Shown here piece by piece: positions 1-64,000 of a stretch of 64,000 nt of DNA. A program made the translations under genes and the position numbers. This DNA is from Chiua virens (taxonomy: Eukaryota; Basidiomycota; Agaricomycetes; Boletales; Boletaceae): contig JAHNUO010000011.1 of the NCBI GenBank assembly GCA_019787685.1, positions 682,001-746,000 of the forward strand, in the 5' to 3' direction. Within the stretch, counting starts at the first letter, position 1. Every line of letters starts with the position of its first letter. A model generated the notes under the pieces. That model ran no database searches. It worked only from the letters and a program-made list of their open reading frames with translations, and was not told the origin of the DNA.

Positions 1-2700
1 ATGATGTTTCCATATATGGGATAGGTATAGTTTAGCAAGATCCATAGATGTACATGTTTTGTGGCATGGGATGAATTTGACTTCTTTGGAGAAGCAATCC
101 ACTCTGTGAGAATAGAATCATAGGAGTGCGAAGGTGGGAGATCTGTAATGAAATCTGCTGAGATATCTTCCCATGGTGCATTAGGGGTTTCTAGGGGTTG
201 CAGGAGCCCTGCTGTTTTTTGGTTTGATCCCTTGAACCGGGAACATCTTTTGCAATGAGATACATATGTTTTTACGTGTTCCTTCATTTGAGGCCATATG
301 TAATGTCGTGATAGAAGTTCGAGAGTTTTGTCATAACCGGGATGTCTGGCTTCTGGTGTGTCATGAAATGTCATAATGGCTTTGGTTCTTAAATTATCTG
401 GAATGAAGATCTTACCCCCCTTTCTAAGGAAGGCGTCCTCAACTGAGTAACCGATGGAAGTGAGATGTTTCATGGCATTTGGTGATAATTTCATAGTTTT
501 GTGTTGAATGGATGAGAGGAATTCGTCTCCGTTGTATAGGAGAGTGATGGCTAATCTGATTTGTTTGGGGTCCATGAGTAATATTCCCTTGTTATCATCT
601 TCAGTACTGATCATGTGGTCCTCTCTCCTGCTTAAAGCATCAGCTTTTCCCATAGTAGCACCTGCTTTGTGGTGCCAAGTGAAAGTGAATCAAGATAGGT
701 ATTGTGCCCATCTTGCTTGTCTTCAATTCAAGTCTTGGTGTGTCATCAACCATGTGAGGTTTTGGTGATCGTTCCATATTTCAAATTCATGTTTTGTGCC
801 TTCTAAATAATGATGCCATAATTCCAGTGAACGGATAACTAATAGCATTTCTTTGTCAGCAATTGGGTAATTCCGTTCTTCTGGGGTCATAGAGTGGCTG
901 TTATAAGCAACAGGGTGCCAAGCACCATCTTTCTTGAGAGATAAGACTGCTCCTGTGGCAAAATCCAATGAATCACATTCCAAGCAATATTTGGCATTCT
1001 GATCTGGATAAGCGAGGATGGGTGCTGTCATCAAAGCTTTCTTTAGCATATGAAAGGCTTCGTCACAAGTGAAAGTCCATTCGAATTTCTGATCTTTCTT
1101 AGTTAAATCATGTAATGGTCGTGTGATTTTGCCATAATCTTTAATGAATCTGCGATAGAAGTTGGCTAGACCGAGGAAGGAGTGAACATGTTTGACTGAG
1201 GATGGAACAGGCCATTTGGCTACTGCTTCTGTTTTCTCGTCATCCATTCTAATTCCATTAGTTCCCATGATCATTCCGAGGAAATCTACTTCTTTGATAC
1301 GGAAATGACATTTTTCTGGTTTTATGAATAAATCGTTTTCTTCAAGGCGTTTGAGAACCTCGAGAACGATCTTGTCATGTGTTTCATAATCGTCGGTATT
1401 GGTGAATATCATGAGGTCATCGATGTAGACAACCACAACACCGTTCATATCAGTAAAGATTTCGTTCATCATAGTCTAGAAAGTAGCAGGAGAGTTGCAT
1501 AATCTGAAGTACGTGATGATAGGTTCAAATGACCCACGGTGGCAGACAAAGGCTGCTTTCCATTCATCACCTTCTTTGATTCTTACGTTATTGTATCCCC
1601 ATCGTAAGTCCATTTTCATAAAGAGTTTAGCCGATTTCAGCTTATCCACGAGTTGGGAGATAAGGGGGAGAGGATAGTTATTTTTGCATGTATGTTCATT
1701 TAGGTATTGGTAATCTTGAACCATACGCTTCTTTCCATCCTTTTTAGGGATGAAGAATACTGGGGATGTTTTTTTGGACTTAGAGGGTCTGATGTAACCT
1801 TTCTTTAATTGGTCATCAATAAACACTGACATTTCCTCTTGTTTGGTGACAGAGAGGGGAATGAGGTGACCCTTCTTGGGTATGAACATTTCTTTAAGAT
1901 CTATTGCGTGATCCCATGGTTTGCGTATCGGAATTTGTTCTGATTTGGCTTTTCCAAAGACTTTAGCATATTTCATATATTCTCGTGGGACCATCTCTTC
2001 AATAGTGTGTTCCTTAGGAGGAGAAGGTGGAGTTTCCATGTTTGCGGTAAAAATACGTGATTCCACAATAGAGTTTGCATATCTTAGTTCTTCTGTGATT
2101 ATGGAATCCAAGAAATTGTCTTCGTCTTGTGAATGACATGATTTGGGGCATCTCTGCATTATGACCGATCCTGTGTTCCAGTCTATATGGGGATTGTGGT
2201 GCTTCAACCAAGTATATCCAAGAATAAGATCATTCTTTCCAAGGTTGGTAATTTCAGCATCCACTATCTCTCTGTGACTTTGTAATCAATCAGGATTTGG
2301 GCCATGTGAGTAATAGAACCTGCTTGATTCTTGGTTCCGTCCACATTAAAGACTTGTATAGGGTGTGATAGCACGTGTGTGGGAAGCTTGTGTGTTATGA
2401 TGTAATCCCTGTGAATGAAGATCACATTAGCTTCACTGTCTAAAAGCGCTTTTGCTCCAACACTGGGGATACCAGAATCGGTAGAGAATTTTCTGTTTCC
2501 ATAAATGTAGATCTAATGAAAGACCCATTGGGTATTTGTTTTGTGACAGAATTAAGCATGGAACTCTCGTGTCTGCCACACTCCGCAGAGACACTGTCAA
2601 CACTTTTGTTTTCTGTTGTTTTTAGTTTCAGCAGTTTATCCTCGTGCTTGGAAGTTTTGTTGGATGAATAAGTAAAATCAAACTTTAAAGAGACAGAGTT
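1..2700 (-). pseudogene. Chromovirus pol remnant (protease, RT, RNase H, start of integrase)
   Basis: Broken reading frame homologous to pol of the intact copy at 13354-17211. A 262-codon piece (2264-1476) carries the end of the protease region and the first half of reverse transcriptase. A 249-codon piece (1472-723) starts just before the catalytic YIDD motif, which is preserved as VVVYIDDLMIF, and continues into RNase H (LECDSLDFATGAVLSL). A single in-frame TAG (1473-1475) separates the two pieces. Integrase follows at 1-720 with several stops. The window edge removes the rest of integrase and the chromodomain. Not functional. Confidence 0.9.
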
Positions 2701-2744
2701 TTCATATTCTTTAGGAAGGGTGTGAATGTGAGATCCCAGTGTAC

Positions 2745-3908
2745 TCAGTTTGCCTTGCCTGTTCCCTTCTTTTCGGTTTCATATTTGTCATAGTAATATG
2801 CCTGAACTTGGTCAGGGTCCATTCCACGAATTGCGGCAAAAGGGTCTGTTTTGGAGGAAGAGAGGGTGGAAGAAGTCGTTTTTGTTTCTTGATTTGTTGT
2901 GTGAACTTTTTGAGAGACGGTGCAGTCTTTCTTGTGTCCACCACTGTAGAACTTGCATGTACCGCATTGGTTCTTTGGCTTGGGACAATCTCTCAGATAA
3001 TATCCTTGTTGTTCACAGTTGAAACATTTGATTGGGAAACGGGAGTTTCCTTGTCCCATTGCTCTGACTTCTTTGGTAGTAAACCACCCATCTGCATCCT
3101 TTTCATATGTGATAGCCCCTATGTCCATTGCATTGGGGTCCTTCCCTTTCCAATTCCTTTCTCCTCAAATGTAATTGATCGATTCGAAGGAGTTACCTGC
3201 TGCTCAGATTGCAGCGAGGTATTTAATTACCACTTGGTTTCTGTTAGCAATGTAGGATGGATGGGAAGTAAGGGTGTATATCGGGTCATTCGGATCTTGC
3301 CATTGCCCGTCTTTGAATATTTGGAATATGATGCTTCTGGCCATATTTGTTTCCAGAAGCCTGATGGCATGTGTGGGATCGATCTGGGCTTGCTGCCACA
3401 GATTTTCCCAGCAGACTATGAAGTCCTCTACCCACATGTTACCCTGTTTTAGATTTTCCAATTGGGTTCAAGCCCAGTCCACTTTATTGTTTTGTCGGAA
3501 CATTCCTGCTATGTCCACAACTAATTGTGCTCATGTGAGTTTAGAACCTTGAGCTAGTCTTGTCTTGGCGAATTGTGAGCTTTTGGCTCCTTTGAGACAT
3601 GATAATACCACTAATGCAGCATGGTGAGAGTCAGGGGCGATAGCCTTCTGATTGATATCGAGCCATCCTTTTATTTTGGCCCACCATTCTTTGAATTTGG
3701 ATTGTTCTCCATCATAGACTCCAGGGTCTGCAAAGATTTCGACTTTTGAGGAGAAGGTAGTTGTGGGAGCATTTATTTTGTTTTTCAATTTTGCGATGAG
3801 GGTTGTCAATTCTTGGACCAGCCAAGCCAAAGCTGTGAGACGATCTCCATTGCTCAGCGATAGATTGTTGAGGTCTCTGAGGGTGGTGACGTAAGAGTAT
3901 CCTGACAT
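2745..3908 (-). pseudogene. Chromovirus gag remnant
   Basis: Frame-broken gag matching the intact gag at 17196-18368 in order and length. Recognisable pieces are the N-terminal capsid region (3908-3531), a central segment (3461-3204) and the C-terminal part (3128-2745) with a CCHC zinc knuckle (CFNCEQQGYYLRDC, canonical histidine replaced by tyrosine). The first ATG (3908) lies just after the stop of the upstream 81-aa ORF, the same arrangement as in the intact copy. The slippery heptamer near the end of the intact gag is altered here. Not expected to make a working Gag. Confidence 0.85.
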
Positions 3909-3910
3909 GT

Positions 3911-4156
3911 TTACCAAGTGTCGATTTGTGGTTCAGGTGCTCCCCAGTTGTTGTTGGTTTGTTGACCATACTCCTCGTAGGGTGAGAATAGGCCAAATGT
4001 GATGGTGAAAGGGTAATCTCTCCTTTTGATAGTGAAATAGAGAGGTTGCTGCATTTCTTGTACCTTGTTTGTAAGGTAGAAAGCAATGTAGGCGAAAAGA
4101 TAGACTGTAAGAGTGCAGGCGATGATGATGGAGATTGCTACGAGTTCCCAAGACAT
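3911..4156 (-). CDS. 81-aa single-pass membrane ORF upstream of gag (copy 1)
   Basis: ATG-initiated 81-codon ORF that stays intact in an otherwise decayed element. Residues about 6-29 form a hydrophobic segment (start MSWELVAISIII), followed by a basic and aromatic tail with IKRRDYPF and FGLFSPYEEYG. This suggests a signal-anchored protein with a short soluble domain. It is about three-quarters identical, by eye, to the ORF at 18371-18616 of the intact copy and sits in the same place. The stop is followed almost at once by the gag ATG, which suggests coupled termination and reinitiation. No family is recognised. Function is unknown; an envelope-like or particle-trafficking role is only a guess. 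Confidence 0.6.
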   Translation of the reverse strand: MSWELVAISIIIACTLTVYLFAYIAFYLTNKVQEMQQPLYFTIKRRDYPFTITFGLFSPYEEYGQQTNNNWGAPEPQIDTW

Positions 4157-4176
4157 AAAAGATTTATTTAGAGGAA

Positions 4177-4785
4177 TCAGGAAGGGATCCTAAGAGTATT
4201 CCTAGGTTGTAAGGTGGGGAAATCGAAAATATTGTACTGTGAGTATGGTCTGATGCATGCAGGTACTTCTCGTAACCTTGCTGTGCGGATTCTCTGCCTA
4301 ATAGTTCTAATGGGACCTGCTAACCTCCTAGCTAACTCTGCTGGGGGAATGTAGTCGTTTGGGTCACCTAAGGATTCTACTGGCGAGAGTTCTCTCTTGG
4401 GTAAGGCAAGAGGGATAATGATGGGTTGCACTTCCTCTTTAGGGATAAGTTCTGGGATGTCCTCAGACTTAACCTCCAGTTCCTCTGATGGATAGCGTAA
4501 GTTCGGGCTGTCGCACCGACTATTGGTTTGGGATGTGAAATCCAATAAGGGCATCTGTGCTCCGAGGAACTGCTGGAGTAAGGTGTGGAATGTCTCCTCC
4601 TGCAAATGATGATCTGGGTCAAGATCCTCTGCAGCAACTGCTTGAGCCAAGAAAGTGGCGTCAATATAGACGGGATCTGCCTCTTGATCAAAAAGAATCT
4701 CCTCTTCAGTAATCTCAAAAGGTGGAAGGAAGTAGGAGTTAGACACTGATTGGGAAGCGTCAGTTAAGAGCTCCTTTCTGGTCAA
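4177..4785 (-). CDS. ORF1 upstream of gag, about 200 codons, without an AUG start (copy 1)
   Basis: Open reading frame of about 202 codons between the primer site and the 81-aa ORF. No ATG lies at its 5' end, because an in-frame TAG occurs just upstream of the first TTG. The product would be acidic and proline/glutamate-rich (LRYPSEELEVKSED, SLGDPNDYIPPAELARR) with a basic end RIRPYSQYNIFDFPTLQPRN. The same features occur in the 197-codon ORF of the intact copy (18633-19226). The middle of the protein has diverged strongly and the C-terminal block is conserved. That suggests a translated, fast-evolving protein. No known domain recognised. Confidence 0.5.
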   Translation of the reverse strand: MTRKELLTDASQSVSNSYFLPPFEITEEEILFDQEADPVYIDATFLAQAVAAEDLDPDHHLQEETFHTLLQQFLGAQMPLLDFTSQTNSRCDSPNLRYPSEELEVKSEDIPELIPKEEVQPIIIPLALPKRELSPVESLGDPNDYIPPAELARRLAGPIRTIRQRIRTARLREVPACIRPYSQYNIFDFPTLQPRNTLRIPS

Positions 4786-4981
4786 TGGGAGTACTTTGCT
4801 CTGCTAAATGAGCGCGTTCGTCAAATAGACCTTGAGTATTTTGTGAAACAAAGCCTTTAATAGTGAGTCTCTTCTGCTTCATACAAGTGCAACTTACTGG
4901 CTTAGCACACTGAGAGAATAGCTTTTGAAGGGCTACAATGAGGTCGAGGAACTTGGCAGTAGTGTCAACAGCGAAGAAAGC

Positions 4982-4992
4982 AACAAAGTTCT
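4982..4992 (-). other. Self-primer PBS of copy 1
   Basis: Eleven bases (plus strand aacaaagttct) lie 2 nt inside the 5' LTR. They are exactly complementary to 5085-5095 in the LTR, where transcription is predicted to begin. This is the Tf1/sushi-type self-priming arrangement and is identical to that of the intact copy. Confidence 0.7.
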
Positions 4993-4994
4993 AA

Positions 4995-5434
4995 TGAAAC
5001 AACCTAGAACAAAGATTGAACTAGATGTGTAGTAAAAGATGTGAGAGGATGTGGAAGTCCAACCAAAGAGGCGAAAACTCCAAGAGAACTTTGTTAGAGT
5101 CCTCTGGCTTCAATTCATGGGTTTATATACTACATGGATGTCAGAGTTCTAATCTAAGTATGAACTACGTAGATAAGACAGAGAGACATGATTGAATGAT
5201 AAGGTGTGAATCATATGAGTCATAGATAAGACACATAGCCTTGCACAGGTATCTGGTAGGTATAAGTCATGATGAGTCGGAAATGAAAGATAAGAGAATG
5301 AGTCATGTTTGATGCTGTGTTTATGTGGCAGCCAATAGGATATGGTCCTGTGGATAGCCATGACATGAGGCATAAATGTTTAGAAAAGATTGAAAGTATA
5401 ATCCATAGAAGGGTGAAATGTTGAGATCATAACA
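4995..5434 (-). repeat. LTR, family A (5' LTR of copy 1), 440 bp
   Basis: Begins tgaaacaacct and ends taaca (TG...CA) and aligns end to end with the LTRs of the intact chromovirus. A TATA box (tatataaa on the minus strand) lies about 30 nt before the predicted transcript start. Next to the right end the LINE remnant begins. Confidence 0.9.
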
Positions 5435-8400
5435 GTGATCAATCCCATAAACCTCACTACAGCCAACTCAAAATGGAACATTGTGTACCCATTCACCCAC
5501 AATGTCACAAATGCCACCTACACCTGATCTATCCTCCAAGTCTTCATTAACAAAAAGCTATCCATGGAACACTGGAGTGTTGTCCTGATCAAATCCCTGG
5601 ACGTAACAGCCATTGAAATCAGAGCCTGAGAATCATGGGGAAAAATCAGAATATATAATGTGTACAATAATAGAACCCACAGAGACACCCTTGCACTACT
5701 AGAGCACCATGACTCTCCCTAGAATGGTGGACTGATCCTCTTAGGCAACTTTAACTGACATCACTTCTTATGGGACCACCCAAACAACTCCCACCTTTTC
5801 ACTCCATCCAACATCCAAGCAGCATAACCCCTCCTCAACCTAATATCCATGTATAACCTAGACATGGCTCTTCCCACTGGTACCTCAACTTTCTGATCCA
5901 CAGTGACAGGGAGTCTCACACACCCAGACAACATTTTCTGCTTCAAGCATCTCATGGGATCTATCATTAGATGCAAGGCAGATGAACACCTCATGCCCAT
6001 GCAAACTAACCACTTTCCCATTATCTCTACATTCACATTATCACCAGAGTACACTAATTCCCTCCCAGGCACAACTTCAAAGCAACAGACTGGAAAAAAT
6101 TTCTATCTGCTCTAGAAATGCACTTACAAAACCTCCCTCAACCAGAACCACTGACTTCAGTTGACAAGACCCATGAGAAACTAGACAGCATTAACTGTGC
6201 CATTGCAGAATCAGTCCCACACTGCCTATGCAAAGCAAATCCAACAGGCAAAAGTAGAGCACTGGAATGACTACCTGGAGGAGGTAAACATCACCAACAT
6301 ATGGCAGGCTCACAAATACCTCACAGACAAATCATCAGACCACTTTATCTGGAGAATAACAACACTACACCAATTCCCTAACCTCCTACTCCCAGATGAG
6401 CAAACCAACCAGACCAAGAGTGAACTGCTCTATGATGTTTTCTTTAAACCATGCCCAAATGACATCCCAGATTTCTCACACACGCAATACCCAAACCTGG
6501 TTTGTCCCTTCTTCAATATCACCAATGACCAAATCCACTCTGCTATAAAATGGTTATCTCCTTATAAAGCACCCAGCCCTAACAGGGTCTGTAACATGGT
6601 GTACAGTAAAGCAGCTGACATCCTCGTCCCCTATTTAGGCCCTATATTCTGAGCCACATTTAATCTGGGTTTCTACCCAGACGAATGGCAAGTATCCTCA
6701 ACTGTTGTCTTGAGAAAACCCAGGAGACCAGATTACTCACTTTCTAAAGCATACCATCTCATCACTCTGCTAGACACAATGGCAAAGATCCTATTGTTGT
6801 GTGTTGCAGATGACTTCACATACATGGCAGAGCACCAAGCACCATGGCCTCTTACCACCCACTCACTTCAGGGGCAGGGCAGGCTGCTCCACCATTAACT
6901 CCCTTCACCTTCTCACTAAATTCACTTTTGACTCTTGGGCTCACTCTACTGACAATTTCATATCCATGCTCTTCCTTGACATTAAAGCTGCTTTTCCAAG
7001 CATGGTCATAGAAAGACTTATTCACAACATGTGGAAAAAGAGTATCCCAAAAGAATACACAGATTGGTATCAATACCACCTAAAGGACCAGCAAACCATC
7101 CTTAAATTTGACAAGTTCATGTCCTCCCCTTTTCAGATACCCCATTGGGCTTGATCAGGGATGCCCCCTGTCGCCCATCACTTTTCTGTTCTACAATGCC
7201 AACCTTATCAGTCTAGTTGAAGAAAAGAAGGACCAAATAGGATTAGGATTTATCAATGACACCACTTTCACAGCAAGGGATAAATCATATGAAGAGGTAA
7301 ATGAGAAGCTGAGAGAGATTATGGAGGGGGAAAGGGGGGCTCTAAAATGGGGAAAGGACCACTATGCCAATTTCGAACTTGAAAAAACAGCACTTCTCTG
7401 TATCTCATGCTTATGGGCTCCAGACCCTCAACGAAAGGGAAAGTCAATTCCAGTACCCCATTCACCCATTGTTATCCATGGACACTGCATTGAACCCTCA
7501 ACAAGCTACAAATTTCTTGAAATCATCATTAACCATGAACTTCAATTCAAACAACACACTGCTTACACATTATCAAAAGGCATAAAGTATGTACTTGCAT
7601 GCAAAAGAATAACAAAAACATCAAAAGGAATGAAATCAAAAATGATCAAAAAGTTATATGAAGCAGTAGTAATATCAAAAGTTTTGTACAGACTGGACAT
7701 TTGGGGAGGGCACATGTTGGAAAGGGAAGAGGGAAGAAGGACGATGGATGAGGGGCAAGAGGGTTTAGAAAGAAACTAGATTCAATTCAGCACCTTGCCA
7801 TGCTTCATATCTTGGGGGAAATGCACTCAACAGCATCTAATGCCCTCTTTGCTCATGCTGACCTCCTACCGGTACTGGCCCTCATTCACAGATTTTGCAC
7901 TAATGCAACTCTCAGACTCATCACACTACCACTGTCATACCCACTGCACTCCCATATCGTAGCCACCATGTGCCATCACTTGTGACACAAATCTCCTCTG
8001 CATTGTCTGACAAATGCTTTCAACTATGACCCCAGGCTACATGAGACAATCCTACTGGTATGACATAACCTGAAATGGTCCCCAAACATCTGTCTTCACA
8101 TCAAGGAAGAAAAAGAGGTGGCACTACTTTAGGATATCAAAACACTCATGACATATGCCTTTATTCAGACAGATCAGAAATCAATGAAAAATAGGGGAAG
8201 TGGCAGTGCTGAGGTCAGGAGAAAGAAAGGTAACAGAGATGTAGCTAGCAATGGGCACAGCAGAGGACCACATGGTATACATATGAGGGAGAAATTGCAG
8301 GGATGATTTTGGCGGTAGAATTGCTACAAAAGCACAGAGGACCAGTCCAAAAGGTATCCCTGGGACTAGACAACTGAGCTGAATATGTGCAACTGGTGCC

Positions 8401-9120
8401 TTTTCATGATAACTGAGCCAGGTCACTATCTCATGGACATATGCCATGACCATCTCCACACCACCCTCTGGGATCAGAACCTCAACTCACTCAAAATTTG
8501 ATAGACACCTGGCCACATGGGCATCACAGGCAATGAGGAAGTGGATATTGCCACAAAGCATGTGGCCAGGGGTGATACTACCAGTGACCCCAAATCCCTA
8601 CCACTTGGCCATAGAACCACAAAGGACCCAGGGGCTTGTTAGATTACTTCCCCACAGCAAATCAGCTATGAAAAAAAGACATAAAGACCTGGTGAAGAGT
8701 GCTATTTGAAAAATAACTGTGAGCCCAAACCATGCTAGCCCTCAATGACTCACTCCCATCCCATAACTTCTTAAAACTTATGGAAGGTCTACCATGATGT
8801 CATGGATCCATTCTCTTCCAACTAAGAACAGGTCATGCCCTGTTAAACGAGCACCTCCATCACCTATCCAAAGCTGACAACCCTTCCTGCCCACACTGTC
8901 CAGATCAAGATGAAACCATCACACACATTCTTCTCCATTGCCTGCAATATACCTGCAAACATAATCATCTCTGATGTGATACTTGCCCAAAGTCTAGACA
9001 GCTATCAAATCTGCTAAACAACTCAAAGTGCATTGCCCACACACTCCAGTTCCTACACAACAGTACCCACTTTACCCAAAACTTTAGAAACCTCACCCTC
9101 CCCCCCTAAGATGAGAAATA
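5435..9120 (+). pseudogene. Tad1-like LINE remnant (endonuclease, RT, RNase H, zinc-finger end)
   Basis: Non-LTR retrotransposon in several broken frames. An apurinic-type endonuclease is at about 5540-6110 (RIYNVYNN, a GDFN-like motif altered to GNFN, then HHFLWDHPNNSHLFT, TGSLTHPDNIFC). Reverse transcriptase is at about 6197-7780, with KAPSPNRVCNMV for the usual KAPGPDG block, LFLDIKAAFPS, and FIND where FVDD/FIDD is expected, so the first catalytic aspartate is replaced by asparagine. A connecting region follows (LHILGEMHSTASNALFAHADLL). RNase H is at about 8400-8620 (GHMGITGNEEVDIATKHVARG), then a C-terminal CPHC...H...C segment near 8890-8945. Domain order fits the fungal Tad1 group. Numerous stops and shifts: inactive. 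Confidence 0.85.
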
Positions 9121-9707
9121 GAGTTAAACCCACACTGTAGGAGCACAAACGCACCTACAATGATATTCACCATTTCTCCCACTCTTCATACCTGTCATCT
9201 GAATCTGAATCTGAATCCAAACCATCCATCCACTTGAATCCACCATTATTTGCTCAATCATATGTGTGAACTCATCCAGATTGCTGTACCTTTTGCCTAT
9301 GTGCATCTGTCTCACATTGTTCTTGGTCAACATTTGTTTTCTCTCATTTTCCTTGTGTTTTCTTGATCTGGATTCAGACTGCTGTGTCCACTTTTTCATC
9401 CATTTTCATCTGGATTTGCCCCAGATTCATCTCAGACCACTAAAAAACCATTATTCATCATTCACCAACTCAGTGCAGTCCCTGGGTCAAATGGAATTGC
9501 ATTTCCTTCACCCTCTTTTCTATTTCAATCCCCCTGAGTATTGTACTTCAGCCAGGATTTATTCTCTTCAACATGTTCATGACCTGACATGCAGTCAAAA
9601 CATCCCTAGCCCTATGCAGGCTTCTGCTTGGACACCAAGCTGATATCAGACATCCTCAGTGTATGCTAAATATTTCAAAAACAGTCCAAGTAAATACCAA
9701 GCATGTA
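9121..9707. other. Unassigned interval between LINE and Tc1-like element
   Basis: About 590 bp without a supportable gene. It holds a short run of gaatct-type repeats near 9200-9220 and may include the 3' untranslated end of the LINE. No poly(A) tail or target-site duplication of the LINE could be located. Confidence 0.4.
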
Positions 9708-11296
9708 CAGTGACCTCAAAAACCCTTTCCATACTAACCGCAACTGCAGTGCGTGAAGCGCACTGCCAGACACTGTGGGAATCCTGCTTAGCTTTGGTGG
9801 AGTTATAAATAGCACTTACTCTCAGCTATAACTCAGCCGCCAAGATCATGTGATTTGGTTCACATGCCATTAAGATATGATCATTTTGAAATAGCCATGT
9901 CATGGAAAGGGTTTTTGAGCTTTTGAAATCACAAGGGTATTTGGGTATTATTAGTACTTGGTATAGCCTCCTTTTGCTTTAAGCACTGCTTGAACCCTCC
10001 TAGGCATGCTCTCAATCAATTTCTGACACTCCTCAACTGGTATCCTCTCCCACTCCATCTGAACTCTTTCCCACAACTCATGCATCCCATTAGGAGGGTT
10101 TTCATGCTCTGCAAGCCTCCTTTTAAGCCATCCCCAGAGATGTTCTATAGGGCTTAGGTCAGGAGACTGTGCAGGCCAACCTATGGTATCAAATTCCTGC
10201 TCCTCTAGCCATTCCTTGACCTTCTTGCAGGTATGCTTGGGATCATTGTCTTGCTGAAAGATGGTATCAGGAGGATTGAAACCATAATACTCCAATGTTT
10301 GCTTCAGCTCATCCTTCAAAATCTGAAGGTAGAGGTCCCCATCCATCCTACCATCAATCTTGGAAGCAAATCCAACACCCTCCCAAGTCATACAGCCCCA
10401 CATCATCAGAGAACCTCCCCCAAACTTGAGGGTCCCATTTACCAGCCTATCACTAAGCCCCTCACCTGACCTTTTCCAAGCCCATTTACACCCATCTGAC
10501 CCTAGGCAATTGATTTTGGTCTCATCAGACCATATTACCTTCTTTCAGTCCTCTACAGTCCAATCCTTGTAGGCATAAGCAAAATCCAAATGAGCCTTGT
10601 GATACCTAGCAGAGAGAATAGGGCATTTGGACTTGACCACAGCCTTCATACCAGATTTCTTCAAATGAAAATGAACTGTACTGGCAGAGAGAGGTTCATT
10701 GATGATATTGGAGAGAGCTTTGGTCACTTGGACAGCATTTTCAGCTCTGCCAGAGGTGATAAGGTGCTGGGCATGGCGAATGTTGGCAGGAGAAAGCTTG
10801 GAAGGACAACCTCCAATAGCTTTGGGAAGGGTAGAACACTTCTTGGAGTGAAGTTTGGATATAGCAGAAGGGCTGAGACCAGTTTGCTTGGCAATGGCTT
10901 CACCAGAGTGGCCAGCATCAAGCAAAGAAAGAATAGTGTTTTGCTGAGTGAGAGAGGGATTTAACCATGATAGTAGTTGAGAATTAAGAAGTGTGTGAAC
11001 TTTTTAAAACTCAGACATGCTATTTACATGTATATCCTTGTTTGCATTAACAAATAATGACAAATATTGAATGATTTGATTGAGATCCTAATTATCATTT
11101 CAAAAGCTCAAAAACCCTTTCCATGACATGGCTATTTCAAAATGATCATATCTTAGCGGCATGTGAACCAAATCACATGATCTTGGCAGCTGATTTGTAG
11201 CTGAGAGTACATACTATTTATAACTTCACCAAAGCTAAGCAAGATTCCCACAGTGTCTGGCAGTGCGCTTCATGCACTGCAGTTGCAGTTAGTATG
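9708..11296 (-). mobile_element. Tc1/mariner-like element, copy 1, right tip missing
   Basis: Left end cagtgacctcaaaaaccc starts at 9708 directly after a TA. Inverted repeats of about 200 bp run 9708-9929 and 11097-11296. They contain a matching gagcttttgaaat block at the inner ends and the cactgcagttgc block near the outer ends. The outermost 25-30 bp of the right arm are missing, because homology stops at 11296. It carries one transposase gene on the minus strand. Confidence 0.85.
9951..10970 (-). pseudogene. Tc1-like DD34E transposase with a single internal stop
   Basis: Cut-and-paste transposase with an N-terminal helix-turn-helix (SLTQQNTILSLLDAGHSGE, AIAKQTGLSPSAISKLHSKK) and a DDE catalytic domain: first D in IWSDETKIN, second in FQQDNDPKHT, glutamate in SPIEHLWG. 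There are 34 residues between the second and third acidic residues, giving DD34E. One TGA at 10545-10547 interrupts the frame where the intact copy at 39054-40097 has TGG (LEDWKQ). Reading continues in the same frame on both sides. No ATG precedes the helix-turn-helix in frame. Otherwise full length, so this copy died recently. Confidence 0.9.
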
Positions 11297-12599
11297 TGTA
11301 ATGTCCAACATGGAGCCTTGCTTCACTGGACAATAAACAACAATTAAAAAATAAAATAATAAATACATAAAAAAGAGTCATGTAATAACAGTGAAGTTGG
11401 CACTGATTTTGATTAGATGGAAATAGAACTTAGTGACATACTGTGTCACTGATACATATAAGTGGCCATAGGCACCATTTTGTAGCTACTACAGCAAACC
11501 AACCATCATCTGGACAGTTTCTGACAGAAAGGTTCCCAACTGTCTAGAACTGAACAGATTTTCAAAAAACAATCCTGCCTCTAAACTTCTTCTCAAAATT
11601 TCACAACGTAAAATTTCCATCAAATGAAGCCAATTGAGATAGTTTTTGTCAGCCTAGACATTGATTTGCTCACGTGGCAAGCCCAGACTTTCAACAGTGT
11701 GAAAGCTGTTCCACTGATGAACTTGAATGCCCATGGTGCTGCTACTGCTGATCTGATGACACACATTTCTACTGCATTTGACCCCCTACTTTCCATAAGT
11801 TTTGCAGTAATTTAGGTAATTATTTGGAATTTCTATGACCAAAATTAAGTTTGTACCCCCTAAATATGATATCCAACCCAGACATGGCTATAGCTCGGCC
11901 ATTTATGAACCGATTCTCACGACTATTAGACCCACAGCACGCCAGGGGTCTATTCTACATTACATACACTGATGACAAAGCGTTAATTGTGTGAAAATAC
12001 CCATCTTGATTGTGATCTCTATTGCAGATGAGCAAATAACCCATGTAGATAACATGTGATGCGAAAATAATGATATCTCGGTCATTTCTAGACCGATTCC
12101 CACGAACATTGGACGCCCAGAAAGGCAAGAATCTAATATAAATTCGGTATACTGATGACTAAGCCGGTCGTTGCGAAAATCCGGTCCAACCGGTCCTAAA
12201 AAGTTGTTAAAGTTGTTAGGACCGGTTTTTTGCAGTTTTGGTCCAGTCCTACCGCTTTTGCAAGCTTACTAAGACCAGTCTTGGTCTGGTTGCCTCATTT
12301 GGACCGTGGAAAACTGGACCGGACTGGACTTTAAAACACTACCCTGAAGCCCAGAGGGCATGTGATAAAGAACACTCAAATTGCTCCCTTGTCAATGTAC
12401 ACTTCATGACACAGGCTCAGCAACTTTGTGATGCACAGGCCACAAATGATCATCTGCACACTCAATTGTTTGACATACACAAACAAACTATATTGGGCAC
12501 AGATGTGTCTACAAGAATGGTGATAACAATATGGTACCACAGCCTTCATCTTCATCATTGAAGTCCTTTGAACATACTCCTGAACTTTGAATGCCTACT
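11297..12599. other. Unassigned repeat debris
   Basis: AT-rich sequence without a supportable ORF. It includes two diverged direct-repeat units at 11887-12000 and 12066-12178, and a segment at about 12180-12350 rich in accggt/ggtcca motifs. The minus strand of that segment reads tagtgttttaaagtccagt, resembling an hAT-type terminus. Downstream in the minus orientation lies the 3' end of the large DDE_Tnp_4 pseudogene. Confidence 0.4.
11887..12178. repeat. Two diverged direct-repeat units of about 110 bp
   Basis: 11887-12000 and 12066-12178 share the order tatctcggccattt, gaccgattctcacga, ttaga/ttgga-cgccc, taca/tata-ctgatgac and end at gcgaaaat or gtgaaaat. They are separated by about 65 bp. 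Origin unknown; possibly ends of a small non-autonomous element. Confidence 0.5.
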
Positions 12600-12977
12600 C
12601 ATACTCCAAAGTTATATGAAAGTACCTGATCTTTCTTTCATTGCTGTGAAATTAACATAGACTCAAAACCTGTCTATACTTTGATATCATCACTTGTCTC
12701 TTGCCAGTGCTTGAAGTATACTGTATGAATTTGATTAATACCAACCTTGATTGTTCAAAGATTGTGTAGTCACAAACATATCTCTAATAAGTCTCCCCTG
12801 GCTTTGTTGTCACTGCAGGACACAGGAATCCAAAGCCTTCCAAAAGAGCTTTGAATAGCACACATGCCCCACTCTGCTGTTTGTCGATATGAGAGCAATT
12901 CTTGGTTGAATGCCATGGCCTCCACAATTTGATCAGGAGTTCCTGCAACTCATTGTCCATCTTTCAATGGTGCATGG

Positions 12978-13408
12978 TGAAACAACCTAGAACAAATCTA
13001 GACTGTAAAGTGTAGTGGATGAAGTGAGAGGGGGTTCAGTCCAGATGAGAGGCGAAAACTCCAAGAGAACTTTGTTAGAGCTCTCTGGCTGTCATTCATG
13101 GGGTTTATATACTACATGGATATCGGAGTTCTAATCTGAGTATGAACTACGTAGATAAGCATAATGTATCCTATTGGATGATAAGGTGTGAACGAATATG
13201 AGTCATAGATAAGAGCATAGCCTTGCACTGCCGAGTATGAGTCAGTGATAAAGGAAATGAAGAGATAAGGGACATGTGTTGATGGATGCTGTGTTATTGT
13301 GGCAGCCAATCGGGTATAATCCTTTGGACAGCCTTGACATGAGGCGATAATCTTTAGAATCGATTGAAAGTTGGAGTTGAGAAGTGAGGAAAAGTTGGTA
13401 TCGTAACA
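12978..13408 (-). repeat. LTR family A, 3' LTR, 431 bp
   Basis: TG...CA boundaries (tgaaacaacct to cgtaaca). The last codons of pol (13354-13408) are encoded inside this LTR. Confidence 0.95.
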
Positions 13409-16400
13409 CTATCCCCCTTCTGTTGATCAAGCTCCGAATGATCTATTTCATAATTGAGACGATGGAGACTATCCTCATCTTCGTGTGAAGTTTTATCGTC
13501 ATAGGTTCGAAACATGGAATTGAATTTGGTTTGTGTGACTTTTAGTTTCCTTGGGGCATCTGGATGTGCTTCGTGGAAATCAGATATGAGATCCGGAGCA
13601 TTCTTTAAATTCTTTAATGGTTCCCAGGTTCTTTCGTCATCATCATAACCTTTCCAGTGTATAAGATATTCTAAGCGTCGTCCTTTCATTCGGGAATCGA
13701 CAATATATTCTGCTTCGAATTCTTCTTCTCGGTCATCTCCGATTACGATAGGTCGTGGTTTATAAACCGGTTGTTCGGGGAGATGTTCCTTATAGGGTTT
13801 GACCTGAGAAATATTTACGACTGGGTGTATTCGCATAGTGCGTGGGAGTCGAAGCTTTAGAGCATTCGGACCGTGCATAGAGATTATGTCATAGGGACCA
13901 ATCCATTTATCCGTGAATTTTGGATGTTGTTTTATTTTTAGATTCGCTGTAGAGAGCCAGACCTTATCTCCAATTGAATAGGAAGGGGGTTCTGATCTCG
14001 ATTTATCTGCGATATTTTTCATATTTTCCGTGGCTTTATCTATATTAGATTTGGTTTGCTCTAGGACTTCAGAGAAATCCGTAATGTAGTTTTGAGCAGC
14101 CGGGTTTTTCATGGATTGTGGCATAATTCCCATTCTAGGAACGTAGGAACGTGTGATTTCGAATGGTGAGAATTTAGTGGCAGTGTGTTTCTTGCTGTTG
14201 TATGAGAATTGTGCGAGTGGGAGCCAATCGGCCCATGTGTTATCTTTCTCAGCACAGAACATGCGAAGGTACTGTTGCACTTCTCGGTTCATTCGTTCCG
14301 ATTGTCCATCCGTTTGTGGGTGATGTGCGGTGCTTAATTTGGGTATTATTTTTAGCCCTGAGCATATATCTTTCATAAGTTGGGAAGCGAATTGTGGTCC
14401 TCTATCGGAAATGATGGTTTTAGGGAGGCCATGATGTTTCCATATGTGTGAGAGATATAATTTAGCGAGATCCATAGATGTACACGTTTTGTGACATGGG
14501 ATGAATTCGACTTCTTTAGAGAATCGATCTACGACTGTGAGAATGGAATCATAGGAGTGTGAAAGTGGGAGATCTGTGATGAAATCTGCTGAGATATCTT
14601 CCCATGGTAATGATGGTGTTTCTAAGGGTTGGAGAAGTCCTGCTGTTTTCTGATTAGAACCCTTGAATCGAGCGCATCTTTCACAGTGTGAGACATAGTT
14701 TTTGATTTCTTCGTTCATACGAGGCCAAATATAGGTTCGTGATAGAAGTTCTAGAGTTTTGTCATAACCAGGGTGTCCTGCTTCTGGTGTGTCATGAAAC
14801 ATGGTTATCGATTTGGTGCGTAATGCATCTGGAATGAAGATCCTATCCCCCTTTCTAAGGAAGGCGTCCTCGACTTTGTATCCGATGGAAAGTAGGTGTT
14901 TCATGGCATTAGGCGATAGTTTCATAGTTTCGTGTTGTACGTCAGATAAGAATTGATCACCATTGTATAGGAGAGTGACGGCTGATCTGATCTTAGATGG
15001 GTCCATGAGGAGGATTCCTTTATTGTCATCTTCGATTCCGATCATGTGATCTTCTCGTCTGCTTAAAGCGTCTGCTTTTCCCATAGTAACTCCAGCCTTG
15101 TGGTGCCAGGTGAAGTTAAAGCGTGAGAGATATTGGGCCCATCTCGCTTGTCTTCGATTAAGATCTTGGCGTGTCATAAACCACGTAAGGTTCTGGTGGT
15201 CATTCCATATTTCAAATTCATGTTTTGCACCCTCAAGATAGTGGCGCCATAGTTCGAGAGAGCGGATAACCGAAAGCATTTCTTTATCAGCTATAGGGTA
15301 GTTCCGTTCTTCTGGTGTCATGGAGTGGCTATTGTAAGCGACAGGGTGCCAGAGTCCTTCTTTTTCTAAAGATAGAACTGCTCCTGTAGCGAAATCCGAT
15401 GAATCGCATTCTAAGCGATATTTGGCATTCTGATCTGGATAAGCTAGGATAGGTGCTGTCGTAAAAGCCTTTTTAAGTATAGTGAATGCTTCGTCACAGG
15501 CGAAAGTCCATTCAAATTTTTGATCCTTTTTAGTAAGGTCATGTAGGGGTCGTGCTATTTTTCCATAATCTTTTATGAATCTGCGATAGAAGTTGGCAAG
15601 TCCGAGAAAACTTCTGATGTGTTTTACTGAGGTGGGAGTAGGCCATTCAGCGATTGCTTTGGTTTTCTCATTATCCATTTTTATTCCATCAGTTCCCACG
15701 ATCATTCCGAGGAAGTCTACTTCTTTTACGCGAAAGAAGCACTTTTCTGGTTTAATATAAAGATCATTTTCTTCGAGGCGTTTGAGTACTTCGAGCACGA
15801 TTTTGTCATGAGTTTCATAATCATCGGTGTCTGTAAAGATCATAAGGTCATCGATGTAGACGACAACGACACCATTCATATCAGCAAAGATTTCGTTCAT
15901 CATAGTTTGAAACGTTGCTGGTGAGTTGCATAATCCAAAGTACATGACGATGGGTTCAAAAGAACCTCGGTGGCAGACGAAAGCTGCTTTCCATTCATCG
16001 CCTTCTTTGATGCGTACGTTATTGTATCCCCATCGGAGATCCATTTTTGTGAGAAGTTTGGCGTCTTTTAATTTATCCACAAGCTGCGAAATGAGCGGCA
16101 AGGGGTAGTTATTCTTAATCGTATGTTCGTTTATGTAACGGTAATCTTGGACCATACGTTTCTTTCCATCTTTCTTTGGAACAAAGAAGACTGGAGATGT
16201 TTGTTCGGATTTAGAGGGTCTGATGTAACCTTTCTTTAATTGGTCATCAATAAATGCAGAGACCTCCTCTTGTTCTGTGACAGAGAGGGGTATTAAGCGA
16301 CCCTTCTTGGGAATGAACGATTCTTTTAGGTCAATGTGGTGATCCCATGGTTTGCGTAATGGTATCCTTTCAGATTCCGTTTTTCCAAATACTTTAGCAT

Positions 16401-17211
16401 ATTTCATATATTCTCGTGGGACCATCTCTTCAAGAGTGCGTTCCTTAGGAGGAGAAGGTGAAGTTTCCATGTTTGCGGTAAAAATTCGTGATTCTGCAAT
16501 AGAATTTGCATATCTAAGTTCTTCTGCGATAACGGAATCCAAGAAGTCGTCTTCTTCTTGAGAATGACATGATTCGGGGCATCTCCGCATTATAACCGAT
16601 CCTGTGGACCAATCAATATGAGGGTTGTGGTGCTTTAACCATGTATATCCGAGGATAAGGTCGTTCTTTCCAAGGTTGGTAATTTCGGCATCCACTATTT
16701 CCCTGTGTCCTTTGTAATCGATAAGGATCTGTGCTGCGTGAGTAATAGAACCCGCTTGATTCTTGGTTCCATCGACATTAAAGACTTGTATAGCATGTGG
16801 TAGCGCGTGTGTGGGAAGTTTATGCTTTGCGACGTAATCCTCATGTATGAAGATCGCATTAGCTCCACTATCAAGAAGCGCTTTTGCTCCAACGTAACCA
16901 ATTTGGTTTACTGGGGATACCAAAATTGGTAAAACAATTTCTTTTTCTACCGATGTAGATCTAATGAAAGACCCATCGGGGATTTGTTTTGGGACAGAAT
17001 TAAGCACGGAACTATCGTGTCCGCCGCGCTCCGCAGAGACGCTGTCAACGCTTTCGTTTTCTGTTGTTTTTGGTGATTTAGGTAGTTTATCCTCTTGCCG
17101 GGGAGGTGTTTCGGAATAAGCGAAATCGAACTTTAAAGAAATAGAGTTTTCATATGATTTAGGAAGGGTTGTGCGAATGTGAGATCCCAGTTTACTCAGT
17201 TCGCCTTGCCT
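13354..17211 (-). CDS. pol: Pol polyprotein: protease, RT, RNase H, integrase, chromodomain
   Basis: Open frame of at least 1217 codons that extends upstream in the same frame to overlap the end of gag. No ATG is needed if it is made by a -1 frameshift at 17211-17217. Aspartic protease LLDSGANAIFI; reverse transcriptase with KKGYIRPSKSEQTSPVFFV, the LTKMDLRWGYNNVRI block and the active site VVVYIDDLMIF; RNase H LECDSSDFATGAVLSL; integrase with an HHCC zinc finger (H-x4-H...CERCARF) and D-D-E catalytic core (DFITDLPLS, IISDRGPQFAS, HPQTDGQSERMNRE). Near the C-terminus a chromodomain (EYLIHWKGYDDDERTWEP) marks a chromovirus, which targets integration to modified chromatin. The last 18 residues lie in the 3' LTR and the frame crosses the polypurine tract. 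It appears intact. Confidence 0.95.
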   Translation of the reverse strand, partial: RQGELSKLGSHIRTTLPKSYENSISLKFDFAYSETPPRQEDKLPKSPKTTENESVDSVSAERGGHDSSVLNSVPKQIPDGSFIRSTSVEKEIVLPILVSPVNQIGYVGAKALLDSGANAIFIHEDYVAKHKLPTHALPHAIQVFNVDGTKNQAGSITHAAQILIDYKGHREIVDAEITNLGKNDLILGYTWLKHHNPHIDWSTGSVIMRRCPESCHSQEEDDFLDSVIAEELRYANSIAESRIFTANMETSPSPPKERTLEEMVPREYMKYAKVFGKTESERIPLRKPWDHHIDLKESFIPKKGRLIPLSVTEQEEVSAFIDDQLKKGYIRPSKSEQTSPVFFVPKKDGKKRMVQDYRYINEHTIKNNYPLPLISQLVDKLKDAKLLTKMDLRWGYNNVRIKEGDEWKAAFVCHRGSFEPIVMYFGLCNSPATFQTMMNEIFADMNGVVVVYIDDLMIFTDTDDYETHDKIVLEVLKRLEENDLYIKPEKCFFRVKEVDFLGMIVGTDGIKMDNEKTKAIAEWPTPTSVKHIRSFLGLANFYRRFIKDYGKIARPLHDLTKKDQKFEWTFACDEAFTILKKAFTTAPILAYPDQNAKYRLECDSSDFATGAVLSLEKEGLWHPVAYNSHSMTPEERNYPIADKEMLSVIRSLELWRHYLEGAKHEFEIWNDHQNLTWFMTRQDLNRRQARWAQYLSRFNFTWHHKAGVTMGKADALSRREDHMIGIEDDNKGILLMDPSKIRSAVTLLYNGDQFLSDVQHETMKLSPNAMKHLLSIGYKVEDAFLRKGDRIFIPDALRTKSITMFHDTPEAGHPGYDKTLELLSRTYIWPRMNEEIKNYVSHCERCARFKGSNQKTAGLLQPLETPSLPWEDISADFITDLPLSHSYDSILTVVDRFSKEVEFIPCHKTCTSMDLAKLYLSHIWKHHGLPKTIISDRGPQFASQLMKDICSGLKIIPKLSTAHHPQTDGQSERMNREVQQYLRMFCAEKDNTWADWLPLAQFSYNSKKHTATKFSPFEITRSYVPRMGIMPQSMKNPAAQNYITDFSEVLEQTKSNIDKATENMKNIADKSRSEPPSYSIGDKVWLSTANLKIKQHPKFTDKWIGPYDIISMHGPNALKLRLPRTMRIHPVVNISQVKPYKEHLPEQPVYKPRPIVIGDDREEEFEAEYIVDSRMKGRRLEYLIHWKGYDDDERTWEPLKNLKNAPDLISDFHEAHPDAPRKLKVTQTKFNSMFRTYDDKTSHEDEDSLHRLNYEIDHSELDQQKGDSVTIPTFPHFSTPTFNRF
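13409..13421 (-). other. Polypurine tract
   Basis: Minus-strand agaagggggatag immediately upstream of the 3' LTR, the expected plus-strand DNA primer. It is also translated as part of pol (QKGDS). Confidence 0.85.
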
Positions 17212-18368
17212 TTTCCCTTCTTTTCGGTTTCGTACTTGTCATAATAGTATGCCTGAACTTCTTCAGGAGTCATTCCGCGGATGGCCGCAAAGGGGTCCTT
17301 GTCCGGGACTGAAGAAGTGGAAGCCTTAGGGGTTTCCTTTTGAGATGTGGATCTCGCTTTTCGAGTTTTGCCACATGAGGCCTTGTGGTTGCCGGCATAG
17401 TATTTGCATTCCGGACATTGTACCTTGGGTTTAGGGCAATCCCTAGGATAGTGACCCTTTTCTCCGCAATTGAAGCATTTGTTGTTGGGGTTGGCCTTTT
17501 TCTGACCAAATGCCCTTACTTCTTTGCCGGTAAACCAGCCATCTTCGTCTTGTTCGTAGGTCACAGCCCCTATGTCCATTGCATTGGGGTCCTTTTGTTT
17601 CCAATTCCTTTCTCCTCGGACATAGTTGATTGACTCGAAGGAGTTACCTGCCGTGCGAATTGCAGCGAGGTATTTGGTTACCACTTGATTGCGGTCGGAA
17701 ATGTAGGCGGGGTGTGCCGAGTTGGTGTATATCGGATCATTCGGATCTTGCCGTTGTCCGTCCTTGAAGATTTGGAATATTATACTTCTGGCCGTGTTGG
17801 TTTCCAGAAGCCTTATGGCGTGTGTGGGATCGATCTGGGCTTGCTGCCACAGATTTTCCCATCGGACTATGAAGTCTTCGACCCTCATGTTACCCTGTTT
17901 CAGGTTTTCCAATTGGGTACGAGCCCAGTCCACTTTATTGTTTTGTCGGAACATTCCTTCTATGTCCACGACTAGTTGCGCCCATGTGAGTTTAGAACCT
18001 TGAGCTAGTCTTGTCTCGGCGAATTGCGAGCTTTTTGCTCCTTTGAGGCGTGAGAGTACAGCGAGTACTGCATGATGTGAATCAGGAGCGATAGCCCTCT
18101 GATTGATGTCGAGCCATCCTTTCATCTTTGCCCACCATTCTTCGAATTTGGTTTGATCTCCGTCATAGAGACCAGGGTCTGCGAATATTTCGACTTTTGA
18201 TGAGGTGGCCGCTGGTGCTATTGCTCCAGCGTTGATTTTGTTTTCTAACGTGGCAACTACATTCGTCAATTCTTGGACCAGCCAAGCCGATGCCGTGAGA
18301 CGATCCCCATCGTTCAACGATTGGTTGTTCAGATCTTTGAGGGCGGTGGCGTAGGTGTATCCTGACAT
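17196..18368 (-). CDS. gag: Gag polyprotein (capsid and nucleocapsid)
   Basis: About 390 residues. The frame is open slightly upstream, but the first ATG (18368) is chosen because it lies 2 nt after the stop of the preceding 81-aa ORF, suggesting stop-restart translation. A retrotransposon capsid region occupies residues about 50-240 (FEEWWAKMKGWLDINQ, NLKQGNMRVEDFIVRWENLW). It is followed by a CCHC zinc knuckle (CFNCGEKGHYPRDC) and a second cysteine cluster (CPECKYYAGNHKASC). The C-terminal tail is lysine-rich, KGKGKAN. Gag would form the cytoplasmic particle in which reverse transcription occurs. Pol is joined by a -1 shift near the end. Confidence 0.9.
   Translation of the reverse strand: MSGYTYATALKDLNNQSLNDGDRLTASAWLVQELTNVVATLENKINAGAIAPAATSSKVEIFADPGLYDGDQTKFEEWWAKMKGWLDINQRAIAPDSHHAVLAVLSRLKGAKSSQFAETRLAQGSKLTWAQLVVDIEGMFRQNNKVDWARTQLENLKQGNMRVEDFIVRWENLWQQAQIDPTHAIRLLETNTARSIIFQIFKDGQRQDPNDPIYTNSAHPAYISDRNQVVTKYLAAIRTAGNSFESINYVRGERNWKQKDPNAMDIGAVTYEQDEDGWFTGKEVRAFGQKKANPNNKCFNCGEKGHYPRDCPKPKVQCPECKYYAGNHKASCGKTRKARSTSQKETPKASTSSVPDKDPFAAIRGMTPEEVQAYYYDKYETEKKGKGKAN
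17211..17217 (-). promoter_or_regulatory. Candidate -1 ribosomal frameshift heptamer GGGAAAA
   Basis: On the minus strand the gag codons are AAG GGA AAA, giving G GGA AAA, a perfect X XXY YYZ heptamer in the correct phase. It lies 12 nt upstream of the gag stop (17196-17198). A -1 slip leads directly into the open pol frame. No downstream pseudoknot was checked. Confidence 0.65.
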
Positions 18369-18370
18369 AT

Positions 18371-18616
18371 TTACCAAGCGTCAGTTGCAGGTTCAGGTGC
18401 TCCCCAAGCGTTAGCGGTGGCTGTTCCGTATTCTTCGTAGGGTGAGAAAAGACCAAAAGTAACTGCGAAAGGGTAGTCTCGTCGTTTGATTGAGACGTAA
18501 ATTGGGTGTTGTGATTCTTGTACCTTGTTTGTAAGGTAGAATGCGATGTATGAAAAGAGAAAGGTGACTAAGGTGCAAGCGGCGATAAAGACGATTGCGA
18601 CGAGTTCCCAAGACAT
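18371..18616 (-). CDS. 81-aa single-pass membrane protein encoded before gag
   Basis: Starts MSWELVAIVFIAACTLV with a hydrophobic segment over residues about 6-30, then a 50-residue tail containing IKRRDYPF and FGLFSPYEEYG. Its ATG is the first AUG downstream of the predicted transcript start, more than 900 nt away, so scanning ribosomes would initiate here. The stop codon is 2 nt before the gag ATG. The ORF is preserved in the decayed copy at 3911-4156. No similarity to a family I know. It could be an envelope-like, viroporin-like or particle-anchoring protein, but none of these is shown. Extra membrane ORFs before gag are not part of the standard Ty3/chromovirus plan. Confidence 0.7.
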   Translation of the reverse strand: MSWELVAIVFIAACTLVTFLFSYIAFYLTNKVQESQHPIYVSIKRRDYPFAVTFGLFSPYEEYGTATANAWGAPEPATDAW

Positions 18617-18632
18617 AAAATTGATTTGCTAT

Positions 18633-19226
18633 TTAAAGGTAGCGAGAAGGGATCCTAAGAGTATTTCTAGGACGTAAGGATGGGAATTCTCGATTATCGT
18701 ACTGTGAGTACGGGCGGATGCGAGACGGTACTTGGTTAGCTTTGTAGCGTCTAAGTATCCTTTTTCTCTCTAGCTCTGTGCGAGCGTTTCTTCTTTCAAT
18801 CTCTCGAGGTGGGAGCCAATCGTTAGGGTCTCCTAGACTTTCCTCAGAAGGCTCTCGTAATGGAGCAGGTGGGAATGGGGACGGTTCTCTTTCGGGAATG
18901 GGAGCGGGGAAGTATTCCCGTTTAATCTCTGGTTCCTCTGTTGGATACCGTAACTCCGGGCTGTCAGACCGGGTTGACTCTCTGGTGGTTGAGTAGTCTG
19001 GGAGCGATGAATCGTCTCCTAAAAAGTGGCCTAATAAGGCGTGAAAGATCTCTGTGTCGGTGCGGTCCTCGGGATCTAAATCCTCTAAGGCGACGACTTC
19101 TGCAAGGTAGGCGGCGTCGAAGACGTAGGGTTCGTCAACGAGGTCAGGGAAAGCTTCCTGAGCGGCGGCGATAGCAGAGAGAGGGAGGTTGGACACTATT
19201 TTTTGTGGTCTCAGTAAAGAGGACAA
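18633..19226 (-). CDS. ORF1: AUG-less 197-codon ORF in the chromovirus leader
   Basis: Open frame bounded upstream by TGA near 19236. It contains no ATG, and none occurs in any frame from 19528 to 18617. Translation, if it occurs, must begin at a near-cognate codon (TTG or CTG near its 5' end) or after splicing; a GTAAGT donor-like site lies at 19330-19325. The product would be acidic in its first half (VALEDLDPEDRTDTEIFHALL) and arginine-rich at its end (RIRPYSQYDNREFPSLRPRN). The counterpart in copy 1 conserves these blocks while diverging elsewhere. Unknown function. Confidence 0.55.
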   Translation of the reverse strand: MSSLLRPQKIVSNLPLSAIAAAQEAFPDLVDEPYVFDAAYLAEVVALEDLDPEDRTDTEIFHALLGHFLGDDSSLPDYSTTRESTRSDSPELRYPTEEPEIKREYFPAPIPEREPSPFPPAPLREPSEESLGDPNDWLPPREIERRNARTELERKRILRRYKANQVPSRIRPYSQYDNREFPSLRPRNTLRIPSRYL

Positions 19227-19416
19227 TGAGCGTCAAAGGGTGCGCTATCGACTTCTGCGCTATGTGGACCTTTGGTCTCGAGCGGCTTCTGAAGAGGATA
19301 TAATCTTCCGTTCAAAGGGTTGCGACTTACTCTGTGCGCTTGTTCCTCTTGTTTAGTGGTAAGACGGCTACGACGAGGTCGAGGGACTTGACAGTAGTTT
19401 CGACGGCGAAGAAAGC

Positions 19417-19427
19417 AACAAAGTTCT
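19417..19427 (-). other. Self-primer PBS
   Basis: Plus-strand aacaaagttct, 2 nt inside the 5' LTR. It pairs perfectly over 11 nt with 19518-19528, the predicted start of the RNA about 30 nt after the TATA box. This is the Tf1/sushi self-priming design, with no tRNA needed. Confidence 0.8.
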
Positions 19428-19429
19428 AA

Positions 19430-19860
19430 TGAAACAACCTAGAACAAATCTAGACTGTAAAGTGTAGTGGATGAAGTGAGAGGGGGTTCAGTCCAGATGA
19501 GAGGCGAAAACTCCAAGAGAACTTTGTTAGAGTTCTCTGGCTGTCATTCATGGGGTTTATATACTACATGGATATCGGAGTTCTAATCTGAGTATGAACT
19601 ACGTAGATAAGCATAATGTATCCTATTGGATGATAAGGTGTGAACGAATATGAGTCATAGATAAGAGCATAGCCTTGCACTGCCGAGTATGAGTCAGTGA
19701 TAAAGGAAATGAAGAGATAAGGGACATGTGTTGATGGATGCTGTGTTATTGTGGCAGCCAATCGGGTATGATCCTTTGGACAGCCTTGACATGAGGCGAT
19801 AATCTTTAGAATCGATTGAAAGTTGGAGTTGAGAAGTGAGGAAAAGTTGGTATCGTAACA
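19430..19860 (-). repeat. LTR family A, 5' LTR, 431 bp
   Basis: Same ends and length as the 3' LTR. On the minus strand it contains tatataaa about 30 nt upstream of AACAAAGTTCT, the likely promoter and transcript start. Confidence 0.95.
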
Positions 19861-20158
19861 CATGGATGTGACCTCTGATTTATGTAGCACCCCTAGAAAA
19901 TGCTGTGTCTGCAACAATATAATAGCCTTCTGGTGTTCTGCTATGAAGAACCTCATAGATTGGTTGTGTGACACAAGAATCATGCCAGCTCCCTGGTGCA
20001 TTTGTCCTTGCAGCAATAACAACTCCTGACATAGGATTTGAGCACATTGATTCTAAGTCTCACTCAGATCTGAGTCCAAATCAAGAATTACCTTTAGATG
20101 AGAAAACAAGCACAGAATTGATGAAGTGCTCTGAGAGCCAACCATTAAAGGTTGCATT

Positions 20159-20580
20159 TGAAACAACCTAGAACAACCTAGACTGTTAAAGTGGTAGTGG
20201 TTGATGAAGAGGGGGTTCAGTCCAGTGAAGAGGCAAGAACTCCAAGAGAATTTGTTAGAGCTCTCTGGCTTTGATTCATGGGGTTTATATACTACATGTA
20301 TGTCGGACTTCTAATCTGAGTATAAACTACATAGATAAGCATAGTGTATCCTATTGGATGATAACGTGTGAATAGATATGAGTCATAGATAAGAGTATAG
20401 CCTTGCACTGCTGTGATGAGTCAGTGATAAGGGAAATGAATAGATAGAAGTGTAAGTGTGTGATATTGTGGCGGCCAATAGGGTATGATCCTTTGGACAG
20501 CCTTGACATGAGGTGTTATTCTTAGAAAAAATTGAAAGTACATATAATCCATTAAGGGTTGAAATGTCGAGATTGTAACA
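20159..20580 (-). repeat. Solo LTR, family A, 422 bp
   Basis: tgaaacaacct...gattgtaaca flanked by perfect 5-bp duplications gcatt (20154-20158 and 20581-20585). It splits the DDE_Tnp_4 pseudogene between codons for DIENA and TFNGW. Confidence 0.95.
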
Positions 20581-20715
20581 GCATTCTCAATGTCAGTGTC
20601 ATCAGAGGTCTGCACTGGAAGCTTCAAGCCATCAATGCTTTCAAATGCACCACCAACTTGCTGAGAATGACATTGGACAACAAGATCCAAAAGAGCTTCA
20701 AATTCATCAGCTTTG

Positions 20716-20977
20716 TATGGAAAGCAGGACAACTGTGCTCCCAAAAAAGTAATTCTTGGGCCAAGGGCTTTTCTCTGAAGTCACTTTGAATTAGAAAATA
20801 ATTTCTTGTTTTCGATGCCCATTGACTGAGGGGAATTTTACCTAGGCTCTCTGGATTAAGAAAAACTTTCCAATGCCCATCAACCAGAGACTTTAACCAT
20901 ATGAACTCAGTTTTTTGTGGTCATGTGACCTTTTATTATATATCCCAAAAAACACTCCCAAGCACATATACTGTTAC
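20716..20977. repeat. Left terminal inverted repeat of element X
   Basis: Matches, in inverted orientation, 34294-34205 followed by 27339-27135. Shared landmarks are gctcccaaaaaagtaattct, the agtcactttgaatt block, a run of cttaatc/gattaag and the ggtcatgtgacc palindrome. The left copy lacks about 45 bp present in the right copy. Confidence 0.75.
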
Positions 20978-22339
20978 AAAACTACTGAGCGGTGTATTCA
21001 ATGTACAGTGCTGAGATACAATTGCAAGTGATCAGATGTACCTTAGGCTCCCCCAGTGCCTTTCTCAAATGGCTCCAAATTGAAGCCTGGCCATTTGCAG
21101 AACTTGTTACATACATATATGTTGCTCCAAATTTCCATTCCCAAACAAAGCTCATCCCTGGTTAACATTGCTAGACTGTTGTTAGTGAAAAATTTCATGC
21201 CAAGCTGTTGGCACATACAGGTGAGTTAGGATTTGAGGGTCAGAAAGAACTCTTGTGCTGCCTACATCAGAATGTTAGCAATGCGGAATTGATACTATAA
21301 CAATGTCACATACCTTGGTAATCCAAAATATATACCTGGCCACCTGTGGTTGTGTACTGTACATGTTGGGTGAATGCAAGAAACTTGGCAGTTGTTAGAG
21401 ACTGTGCGACTCAGAGGTTGCCAACTCCAGATCTCTGGAGTTATAGCATCGGATGGGACTTGGCTTCACTGTATGTGGTGCACCCTTGTCACAGTCTGTC
21501 CCTGTATTTTGGATGTGTGGAGAACAGAGGTAGATGTAAGACTCAACACATAAAGTGGAATTGAGCAGAGTAAAGACCATCAAGGTCTTCTTGGAGTGTT
21601 TGGAGTGAGTCATCTAAATAAACTAATATTCAGACTGAAGTTACAATTGAGTAACTACAGTTTATATACTCAGAGGAAACATAATGATTAGTCATGGAGT
21701 AAGGAGATGAATAATATGGAGAAACAGAGAATGACTAATTCTGAGTAAGACAGGAGATCAGGAAACCAGATAACTGGAGGTAAGTCGGGTACTGAGGAAG
21801 CCAGAGCTGTGCTTGTAAGTGAGACATAGGTTATGTACTAAAATAAAAAGGGAAACATATATACATAATGGAAGTCTAGGGTCATGGAGTTGCATCCTGA
21901 GGGAGATTGACCCAGAGTTCATGTCTAAGAGTGTTGGAGTTATATCTGTTAGAGTAGAATCATTCCCACACTGCTTACCTAGTACAGTACTGTAGTATTA
22001 TCTCGTAGCATAGATTTTCATCTTTGTCTGTTATCACGAATAACACCTGCTACCTTGTCATGATGGGCTGTGCGAGCATGCTGTTGACCAATGGGCCATG
22101 TTGACAGGTGTTGCAAATGTTTCTGTTGGCCGACAGGCCATGTCGCAGGGACTATGTTTCATTCCTTGGATCTGGAGTAGGTGCTCCAACCTGCATACAT
22201 TCACCTTTTCACCACCACTTTGCTTCACTTTCATTTCCAACCCACATACATCCATATTCCGACTCTCTTTGATTGATAATCAATACTCACACAGAAATCC
22301 ATTGCTATCACCCATCATGTTGATGATCCTCAACACCAC

Positions 22340-23655
22340 TGTGATGCCATGTCTCAATGAGATCAACTATCTCACCTGGCACGTTCATATGCATGCATTG
22401 CTCATCCGCACAGATCTCTGGGGCATAGTGTTGGGCAAGGAGACTGTACCAGATTTAAACCAGCCACTCCTGCTACCATCGAAGCATTCACCTCACACCA
22501 GCTCAAAGCCGCTGCTGAGATCATGCTATACATCAAAGATAGCCAAATTGTCCATGTCCAGGGTGATGATCCCAAGGTCATCTGGGATGCACTCACTAGC
22601 ATTCACCATACCCATGGCCTCTCCACTGAGCTTGTGGCTATGCACAAGTTCTCGTGCATGGAAAAACATCCTGAGCAGTCCATCACATTGTGGATTGGTG
22701 ATGTGAAGGCCCAGGTGCATCTTGTTAGAGACCGTGCGACTTGGAGGTAGCCAACTCTGGATCTCCAGAGTTGTAACATCGGACGAGACTTGGCTTCACC
22801 ATATGTGGTGCACCCTTGTCACAGTCTGTCCCTATATTTCGGACGTGCGGAGAACGGAGGTAGATATATGACTCAACACATAAAGTGGAGTTGAGCGGAG
22901 TAAAGACCGTCAAGGTCTTACGGAGTGTTCGGAGTGAGTCATACAAATAAACTAATATTCAGACTAAGGGTACACAGTCAGGGTACTACAGTTTATATAC
23001 TCGGAGTGGAATGGAGATTAGTAACGGAGTTGATAAGAACTGAGTAAGACGGAAGATCGGGAAACTACATAGCCGGAGGTAAGTCAGGTACTGAGAAAGC
23101 CGGAGCTGTGCTCGTAAGCGAGACACAGGTTATGTACTAAAATAAAAGGGGAGACATATGTACATAACAGAGATCCGGGGTTGCGGAGTTGCATCCTGAG
23201 GGAGATTGACCCGGAGTTATCGTCTAAGAGAAATGGAGTTATATCCAGAGGAACGGAGAACAGAGCGGTATATGACACATCTCATGAAGGACATCAGAAT
23301 CATGCTCCCAGATCTCCTTATTATCATTGTCCTTACTTCTGGTCTTCCACCTGAGTATGACTCTGTCATTGTCACTCTCGATGCTGTCAAACCCAATGAG
23401 CTTACACTCGAACTCGCCATCTCTCGTCTGCTCAACGAAGAAGAGCGCCACCTCAGTCGTAAACAGCTTGACGATTACAAATTGTTGCTTATCAGGAGTG
23501 ACACTGAAAGCTCCAATGCTGCTTTCACTGCTCGTTCGAGAGCCAACATCACCTGTTTCAAATGTGTAAAGAAGGGTCACTATGCTAAAGACTGTCCGCA
23601 GGAGAAGGAGCACATTAATCTCACCGATGAGGTGGAGCCTGATGCTGCATGGTAA
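22340..23655 (+). pseudogene. Copia-type Gag with CCHC knuckle, interrupted by an LTR
   Basis: The N-terminal part (LNEINYLTWHVHMHALL, RTDLWGIVLG) shifts frame near 22470 and continues as IKDSQIVHVQGDDPKVIWDAL up to 22722. After the nested LTR it resumes at 23283 (LTSGLPPEYDSVIVTLDAV, LTLELAISRLLNEEERHLS) and ends with a perfect zinc knuckle CFKCVKKGHYAKDC and the tail EPDAAW before TAA. This is the UBN2/gag_pre-type Gag of basidiomycete copia elements. Broken here by one frameshift and the 555-bp insertion. Confidence 0.8.
22723..23277 (+). repeat. Solo LTR, family B (copy 2), 555 bp
   Basis: tgttagagaccgtgcgac...gcggtatatgaca with perfect duplication catct (22718-22722 and 23278-23282). 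It interrupts the copia-like gag, so this family inserted both before and after that element arrived. Confidence 0.95.
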
Positions 23656-25526
23656 TCTTTTATTTTTGGACTTTCTATGTATTATTTTTTTGTTGTTTCT
23701 TGTTTACTCATTTGTTCACTTGGACTTGTTCACGATTCAGGGGGTGTGTTAGAGTAGAATCGTTCCTACACTGCTTACCTAATACAGTACTGTAGTATTA
23801 TCTCGTAGCATAGATTTTCATCTTCGTCTGTTATCATGGATAACACCTGCCACCTTGTCATGCCTTGTCAGCCAGTTGCGTCTGCAGCATACAACTTTTC
23901 AACAATATCTGGAGGAACAGAGAATGGAGTGGTACATATATGACAGCAGTCTCAAACCCAATTTCCCCAGGTTCCAGACAAGGGGTTGCTGTGCCATTGT
24001 GAATGAACTTGATGAATTCCGTGTGATCTGGATCATCAGTAAAATCACACATGATAAGTTCTTCTGTGAGGTACATTATGCTGACAGTGCCTGGTTTCGG
24101 GGCTCTGGGTCCTTTAGGCACATTAGGCCTTTTAGCATAGGCACAGATCAGTCCAGTGTCAACAAAGCACAATTGAGAGATGTCAAAAGGAGGAGGGTCA
24201 GTGGCCTTGGAGATGCAGTTATGGATATAGTTGTATGTCGTGTTGAGAAGGGCTTTTGACCAATACAGTACATTGGCTTTGCGGAAGAGCTTAGTTGACT
24301 TGTCAGTGAGTGACAGCTGTGTGTAAGAAGACCCTGGTTCTCTATCATATGGTTACTTGACCACAATTTCTTGATTTGCCCTCAATCCAAGTCCTATGAA
24401 TCTTGGAGGATATACATAGGTTAAGGTATGTGACTTCACAAGTTTTGAACCCACCAACACCAATGTAGTGTTGCCTCAACTTGGCTTTTGGCTTTTTGTA
24501 GCTTTTGTGTAGCTTTTGGATGTAGCATATTCATTTCTTCATAAAAATGTGAGGTATCAGTAGACCAATCATAGCCCATGATTGTGTCTATCACCTGCAA
24601 AAATAATTTTCCAGTTTGGTTTAGCCAATAGGTCACAATATTCCAAATATGTGAATTAGGTTAGTGTTAGCTTTGTTCAAGCTATAGAACAGCTTAATGT
24701 CATAACTTAAGAATGGCTGAACCAATCTTTACAACTGTTTAAGAGGTAATAACCACCACTAATAGCTACACATTGACCTTGACACAATAGCAATTGACAG
24801 TAAAATGAGCAAGATAAAAAATGCCAGCTTCAAGCTGAGGCAACACTATACCAATGAGGTCATCCCATGAGTGGGTGAGATGAATGGTGCCTGTGAAGGG
24901 AATGGCAGTATCAATGCTGAAAGCTGCATTCCCCACAACCAGTTCCAAGATGTTGCAAGTTGATACTGGGAAAACATTGACGGGTTTGAGCTGCTGTTTA
25001 AGCACCACATGACCAAAGCATTAGATTGATGATGAAATATTGCAATATTCACTTGCTTACCTCTCCATACAGTAAGTTTAATGGCAGGGACAGAAATAAA
25101 TGAAGCAAAAATACTCACACCAAGGGGAGTTCTGTGAGTGCCCTTCCTTTTGCTACCATTTTCACAGAATGCTGAAATCTCCAAGGAGATGGTTTCAGCG
25201 AGAGGTGGGCGGTAAGCAACATGGGCCCAATGATCACATTGCATAGCATATTGAAGATGCTGCAGTCTGTAACCTGAGTCAGGAGGCAAAGAGAGGTTTG
25301 CTGGAAGTCAAGACTGCATCAGCGCCAGGCCAGGAGAAGCAGAATGGCTTGCTGGAGACTGAGAGTGTGCCAACACTGATGGTATATCAATGCTGGGTCC
25401 ATGGGTTGGAACTGCTGGAGATGGCATGTTCCCAAGACATGCCAGCCTTGCCAGGAGTCTTGTTAGATGATTGGTGATTGCTACAACAGGAGGGGGGTTT
25501 ATTGAGGCTGGATGGGACGTTGTGAA

Positions 25527-25894
25527 TGAAACAACCTAGAACAAAACTAGACTGTTAAAGTAGTTGGTTGAGTGAAGAGGGGATTCAGTCCAGTGAAGAG
25601 GCAAAAACTCCAAGAGAACTTTGTTAGAGTTCTCTGGCTTCAATTCATGGGGTTTGTATACTACATGGATGTCAGAGTTCTAATCTGAGTCAGAAGGAGT
25701 CATAGACAAGAACATAGCCTTGCACTGCCATGATGAGTCAGTGATAAGGGAAATAAATAGATAGAAGTGTTATTCTGTGATATTGTGGTAGCCAATAGGG
25801 TATGATCCTTTGGGACAGCCTTGACTTGAGGCATTATGGTCAGAAAAGGTTAAAAGTGTAATCCATTAAGGGTTGAAATGTTTGAATCATAACA
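25527..25894 (-). repeat. Solo LTR, family A, internally deleted, 368 bp
   Basis: tgaaacaacct...atcataaca flanked by gtgaa and gtaaa (one mismatch). About 60 bp around the gaactacgtagataag block is missing. Inserted in the alpha-kinase-like gene of element X. Confidence 0.85.
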
Positions 25895-26381
25895 GTAAAT
25901 GGATGAAAGTCACACTGCATGTAAACTCACCACAGGACTGAGCAGCACTGATTGATTGATGGATAGCCTTTGGATCTAGTAGTCATTCTTAAAAAAAGTT
26001 AGTGAAGGTTTGCTGAAATACATACACAATGAACCTTGTGTTCCCCAAACTGTCATTCCAAGCCTGGTCTGGTAATATTGGTAGCAATCTGCACATACAT
26101 ATTTGCTGGGCTTGCTCTGATTGATATCTGTGACATAAAGATACAGTTGACCTGGATGAATGTGGGAGGCTTTACAATTTTTGTGCTGGCAAAGTCTGTC
26201 TCCCTGTGCATATGCATCCTTGGTGAACTGAGTTTTGATATAAGTGACTGAATGGGAATCAGTTGAATGAGACACGAGAGGCTGGTAGTTGAGAACTTAC
26301 TGTGCACTGTGCTTCACAATATATGCTGTTCAAATCTAACACTGGCAGGAGAGCCACACTCTGTGCAGGAGTCTGTCAAGG

Positions 26382-26969
26382 TGTTAGAGACCGTGCAACT
26401 CGGAGGTAGCCAACTCTGGATCTCCAGAGTTGTAGTGTCAGACGGGACTTGGCTTCACCATATGTGGTGCACCCTTGTCACAGTCTGTCCCTATATTTTG
26501 GATGTGCAGAGAACGGAGATCAATGTAAGACTCAACACATAAAGTGGAGTCAAGCAGAGTAGAGACTGTCAAGGTCTTCTCAGAGTGTTCAGAGTGAGTC
26601 ATACAAATAAACTAATATTCAGACTCAAGTTACAGTCAAAGTAACTACAGTTTATATACTCAGAGGAAACATAATGATTAGTCACAGAGTAAGGAGATGA
26701 ATAATATGGAGAAACAGAGAATGACTAATTCTGAGTAAGACGGAAGATTGGGAAACTACATAGCCAGAGGTAAGTCAGGTACTGAGGAAGCTGGAGCTGT
26801 GCTCATAAGCAAGACACAGGTTATATACTAAAATGAAAAGGGAAACATATATATGTAACAGAAGGTCCAGGGTCGCAGAGTTGCATCCTGAGGTAGATCA
26901 ACCTGGAGTTCATGTCTAAGAGAATCAGAGTTATATCTGGAGGAATGGAGAATGGAGTGGTGTATGACA
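26382..26969 (+). repeat. Solo LTR, family B (copy 3), 588 bp
   Basis: tgttagagaccgtgcaac...ggtgtatgaca with perfect duplication caagg (26377-26381 and 26970-26974). Confidence 0.95.
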
Positions 26970-26974
26970 CAAGG

Positions 26975-27134
26975 CATCAATTGGGCTGAAGGACTCATGA
27001 TTCACCTCGAGGACAACTTCAGGCCAACATGCCAAAGAGCACAATAGTGAGTGAAATACCCTTTTCAGACGATGAGGAGGAGGAGACCAACACTAGTCTT
27101 TGATCAATGGTCTATGCTATCTACTATGACAAGC
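26975..27134. other. Element X interval between LTR and right inverted repeat
   Basis: Short stretch beginning with the rest of the LTR target site. A plus-strand ORF fragment starting MPKSTIVSEIPFSDDEEEE is visible but has no support as a gene. It may include the promoter or first exon of the kinase-like gene. Confidence 0.35.
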
Positions 27135-28053
27135 TTCATGACAGTATTTGTACTTGGTGTTTCTTGGGACATATAATAAAAGGTCACATGACCAAAAAAA
27201 TGAGTTTATATGGTTGAAGTCTCTGGTCGATGGGTGTTGGAAAGTTTTTCTTAATCTGGAGTGCATAGGTAAAATTTCCCTTGGTCAATAGGCATTGGAA
27301 ATGAGAAATTATTTTCCAATTCAAAGTGACTGGGGTGTTTGTCATATACTGCTCCATTCTCCATTCCTCTGGATATAACTCTGACTCTCTTAGACATGAA
27401 CTCCGGGTTGATCTACCTCAGGACACAACTCCATGACCCCAGACCTCCGTTATGTATATATGTTTCCTCTTTTTGTTTAGTACATAAACCTGTGTCTCAC
27501 TTACAAGCACAGCTCTGGCTTCCTCAGTACCCAATTACCTCCAGTTATCTAGTTTCCTGATCTCCAGTCTTACTCAGAATTAGTCATTCTCAATTTCTCC
27601 ATATTATTCATCTCCTTGCTCTGTGACTAATCATTCTGTTTCCTCCAAGTATATGTATAAACCATAGTCACTTCAATTGTAACTTCAGTCTGAATATTAG
27701 TTTATTTGTATGACTCACTCCAAACACTCTGAGAAGACCTTGACAGTCTTTACTCCACTCAACTTCACTTTATGTGTTGAGTCTTACATCGACCTCCATT
27801 CTCTGCATGTCCAAAATCCAGGGACAGATTGTGACAAGGGTGCACCACATACAGTGAAGCCAAGTCCCATCCAATGCTGGAGATCCAGAGTTAGGGAACT
27901 GCATGGGTGAACCCGTGGGTATCCTGGTGCCTACCTGTACCTGTACCCACACCAGGTACAGACCCGTGGGAATGGGTACAGGTATGGGTATGGGTTGACC
28001 TGTAGGTTGCCTGTCAAATGTAGCAAGACAAAGGGAAAGAGTGATAACAATGT

Positions 28054-28822
28054 TGTTACAATTTCTTTCTTTTCTTCACTTGTACTACTTTACTCTGCTC
28101 AATACCTAGGTATCCTCGTATGTTCATCCATACTTCATCCCTTTTCACCTTTACATAACCAACATCAGCATCACCTGATTGCTTACTCTTTTCATTTCAT
28201 GTCATCATCCAATGGCATTACACTTAGTCATTTCATCTTCATCATCATCCGATGCCTGTGTATTGTCTATTGTCTCCTTTTGGCCTTTTACCCTTCTGCT
28301 CTTCTTGGTCACTCCTTTTGGACACTTGTCATTTCACCTTCATCATTGTCTGATGCCTGTGCATTGTGCATTGTCTCCTTTTGGCCTTTTACCTTTCCGC
28401 TCTTCTTGGCCACTCCTTTTGGACACTTGGTCTGTGCACGATCCTCATAGTATAAATACCTGCAGCGATACTCTCTTGTACCCTAGTCTTGATCTCCACA
28501 ATCTACCTGAGTATTACTGCTCCACTCAGGAACACCCCTGTGATCCCTCAACTCCTTGACCCTTGACCTTAGGCCAATGCCTAAGTACCATCTCGATCAC
28601 AAGAGGAAGCCCTTGGTCCTTCAGGTATAGACTCCCAACAGGACACTCTCAGGAACCCCTGAGTTCTAACTCATCTCTGCAGTTGGCAACACGCTAACAG
28701 CAGTCCTCCTTGAACTCTTACAGCACACCACATATCAAGTGGTGATTGTTCGAGTTATTGCAGCCACTTGGTACTTAGTGCTTTTGCAGCTATGCTAGTT
28801 CCTACCCAGAGCTATTGTAACA
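28054..28822 (-). repeat. Solo LTR, family C, reverse orientation, 769 bp
   Basis: tgttacaatttcttt...gctattgtaaca is the reverse complement of the family-C copies at 42235-42963 and 44192-44916. Flanks aatgt and gacgt could be a target duplication changed by two transitions. Confidence 0.85.
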
Positions 28823-28870
28823 GACGTGACAACCACGATAACACAGTTATCATGTCATCATCATCAGGTA

Positions 28871-30445
28871 CAGTGGCTCAAACAACTGTCCCAATGTTTG
28901 CATGTTTTTCACTAAACACAATAAAACACGGTAACCACTAAACCTTACCCAGACCTGTGGGAATATGAAATATAGTACCTACTCCTGGCTTTCTATTGGA
29001 CCAAGGGTCAAAGGATTTGAATAAGATTTGATGAAATAAAATGATCACTCATTGGGACAGTTCTTTGACTTTAAGTTTGGATTACATATATCAGACCCTA
29101 ACATGTTGGAAAGTACTTACATACATTTGATAATGGTTCTATCATGTTATATTTATGTAACTATCATCAGCTAGCACCATATAAACCCCACTATACCATA
29201 GTAACTTCCCTATCATCATTATGCAACCTATCTCCAGCTCTTAAGGGACAATAATGTCTCTTTCCCTTTCCTCAAGCTTTCTTCCAGGAAAATAACCTCT
29301 GAAACTGGTCTGGGCAAGTCTATGGTGTCTAGGGTCCTTCAAGAAATCCAGCTAGACAAGACTAAATATCTTGGTGGTCACCCTTTAAAGTTTTCATTTA
29401 CCAGCAAAAGGGCTATTGTACAATAGATCATTACTGGCAAGGCCAAAAATGCTGTTCAGCTCACTATACTTATCAATACCATTATTGATACTCCTCTCTA
29501 CCATCAGATAGCCAGAAATACCCTCAGGGAAGCCTCTTTGAAAGCTGTGGTAGAGAACAAAAACTTCTTCTCTTCAAGAGTCACAAGAAAGGATGGTTGG
29601 CCTATGCTTTCAAATACTAGCATTGGACTGTGGAGGGTGGGAAAAGGGTCATATAGTTAAATGAGACTAAAGTCAATAGGATTGGGTCATATAAACAAGA
29701 GTATGTGTGGAAAAAGGCAGGAGAGTAGTTGATTGCTAGAGGTACAGTCAAGCATAGAGGAGGCTATGGGCCTATATAGGATGGAATGGAGTGGGAGTTT
29801 AGAGTGAGATGTACAGAAGGATAAATGCTGAGCAGTATGTGACAATTTCATAGCAGGGGTTTCTGGAAAACATCAAAGAATTTTAAATTTCAGAAGGTAA
29901 TATCATTTTTCAATAAGATAATGATCCCAAGCATACCTCTAAAAGAATTCAGACCTGGGTCGGGGATCAAGAGATTGGATCTTTAGATTGGCCTGCACAG
30001 TCTCTAAACCTCACTTCCTTTGAACATACCTGAAATCATCTCAAAAAATGACTTTTAGCTTATAAAAGTGCCCCTAAAGGAGTTTATCATTTATAGGAGA
30101 GGTTAGTAGAGGAGTGGGGAATATTTGTGCAGAATAGCATTAGAAATGGATTAAAAGCATGCATAGAAGGCTTGAAGTTGTTATCAAGGCAAAAGGAGGT
30201 CATACCAAATATTAAATACTTATATTTATATAAAGTCAAAAAACTGTCCCAATGAGTGATCATTTTGAAATGATTGCCATTTCATCAAATCTTATTCAAA
30301 TTCTTTGACCCTTGGTCCAATAGAAAGCCAGGAGTAGGTACTATATTTCATATTCCCACAGGTCTGGGTAAGGTTTAGTGGTTACCATGTTTTATCATGT
30401 TTAGTGAAAAACATGCAAACATTGGGACAGTTGTTTGAGCCACTC
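28871..30445 (+). mobile_element. Tc1/mariner-like element, copy 3, full length but decayed
   Basis: Ends cagtggctcaaacaactg and its inverse, flanked by TA (28869-28870 and 30446-30447). Inverted repeats of about 210 bp (28871-29080 and 30232-30445) share the gtcccaatgagtgatcat inner block and the outer cagtggctc tip. Distinct subfamily from copies 1 and 2. Confidence 0.85.
29240..30220 (+). pseudogene. Tc1-like transposase remnant (copy 3)
   Basis: Many stops and shifts. Recognisable pieces are IIFQ*DNDPKHTSKRIQTW with the second catalytic D, then WPAQSLNLTSFEHTWNHLKK where the third acidic residue is still glutamate, and AYKSAPKGVYHL near the end. The first catalytic motif is not readable. 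Clearly dead and older than the other two Tc1-like copies. Confidence 0.75.
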
Positions 30446-30772
30446 TAGGATGAGGTAAGAGATAATGTGAAGGTAATGATGACATGATGACCATGTTATC
30501 ATGGTCATCGCATTGTTGTCATCATCAGGCAAGGCAAGAAGTGAGGTGAGGGAAGAGCCAGGAAGAGAGGTAAAGCAAGGGCAAAGGTGACGAAGATGAG
30601 GGCAAGGGTGACAACAATGTGACAACCACATTATAGTGGTTATCACATCATCATCATCATCATCATCATCATCATTGTCGTCAGGCAAGGTAAGGGATGA
30701 GGTGAAGCAAAGGTGATGATGACAAGGGTGACAAGGGTGAGAGCAATGAGGGCAACAATGACATGATAACTG

Positions 30773-30917
30773 TATAGAAAATGATATCTGCAGAGGGCCT
30801 AGCCTGTAGAGTACTTGAGTCACTAAAGAAAAAGGACTACTGTACTCTAGGTGTGATGTACCTATGATTAGGTAAGCATGTGGCTGTACTACCACAGCTC
30901 AAATGAGATTTACAACA
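30773..30917 (-). repeat. 3' LTR of the short-LTR element, 145 bp
   Basis: tatagaaaatgatatctgc...gagatttacaaca on the plus strand; nearly identical to 33124-33269. Confidence 0.85.
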
Positions 30918-32147
30918 CTCCCCCTCAAGTGAGGTGTGGTAGTGAAGTAGAAATGGAAACTAAATAATAAATGGATATTAAAAAATACCTGTGTGTCTCC
31001 AAATCCATCTCCTATGGTGAATCCCTGAGTCTGTGGTGATGCAACTTCATTGTGACATGGTGCACTTGAGTGGTTACCCAATATGGTAAGTTGTGGCTTG
31101 GCTAATGCCTTTGTGGCTGGCTGATGTGCACGATCATCTGTGCTCAATTCCCGGTGCGTCCTGTTGCTCTCAGGTGAGTACCATCCACTTCCTGACTCCT
31201 TTAGGATGTGTGTGACACATTCGATGTGTCTGGATTGGTCTTGATGAGACCATATTGCAAGGTGAGCATTCTTGTCTCCTCGTCTTTGGCTAACTCATTT
31301 AGGTCGCATTTTTAGTCTTCCTTGACAATGCGGTGGGTTCGGATGGTGATGAGGTCATTTGGAGTGTTTGGGTGGTCGCTTGGATGGTGCTGGTACATCT
31401 GATTCGGTCTTGTCTTTATCCCATTCGGACTGACTGTCATGTCCAGCTAGCAGACATGTTTCGACTTGTTTCGAGTCACAGCATCCTCTGCTCATTGCAC
31501 CATCGATTGGGGACCTTATCCCATCATATCTGAGTCAGTTCAATGCATTCTGGCACTGCGCTTTGTGGCCGTCGCTCCCCAATCTCATCTGGACCTCCTT
31601 CTGGCTTCCTAGCCCTCTATATTGATGTAGCAGCTTTGTTTCAATGACAGGCTCATTGCAGCTGTTGCTGGGGTGTGTCCAGTCATATTCAAGTCAATTC
31701 GCACCGTTTTGGCGCTGCACTTTGCACTCAATCTAGATTGACTTCAATTTCCCCCCCTCTAGACATCCTGGCCCTTCAACTCAACTCGACAACTTCATTT
31801 CAATGCCGGATGCTATCGTCTCACATTCAGGGTGATCTGGGAAGTCCCTGGGACCGTCTTGTGAGTGTGCTTCGCTTGTAGCATGCACTTTATCCTCTAA
31901 CTTGCCCTTTTCGCCTCTAGCCCCTCCTGGCTCTGGATTTCAGTGTAGCGGCTTCATTCTCTTGAAGTGCTCATCTCCGTCACTCCTAGGGCATTCCATA
32001 GGACTTTGGTAAGTCTTTCCTGCAGCTGGTTCGCTGCCCGGGTCATCTGGAGGTCTTGGGCTTCCTCTGAGTGAGTTTTTTCCCTCCTTCTGTTTCGACC
32101 ATTCCTTGACGCACTCTGTAGCTTTCAACAGTTCTTCTGGCCTGTTC

Positions 32148-32843
32148 CTAGCGCTCTCGATGTGCCCCTGATGCTGGCAACGCATCTGCTTCAGGTCCAG
32201 TGCCCTGAGCTCCACTGGTTGTCAACATCTGCCTCCCCTCCTCAAGCTTGGAGCTCTGGGGATTGCTCGTTGCAACTTGTGCTTGGTCTGGGAGCCTATC
32301 CTTTGGTAGGGCTAGGTCTTGGTGACCTTTAGGTGAGTCCCTGTTAACCGTTCTGTCATACTGATCATTTTCGTCATCAGTCAGCTTCAATTGCTCATGT
32401 GGCATCTCGCCTGGGCTCTGCTCCTCGATCGATGTCATCTGCGACTCCTCAACACTCTCCAGTTCATCTGGAGGCTTCCCAGCATTCCCTGGTCGACTCT
32501 CGTTGTCTCTGTCGTCAGCTGTCATTGATTGTCTGTGCATCATCGTGCTCAGGCTCTCTCCCTCAATTGATGTCATTTGTGATGTTCTGGGGGTCTCCAC
32601 CTTGTCCTGTGTACCTGTACACCTCTCTTCAACATTCCCATACATGTCCAAGTCTGCATTTGTGCCTGCAATGCTCTTGGCTCGCTCAATTTCATGTTCA
32701 TTCCCCATATAGGGGGTTTTCGACTCCTTTTCAGATCTTTCACACTTGTTTGTGGCTTCAGTGGCTGCACATGCTGTCTCATAGGGTATTGTAGGACTTC
32801 CAAATTGATTTATTAGGTAGTCATAGATGTTATGTGCCGTCAT
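32148..32843 (-). CDS. Hydrophilic 231-codon ORF inside the short-LTR element
   Basis: Starts MTAHNIYDYLINQFGSPTIP, reminiscent of the copia Gag segment after the N-terminal domain, then becomes highly charged low-complexity sequence with repeated MTSIEGES / MTSIEEQS motifs and many E, D, S and T residues. No zinc knuckle or enzyme motif is seen. The frame is interrupted from the upstream SNWSEWHEAI region. Either a Gag variant or a decaying frame; function not assignable. Confidence 0.4.
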   Translation of the reverse strand: MTAHNIYDYLINQFGSPTIPYETACAATEATNKCERSEKESKTPYMGNEHEIERAKSIAGTNADLDMYGNVEERCTGTQDKVETPRTSQMTSIEGESLSTMMHRQSMTADDRDNESRPGNAGKPPDELESVEESQMTSIEEQSPGEMPHEQLKLTDDENDQYDRTVNRDSPKGHQDLALPKDRLPDQAQVATSNPQSSKLEEGRQMLTTSGAQGTGPEADALPASGAHRER

Positions 32844-33106
32844 AAGGTGAAGTATTGCCCCAAGAATTGAATCAGGTGATTTCTGAAGTCAAAATGAACT
32901 TCATTATGGTTTTGAGTTGTCGGTTGGGGTTCATGACAGTTCCCGTGAGGTATTCTGAGAGACTGTCTTCGTGAATCACTTGAATAATGGCTTCATGCCA
33001 TTCCGACCAATTACTACCATCCGTTTTGAGAGTAGGCGTGTCAAACTCCATTGGGTAGGACTTTCTTGGGACTTGGTAGCTTAAGTGACTGTAAGCTGCT
33101 GGGCAA

Positions 33107-33123
33107 GAGCAGGGCTCATAACC
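33107..33123 (-). other. PBS complementary to the initiator tRNA-Met anticodon arm
   Basis: Plus-strand gagcagggctcataacc directly abuts the 5' LTR. It resembles the anticodon arm of eukaryotic initiator tRNA-Met (yeast GCGCAGGGCUCAUAACC) with one difference. The element RNA therefore carries its complement. Drosophila copia uses the same half-tRNA priming within the anticodon loop. Confidence 0.75.
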
Positions 33124-33269
33124 TATAGAAAAGTGGTATCTGCAGAGGGCCTAACCTGTAGAGTACTTGAGTCACTAAAGAAAAAGGACTACTGTACTCT
33201 AGGTGTGATGTACCTATGACTAGGTAAGCATGTGGCTGTACTACCACAGCTCAAACGAGATTTACAACA
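33124..33269 (-). repeat. 5' LTR of the short-LTR element, 146 bp
   Basis: Direct repeat of 30773-30917; ends gatttacaaca next to the duplicated target aactg. Confidence 0.85.
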
Positions 33270-34300
33270 AACTGCTATAATGTGGTTATCGTGTTGTTGT
33301 TGTTGTTGTCAGGCAAGATGAGGGATGAGGTGAGGCAAAGGTAATGATGACGAGGGTGACAATGATGTGATAACCACTATAATGCAGTTATTGCATCGTC
33401 ATTGTCGTCAGGTGAGGTGAGAGGTGAGGTGAAGTGAAGGTGATGATGACATGGTAACTGCTTAATGCAGTTATCATTGTTGTCGTTGTCAAGCAGGGTG
33501 AGGGGTGAGGTGAGGTAGAGGCAATGATGATGAGGGCAAGAGCAACAAGGGCAACAGGGTAAAGTGAGGGATGAGGTAAGGTGAAGGCAATGTACAACAT
33601 GGTAACTGCTATAACATGGTTATCACGTTGTTGTTGTTGTTGTCATTGTCAAGCAAGGTAAGGTAATAAAGGCGAAGACAAGGGCAACAAGGAAAAGAGC
33701 AATGAGGGAAAGAGAGAGAGCAATGAGGGCAACAACAATGTGACAACCGCATTATAGCGGTTATCACGTTGTCGTCATCATCATCATCATCATTATCAGG
33801 CAAAGGAGGGTGAGACACAAGGTGAGGGCAACAAGGGAAAGATTGATGAGGTGAGGGAGAGGCAAGGCAAGGTGAGATGAAGTGAGGTGAAGGCAGTGAC
33901 GAGGGCTAGAGCGACAACAATGACATGACAACCACATTATAGCAGTTATTGCGTTGTTGTTGTCATTGTTGTCAGGCAAGGTGAGAGCTAGGCAAGGCAA
34001 GGGTGAGGTGAGAGTGACCATGAGAGTGAGTTTGTACTCGCATATGCACATGAGGGTCAGAGCAGTGGTGAACACAGGACGAGTAAGGGTAAGGGAAGGG
34101 AAGTGGCATTGCCACATCATGTGTCACACATACCCATAGCTATACCCGTGCTATTCCCTATCTGGAGTTGGCAACCTCCAAGTCACACAGTCTCTAACAG
34201 TGTTCAAAGTCCACCCGAGGGACATATTCTTTTGGAGAAAAGCCCTCAGCCCGAGAATTACTTTTTTGGGAGCATGGTTGTCCTGCTTTCCATAGCTTTG

Positions 34301-34913
34301 GGCCATTTGATTTTTACTTCAGGGATGTTTTAAAGTGCAGACAAAAGAACATGCAGTGCAAATGTGATGTATCATGATGCAGTTGTGAAAATGATGGCAA
34401 ATGTTTGCTGCAAGCTAATCTCATGCATAGTAGAGTTCAAATAATGGAGGACAAGGCCAAGAGCTCCAGCAACATCTAGAGATTGTTGGTCTGGTCATGG
34501 ATTGGCATGTATGTGTGTATCATTGCATGGAATTGGGGTTTCCTCCCAGCGTGAGACAAAACCAGAGGTGAGAATGTACATCAAAGTTTGTATATCAAAT
34601 CACATGGTCATTATGAATACATGATCATTTTGACTCTCATACAAGACTTGCCATGGTGTGGTGACATGAGGATTGGGCAGTAATCCAGAATGGGTCAGAT
34701 AGTGTCAATTTTTGTGTCAATCTTCAATATGGGTTTGGCAGTGGATTTTGGCCCCAACCATTATTGTAGATGCAAGTAGTCCGAGTTCACATTCATTATC
34801 TTGGAAAAGATCTTCCTCCATATCAGCTCCTGGTGCAGCAAGCAAGCTTGCAATGTCATCCATTTGTTGTGGTGGCCATGGTGGCTAATAGATAATCCTA
34901 TATTAAAATATTA
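34301..34913 (-). pseudogene. N-terminal portion of the split DDE_Tnp_4 transposase
   Basis: Part of the gene described at 12600-34913, listed separately because it is 13.6 kb from the rest. Translation on the minus strand gives an acidic start (MEEDLFQDNECELG), a conserved WQVLYESQND...FIMTM, TSGFVSRWEETPIP, SLDVAGALGLVLHYLNSTM and HEISLQQTFAIIF, ending IPEVKIKWPKA at the junction with element X. Stops are TGA or TAA at positions where G, R or Q codons are expected. Confidence 0.8.
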
Positions 34914-35204
34914 GTGGTATTCATTTAGGTTATTCTGCGGCTATAGTAGAGCTATTATGGGCCATTTTTCAGGTCTGGAATGAGAGATGAAGTTGGAACT
35001 CCAACACAGCAGAAGCACATGCCAAATGCCAGGCCATGGTATCGAATCATGTGAATTGGAGCAGGCCTCATCACACAAGTCCAAAGAGAAAGAAAAAATA
35101 GATTGATTGCAAGGGACAAGTAAAAACTGCAGGGGACTGTCTGAGAAACTCCTTCCCTGCTTCCCACTCCCATCCGGACATTGCCAAAGATCATGCATCA
35201 CACC

Positions 35205-37268
35205 ATGCCTCGCATATCAGAAAAAAAGGAGCTGTTGCAAGATATTGACAAATTAGAATTTAAAGTGCTGGTATAGTGATTAGGAAACGTACAGCATTGC
35301 ATGGAAGAAGACAAGGACTTGGATAAGATCGATGAGTTGAATGATGATGAATTGGAGATCCTTCTGCTCAATAACCCTATTTCCCTGCTCATCTTCTCTG
35401 ATCTTGAATCCAATGACGAACCTGAGTCCGAGTCAGGATTGACCTACTCAATGGACAGAAGAGAGTCGACTTACCAGCAACTACTATGTCAAATCTGTGT
35501 GCTCCGTGACAAAGTCAGAGAGGCCTGCATTATCAACCAGATAGCTAAACCAGTGTTGAAGGCATCTCAGCTGCATCTTCTGGAGCATTTTGCAGAATTC
35601 TGACCACATCTCTTTCACATGAAAGCTTGTGTCGATCCCAAAATATTTGATTGTATCCTAGATCACATTAGTGGCCACCCAGTCTTCACTTCAAACTCAA
35701 ATTGCCCTTAACTTCCAGTTGCAGTTCAGCTTGTCATCTTCCTTTATTGCCTAGGGCACTACAGAAACTCTGCAGCACTAGAATACATAGCACAGTGGGC
35801 GGGAATTGGCACTGGAACCATGGTGAATTGCATGGAACACACTATGCTTGCCATCTTGGACCAACATGATCAATTCGTGAAGGTTCCCACCACAGACTCC
35901 ATCAATGTGGAACTGGCATGGAGGTTCATTGCAATGAAATCTTGCGAAGCATGGAGGGGGGGATTTTTGCGGCCAATGGGACAACTATAAATTTGTTTCA
36001 AAAACCCTCACTTTATGGCGAGACATACTACGATAGAAAAATGAATTATTCATTGAATTGTCAGGTAGAAGTTCTCATACCTGAGTTCACTTGATGGCTG
36101 ACATGTTACAGCTTACTGTCATGCTGCACAACCTCCTTGTGGTTGATTACGGTTTGGGACACCCAGGAAGTGTGCATGACACTTATGCATTTCAAGGGAC
36201 AGATCTTGCCCAAGATCCAGATGGCTTGATCCCAGAGGGCCACTGGATCTGGGCAGACAGTGCTTACCCAACACAGCCATGGTGTGTTGTCCCTTTTAAA
36301 GCCACGCGAACAGAGCTGTTGTCGCAACCACAGAAGGTTTATAATTGATACCTGTCAAAGGTCAGTGACCACAGTTTCATAGTGTCAGTGTGCTACAATC
36401 TGTCTCAGGTGCACGTGTGTGTGGAGCATGCATTTGCAGCCCTGAAAGGCAGGTTGCAATCACTTCATGATCTTTGCATGCACATCTGTTAGAGACCATG
36501 CGACTCGGAGGTAGCCAACTCTGGATCTCCAGAGTTGTAGCATTGGACGGGACTTGGCTTCACTGTATGTGGTGCGCCCTTGTCACAGTCTGTCCCTATA
36601 TTTCGGACATACGGAGAACAGAGGTAGTTATAAGACTCAACACATAAAGTGGAGTCGAGCGGAATAAAGACCATCAAGGTCTTATGGAGTGTTTGGAGTG
36701 AGTCATACAAATAAACTAATATTCAGACTAAGGGTACACAGTCAGGGTACTGCAGTTTATATACTCGGAGTGGAATGGAGATTAGTAACAGAGTTGGTAA
36801 GAAACTGAGTAAGATGGGAGATCAGGAAACTACATAGCTGGAGGTAAGTCGGGTACTGAGAAAGCCAGAGCTGTGCTCGTAAGTGAGACACAGGTTATGT
36901 ACTAAAATGAAAGAGGAAACATATATATGTAATGGAAGTCCAGGATCACAGAGTTGTGTCCTGAGGGTGATCAACCCGGAGTTCACGTCTAAGAAATCTG
37001 GAGTTATATCCAGAGGAACAGGGAATGGAGCAGTATATGACAACATCCAGACACCCAATGACCTAACCTATGCTTTGCACTGGTTCAGTCCTGCATCGTC
37101 ATGCACAATATGATTGTGCAATTTGAGGAGATGCTTGGGTTGCAGTCATCAATGGATTGGGCACATGAAGAGGTCCATGAGGGGGAGAACAACTATCAGG
37201 TTGACCCTACTGCGCCTGTAGTGGTGATGGTCCCAGATGGGACACCAGGACAACAGTTGCATCAGTAA
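35205..37268 (+). pseudogene. DDE_Tnp_4 transposase of the second Harbinger-like element
   Basis: Reads MPRISEKKELLQDIDKLE, an acidic region (DKIDELNDDELEILL), VTSNSNC-type central part and QLVIFLYCLGHYRNSAALEY. Then AQWAGIGTGTMVNCMEHTML, SCEAWRGGIFAANGTTINLF (normally a VDGT motif; the first catalytic D is N), LYGETYYDRKMNYSLNCQ, a probable intron ending acag at 36110, VVDYGLGHPGSVHD, HWIWADSAYPTQPW (second D) and VEHAFAALKGRLQSLHDL (E). The C-terminus resumes after the LTR at 37043 with QTPNDLTYALHW and IVMHNMIVQFEE. Several stops; dead. Confidence 0.8.
36487..37042 (+). repeat. Solo LTR, family B (copy 5), 556 bp
   Basis: tgttagagaccatgcgac...gcagtatatgaca with perfect duplication acatc (36482-36486 and 37043-37047), inside the transposase between codons for LCMHI and QTPND. 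Confidence 0.95.
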
Positions 37269-37375
37269 ATCACTGGTTTTGGCACAGACTCACAGAGTGG
37301 CACAGCAGGGCACAGACTACTACAGAGCATACAGCAGTACAGACCTATGACAGACATTTGAGTAATAGCATAAAT

Positions 37376-38560
37376 CAAAACATAACTAACCCTTAGCCAA
37401 ACAAAACACAAACAAAACACACTAATCAAAACCACTAAACCTTGCTAAATATAATTAAACAAACAAACCAAAATCAGTAAACCTTGCCAAACATGATCAA
37501 ACAAACTAATCAAAACCACTAAACCTTGCCAAACATAATTAAACAAACTAACCAAAATCACTAAACCTTGCCAAACATGATCAAACAAACTAATCAAAAC
37601 CACTAAACCTTGCCAGACACAATCAAACAAGCTAACCAAAACCACTAAACCTTGTCAAATACAATCAAACAAACTAATCACAATCAAACAACTAATCAAA
37701 ATTACTAAACCTTGCCAAACAGGATCAAACAACTGATCAAAATCACTAAATCTTGTCAAACATGATCAAACAAATCAAATGCAATTGAAACAACCTAGAA
37801 CAAAGACTGAACTAGATGTAGTGAAGTGAATGAGAGAGGTGTTCAATCAAAGAGGCATAGATAAGATGTATAGCCTTGCACAGGTATCTGGTGGGCATGA
37901 GTCATAATGAGTCAGAAATGAAAGATAAGAGAATGAGTCATGAGGAATGCTGTGATAATGTGGTGACCAATAGGATATGATCCTGTGGGCAGCCTTGACA
38001 CGAGGCATGATTCATTAGAAAAGATTAAAGATGTAATCTGTGTGAGGGTTAAAGGTCAAGATTGTAACAGCAATCACTAAATCTTGCCAAACATGATCAA
38101 ATAAACTCAACAAAATAACTATATCTTGTCACATAATCAAACAAATTAAATGCAATAAGTAAACCTTATCAAATAAATTACACAAATTATATCTTATATC
38201 AGTTAAATACTATCAAATATAACTAAACAAACAATCCTTTGATAAGATTTAGTTTGATGAGATTCCATGAGGTTCAGTTTGTTTTGATCATATTTAGTGA
38301 GATTTAGTGATTTTGATTAGTTTGTTTGTTTGTGTTTGGCAAGGTTTAGTGGTTTTGATTAGTTTATTTGATCATGTTTAACAAGGTTTAGTGATTTTGA
38401 TGAGTTTGTTTGAGTTTTGTTTTATTTGTTTGATCATGTTTGGTAAGGTTTTGTGTTGTTTTGTTTATTTGGTGATATTTGATAAGGTTTTATTTTGTTT
38501 TATTTCATAAGCTTGATTATATTTGATAAGATTAGTAAGCTTTTACATTGTTGGTCATGT
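37376..38560. repeat. Minisatellite in two inverted arms (potential hairpin)
   Basis: 37376-38230 consists of about ten diverged units of roughly 45 bp (aaacaaactaatcaaaacca plus ctaaaccttgccaaacatga and variants). 38236-38560 carries the same unit inverted (ggcaaggtttagtggttttg, attagtttgtttgatcatg). The RNA of either strand could fold into a long imperfect hairpin. A family-A LTR at 37786-38069 interrupts the first arm. Confidence 0.8.
37786..38069 (-). repeat. Solo LTR, family A, internally deleted, 284 bp
   Basis: tgaaacaacct...gattgtaaca with perfect duplication gcaat (37781-37785 and 38070-38074). The TATA-box region is missing. Confidence 0.9.
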
Positions 38561-38730
38561 TTAGTTTGTTTGACTAGTAACCCTTTTTGTCTATCATTGG
38601 GTTATATATGTTTTCTGATTAGTAGAAATAATAATGGTCATAATGTTGTAATGGTTTTAATTGCTGTATCATTTAAGTTGTTAAGCACAATAGTCTTTAG
38701 TTAGTGACATGGTTGAGTACCAGTCATATA

Positions 38731-40340
38731 CAGTGACTCCCAAAACTGTTACAATGTTTAACCCTAACACAGTGCACAAAGCACACTGCAATCACCTGTG
38801 GGAATGTCACTTAGCACTGGTGAGACAAATAAGAGTACACACTCCTGGCTGCCTATTGGTACCTGGATCATGTGATTTGACCTGGTGGCTGTGGAGATAT
38901 GGCCAATTTAAAACAGGAACTACATTGTAATGGTTTTGTCACTTTCATAATATTTAATAGGATCTTAATAAAACAAAAGGATTGTTGGTGCTATTTGGTT
39001 CTACAAACAAAGATACACATATAAACATAGTGTCTGAGTCTAAATATGTTCCCATGCTGCTTGTCTTTCAACCACTACCATCATGCGATCTCTCTGTCAC
39101 TCAAAAAAATACCATCCTCTCTCAACTTGATTCTGGCCATTCCATTTGCTCCATTGCCTCTAGCACAGGTGTCAGCACTGCTGCTATCTGGAGGCTTCAT
39201 TCCAAGGTGCATTCTGACCTTCAGAAGTCCATTGGAGGTTGCCCATCAAAGCTTTCTGATGCCAATGTCTGCCATGCTATTCGTCTTATCTCTAGCAACA
39301 AGGCAGAGAATGCAGTCCAAGTCACCAAAGCCCTCTCCACTATTACCAATCAGCCTCTTTATCCCAACACAGTTCATCATCACTTGAAAAAAGTTGGTAT
39401 GAAGGCTGTAGTCAAGTCCAAACAACCTTTACTCTCTGCCAAGTATCACAAGGCTCAGTTGGACTTTGCCCATGCTTATAAATATTGGACTCTGGAGGAC
39501 TGGAAACAGGTGGTATGGTCTGATGAGACTAAGATCAATTGCCTTGGGTCAGATAGTTGCAAATGGGCATGGAAAAAGGCAATAGAGGGCCTTAGTGATA
39601 GGTTGATTAAAGGAACTCTCAAGTTTGGAGGGAGTTCTCTAATGTTATGGGGCTGTATGACTTGGGATGGCATTCAGTATGCTACTAAGATTGATGGTAG
39701 GATGGGTGGTGACCTTTACCTTCAAATTTTGAAGGATGAGCTCCAGGCTACCCTGGAGTTTTATGGTCTTAATCCTCCTGATACCATCTTTCAACAGGAC
39801 AATGACCCAAAGCATACTTGCAGGAGGATCAAGGAGTGGCTAGAAGAACAGGATTTCAGGACTATGGTGTGGCCTGCACAGTCTCCAGATCTCAATCCCA
39901 TAGAACATATCTGGCTTTACCTCACAAGGAAGCTTGCAGAGTGTGAAAACCCTCCTAAGGGAATAGAGGAGTTATGGAAAAGAACTCAGGAGAAATGGGA
40001 CAAGATACCAGCTGAGGTGTGTCAGAAATTGATTGAAAGCATGCCTAGGAGGATTGAGGCAGTGCTTACAGCCAAAGGAGGATACACCAAGTATTGATAT
40101 ATGCCAAATACCCTATCTATTAACAAAAGTGACAAAACCATTACAATGTAGTTCCTGTTTTAAATTGGCCATATCTCCACAGCCACCAGGTCAAATCACA
40201 TGATCCATGTACCAATAGGCAGCCAGGAGTGTGTACTATCATTTGTCTCACCAACGCTAAGTGACATTCCCACGGGTGTTTGCAGTGTGCTTCATGCACT
40301 GTGTTAGGGTTAAACATTGTAACGGTTTTGGGAGTCACTG
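38731..40340 (+). mobile_element. Tc1/mariner-like element, copy 2, apparently complete
   Basis: 1610 bp, ends cagtgactcccaaaactg and inverse, flanked by TA (38729-38730 and 40341-40342). Inverted repeats of 215 bp (38731-38945 and 40126-40340) are close to identical. They enclose a single uninterrupted transposase gene. All parts needed for transposition appear present. Confidence 0.9.
39054..40097 (+). CDS. Intact Tc1-like DD34E transposase
   Basis: 347 residues from the first ATG (39054); the frame is open a little upstream without an ATG. Helix-turn-helix DNA-binding region at residues about 12-110 (LSVTQKNTILSQLDSGHS, STAAIWRLHSKVHSDLQKS, HHLKKVGMKAVVKSKQPLL). Catalytic residues: D in VWSDETKIN, D in FQQDNDPKHT and E in NPIEHIW, spaced DD34E. 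It ends RIEAVLTAKGGYTKY, the same end as copy 1. No stop or shift. It would cut and paste the surrounding element at TA sites; it is the only undamaged DNA-transposase gene in the window. Confidence 0.95.
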   Translation: MLLVFQPLPSCDLSVTQKNTILSQLDSGHSICSIASSTGVSTAAIWRLHSKVHSDLQKSIGGCPSKLSDANVCHAIRLISSNKAENAVQVTKALSTITNQPLYPNTVHHHLKKVGMKAVVKSKQPLLSAKYHKAQLDFAHAYKYWTLEDWKQVVWSDETKINCLGSDSCKWAWKKAIEGLSDRLIKGTLKFGGSSLMLWGCMTWDGIQYATKIDGRMGGDLYLQILKDELQATLEFYGLNPPDTIFQQDNDPKHTCRRIKEWLEEQDFRTMVWPAQSPDLNPIEHIWLYLTRKLAECENPPKGIEELWKRTQEKWDKIPAEVCQKLIESMPRRIEAVLTAKGGYTKY

Positions 40341-40342
40341 TA

Positions 40343-40919
40343 TCATAGTACATGTAGTGTTAACATTAGAATTAAAAATGTACATACTCTATAATAGTGC
40401 AATGGAATAAATAGTGTAGTACACTGGCAGTCATGAGAATAGATCCTAGGGGTGATTGTAATTCTATACTTTTAGTGCATTTTCTATACAGTCTGTGCAG
40501 TGCTGTACAGTGCTGTACATGTACTGTACAGAGGGGGGCCTGGCTGTGGGGCTGTGGGGTTGTACAGAGCTGTACATAGGGGGAGTAATTTGCTAATGTT
40601 CTGCTTGCATCTGATGTGGGAACTCTTTGTGGCACATGGCATGAATTACATATGTGGTCAATGAAGGGCAGGAGTAGTGTATATCAATGAGAAAAGGAGA
40701 GAGAACACACCATGAGTTACAGGAATACACAGCTTTATTTGATAGACAACCTACAACAGAAAAGACCAACTGGCTGCATCAAGCACCACCAGAACACAAA
40801 GAATTGGGATGGAAGGAAGAAGAGCTGATAGGGGAAGAAGGACCAGCAGGGAATGAAGATGGATTGGCAGGGAACAAAGAAGGACCAGAGGGGAACAAAG
40901 AACCAGCAGGATGCAAAGA
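40343..40919. other. Unassigned stretch of the second Harbinger-like element
   Basis: Contains short ctgtaca-rich repeats (about 40495-40570) and no convincing ORF. From about 40790 the minus strand continues the C-terminal low-complexity part of the Myb-type gene. Confidence 0.35.
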
Positions 40920-42234
40920 ATCAGCAATGAGAGTGGCAGCTGACGAGCCACATGTATATAAATGCAACGCCAGGGAGGGATAGTGAAGCACCAGGCAGAG
41001 TGAAGTTGGAGGGAAGCAACTGACTGGTTTGTACAGTTTGGGTTTGCACAACCTGCAACATTTGGAGGGCGTACTGCAGTTGGAACATTTCAATCTGGTG
41101 CAAATAGTTGTGCTCCTCCTGTTTCCTAAGTTGAATTTCAAGTTGCTTTAGCTCTTGCTTGTCCTTCATCTTCTCATCAGCTTTCCAAAGTGCTTCATGC
41201 TGGATATCAAACTTCTGCTTGCAGATTGCAAAATTGTACCATATCACAGCACAGGAAGAACTGGAATTCTGTCCCCCCTTGTCCACTAAAGCCTCACTTC
41301 ACTTATCCAACTCCTTGATTTTGGTGGCAAGGGATTTTTTTGCACTCAATGCCAATGGCATCTTGGAGGCAATGCTCACAATAGAATGGCTCTTGGAGCT
41401 TGATGTCGAAGGTGCTGAATTGGGGGGGTGTGCATGCAGAGTGGGTTTTGTGAAAGCACTGCGTCCTTCCCACAATGGCATCTTACTCTTATGTGAGAGT
41501 GAGAAAGGTGTGAAGTTGTTCAAGTCAGAGGGCCCAGGGGATGCATGGGCAGCTGTGAATTCCTAGTAAAAAAGCAGTCACGGTCAACAAGCAAGTGACA
41601 AGAATATTAAGATACCTGACGAACCCTGTGCACATCTGCCAAGTCCATGAATGCATCATTGATCCCAGAATCTTCGGTGGCATTGGGCTTGTCTAAGCAC
41701 ATGGCAGATGAAGGTGCCTGATGTTCCAAGTCACTGGCGCCAGTGGATTCCTTCTCAATAATCACAATCTCATCCTCATCCATCTTATCTGCCTCTGCCT
41801 CTACATTATTTTCCTCTTTCTCTTCATCTGGAGCTTCACCTGGTTTTCTTTTGATGATTTTCAATAGGTTCTGTGAATGGCTAGCACTAGATTTGGGTGA
41901 AAGGAGTTCATTGTCAAAAGACGGGATGCCATTCCAGATTGAGTTGAGCTCTTGGTAGTGGGGGAATACACAGAGTACATCCTCTGAATTAAGTTGATAC
42001 AATCAGATCAATGCAAGTAATTCAACCAGCTTTGTGTGAACGTACCTAAGAGATTTTGTGGGTGTGAACCAGCATCACTGTCAGCCGGAGGCACAATGCC
42101 ACTCCCAGTGCTTCTGAATCATGAGTGGTGCTCACAATACTTGGCCTTGAGCCTAAAAATAATAAGTATCCCATTAGAGCTGTAGCACTACTAGTGAATT
42201 GCCACGCATTGTACTCATGTGCTCAATCGGTTGG

Positions 42235-42963
42235 TGTTACAATAGTTCCGGGTAGGACCTAGCGTAGCCGCAAAAGCGCCAAGTACCAAGTGGCTGCGAT
42301 AACTCAAACAACCACCACTTGATACGTGGTGCGCTGAAGAGTCAAACAAGGGTTTCTGGTCAGTGGATTGCTACCAGAGAGACGAGTTAAGACTCAGGTG
42401 TTGCTGAGAATTGTCTGGTTGGGAATCTATACCCGAGGGACGATCAAGGTTCGAGGTGACTGCAAGGAGTCCGAGTGTTGGGTCAAGGGACGACAAGAGA
42501 AGTCCCTGGTCGAGTGTTCACAAGGAAGGGTCCAAGTGGAGCAGTGATACTCAGCTAGATTGCGGAGATCAAGACTAGGGTACAGGGTATCACTGCGGGG
42601 TATTTATACTACGAGAACTGTGCACGGACCAAGTACCTAAAAGGGGAAGGCCAGAAGAGCGGAAGGGTAGAAGGGCCAAAAGGAGTGTGCAGTAATCAAA
42701 AAGGGGAATCGTACGATGCGAAGGCAACGGATGATGACGAAGATGGAATGACAAATGTGAAGCCATCGGATGATGACGAGAAGTGGAATGAGTAAGTGCG
42801 ATGCCATCAGATGATGACGAGAATGGAATGAGTAAGCACTCGGGTAAGGCCGGTGTGGAGTTACAAAGGGTAAGAGGAATGAGTACGGATGAACGTACGG
42901 TGATACCTAGGTATCGAGTAACGTGAAGTAGTACAAGTGAGACAAAAGAAAGAAATTGTAACA
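42235..42963 (+). repeat. Solo LTR, family C, 729 bp
   Basis: tgttacaatagttcc...gaaattgtaaca with perfect duplication gttgg (42230-42234 and 42964-42968), inside the Myb-type gene. Short inverted ends TGTTAC/GTAACA. Confidence 0.95.
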
Positions 42964-43120
42964 GTTGGTCACAGAAGTAACAAATTTTGCTGGCTCTGCT
43001 CTGTACAAAGCAGAATAGTCAGGATCATTTTCAAAGATATGTTTGGCAATTATGGCGGATATGTCCTTCTTGTTCTTCCCAGATGGCTTGTCATCAGGGG
43101 AGAGCTTGGGTGTGGAGGAG

Positions 43121-43672
43121 TGTTAAGACCGGGTCTACTCGGGGTATTAACTCTGGAACTCCGGAGTTATTCTTGCGGAGGGACTTGGCTTCACCGTGTG
43201 TGGTGCGCCCTTGTCACGAGTCTGTCCTTTATTTCGGGGAACGGAGAACGGAGGTCGGAGGTGAGACTTAACACCGAAGTGAAGTCGAGCAGAGTTAAGA
43301 CTGTCGAGGTCTTATGGAGTTCGGAGGGAATAGAAGGTAAAACTAATATTCAGACTAAGGGTACACAGTCATGGTACTACAGTTTATATACTTGGAGTGG
43401 AATGGAGATTAGTAACGGAGTTGGTAAGAACTGAGTAAGACGGAAGATCGGGAAACTACATAGCCAGAGGTATGTAAGTCAGGTACTGAGAAAGCCGGAG
43501 CTGTGCTCATAAGCGAGACACAGGTTATGTACTAATATAAAAGAGGAAACATATATATGTAACGGAGGTCCAGGGTCGCAGAGTTGCGTCCTGAGGGAGA
43601 TCGACCCGGAGTTATCGTCTAAGAGAAACGGAGTTATATTCGGAGGAACGGAGAATGGAGCGGTATATGACA
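43121..43672 (+). repeat. Solo LTR, family B (copy 6, divergent), 552 bp
   Basis: tgttaagaccgggtctac...gcggtatatgaca with perfect duplication aggag (43116-43120 and 43673-43677). Less CpG-depleted than the other family-B copies, so probably younger or from another subfamily. Confidence 0.9.
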
Positions 43673-44191
43673 AGGAGGAAGTGTGATCATGAAATAGAAT
43701 ATGTCGATCAGCTACATGGGACAAAATCCATTGAACGAGGAGGTCTGTATATCTTGCCTCCCAAGCGACATTTGCAGGCAAGGTTTTCTTGGAGGAGGAT
43801 GAGATAGTAGTAGATTTGAGGTGGGGAGAAGCAGGAGCAGGCATAGTAGGCACCTTGCCCTTTTCCTTCTTCTTGGCCATTGAGTGGCCACTCTGAGAGG
43901 CTGGAACTGTCAAAGTGGCCTGTTCAAGTTGCTTGTGCATACCTGCTTGAGTATTAGGGATTCTTGCCATCACTATCGGCTTGTTGGTCAGGGCTTGTAG
44001 TCTTGCAGAGCATCAAGAGGGGAAGTGAAGGACAGGCATACTTTTCAAGCTCCGCCTAGATACCCTTGCAACTTGCCTCCATTCCAGACCCAAAAAATGG
44101 CCCATAATAGCTCTACTATAGCCACAGAATAGCCTAAATGAATATCACTATTCTACAAGCCTGTGGTTTATTCAGGCGAATAAACATACAG

Positions 44192-44916
44192 TGTTACGAT
44201 AGCTCCAGGTAGGAACTAGCATAGCCGCAAAAGTGCTAAGGATCAAGTGGCTGTGATAACTCAAATAACCACCACTTGATACGTGGCGCGCTGCAAGAGT
44301 TCAAGGAGGACTGCTGTTAGCAAAATGCCAACAGTGGAGACAAGGTAGAACTCAGGTGTTGCTGAGAGCGTCCTGTTGGGAATCTATACCTGAAGGACCA
44401 AGTGTCTTCCTCTTGTGATCGAGGTGGAACCTAGGCGTTGGCCGTAGGTGTCGAGGGTCAAGTAGTCAAGGGGTCACAAGGGGTGTTCCTGAGTGGAGCA
44501 GGGATACTCAGCTAGATTGCAGAGATCAAGACTAGAGTACAGGAGTATTGCTGCAAGGTATTTATACCATGAGAATTGTGCATGGACCAAGTAGCTAAAA
44601 GGGGAGGCCAGAAGAGCAGAAGAGCGAAGGGCCAAAAAGGGAGGTGCACGATTACTAAAAGGGGTGGCCAGGAAGAGCGGAAAAGTAAAAGGCCAAAAGG
44701 AGAAATCGTACAATGTGAAGGCAACGGACAATGACGAAAGTGAAATGACTAAGTGCAATGCCATCGGATGATGACGTGAAAGGAAAAGAGTAAGCATATG
44801 GGTAATGCCAATGCCGGTTACGTAAAGGGAATGAAGTACGGATGAACATACAAGGATACCTAGGTATCAAGTGAAGTGAAGTAGTACAAGTCAAAGGAAA
44901 GAAAGAAATTGTAACA
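44192..44916 (+). repeat. Solo LTR, family C, 725 bp
   Basis: tgttacgatagctcc...gaaattgtaaca with perfect duplication tacag (44187-44191 and 44917-44921), between the Harbinger-like element and the MITE. Confidence 0.95.
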
Positions 44917-44925
44917 TACAGATTA

Positions 44926-45263
44926 CTGTAGTATTTCACTCAATTCGTCAGGGGGTGTGACATGTGACGACCTTGACCAAATTTTTCATTTGTCGTCAGG
45001 CTGTGTGACATGTTACGAAGACACGTGCTATTCCCACAGTTTTTGGTTGAGTCTTTACAACTAATTACAGTAGCACTTACTTCATAGTCACTCTCGTTGT
45101 TGACCAAAAAGTTCAGACTTGCTCCTTACTTTGTTACCCTCAGTATACAGAACTTAATTAAATTGTGGTTTAATTGATTTAATGCTGTATATTTGATTCA
45201 CTGGACATTTTCGTTCAGTCAGGCTTGTGACGCGTGACTGACGAATCGAGTGAAATACTACAG
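44926..45263. mobile_element. 338-bp MITE with TA duplication
   Basis: Inverted ends ctgtagtatttcactcaatt-cgtcag and the inverse of ctgtagtatttcactcgatt-cgtcag (one mismatch in 26 bp), extended inward by imperfect gtgacatgtgac / gtcacgcgtcac sequences. Flanked by TA at 44924-44925 and 45264-45265. No coding capacity. Probably a Tc1/mariner-derived non-autonomous element; it marks the edge of the repeat-rich half. Confidence 0.8.
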
Positions 45264-45292
45264 TATCATGATTTCAAATCATTTTCACACTC

Positions 45293-45473
45293 CGATTTAT
45301 TATAATCTTTTTTTATTCTGGAGGCTACGGGAAGTCGTCCAATTATGATGCGTCCTAAAATAAAATATATAGCAGGCCCCATAATAGATTTGTACCATAA
45401 ATTATGTAGAATTACATTTCGACCAATTTATTATAATCTTTTATTCTGGAGGCTACTTACGGGAAGTCATCCA
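45293..45473. repeat. 50-bp direct duplication in the TE/gene boundary
   Basis: cgatttattataatctttt...ttctggaggctacgggaagt at about 45293-45342 recurs as caatttattataatctttta...ctacttacgggaagtcatcc at 45421-45473. A local duplication or the scar of an old insertion. Confidence 0.6.
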
Positions 45474-45621
45474 GTAGTGAGTGGTCGGAAAGTTCCGATA
45501 GCTCGCCACAAACGGATGGGTCGAGAGGACTTGCTGTAACAAGTAGGACGAGACGCCGCACACCGCATGTTCGCAGCTTCGTCCACTCTCCCCCTCTCTC
45601 TTATTCCCGGTCACTAGCGTC

Positions 45622-47444
45622 ATGTCAGACCCATCCATTTTACTGGAAACTATGATCAAAGCCATCGAGGAGGGCTTCTCTCCCGATGGTATCCTCTCGG
45701 TACCGGAAATGGGTTTGGAGGACGCGGCGTATAGACCTGGCCTGGCTGGGTTGTCGGATCGCGTTGCGGTTCGTCTCCTTCATCCCTTCATTACCTAGAG
45801 CGATGACGGACTGTAGGTTGTGCGTTCAGGATACGATTCGCGCGGTGACGGCCGCTGTTTCTGGGTGAATCATGTCCACCTTGTCACACTCGAATAATAT
45901 TCACAGAGACGCTTAGGGTCCTTCGTAGACCGAAACCGAGTGAACCATACCAAACTAGTCATGGTACACCTGAGGTTGGCCCATTTGCCAGTGGGGGTGA
46001 CCCACCTGGGGGTGATGAACCTAAGGGGCCCGGGGATGGACCTGATGGACATGGACGTGAGGATGATGCACCTGGTCCTAGTCCAGTCGACTCAAAGCTA
46101 AACGAGGCTGACAGTGAGGTGCGAATCATCATGTGCTCGGGCTTCGCTGTGGCTAACAACAAGGGTGTCCAGAGGGGTGACGGCGCACCAAGCGAGACTG
46201 TCCAACCGCGATCTCCTACTGATGCTTCCCCCGAAGAACCGGATGAGGGAGAAGAGCCTCGTCCCAGTGTTAAAGGGGAATTACCAGAGGACGAACTGAT
46301 CCTTGATGTCGTTACTGAGGAAGACGTACAAACCGCATCTGACCAGGGTCCTGAAGAGAAGAAGGAGCGGGACCCTCGGCTACACATGTCTCCTCCAACA
46401 TCTGAGCCTATCAGCGATGACAAGAAAGATGGAGAGATTGGATCTGGCCTGGTTCCGGAGGGGACAACACCAAAGAGTGATCGGGAGCCACGACTACCAA
46501 AGTTCCCTTCAACATCCACATCTCCCAGTGATACCGGGGATGGCGCAGATACTCTACCTGGCCCGACCTCTGAAGAGAAACCACAAACGATGAGCACACG
46601 GGATCCACGGAGACCAATCCTTCCTCTCGCATCTGCATCTGCCAGTGATGGCTCGGAAGGCGGAGATACGCCAGGTTCGGGTCCGGAGGGGAGAACATCA
46701 AAGATCAGCGATCGAGATCCACGGCGACCAATGTTCACTTCACTGTCCGCACCTGCCGGTGATAGCGGGCAGACCGCAGATACTTCGCCTAACTGGAACT
46801 CTGAAGAGAAACCACAGACGAGGAGCATGCAGAAGTCGGGGCAACCAACGCATTCTCAAACATCCGCGCTTGCCGGTGATACTGCGCCTGGCTCGGGTCC
46901 GGAGGGGAGACCATCGAAGATCAGCAATCAGGATCCACGGCGACCAAAGTTCCCACCATCATTCGTACCTGCCAGTGATAGCGAGAAAGGCGACGATACT
47001 CTGGCTGGCCCTCGCTCTGAAGAGAAACCACACACGATGAGCGGGCAGGGGCAACCTCATGCATCCGCCCCTGCCAGGGATGGCGAGCCGCCCGGTCCGG
47101 GTTCGCAGGGGAGGACGTCAAAGATCAGCGAACAGGACCCACGGCGACCAATAGTCCCTCATACATCTGCGTCTAACACTGAAGGCGAGAAAGACCTTCA
47201 GGTTGTCTCTGGGTTCGGTGATCAAGAGGGAGTAGCCGGGATGCCGGGCGAGTGGAACACATCGCAACCAGAGGTCCCTCAAGCAACGCCTGCGTCTATC
47301 AGTGAACCTGAGGGCGGGGAAAGTGGGGCAATTACACCTCGCCCCGGTACTCAAGAGGGACAACCAAGGATGAACGAGCGGGACCCACGGCGACGACACT
47401 CATGGTTTGCAGCTCTCGGTCGCCGGTCGACAGCGAGATCCTAG
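45622..47444 (+). CDS. Repeat-rich, intrinsically disordered protein (exon model incomplete)
   Basis: The main exon is open from about 45903 to TAG at 47442-47444; its first internal ATG is 46131. A likely 5' exon starts MSDPSILLETMIKAIEEGFS at 45622, but I could not find a splice path that keeps frame. The protein is Pro/Ser/Glu/Asp-rich with about nine imperfect units built around RDPRRPxxP, alternating SGPEGRTSKIS and SEEKPQTMS. The units are nearly identical at DNA level in places (46680-46740 and 46900-46960), so the array evolves by unequal exchange. C-terminus RRRHSWFAALGRRSTARS is basic. No known domain; function unknown. Confidence 0.6.
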
Positions 47445-47769
47445 GAAAAAGTCGTCGTTAGGAGGGTCGTGTGTGTATTTGTCATTCTTACGATGTGTAC
47501 TTCGTGTTATACATGGACGCCGGTTATCGCATTGTGTTCGCTTTTTCCTTGGAATCCATTTGTCATATCTATCACATCACGCTTGGCAATTTTAATCAGT
47601 GCGGTGAGGCACGATGTATTCGCAGTAAACGAACTATGTACTCCCAAGCACACATCATCGGTCTTCCAGGATCCAAGCTGCCAGGAACAATGCTGCCAAG
47701 GATAGACACGAGGGACTCAAAGAATACACGCTCCACCATCGCACGTCCACAACCATGCCGAGCCCGCGT
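47445..47769. other. Intergenic region between convergent genes
   Basis: Holds the presumed 3' untranslated regions of the repeat-rich gene (plus) and DCP1 (minus). No other feature seen. Confidence 0.5.
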
Positions 47770-50133
47770 TCAACCAGTCTGAGATGTGTATTGTCGATAA
47801 AGGTCATCGACAAATTGCTTGTTAGTCTGTCAATGTAAACATCGTTGAGAACGTGCCTGACATGAAAAGAATGGAACGTGGGACGCACGTATATCAAGGA
47901 CAAGACCTCACTGACAAAGTCCTTCCTCGACAACTCTCTCAGGCGACCGGCATTGTCCTGCGATGGGAGTGCGGACAAAAGTGCCGACTGCGCACCATTG
48001 ACGTTCAGCAGCTTGGACAATTCCGCTTGGCCACTCATTTGGACCTGTTTCGTGGCGGGATTGTTGGCGGACTCGGGCTGCTGAGGACGCTTTGCCTTTC
48101 CGTTGGGCATGGCCATCGGTGGGGCAGGCGTGGGAGGGGCCACGCATAGAGAAGCAGGGACGTCCCAGCTCTTCTCGATCTCTTCGCGTTCCTTTTGCTG
48201 GTCTCTTTTCGAGCGTCTCGCTTTCTTTGACTTGGCTGTGTGTCTCTCAAACGCATCTGGATCACTCAAGGCGCTCGTGTCAGCAAAGTCGAGTTCGATG
48301 ACATCGGAGTCGGTTTCGATTAGAGGCGGACGGGGGTATGGCCAGAGCTCCGAGTCTGTCTCGAATGGAACAAGTGGTCGGGGTTTAGGAGGGTTCTTGG
48401 GAACAGATGACTTAGAATTAGCGTTGGGGCGACTCTGGTCGTAAATGGTGGGTGTGGATTCCGAGTCTACAATCGTTGTCACGGTGGCATTCGGGGATGT
48501 TTGAAACTGGCCCTGTTGCTCGATACGTGCCGCAGTCAGCAGATCGTTGACCTGATTCATGTTAGAACCGAAACCACGTAACGCGGGGCGAGGGGTGACA
48601 TCTCCGAGGATACGGAGACCGGTCTTCCCGCCTTCATTATCATGTGTCGTAGGTACTGAGAGCAATGGAACAGGAGCTGAGAAAGATCCAGGCTCTGATG
48701 CCGCATCGTCGCTGGCCTCATTATCCCCCTCGTACCGCACGGAGGAGGCACGTGAGGGTGGGAGACCGAGAAGGGTGGATATGACCTCTTGATTGAGAAC
48801 TTGGGGAAGAGCAGTAGATGTCGGTTTCGGGGAGAGGATATGGGGGTCCTGTGAGAAAGCAGTAGGGGGCAATGACTGAGGGGGGTTTGAATGTGGCGGG
48901 ACGCCATTGATGGACTGAGAAACAACACATTGAGAGGCTTTAGATGAGATGTCCGCGCGAGATGCGGCACGCGGTGGCGGTGGAGTAGCAGAAGCAAAGA
49001 TAGTGTCGAGAAGGGCAAGGCCGCGTGTGGGTGCGTGTACACCCGAAGAAGACGGTGGGGGTACGGACATGGTGCGAGGAGGGCCTGAGATGCTGGCGAG
49101 TAGGCTAGCAGCGGTTGTCTCTGAACCACCAGTACCACCTGAATTCGGTTGTGTCTGAGCAGGGGATGTAAGTTTGGCGAGAAGTCTGTCGAGTCCCGAT
49201 GGGCCATTGGGAAGAGTGGAGGTGGATGGGGCTGGACGAACGTCCTCTTCGCCCGACTCTGAGATGCTATGTATGCTGGTATTTGATGCGCTCGATGCGG
49301 AGCGTGCATGATGTACGCGTTCTATGTAGAGATGAGTGACAAAGAAATGGCTTGAGGAAGAGCTTACCACTGGCTCTAGATGAGGAACGGAAGCTTGGAG
49401 GAGGGGGTCGGTCGGGACCATACCTGAACTCGTCAGGGTATGGGATGTTCTTCTTGATGTATTCATGCAGTCTATTCGGGTATGAGGTAGGATTCGAAGT
49501 GAAGAAAGGAGAACACACCGCATGACGACATCCGTCATTGGTTCCCTTGCGTCTGTGGCGAAGCACCAGAGACCGACGGTTTGGGAGCGACCCTTGTCTG
49601 CGTCGTGCAAATTTTCTGGGTCAGAGAGGGAGAATTCGGGGGAAAACTTTGTGGCAGGGCCCTCCTGGGCAGATAAGGGGAGTTTTGAGCGGGCCTCGGA
49701 CAATCGGTGGACGGTAAAGTCGGGGTAGGTGCGCATCATGAGGTAATTTCCATGTACACCGACGCTGTCTTCTGGATATAGTCGTTGGATGTAATCCTCC
49801 ATGCCTACGCGATTCATGATATAGAGGCCATAAGGGGGATACGAGTCGCTGAGGAGAATAAGAAAGAGAGAAAGTCAAGGGGAAATGAACAGACCGTTCG
49901 TAGAGAAACATGCTACCTTCGAAGCCTTGTTTCTCCCACTTGTCGCCGTTATGATGATACACACAGACATGGCTGAACTGGTCGAATATGGATACAATCG
50001 ATGAGTCTCTTCTGCGGATGACTTTCATGTTGGACATGTATCTGGATGCGGAGGACATTCCCGCTGATTGTGAGGGTGGTGGTGACTGGGCATTGCGGAA
50101 GGACGTGGACCGTGCGCGACGGGGAGGGCCCAT
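47770..50133 (-). CDS. DCP1: mRNA-decapping enzyme subunit 1 (DCP1)
   Basis: Activator of the DCP2 decapping enzyme in cytoplasmic 5'-3' mRNA decay and P-bodies. Five exons join in frame: 50133-49895, 49848-49519, 49471-49368, 49321-47889 and 47826-47770, giving about 720 residues (about 695 from the alternative ATG at 50058). The N-terminal EVH1 domain shows FDQFSHVCVYHHNGDKWEKQ, GFEGSMFLYERD, PYGLYIMNR, DYIQRLYPED, GNYLMMRTYPDF and a closing GLWCFA/HEYIKKNIPYPDEF region. A long disordered Pro/Ser linker follows. The C-terminus EVLSLIYTNKQFVDDLYRQY is the trimerisation segment and confirms the last intron. Introns are 46, 47, 46 and 62 nt. Divergently transcribed from the cyclin gene. Appears functional. 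Confidence 0.9.
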
Positions 50134-50308
50134 TGGAGGAGAGAACAAGCACAAGAAAAGATGACCCCTCTTTGGGGGGTCTTGTTCTTTCTTTCTTCGC
50201 GTCGTCACGTGGCCTAGACGCGTTATTATTTGTTTTTGTTTTTGTGTAGCTTGTAGTTCAAAACGGCAGGCGAATCCACAAGACATCCTTCTCTCTACCA
50301 CAGACATC
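50134..50308. promoter_or_regulatory. Divergent promoter between DCP1 and the cyclin gene
   Basis: 175 bp (about 250 bp if DCP1 starts at 50058) separate two start codons facing away from each other. No clear TATA box. Shared control is inferred from the spacing only. Confidence 0.5.
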
Positions 50309-52256
50309 ATGTTGCCAGTAAGTCTACACTTTTATCGTAGAATCTCTCTTAGTGTTCACTAGACTCGTCGTGTAACTCGTGCTGCGGTCTCCACACACAA
50401 CGAGAACGCTACCTCTCGCCCTACTACTCGCTCAAAACCACCTTCCAAGGGTCCTCAGACGGCCACAACCCAGAACACCGCTCTCACTCGCGCAACCGCC
50501 CCCACCGCTGCATCCAGGGCAAAGGCAAACGAGAACGATGTCGACGCTGCGACCCAGGGGAAACGCAAGCGAGACGCCCTCGCTCAGGTCCCCAAGAACG
50601 CCAACAAGTCCAAGACGGCTCTCGCACCCAAGGAGGTCAAGTCTAAACCCAGCGATCTCCCGTCCGCAAAGGCAAAGTTTGATGGCGTCGTTATCAAAAC
50701 CAAACCTCCCCCTTCTACTGGTAATCGCCAACCGCTCTCCACCGTCGCCGCGACTCGCCGTGCTTCCAAGGCTGTCCCACCACAATCACAAGTCCGTCCC
50801 CTAGAGGACGTAAAAGAGGACATAGAACTTGCTCCCCTACATGCCGATGATGCTATGGCTATCGATGCAGCACCGCATGCCCCGATCACAAATCAAAAAG
50901 GTGCTCGCCGTCCCTCCACCTCGGCTGCCTCTCGTATTATCAAGCAGGAAGTACACCGAGCAGACCTGTCAAAGCGGACCGCTTCCCATCTCAACGTCAA
51001 AGTTGACACCCGTGACGAAGATGATAACCGTGTCTTCAAGAAACGGCGAACGTCGTCCGATATCCCCGACGATGCTAAATTGCTCGAGGAGCAGGAGGAA
51101 CACGAGGCCCAGGTGGCCGCCTCTCTTGATGCCGGTATCGACAGTGAGCCAGAAGCAGACCCGAATGGTAACGAATGGGACGACCTCGACGCCGAGGACA
51201 CTGATGATCCCTTGATGGTTAGCGAATACGTAATCGAGATTTTCGACTACATGAAGCAAGTCGAGGTACCCTCTCTTTATTTTCCATGCCTCGTTGTCGG
51301 CTGAACCTGGTTGGCAGCTTTCCACGCTCCCTAATCCAGACTACATGTCGAGCCAGAAGGAGCTCGCGTGGTCAATGCGAGGCATCCTACTCGACTGGCT
51401 TGTCCAGGTCCATGCTCGCTTCCGTCTTCTCCCCGAAACGTTTTTCCTGTGTGTCAACATCATCGACCGCTTCCTCTCTGCACGCGTCGTTTCCCTCGCC
51501 AAGTTGCAATTGGTCGGCATTACCTGTCTCTTCGTCTCATCCAAAGTAGAAGAGATTGTCGCCCCCTCCGTTTCTCACTTCCTCCATTGTGCCGACTCAT
51601 CGTATACCGAGTCGGAGATCCTTCTCGCAGAACGCTATGTGCTGAAGACGATCGACTGGAACCTGTCGTATCCGAATCCAATGCACTTCCTTCGTCGTAT
51701 CAGCAAGGCCGACGACTACGACGTTAAAGCGCGCACGATTGGCAAATATCTCTTGGAAGTTGGGGCCCTGGAATGGCGGTTATTAGCCACTCCTCCAGTC
51801 TTTGATGGCAGCCGCGTCGCTCTGGTTAGCACGAATGATCCTTGGTAACTACAAATGGGTACGTGTATATCCCCTTGGCTATTCGACTTCAATTGATCCT
51901 TTTCTTCAAGTCCGCGAATCTGGCACACTTTTCTTCTTATGCTGAGAGCTCATTGCTACCCACCGCCAACTTGATGTTAAATTATGTGCTAAAACCCGTC
52001 CGGCACGAGTCATTCCACAGAAAGTACGCTGGAAAGCGCTTCTTGAAGGTAAGCTTGCTCAGTGCCATGTTATATTTCACTGACTCTCGCGCAGGTAAGT
52101 ATATGGGTACGGGAGTGGGCACTGGAGAGATGGGAAGAGAGCACCCAAGTGTCCTTGGGGGACGATCTTGGCAAGTTGAAAGCACTGTGTCGGGCCGATC
52201 GTCAACGCTTGGACGCTGAGCACGGCAATGTTGAAGGCGTCGAGGATGACTCATAG
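50309..52256 (+). CDS. B-type mitotic cyclin, with one apparent frameshift
   Basis: Regulatory partner of the CDK1 kinase for mitosis. Exons: 50309-50317 (ATG TTG CCA), 50363-51265, 51318-51858, 51911-52048 and 52095-52256. The N-terminus is basic and disordered with several KR-rich stretches. The cyclin box has the signature MRGILLDWLVQVHARFRLLP, FLCVNIIDRFLSARVV and KLQLVGITCLFVSSKVEEI. The C-terminal cyclin fold has YLLEVGALEWRLLATPP, SLMAAASLWLARMILGNYKW, LAHFSSYAESSLLPTANLML and RHESFHRKYAGKRFLK. Near 51797-51800 one extra base breaks the frame between LLATPP and SLMAAAS. Read literally, it ends at TAA 51846. About 583 residues if corrected. Confidence 0.85.
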
Positions 52257-53176
52257 CCCCATCCACAAATATCTTCAACGTAACAATCTAGAAAATTATT
52301 CCATCGCATTTCCACGGACACCCTACATTCGACTCATCCGCACATCCTATTATCATGACCACGCAACATCTGTTTATTGTGCAACAAGAATTTCCTCGTT
52401 TACGATTCTTTCATCCATCACTCGTTATGTCTCACCGGCTTACGCACCTTCTCCCTCGCTCCGTCGTTTTGTCGGCCTCTTGGTTCATGATCCTCTCGAC
52501 TTCGCAGCGCAACATCGCTCTCGTATGGACTCCTTTTGCTCTGCTGCTCTCGATCCTTGCGTCTTGTTTCCGTCGCTATTGATCTCCGTCCAGCGCTCGC
52601 GTTGTGCATTGTGGTCGTCCTTTGTTGTGCTGTTCATACCTAGTGGACAATCCGATATCTGCGATACCTAACCTGTTTGTGTCCACTTGCCTTCATTATT
52701 CCCTTCTTGTATATCCTGGCCCATACCTCCACCTTTTGACACCATTTGTGACCATTCATTCTAGTGGGCTCATCATGGATTTCTTTACTTGTTGTGAGAT
52801 TGTTTGACGAGGTGTAACTTTACGAAAATCGAATAATCATCTACGTGCAATTCTTACAGGTGCTACTCGATCGTGTCAGCGCAAGGTCTTTTTCCAAACT
52901 TAAGCTTACCCCTTCGGAGGCTTACTATCATAATATATAGTATGTCAATGTCAATGCACTAAAGGCGACGCAAACACTACCAGACCTAGCTATCTAAGAA
53001 ATACCTTCACTTTGACCAAAAACGACGTACTTATCCTCATTCGACTCTGGCAACGGCGCTCGTAGCCCGAAAGTCGCACACAACACCTTCCGATCCGTCG
53101 TGTTTCCAACTGTTACACTTGCAGGTCGTGACTCCTCCATCGTCGACCACATAATCTCAGAGAACTCCTCCGCAGG
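52257..53176. other. No gene recognised
   Basis: About 900 bp downstream of the cyclin. Short ORFs on both strands lack any recognisable motif; it probably contains the cyclin 3' untranslated region. Confidence 0.4.
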
Positions 53177-53709
53177 TTAGTCGATATCAGCGTCATTGGG
53201 TCCCAGATACTGGAGGACGAGATAGATCTGAGCGCCAACGCCGGCCACCGTGTGTGTACGCCTAGCTATACGGACCTGGTGACCGAAAGCACAAAAAGGA
53301 CGACATGAGATATATTTTGCTTGTCAGTGGCATTGGCAGCTGGGCTCCAGGTCATAAGTAAGTAATAATACCTCATTGATCAGTGTGATCGTGATATCGA
53401 AGCAAGGGCCAACGCGACTCGGAAATGACAGGCCGAAATTGGTGTGAGTCGATCGCTTCGCGGGGGCTAGCGGTGGTAGGACGTCGAAACCTGGTCGTGT
53501 AACCGACTCGGAGTCCGAGCAGACGGACACGATGACAAGAGTTCGTGCGCTTAGTCCTAACTTGTGAGTACTTCAAACGCTTCAAGTCCGGCTGTATCGA
53601 CAGGGACGTGTGAGATCTGATGCACAGCACAGCGGCTGGCGATCTGACCTCATCCCACGCAGCACAACCTTACTGGCTCCACGTAGACGCTGCTCGTGAC
53701 AGTTCCCAT
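53177..53709 (-). CDS. Small spliced gene, 107 aa, unknown function (tentative)
   Basis: Three putative exons on the minus strand (53709-53674, 53560-53372, 53275-53177) with GT-AG introns of 113 and 96 nt join into one frame ending TAA. The product starts MGTVTSSVYVEPLGLSART, continues VIVSVCSDSESVTRPGFDVL, FGLSFPSRVGPCFDITITLI, and ends AQIYLVLQYLGPNDADID. In-frame joining and the coding-like composition argue for a gene, but I do not recognise the family. The start exon is the weakest part. Divergent from the adjacent glycosyltransferase remnant. Confidence 0.35.
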
Positions 53710-53770
53710 ATGAACAGTTTTGTCTGGGCTGCCGTAGGACGACGTTGCTGTCCCCACCTCCCACTACGTT

Positions 53771-55353
53771 ATGTCCACTGTGCTCCTATTTACGTGTTCG
53801 GAGTATGGCCATGCCAACGTGAACCTTGCGATTTCGTACGAACTGGTCCTCGCAGGCGTCGACGTTCATATTGCGTCTTTTCCATTTCTCACATCTCGCG
53901 TGTCAAGCCTTCAAGAGTTGATCGCGCGTCACGCCTTACACTCCGGTAAACCCACAGGCACTGTCGTCTTCCACGAATGCAAGGGCTTCCCATCCTACTC
54001 GGATGTTCTCGAAAAGCGCGGTGTAAGGTTAACTAATCTCCGCCATCCCCGTGGGTTGTTGGGTGCCTTGGGAAGCTACTCGAAACTGGTTACTCTCGTC
54101 CCTCCATGGAGTCCAACGGAATATCTTGCAGGTATCGAGAACTGCAAGGAGATCATCACGACCGTCAAGCCAGACATCGTGGTGATAGACAAACCATTTT
54201 ATGTCGCGTGGGATGCTTGCAATCTTTTAAAGCAAAAATTCATCCTCGTATTGCCAAATTCCATCAAGGAAATCGCAATGACCGTACAACCGTATTTAGC
54301 GTTCCTGTAGAAATATCCAGTGTGCGTTGTGGATTTTATCCTTGGGCGATGTTCTGCACTGATGTTCTCCTGGGCTAGTGTGTCATCAGGGTTTTCATAC
54401 CCTCTCAAATGGTGGCAGATCCCCCTCAACATCTATCTTCACTTTCGACTCATCCTGTTTTTCCTGACGGCCGCGAACGTCAGACAAATCCAGGCTTTGC
54501 GTAACTCCCTTGGGTTACCCTCGAGGGTTGGTCACCCCCTTCATCGTGGTGTGACCTATGTCTGTCCTGTACTCGTTGAAGCCGACTTCCACTTTGCGGT
54601 GATTCCCGACGAACTTTGCTTATGCGGCCCAGTCGTTCTGCCGTTTGATCCCCTGGAGGAGATGTGCCCCAGAATTGAACAAGTGGCTGGACAATGAACC
54701 GACCGTATTGGTCAATCTGGGACCGCATTGTAGAATCCGACGAAGAGTTTGCGAGGGAAATGGCTGGCGCGTTTCGTATATTACTGGAGCATCATGACCA
54801 AAGAGGGTCTGATGGGATGCAAGTGCTCTGGAAGGTCCAGGCAAAAGGTGACATTCAGGAGGCGATCAATGAGACTATCGGCAAGGAGATTAGAGAAGGA
54901 AGGGTGAGGGTATTAGCTTGGTTGGAGGCAGAACCCATTTCGATATTGCAACATCCAAACGTGGTTTGTGTGGTCCATCACGGGGGGGCGAATTCGTTCT
55001 ACGAGGGTGTTTGGTGAGCTGATTCACTCTATGGTCTTGGAAGGGTGTTGTGTATGCAGCTTGAATCATTCATCAGGTCTGGCGTACCGCAGATCGTACT
55101 TCCCGTATGGTATGACACGTTCGACTACGCACACCGCGTGGAAATGTTGAATGTCGGTGTTTTCGGAAACAAAACTTGTACGCCAGGTGTCAAAGTGGAA
55201 GAATTCAGCAAAGCGTTGCTGAGGGTTACAGGGGATAGTCAGGAAGCAGTCTCGTTCAGGTTGGCGGCACAACGTTTGAAGCAGGTTTGCAGAGAAAGGG
55301 GGAACAGACGGCAACGCGCATCCACAGCTATCCTGAAAGAAATTGGGATGTAA
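53771..55353 (+). pseudogene. UDP-glycosyltransferase (GT1-type), decayed
   Basis: Would transfer a sugar from a UDP-sugar to a small acceptor. N-terminus STVLLFTCSEYGHANVNLAI (acceptor-domain start), KPDIVVIDKPFYVAWDACNL, and a C-terminal sugar-nucleotide motif CVVHHGGANSFYEGVWSG then PVWYDTFDYAHRVE. Exons appear to be 53771-54321, 54379-55013 and 55077-55353 with GT-AG introns. Defects: TAG at 54308-54310 where LAFLWKYP is expected (TGG to TAG), one extra C in cccc near 54667-54670, and one extra T near 54728. A probable dead gene unless the assembly is at fault. Confidence 0.75.
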
Positions 55354-55584
55354 ATGGAGATTAATAAACGCAGATTATGGTGTATTAGATTGGGTAGGAG
55401 ACAAATGCCAACCTGCATAGTGTGTTACTTAGACTTGAGGGGACGGACAGAGCGCACTAGTTTATTATTGCGGCCTGTCAACCATTGATATGTCAATCCA
55501 TACCATGGTACGCCTCTGGCCATAGTGACCGGTACGTTGCACAGCTAAGTAAAATCAAGAACGTTAAAAATGGTCATTGGGCTG
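55354..55584. other. Short intergenic interval
   Basis: No feature seen between the UGT remnant and the minus-strand remnant that follows. Confidence 0.3.
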
Positions 55585-56250
55585 CAATCAGTCACCAGTA
55601 AGCTCGGCAATCACATCGGGCCTATGGTGCCATTTAGAGTCAACTCGTCTACTGCTCGCGGGGGTGACGGAAGCCTGCAGTGACACCTTACGCTGCCTCT
55701 CTTGCACCTCGCGCATCCACCGTACATCCCTCTCCACCTTGCTCTTCCTCGCAGCGCTGTCGCCGCTTGTTGAGGTGGCTCCAATCCTTCGCCGACGCCG
55801 ACCGCAGCCGGTGTCAACCCTGCGAGCGAGGGCGTTGCGGTGGTGGTGGACACCGCCTGCGCCTGTGCTCGCGAAGACACGGGGACTGGCACGGGCGCGA
55901 CCTTGGGCTGCCACAACCACGCCGTGAACAAGGCAGTCTTGGTTCGGACTTTTTCCGACGCGGTTCTGAGCAGCGAGGTCACGGAGGACAACCGTCTTGA
56001 GGTACCTGTATGTTCGCGGGCGATGAGACACGAAGGACCAGACGGGGAGAGACGCACCGCATGGATCGGATCTCCTGGCCTGGGTGCGGTGCGGATGTGC
56101 GAGACCGAGGTTTCAGAGCGAGGCTGTAAATGTCCTTGGTCGCGAGTGGGGTTTTAGACGCGTTGAGGATGCCGAGGACGACAGCGCGTGCTTTGGGGGT
56201 GCAATGTCGGGGCCATTGGTAGAGCGAAGGTGACAGAGAAGGTCGTCATC
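55585..56250 (-). pseudogene. Conserved-looking gene with several frame changes, family not recognised
   Basis: Coding-like segments follow one another on the minus strand in different frames: KARAVVLGILNASKTPLATK and DIYSLALKPRS (56210-56100), YLKTVVLRDLAAQNRV (56005-55960), EKVRTKTALFTAWLWQPK (55950-55900), DWSHLNKRRQR (about 55775) and KVERDVRWMREVQERQRKVS ending HHRPDVIAELTGD (55740-55588). Their order and style suggest a single protein broken by at least three shifts, or an exon structure I cannot resolve. Function unknown. Confidence 0.4.
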
Positions 56251-57527
56251 GCGTCAAACAATGAACTGCAGTTTGCACGAAATTTGCTAATGCGCATGTC
56301 CAAATTGAGGAAAATACCCCTAGTCCCATGACGGAAAGCTTTTTTTGGACAAGCGAATTTACTATGTAGCAACCGAACTAGTCTTTCTACAAAATACGCT
56401 AAGGCAGGTGTAAATCACCTGGTCCGAAAGCATGTTTTGAGTGGAAACAGGGGTGGCATTCGACGGATTCGATTGTCAAGAAACTGCAATGCGGACAGGA
56501 ATGGACGTGAACACCATTTCGATATCGAGGGGTTGGAGAACCGCAGAAATAAGTATGTGATGTCGGGAGTGGCAAGTCGGTGATGCGGGGGTGGAGGTGT
56601 CACCGGACGCGACGCGGTTTGCGACCGGTGACTACTAATGCAGTATCATTGACAACAGTCTAGGTGTGCGGGACACCGCGACGGGAGAAAAACTCGACCG
56701 TCCACTTGAATTCCTCGGTGCGGTCAACGCTGTTCCTGCCAAACGGGCGTCGTCGGGAGCCGATTCTTCATTTGTACTGGCTCGACTGGCTCGATCGCCA
56801 TCTTCAGCAGTCATACGGGTGAAAAACTGGTCACACTCAACGAAGACGACCAATATTTGGTTACCGAAGCTCTTCCATTGCCTGGTCCAACCATGGGAAC
56901 CATCTCTTCGCCGCATGCAATGCCATCCCAAATTTGCTCTCCGGGCCCGATATGTGGACGAATCATGTACATCCGCCCCGAAATTTACAGTTCCCATCGC
57001 ACCACTGATCCGTTAGTAAGTCTCCTTCTCCTTGTCCTTCCTTGTCAAGTTTTAATTGTCAGTTCAAGTTCAAGACGCGTCATGACTCAGTACTCAGTAC
57101 TCAGTCCTTGCCACCTTAGGCTAGTAGTATGGAAAACCTTTCTGATTGTTTCTGGACCGTTTTTTACTGACAATGCAAGTCGGATGCATTTCGAACAGGA
57201 GGAACAGGTAGGGTATCGAGTCTTTCTCGTTGTCATTGCATTATTACTTGATACCAATTAGTGCTTGCCTACCTAGTAAGTGTCGTGCATCATGTCCGCA
57301 ATAACATCTGCCTATTGATACTTGCACGACATTGGTCCGAGAGTGAATCGGGCCCCGGCATTGCGGGAACGCCGAAATGGTGCTCAGTCGATTACAACGC
57401 ATGGTGTATTGGAAAGGGTAAATGCAAGGGGGACAAATCATGACTACAAGGAATTTTCCAAGGTATGGCGACAGTTTCTTCCGTTAGAAAGGGATCTAAC
57501 GTGTCCTGAACTACTACTGTCTTCCCT
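56251..57527. other. No confident gene
   Basis: ORFs of about 100-120 codons exist on both strands (for example 56635-56997 minus and 56666-57016 plus), but none shows a recognisable motif, splice pattern or start. It may hold exons of an unrecognised or decayed gene; the plus-strand segment TLNEDDQYLVTEALPLPGPT (about 56834-56890) looks coding. Confidence 0.3.
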
Positions 57528-57872
57528 TCAGCTAACGGATTCGAATGCGTGCGAATACAAATACACTGACCTTTTTTGATTCTCGAGTATCCAAAGCTTA
57601 CACCAAGGGTGCCGTAGTCGTTTCGTCGCCTTACGAGTTGTACGGATTTGGAGCTGCTTGCAGACTGCTTCATCCACACCATCCCACAGAGTGGTCAGCT
57701 TCGAGTCGCCGATGCTTGATGTCATGTTCAAGCAGCCACGCCACTCATCCATCTCCTCATCGACTTCTGCCTTCGCCAACCCGGATTGTCGGAACGTTGT
57801 CGTGATCGATGATGTGCTGCGTTCTTCAACCCGCTCTTTCAACCAGACTTCTTCGCGCATAGTTCGGAGCAT
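57528..57872 (-). CDS. Hypothetical ORF, 114 codons
   Basis: Charged protein beginning MLRTMREEVWLKERVEERST with an acidic stretch KAEVDEEMDEWRGCLNMTSS. It lies directly downstream of the 161-codon ORF on the same strand and may be another exon of it. No family recognised. Confidence 0.25.
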   Translation of the reverse strand: MLRTMREEVWLKERVEERSTSSITTTFRQSGLAKAEVDEEMDEWRGCLNMTSSIGDSKLTTLWDGVDEAVCKQLQIRTTRKATKRLRHPWCKLWILENQKRSVYLYSHAFESVS

Positions 57873-57913
57873 AGTTCGGAGAACACAACTCTAGCTCTTG
57901 TAATTCGTTCTCG

Positions 57914-58399
57914 TCAAAGGCCTTGGGATGGTATGTCAATTTCACGAGTCACGACTGGTGGGTCGATATGCGGGGAGTCGGGCAGCGATTCGGAAAGGGC
58001 TGTCTCCGATGCTTTTGGCAGGGTGATCATCTTTGGGGATGGTGGTCCTGCCTGCCTCGGGTTCGGGGGGACGCCAAAGTTTTGCGAAACGTCCGAGACA
58101 TGCTTGGGGTCATACTTTCCAGTTTTGGACTGTGCGGCAGATGAGGAACATGTTAGATCTGGAGGGAGGAGTGAGCAGGATACAAGTGATTCATATAGGT
58201 TTGTATCTATCATCTTAACTCGGTCGCCGAAATCATAGATGATAGGACCGGACCATTTCCCAAAATACTTGTATTTGTGGTCAAGGTGCTTTGTCCACCA
58301 CTCACGGATGAACAATACACTTTGAATTACAGTGACATTCCACTCCATCGCCGGTGGCGAGCCTCCGATCACAGTGGTAAGCTCAACGGGATCCTCCAC
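57914..58399 (-). CDS. Hypothetical ORF, 161 codons
   Basis: Starts MEDPVELTTVIGGSPPAMEW, then SVLFIREWWTKHLDHKYKYF, GKWSGPIIYDFGDRVKMI and a Ser/Pro-rich tail ending TREIDIPSQGL. The aromatic-rich first half looks like folded protein sequence; the tail looks disordered. No known domain recognised. It may be a partial gene. Confidence 0.35.
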   Translation of the reverse strand: MEDPVELTTVIGGSPPAMEWNVTVIQSVLFIREWWTKHLDHKYKYFGKWSGPIIYDFGDRVKMIDTNLYESLVSCSLLPPDLTCSSSAAQSKTGKYDPKHVSDVSQNFGVPPNPRQAGPPSPKMITLPKASETALSESLPDSPHIDPPVVTREIDIPSQGL

Positions 58400-59077
58400 C
58401 TATCCAATCTTGGTTGATGTGTCGCTTTTATTTCCACACACAGCCGATGGACGATGTCAAAAATCGGACGCCCGAATTTTGCATCCGTTCACGGTACAGC
58501 ACTAAGCGAGGGCTACAAGCCACGGAGGGCTCTTGTACCTACTGCACCTAGTCACTATGAGAAAAGAAGATGCCAGAGAGGCTGCAGGTACCAGACACTG
58601 AAGAAAAAACCGGGACACAGATGCTTCAAATAACCAAGGAATACATGTGGTCGAGACCGAGGCAAAAAATGAGGGAGAAATGCCGGATGACCTTCCGCTG
58701 CGATGCTAGACTCCGCTAAAGAGGGCCAAGGGAAGGCCGTGTCTGTCCTGAAGCGCGATACGAGGCGAACCCCAGTCCAAGTCGCATCCAACCCACCACT
58801 GAAGGACCAACCGACAATGAAGGCCCGCGATGACCTGGAGGCCCTCGCCCAGCATCACCTTGAACATCTCGCTGGATGAAAAAGAAAGTCACCGTGACCT
58901 TGCAGAGGCAGCTTCGACCCCGAGGTCGCAAAAGTTGACTGAACCTTCGTCTGATGGAAGGATCGCCATGGTCGTCTAGAACAGATCCACATTGTTTCCT
59001 TGCCATCGACTTCGTCGATCATATGTACGGCGAATCATTTAAAGTCGTTATTATTTGCAAGTACATGCGCTCAAAAA
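58400..59077. other. Intergenic, no confident gene
   Basis: Downstream of RPN1. One short plus-strand ORF (MLDSAKEGQGKAVSVLKRD, from 58709) has no support. Likely contains the RPN1 3' untranslated region. Confidence 0.35.
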
Positions 59078-62000
59078 CTATAGTTGCATCGTGTCCTCCT
59101 TCTCGTAGCCAGGATTCTTTTGGAGAATCACGAATCCTTCGAGGACGTGTGCATACGGGATATACTCTTCCGTCGCCAGCTCCGCTCTCTCTGTCGTACC
59201 CAAGCGCACCGGTGTTTGGTGCGTCTGGAATCCCGAGATCGTGCGTGGTTTGCCAGCTTGTCCGACCACAGTCAACAGCCTCGTCCACAATCGTTAGCAT
59301 CCCGCCAAAGTCATTCGGGAACCAACATTGGCTTACCTGGCCCACACGCACCGTCACCGGGAGGTTCTCGAGGTCTTCATTGAGCGTGATCAAGAACCGG
59401 GGGTACATGGCAGTAACGAGATAGTACAACATCCAGTGGTGCTTTTCCAAGACGACTGTGATACGGTCAGAGACGAATCAGGACAGGGGATCAGGAAACG
59501 GATCACGCACAAGCTTTGGCATCCGTGAACGCCGTGAGCGTCGCCAATAAACCAGCGATAGCCGGCCGGCTCATGATGTTACGATCAGAGAAGAAGGGGT
59601 TGATCCCAATCGTGCCCTTGCCCATGTGTACTAACCCTTGGGCGATGCGGACGGTGAATAAACAATCGGGCTCTTTGTAATAGTACCCAGCGAGTTGTCG
59701 GAGCATTTGAGCAAGACGAGCATTGTTCGATCCCGCGCCAACCAGGCCCATCGCAAATATGGCGTTGAGCGCAACCTGGAGATCGCTATCGTGGCTATAC
59801 TTTGAGAGCGTGTCGAGGACGGGTAATTGGGGATTCGAAGCGCTGATCAGACCGAGAGCTAGAGGAACAGTCTTGCGGATGATCGGGTCGCCGTAGTGCA
59901 TCTGTCGCCGCGTGTGAGCAAGTAAAGCGCACTGGATCATCGAGCTCACCAGGTGATTGAACTGTCGCATAGACATCTCCGAACCAATCTCCTCACCCAT
60001 CGCGATGATGGAAATGCCAAGCACGGTGAATGACAGGAAGGTATCGTCTGGTTTTAACTCGCTCTCCTTTTCCTCCTTCTCTTCTTTCTTTTCCTCTTTC
60101 GGTGCTTCTTCTTTCTCCTTTGCTGCTTCCAAGTGTTCACCGCATAGGTGGAGAAGTCTTTGTATCCGCAAAACGTTTCCAGTAGCCGCGAACGAACAGA
60201 CCTCCACAAGGATTTGGGCTTGTCTCGAGACCGGGTGCTCAATAGCTTTCAGGGTTTCCAGTGTTGCATCCGATGCATCCTGAAGCCCTAAGTGTTTGAA
60301 GTCAATGCAACGTCCACCGAAGAGGCAATAACGGACAGGCTTACCGACGTAAAGAAGAGCTAGTCCCAGAGCCAAGAATCGTCCCCACTTATCGCCAATC
60401 GATTTTTCGTCTCTTTCCATCAGGGTCTGAAGGATCGTGCTCGTAATTTCACCATTGCCACTGCCGACAAACACGAAACCAAGGGAAAGAGCACTCAATG
60501 CAACAACGTCGGTTGACGTAGACTCATCTGCCACCGCAGGTAGGAGAAGCGCAAGTAGGTCTTCACGGTGCGAACCGGCATACGCCAACCCAAGACCGAC
60601 AATGGAGGCAGTTTTCAGGGCCAACGATGGATTTGTTGTGTATTCACCAAGAAGAGCTATCGCAGCGTCAGCTTCCGTGCGAACACCGGAGTTCAAGATG
60701 CCTGTGGCAAGAAGGGCACCGGCCTTGATGAATTCCTCCGATGAGTACGTGTACTTGTCGACGTGACTGAGACCGATATCCGTGTCCCAAAGCAGGCTTA
60801 GCCCCAAACTGGCTGCAGCACTCATCATACCTGATATCGATATCTCTAAGTAGGCGCCACGTCAAGGGACACGCGACTAACCGTGATCCTTGTTCTTGTA
60901 CACCCAACTGTTACCCTCTTCTGCTTTAACCATAAGTTTATCGTTTCCAAACCCAGCATTGACAAATGCGTTGACAAATGTTCCAGCAAGGTTTCCCCGG
61001 GCGGAGTCGACGTTTGCAGACAAGCCACCTCCTATTGACAAAATGGGTATGCTGTTACTATTTACCATATGTCGAGATTTACTTACGTGTATTCTCGAGA
61101 TGGCTTTTGTATACATCCTCCAGGCTCTTTGGTTCCGCAACGCCAAGTTCCTTGCCGAAATCCCTGAAAAATCTGCTTAGGTGAGTGTTGCTAAGACATT
61201 CTACTACGTCTTCAGGGAGTTCGATCTCAGCGTCAGCATCTTCGGACGCCGAGGGCTGCAGCCACCCCAGTGGTATCTGCGAACGAGAGAGTAGACAAGC
61301 GAGCTGGCGTCTCATGATTCTAGACTTTCAACTTAGAATGTGAAAGAAAGGACACGAAAGGATGGAAACTGACGGATTACTGGAAGCGTTGAAGTCTTGT
61401 CGAATCAGCTCCGCGTCGTTTAGACGAATCGCCACACTAAGGGCCTCGGGGAACTTGGAAAACTGAAGGTAGATGTTGTGAATGGCCCGTAGGAAGGCGA
61501 CGTCATCAGGAGGTGGTAGAAGAGTTACACATCTGGAAAACCCTTGAGATATCACGAGACACCCATAGACTTCATTACTGACCGGTCCATGTACGTGCAA
61601 ACGCGTCCGAATGTGTTGGTATCGACCAATCCTGCTATTCGATCTACCATTTCCAGCTCCACAAAGAGGTCCACAGCATCAGGCTCAGCGTTATGACTGA
61701 GGAAGAATTTTGCACACTCCAATCCGAGTGCGCGTAAATCGTCGAGGGTACCAGGAATCTTGACAGGCTCGGGTTGAATCGTCTCTCCAGTATCTGGGCC
61801 GGGAGAGGGTGGTGAAACCACTTCTTCACCCTCTTGTCGGATTGTATATTCTTCGCCTAGCTCCGCTGCTAGGTGGCGAACGTACTCGTGTCCCCATGAA
61901 CCTGGCTCCGGTATCGTCGATGCTGGCGGGAGGAGGGAAGCAGAGAGGAGCCGATACCGGAGAGTCCCTCGTGGCTGAGTATCTGAGTACGTCATGGCAA

Positions 62001-62547
62001 GCACGGACAAGATGTCCGCAAACAGACTCTAATGGTCGATCAGACGACAGGTAGTACGCATCTCACGGACACACTTGCCTTGTCCTCTGATGGAGACCAA
62101 GTGTCGAAAAGCTTCTGGAGCTCGGGGTAGTGGGGGTGGAGAAATTTGAGAGGTTTAGGAACAGATGTCATAGAAGATGTAGATGTTCTTATGAGCACAC
62201 GAAGGGTCTCGAGAGCTGGTCTATACAGCTCCGTGTTGGGTTCCTGATCAAGGCATATGTGCAAGCGCGGCCTACAAAAGGGTGACGGCGCACCTTCAAC
62301 CTCTCGATCAACATCTCGAGCTCGGACTTGAGCTGAGCATCCTCCTCTGACTAGAGTGTCAAATTTCAGCGCTCGGCACATCGATCACGCCTGTCTGACG
62401 CACCAGCTCCTCCTCCTCGTCCTTCTTGTCACCGTTGGCTTTCGATGTGCCAGCTTTCTTCTCTGCGGCTTTCTTCTCTTCCTCTTCTTTATTCTTCTTT
62501 GGATCTTCTGAGGGAACCTTTATCTCTGCGGTCGGACGCTGCGCCAT
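59078..62547 (-). CDS. RPN1: 26S proteasome regulatory subunit RPN1, with one apparent frameshift
   Basis: Scaffold of the proteasome base that binds ubiquitin-like shuttle factors. Eleven exons on the minus strand: 62547-62404, 62350-62294, 62243-62079, 62028-61583, 61532-61374, 61319-61087, 61031-60882, 60830-60345, 60287-59511, 59455-59337, 59279-59078; about 978 residues. Landmarks: acidic/lysine N-terminus, [106 protein letters not shown]-repeats ([30 protein letters not shown]), [20 protein letters not shown], and the C-terminus [15 protein letters not shown]. Intron 62029-62078 is GC-AG. The last exon has one extra T (AVDTVVGQ region near 59270), breaking the frame. Confidence 0.9.
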
Positions 62548-62775
62548 GGTGGAGTGACGAAAGATCTAAGTATTGGGTGAGCGAACGAGGACGCGCGTCC
62601 CATACGATAACCAAAAGCGGTTGTTTGGCAACGACCTCCGTTCCAAACAACCGCTTCCCATCATTCAGAGTCCCGCCTGTCAATGGTCCTTGGACACTCA
62701 CCCGATATCTCGATAACCACAAGGAAAGATGGCCGCGCGTTTATATTGTATCATCATACGTTGACACTGATTATT
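62548..62775. promoter_or_regulatory. Divergent promoter region of RPN1 and the TRM4-like remnant
   Basis: About 230 bp between the RPN1 start and the first coding-like sequence of the methyltransferase remnant. It contains a tandem or inverted ccaaaagcggttgtttggcaa / ttccaaacaaccgcttccca pair (about 62610-62660) that could bind a factor or form a hairpin. Confidence 0.4.
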
Positions 62776-63656
62776 TTTCGGAGGAAAACTAGACGTGGCC
62801 GAAGAAATCTCGATGCGAAACGCGCACGTCGGGCAAAAGGAGATGATGATCGAGCCGTACTCGAACCAGCAGACATGCATAACGTTAATGATTTTCGAAG
62901 TACTACCAAGAGCAGAAGGTAATACCGGACGATGAATGAGACACCTTCATAGACTCGCTGCGTGGACCGCTGCCAACCACATTTCGGATCGCCGGAAGTA
63001 GACAGTACGTCCATCACTTTTACGCAGGAATGCCGTGTCCTCGATGTCAGTAGAGGATTGCCTAGACCTTTGAGAATTTTATCAGAGATCCTTACGTTCC
63101 TCTGCTGCACAACGTTACATTTGAAGGTGAGATCATCCCTCCACCTGTCAGATGAGCACGTTACCGCCACTCCTCCTCGATGTGCAGCCTCATCACAAGG
63201 TCAGCATATTTCTGACTCTCACCACAGACCTACCGAACCTTCTCGCCATGCATAGGTCATCGATCTCTGTGCGGCACCTGGATCCAAGGTGAACCCATCT
63301 CTACCATGATCATCTTGCATGCTTAATGGCAAAATAAGACAGCTCAGATCCTTGAAGCATTACACGCAAACGATACTGCGACTGCAACATCAACACCTCC
63401 TGGCCTTTTGATCGCCAACGACAGTGATTCCAGACGCTCTCAGCTTCTCATTCGCCAGTCCGCTCCCATTCCAAGCCCCTCTTTTTGGTCACAAACTTGA
63501 ATGGATCCGTTTATCCAGTCTTTCGATCAATCACGATCGAAAGACGTTCGGTCAAAGGCACCCCGAGTCAACTCTTGTTCGAACCGTATCCTCTGACGTA
63601 CCATGCACCGGGGATGGAACCCCTTGCGACAGAGGGTCAGCGTCTGGAAGTGCTGC
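62776..63656 (+). pseudogene. TRM4/NSUN2-type RNA (cytosine-5) methyltransferase, decayed
   Basis: Would methylate C5 of cytosines in tRNA. Basic N-terminus (RRKTRRGRRNLDAKRARRAK), FIDSLRGPLPTTFRIAGSRQ, DPYVPLLHNVTFEGEIIPPP, LPPLLLDVQPHH, then VIDLCAAPGSKTAQILEALH (SAM-binding motif I) after a GT-AG intron, GLLIANDSDSRRSQLL, VTNLNGSVYP and SDVPCTGDGT (motif IV with catalytic cysteine). Defects: a shift after NDF, TGA where W is expected (DDEW, near 62938), loss of about 60 residues between EIIPPP and LPPLLLD, further shifts, and loss of homology after motif IV. A relic. Confidence 0.75.
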
Positions 63657-63813
63657 CAACCCCTGGATGAAACGGTTTTCATGGGTTCGTTTCACAAAGG
63701 CTACCCTCTGAGAACAAACTTCACCTCGGACGATGTTCCTCAAGGTTCCAAGTTCTATCTTACAACGGGGCATGCGGATGTCAATCGTATATCAAATCCA
63801 GCGACGTCCCTCT

Positions 63814-64000
63814 TTTTTCGCTGTGTTTCTCTCCTGACAGCAGCAAACTCGTGCGTGGTACCGTATGGGACATCTCTGTGTATGAAGTCAAGACTGGCAT
63901 ATGCACTCTGGATCTACTCAAAGGCGATAAAGAGTTCATTTGGAGTCTTTTGTGGTTACACGATGGCACCAGGATTTCCTGTGGCACTGATGACAGGACG
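63814..64000 (+). CDS. WD40-repeat protein, partial at the window end
   Basis: Open frame to the last base with a recognisable WD40 repeat: SLCFSPDSSKLVRGTV, then DISVYEVKTG, FIWSLLWLHDGTRISCGTDD. The spacing fits one complete blade and the start of the next. The beginning is not defined; sequence at 63657-63813 may belong to it. Fungal proteins of this kind are often NACHT-WD40 or signalling scaffolds, but the window does not say which. Confidence 0.55.

Follow-up and report, generated by a model that had tools for sequence, protein, structure and literature searches.

Pack-MULEs are non-autonomous transposons that enclose gene sequence between long inverted repeats and are flanked by target-site duplications (TSDs) of about 8–11 bp. 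IS3EU/GingerRoot elements, whose DDE transposase is related to bacterial IS3/IS481, generally have TA..TA termini and usually 6-bp TSDs; in this description the word "kinase" has 0 occurrences (PMC10045372). According to Kojima 2025, every TET-bearing IS3EU family includes an alpha-kinase gene; those of rusts have 6-bp TSDs, termini TAYGG..CCRTA and terminal inverted repeats (TIRs) longer than 30 bp, their transposase and alpha-kinase genes are oppositely oriented, and the TET/JBP gene is placed between these two (PMC12730594). For the TET/JBP enzymes of fungal transposons, an escape from methylation-based silencing has been proposed. We analyzed a stretch of 64,000 nt, hereafter the window, which is part of contig C11 of the 48.3-Mb Chiua virens genome and in which a first-pass annotation had noticed an alpha-kinase gene between long inverted repeats, adding that no element of this kind had been described. 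The alpha-kinase genes reported in IS3EU transposons contradict this addition (PMC12730594): An IS3EU element carrying an alpha-kinase is a known but little-described kind of transposon, of which the window copy is very probably a member, in a broken state.

Structure and Decay of the Window Element

A single TIR DNA transposon, which duplicated 6 bp of its target on insertion, occupies positions 20716–34294 of the window. It is delimited by the tips TATGGAAAGC..GCTTTCCATA, and an exact GCTTTG directly abuts both outer ends (20710–20715 and 34295–34300 by flank reading), as had been seen in the first pass. The bounding inverted repeats were likewise recovered: The 60-nt tips at 20716 and 34294 pair at 92% complementarity and the 139-nt inner arms (20779–20917 and 27193–27331) at 86%. 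The left TIR (20716–20984, plus strand, tip TATGGAAAGCAGGACAACTGTGCTC) shows 77% identity to the 304-bp repeat of a sister copy on contig C4, while the right TIR (minus strand) is split by a solo LTR, interrupted in turn, into an inner part at 27157–27339, assigned by inverted-repeat pairing, and an outer part with the tip at 34205–34294, assigned by pairing and tip pattern. With up to 3 mismatches, the tip pattern has 21 matches in the 48-Mb genome (11 places unread) and the reversed control pattern 0; since the C4 sister has intact TIRs and an exact TSD, the window structure is not due to chance. When the flanks are joined minus one GCTTTG, a 107-aa frame containing ...KWPKADEFEALL... emerges; the earlier designation of the interrupted gene as DDE_Tnp_4 is not confirmed, as the frame has no Pfam match and the DDE_Tnp_4 match is located at 36085–36348 on the opposite strand.

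Five later insertions lie directly in the element, two of which, the first and the last LTR, are themselves interrupted. The first is a plus-strand solo LTR (21393–23945, GCAGT on both sides); it contains a small gag-bearing LTR element (21947–23862), into which a second solo LTR (about 22723–23277) has inserted. It is followed by a 383-bp MITE with the ends TAGTGTTGCC..GGCAACACTA (24466–24848, ACCAATG on both sides), which is missing from the C4 copy, and by three further insertions: a solo LTR-like repeat TGAAACAACC..ATAACA (25527–25894, plus strand, flanks GTGAA/GTAAA), a solo LTR at 26382–26969 (plus strand, CAAGG on both sides) and a solo LTR at 27340–34199 (minus strand, GTGTT on both sides). 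Other repeats totaling roughly 6.3 kb, their limits set by eye, break up the latter; among them is an element at 28869–30447 that has 169-nt inverted repeats. The excised junctions are crossed in single blastn blocks by relatives on contigs C4 and C14: The C4 blocks cover the first and the last junction and skip the MITE, and a C14 block (core 1811–2841, 81%) spans the remaining two. Without the five insertions the element measures about 2.8 kb (2,804 nt) and not 3.2 kb as previously estimated, because the MITE is an insertion as well.

Alpha-kinase sequence is enclosed in this core, as had been proposed, but the gene is defective, with its middle part missing and an in-frame stop. On the minus strand we located the first exon with an N-terminal cysteine-rich segment (26063–26239), the second exon (25113–25505) and the proximal part of the catalytic exon (24857–25020), followed by the distal part of the catalytic exon with one in-frame TAA (23951–24465; protein 81% identical to the C4 copy) and, beside the left TIR, the 3' exons comprising the end of the catalytic exon and the C-terminal part (21058–21392). 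Relative to a 763-aa homolog, residues 10–66, 115–227 and 503–757 are present, segment 25020–24857 is the part preceding residue 503, and residues of about 228–453 have no counterpart in the window copy; the window exons alone give no alpha-kinase Pfam match. Contrary to the earlier statement that the element contains no transposase, a transposase end of 13 codons and a stop (FSDDEEEETNTSL*) was read by eye on the plus strand at 27062–27103. The DNA surrounding this remnant is 88% identical to the C4 copy, whose transposase tail is longer, and the remnant is what an internal deletion left behind.

The window copy and the C4 copy differ at 174 positions. Read from C4 to window, 132 differences are C>T or G>A, and the 90 of these located at CpG make up over half of the total; 29 differences are of the reverse kind (4 at CpG) and 13 are transversions. 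The CpG observed/expected ratio is 0.13 in the window element, 0.98 in the C4 copy, 0.81 in a complete element on C11 and 0.61 in the whole window, the window core used for all these figures still holding the MITE and a few LTR bases. A CpG-poor pattern with C/G-to-T/A changes is what long CpG methylation would leave.

Kinase-Bearing Relatives in the Genome

With the C4 kinase frame as query, seven loci (nine matches) were found in the genome. At five of them the kinase is enclosed by inverted tips, and the 6-bp TSDs are exact; the remaining two are a C14 locus with one tip and a C23 locus with none found, and no clear free-standing parental host kinase is among the seven. The C4 copy itself (C4:253486–255978, 2,493 bp) has 304-bp TIRs of 98% identity and the exact TSD CGATTC, and is 84–88% identical to the window copy over three blocks. 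Its minus strand codes for the catalytic half of an alpha-kinase and its plus strand, near the other end, for the tail of a second protein; this tail aligns with the C-terminal end of the complete C11 element's transposase (56% over 50 residues).

This complete element (C11:936129–942288; 6,160 bp, TSD GAGATG, 93-bp TIRs with 98% identity) has the tip TATGGAAAGCAGG in common with the window element and is thus the transposase-bearing relative that the first-pass annotation had suggested searching for, alongside further kinase-bearing copies, which also exist, each with an exact 6-bp duplication. In a second complete element (C9:345715–351907; 6,193 bp, TSD GAAACG), the TIRs reach at least 120 bp (96%). 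Both elements carry an alpha-kinase and an integrase-type transposase gene in divergent transcription, the end of each gene facing one of the TIRs; the opposite orientation of the two genes (two of two complete elements) recurs in the window, with the kinase on the minus and the transposase tail on the plus strand. Between the C9 and C11 elements, identity amounts to 47% for the kinase, 77–87% for the transposase core and 37% for one transposase part. A fifth element (C49:69668–91417) has TIRs of about 226 bp (89%) and the TSD CCGAAG, with the alpha-kinase and the transposase tail at opposite ends and, as an insertion, an LTR retroelement that is gypsy-like by eye, the reading covering all but 9.9 kb of the element's middle; the tip of the element occurs at only two places genome-wide (up to 3 mismatches). 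Comparison with the complete elements shows the window and C4 copies to be internal-deletion derivatives. That the window element is a non-autonomous DNA transposon whose long inverted repeats enclose alpha-kinase sequence is accordingly upheld; taken as a whole, the first-pass observations were mostly correct and their interpretation was partly supported.

For the complete relatives, the annotated proteins score above the cut-off against the PF24764 integrase core, and the annotated full-length kinase and transposase proteins pass the Pfam cut-offs, whereas single exons stay below them (a kinase exon at locus L043 with 16.1 of 21.3 bits, a transposase exon with 25.4 of 26) and the C4 kinase frame has no Pfam match. 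A genome search with PF24764 yielded 11 matches, and one lies 3.4 kb away from a kinase; the C9 transposase, missing among these 11, was found via protein similarity. Profile match and fold comparison agree on the alpha-kinase family PF02816, the predicted model behind the fold comparison being weak overall (mean pLDDT 63, pTM 0.42) and the annotated protein P0001 departing from the exon reading near the C-terminus. A profile of four catalytic exons found no alpha-kinase among PDB sequences, its one match being Probable dehydratase PflD (E 0.082). A PF02816 match on C3 (C3:2165459) is not matched by these kinase exons at E 0.05, and locus L047 has no paired tips.

Further candidates were discarded: A tip pair at C14:458762 and C14:474725 is not a 16-kb element but an inverted duplication, because each flank is an inverted copy of the other, and the C23 kinase is enclosed by 894-nt inverted repeats (locus L046, 811–1704 and 5278–6167) that have no matching outer duplication.

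Superfamily Assignment

We infer that the window element belongs to the IS3EU superfamily, an assignment based on the termini, the length of the TSD, the arrangement of the genes and the integrase-core domain rather than on a transposase tree. The termini are TATGG..CCATA, the TIRs range from 93 bp (C11) to 304 bp (C4), and the TSD is exact and 6 bp long in the window copy and the four further kinase-bearing elements. The C. virens elements are like the rust TET-bearing IS3EU elements of PMC12730594 in TSD length, termini, TIRs and kinase/transposase orientation; they differ in lacking a TET/JBP match (none of the 23 genome matches of PF12851 lies inside a kinase-bearing element, the best 25 candidates having been scored) and in their host, a bolete, and the window copy differs additionally in being non-autonomous and in its broken kinase. 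Termini and TSDs also agree with IS3EU/GingerRoot elements in general, for which PMC10045372 does not mention a kinase. With TET/JBP-bearing fungal transposons the kinase elements share a transposon-borne enzyme gene, but enzyme and transposase are different, and the Zisupton and Dileera examples have 8-bp instead of 6-bp TSDs.

Kinase–Transposase Pairing and Selection

Beyond this genome, a kinase protein search listed 88 proteins, judged by their names 84 from Boletales and three from Ephemerocybe and Candolleomyces, and a transposase protein search gave 381 matches, 120 of them listed. The pairing test was run on 87 kinases together with 96 transposases out of the 120 listed, the omitted 24 belonging mostly to genera without a listed kinase. 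Among 249 same-species kinase–transposase pairs, seven have locus tags 1–2 apart on contigs of equal size, against an expectation of 0.27 pairs with tags within 5, given 10,000 genes in random order; no pair falls at a tag distance of 3–50 and one at 51–500, with 17 pairs on equal-sized contigs in all. The seven neighboring pairs come from six species, namely C. virens (two), Boletus reticuloceps, Melanogaster broomeanus, Suillus fuscotomentosus, S. lakei and S. luteus; two of them are elements read as DNA and the other five are known from locus tags and contig sizes.

Over the seven pairs, pairwise distances of kinase and transposase correlate with r 0.78, a value reached in 3 of 5,040 permutations, which fits joint descent, although host phylogeny alone could give part of the correlation. 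When exons of different elements are compared, pN is far below pS in both kinase and transposase, pS being near saturation and the test therefore rough; the low ratio could partly reflect selection that predates the present insertions.

Origin and Possible Role of the Kinase

In our judgment the window block is very probably an IS3EU-type insertion, derived from complete elements with a resident kinase, which later decayed and was interrupted. A different view of the kinase survives best among the alternatives, although we consider it rather unlikely: The gene would be a mere passenger of the IS3EU lineage, devoid of a role in the transposon and persisting as host-beneficial or neutral. Two loci of the same genome, L048 and L050, have a PF24764 gene and no detected kinase, and therefore not every such lineage needs one; moreover, the derivatives have lost parts of the kinase. 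The purifying pattern in kinase exons of different elements and the correlated distances, with the proviso on host phylogeny made above, argue against a mere passenger.

Far less probable is the Pack-MULE-like capture suggested in the first-pass annotation, by which a non-autonomous element took up a host alpha-kinase once and carried it as passive cargo. Seen alone, the window copy invites this reading: Between its long inverted repeats lies a kinase with hardly any transposase, and it shares with Pack-MULEs the non-autonomous state and the enclosed gene sequence. The C11 and C9 elements, however, largely refute it, for the kinase resides beside the transposase in full-length elements of identical layout, and its sequence in the window is what remained of a resident gene after internal deletion. 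The transposase remnant of the window copy and the 6-bp TSDs, outside the Pack-MULE length in all five kinase-bearing elements with both tips read, likewise stand against capture, as does the recurrence of the pairing in six Boletales species (by locus tags) and in rusts (PMC12730594). The idea that the two TIRs are independent solo ends facing each other by chance around a host kinase can be set aside almost completely: Single ends do occur elsewhere, e.g., at L013 (C14:326091) and L014 (C14:947088), but neither amounts to an independent pair, and the reading is refuted by the one 6-bp duplication common to both outer ends and by the same kinase sequence within the intact C4 repeats. Nor was an orthologous kinase locus without the repeats encountered, the C23 kinase, for which no tips were found, being a different locus.

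Under the derivation from complete elements, a full-length IS3EU element would supply transposase and kinase and move by transposase-mediated cut and paste, and interrupted repair inside copies would produce internal deletions and thereby derivatives no longer autonomous, among them the window and C4 copies, which, judging from their common tips and own duplications, were possibly moved in trans. The window copy was probably silenced by CpG methylation and then became a landing site for LTR elements. The kinase would belong to the transposon as a resident accessory gene that selection maintains; its likeliest role may be the regulation of transposition or of host silencing, and its substrate, as a best guess, either the transposase or a factor of the host's silencing or repair.

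Implications for Alpha-Kinase Expansion

PMC4469406 describes a high expansion of the alpha-kinase family in rusts and its absence from Microbotryomycetes, with 79 and 39 in the PF02816 row for two columns presumed to be rusts. In two further papers, one rust alpha-kinase gene is among the genes under diversifying selection (PMC4150398) and the family appears in a Pfam-domain table (PMC5295586). In the portion of the open-access literature consulted, no paper linking this expansion to IS3EU was found. The earlier suggestion that transposons explain part of the expansion is strengthened by our results, with the amendment that complete elements, not non-autonomous ones, are the likely source. 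Lineage-expanded basidiomycete alpha-kinases are plausibly largely IS3EU genes. We regard as a serious yet tentative possibility, slightly less probable than its opposite, the wider proposal that the expanded alpha-kinases of Basidiomycota (Boletales, rusts) are mostly IS3EU genes and not part of host signaling, the kinase acting as a transposon-encoded regulator that perhaps disarms host silencing, a role modeled on the proposal for the TET/JBP enzymes. As an accessory protein, a protein kinase retained by a cut-and-paste transposon would be out of the ordinary. Our findings suggest that some large fungal kinase families may be part of mobile DNA instead of the host's own gene set; were most of these genes to come from transposons, family counts would describe mobile elements rather than host signaling.

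Insertions in and around the kinase-bearing element

The decayed element at 20716-34294 of the window lies in a region that also holds several LTR insertions. A small retroelement at 21947-23862 is bounded by 116-nt TG..CA terminal repeats (94%) that enclose a gag frame (Retrotran_gag_2); no polymerase was seen within it, and it resembles gag-only non-autonomous LTR elements. A solo LTR family (TGTTAGAGAC..TATGACA) accounts for at least five insertions in the region (21393, 22723, 26382, 27340-34199 on the minus strand, and 36487), the three members examined carrying exact 5-bp duplications. In the left flank of the element, a solo LTR-like repeat (TGAAAC..TAACA, 20159-20580) carries the target-site duplication GCATT; related repeats lie near 19428 and at 25527. 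An element with 169-nt inverted repeats of 97% complementarity occupies 28869-30447 and, judged by eye, looks Tc1/mariner-like.

Element ends are also found on another contig, C14: A lone end of about 200 bp, its partner absent, lies at C14:325894-326091 (4395-4592 of the stretch L013), and the sequence around it looks by eye like a Helitron-type coding region. Farther along, C14:458700-459300 (L057) and C14:474200-474800 (L058) form a duplication in inverted orientation that spans about 16 kb, and the sequence flanking an element end is part of its arms; this duplication is either real or an assembly artefact.

Coding capacity of related elements

In the predicted structure of the annotated alpha-kinase P0001, residues ~200-340, between the N-terminal cysteine-rich segment and the kinase domain, are modelled with confidence. 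Among the best 25 candidates scored genome-wide, 23 match PF12851 (TET/JBP-like), none of them inside the kinase-bearing elements. Two elements encoding a PF24764 transposase, in which no kinase was found, are flanked by exact 6-bp duplications: AAGATT at L048 1778-7321 (contig C15) and ATAATG at L050 2076-7519 (contig C16). The L048 element contains further open frames, for example one of 217 aa at its right end, and none of the three tested has a Pfam match; passenger genes may therefore vary from lineage to lineage.
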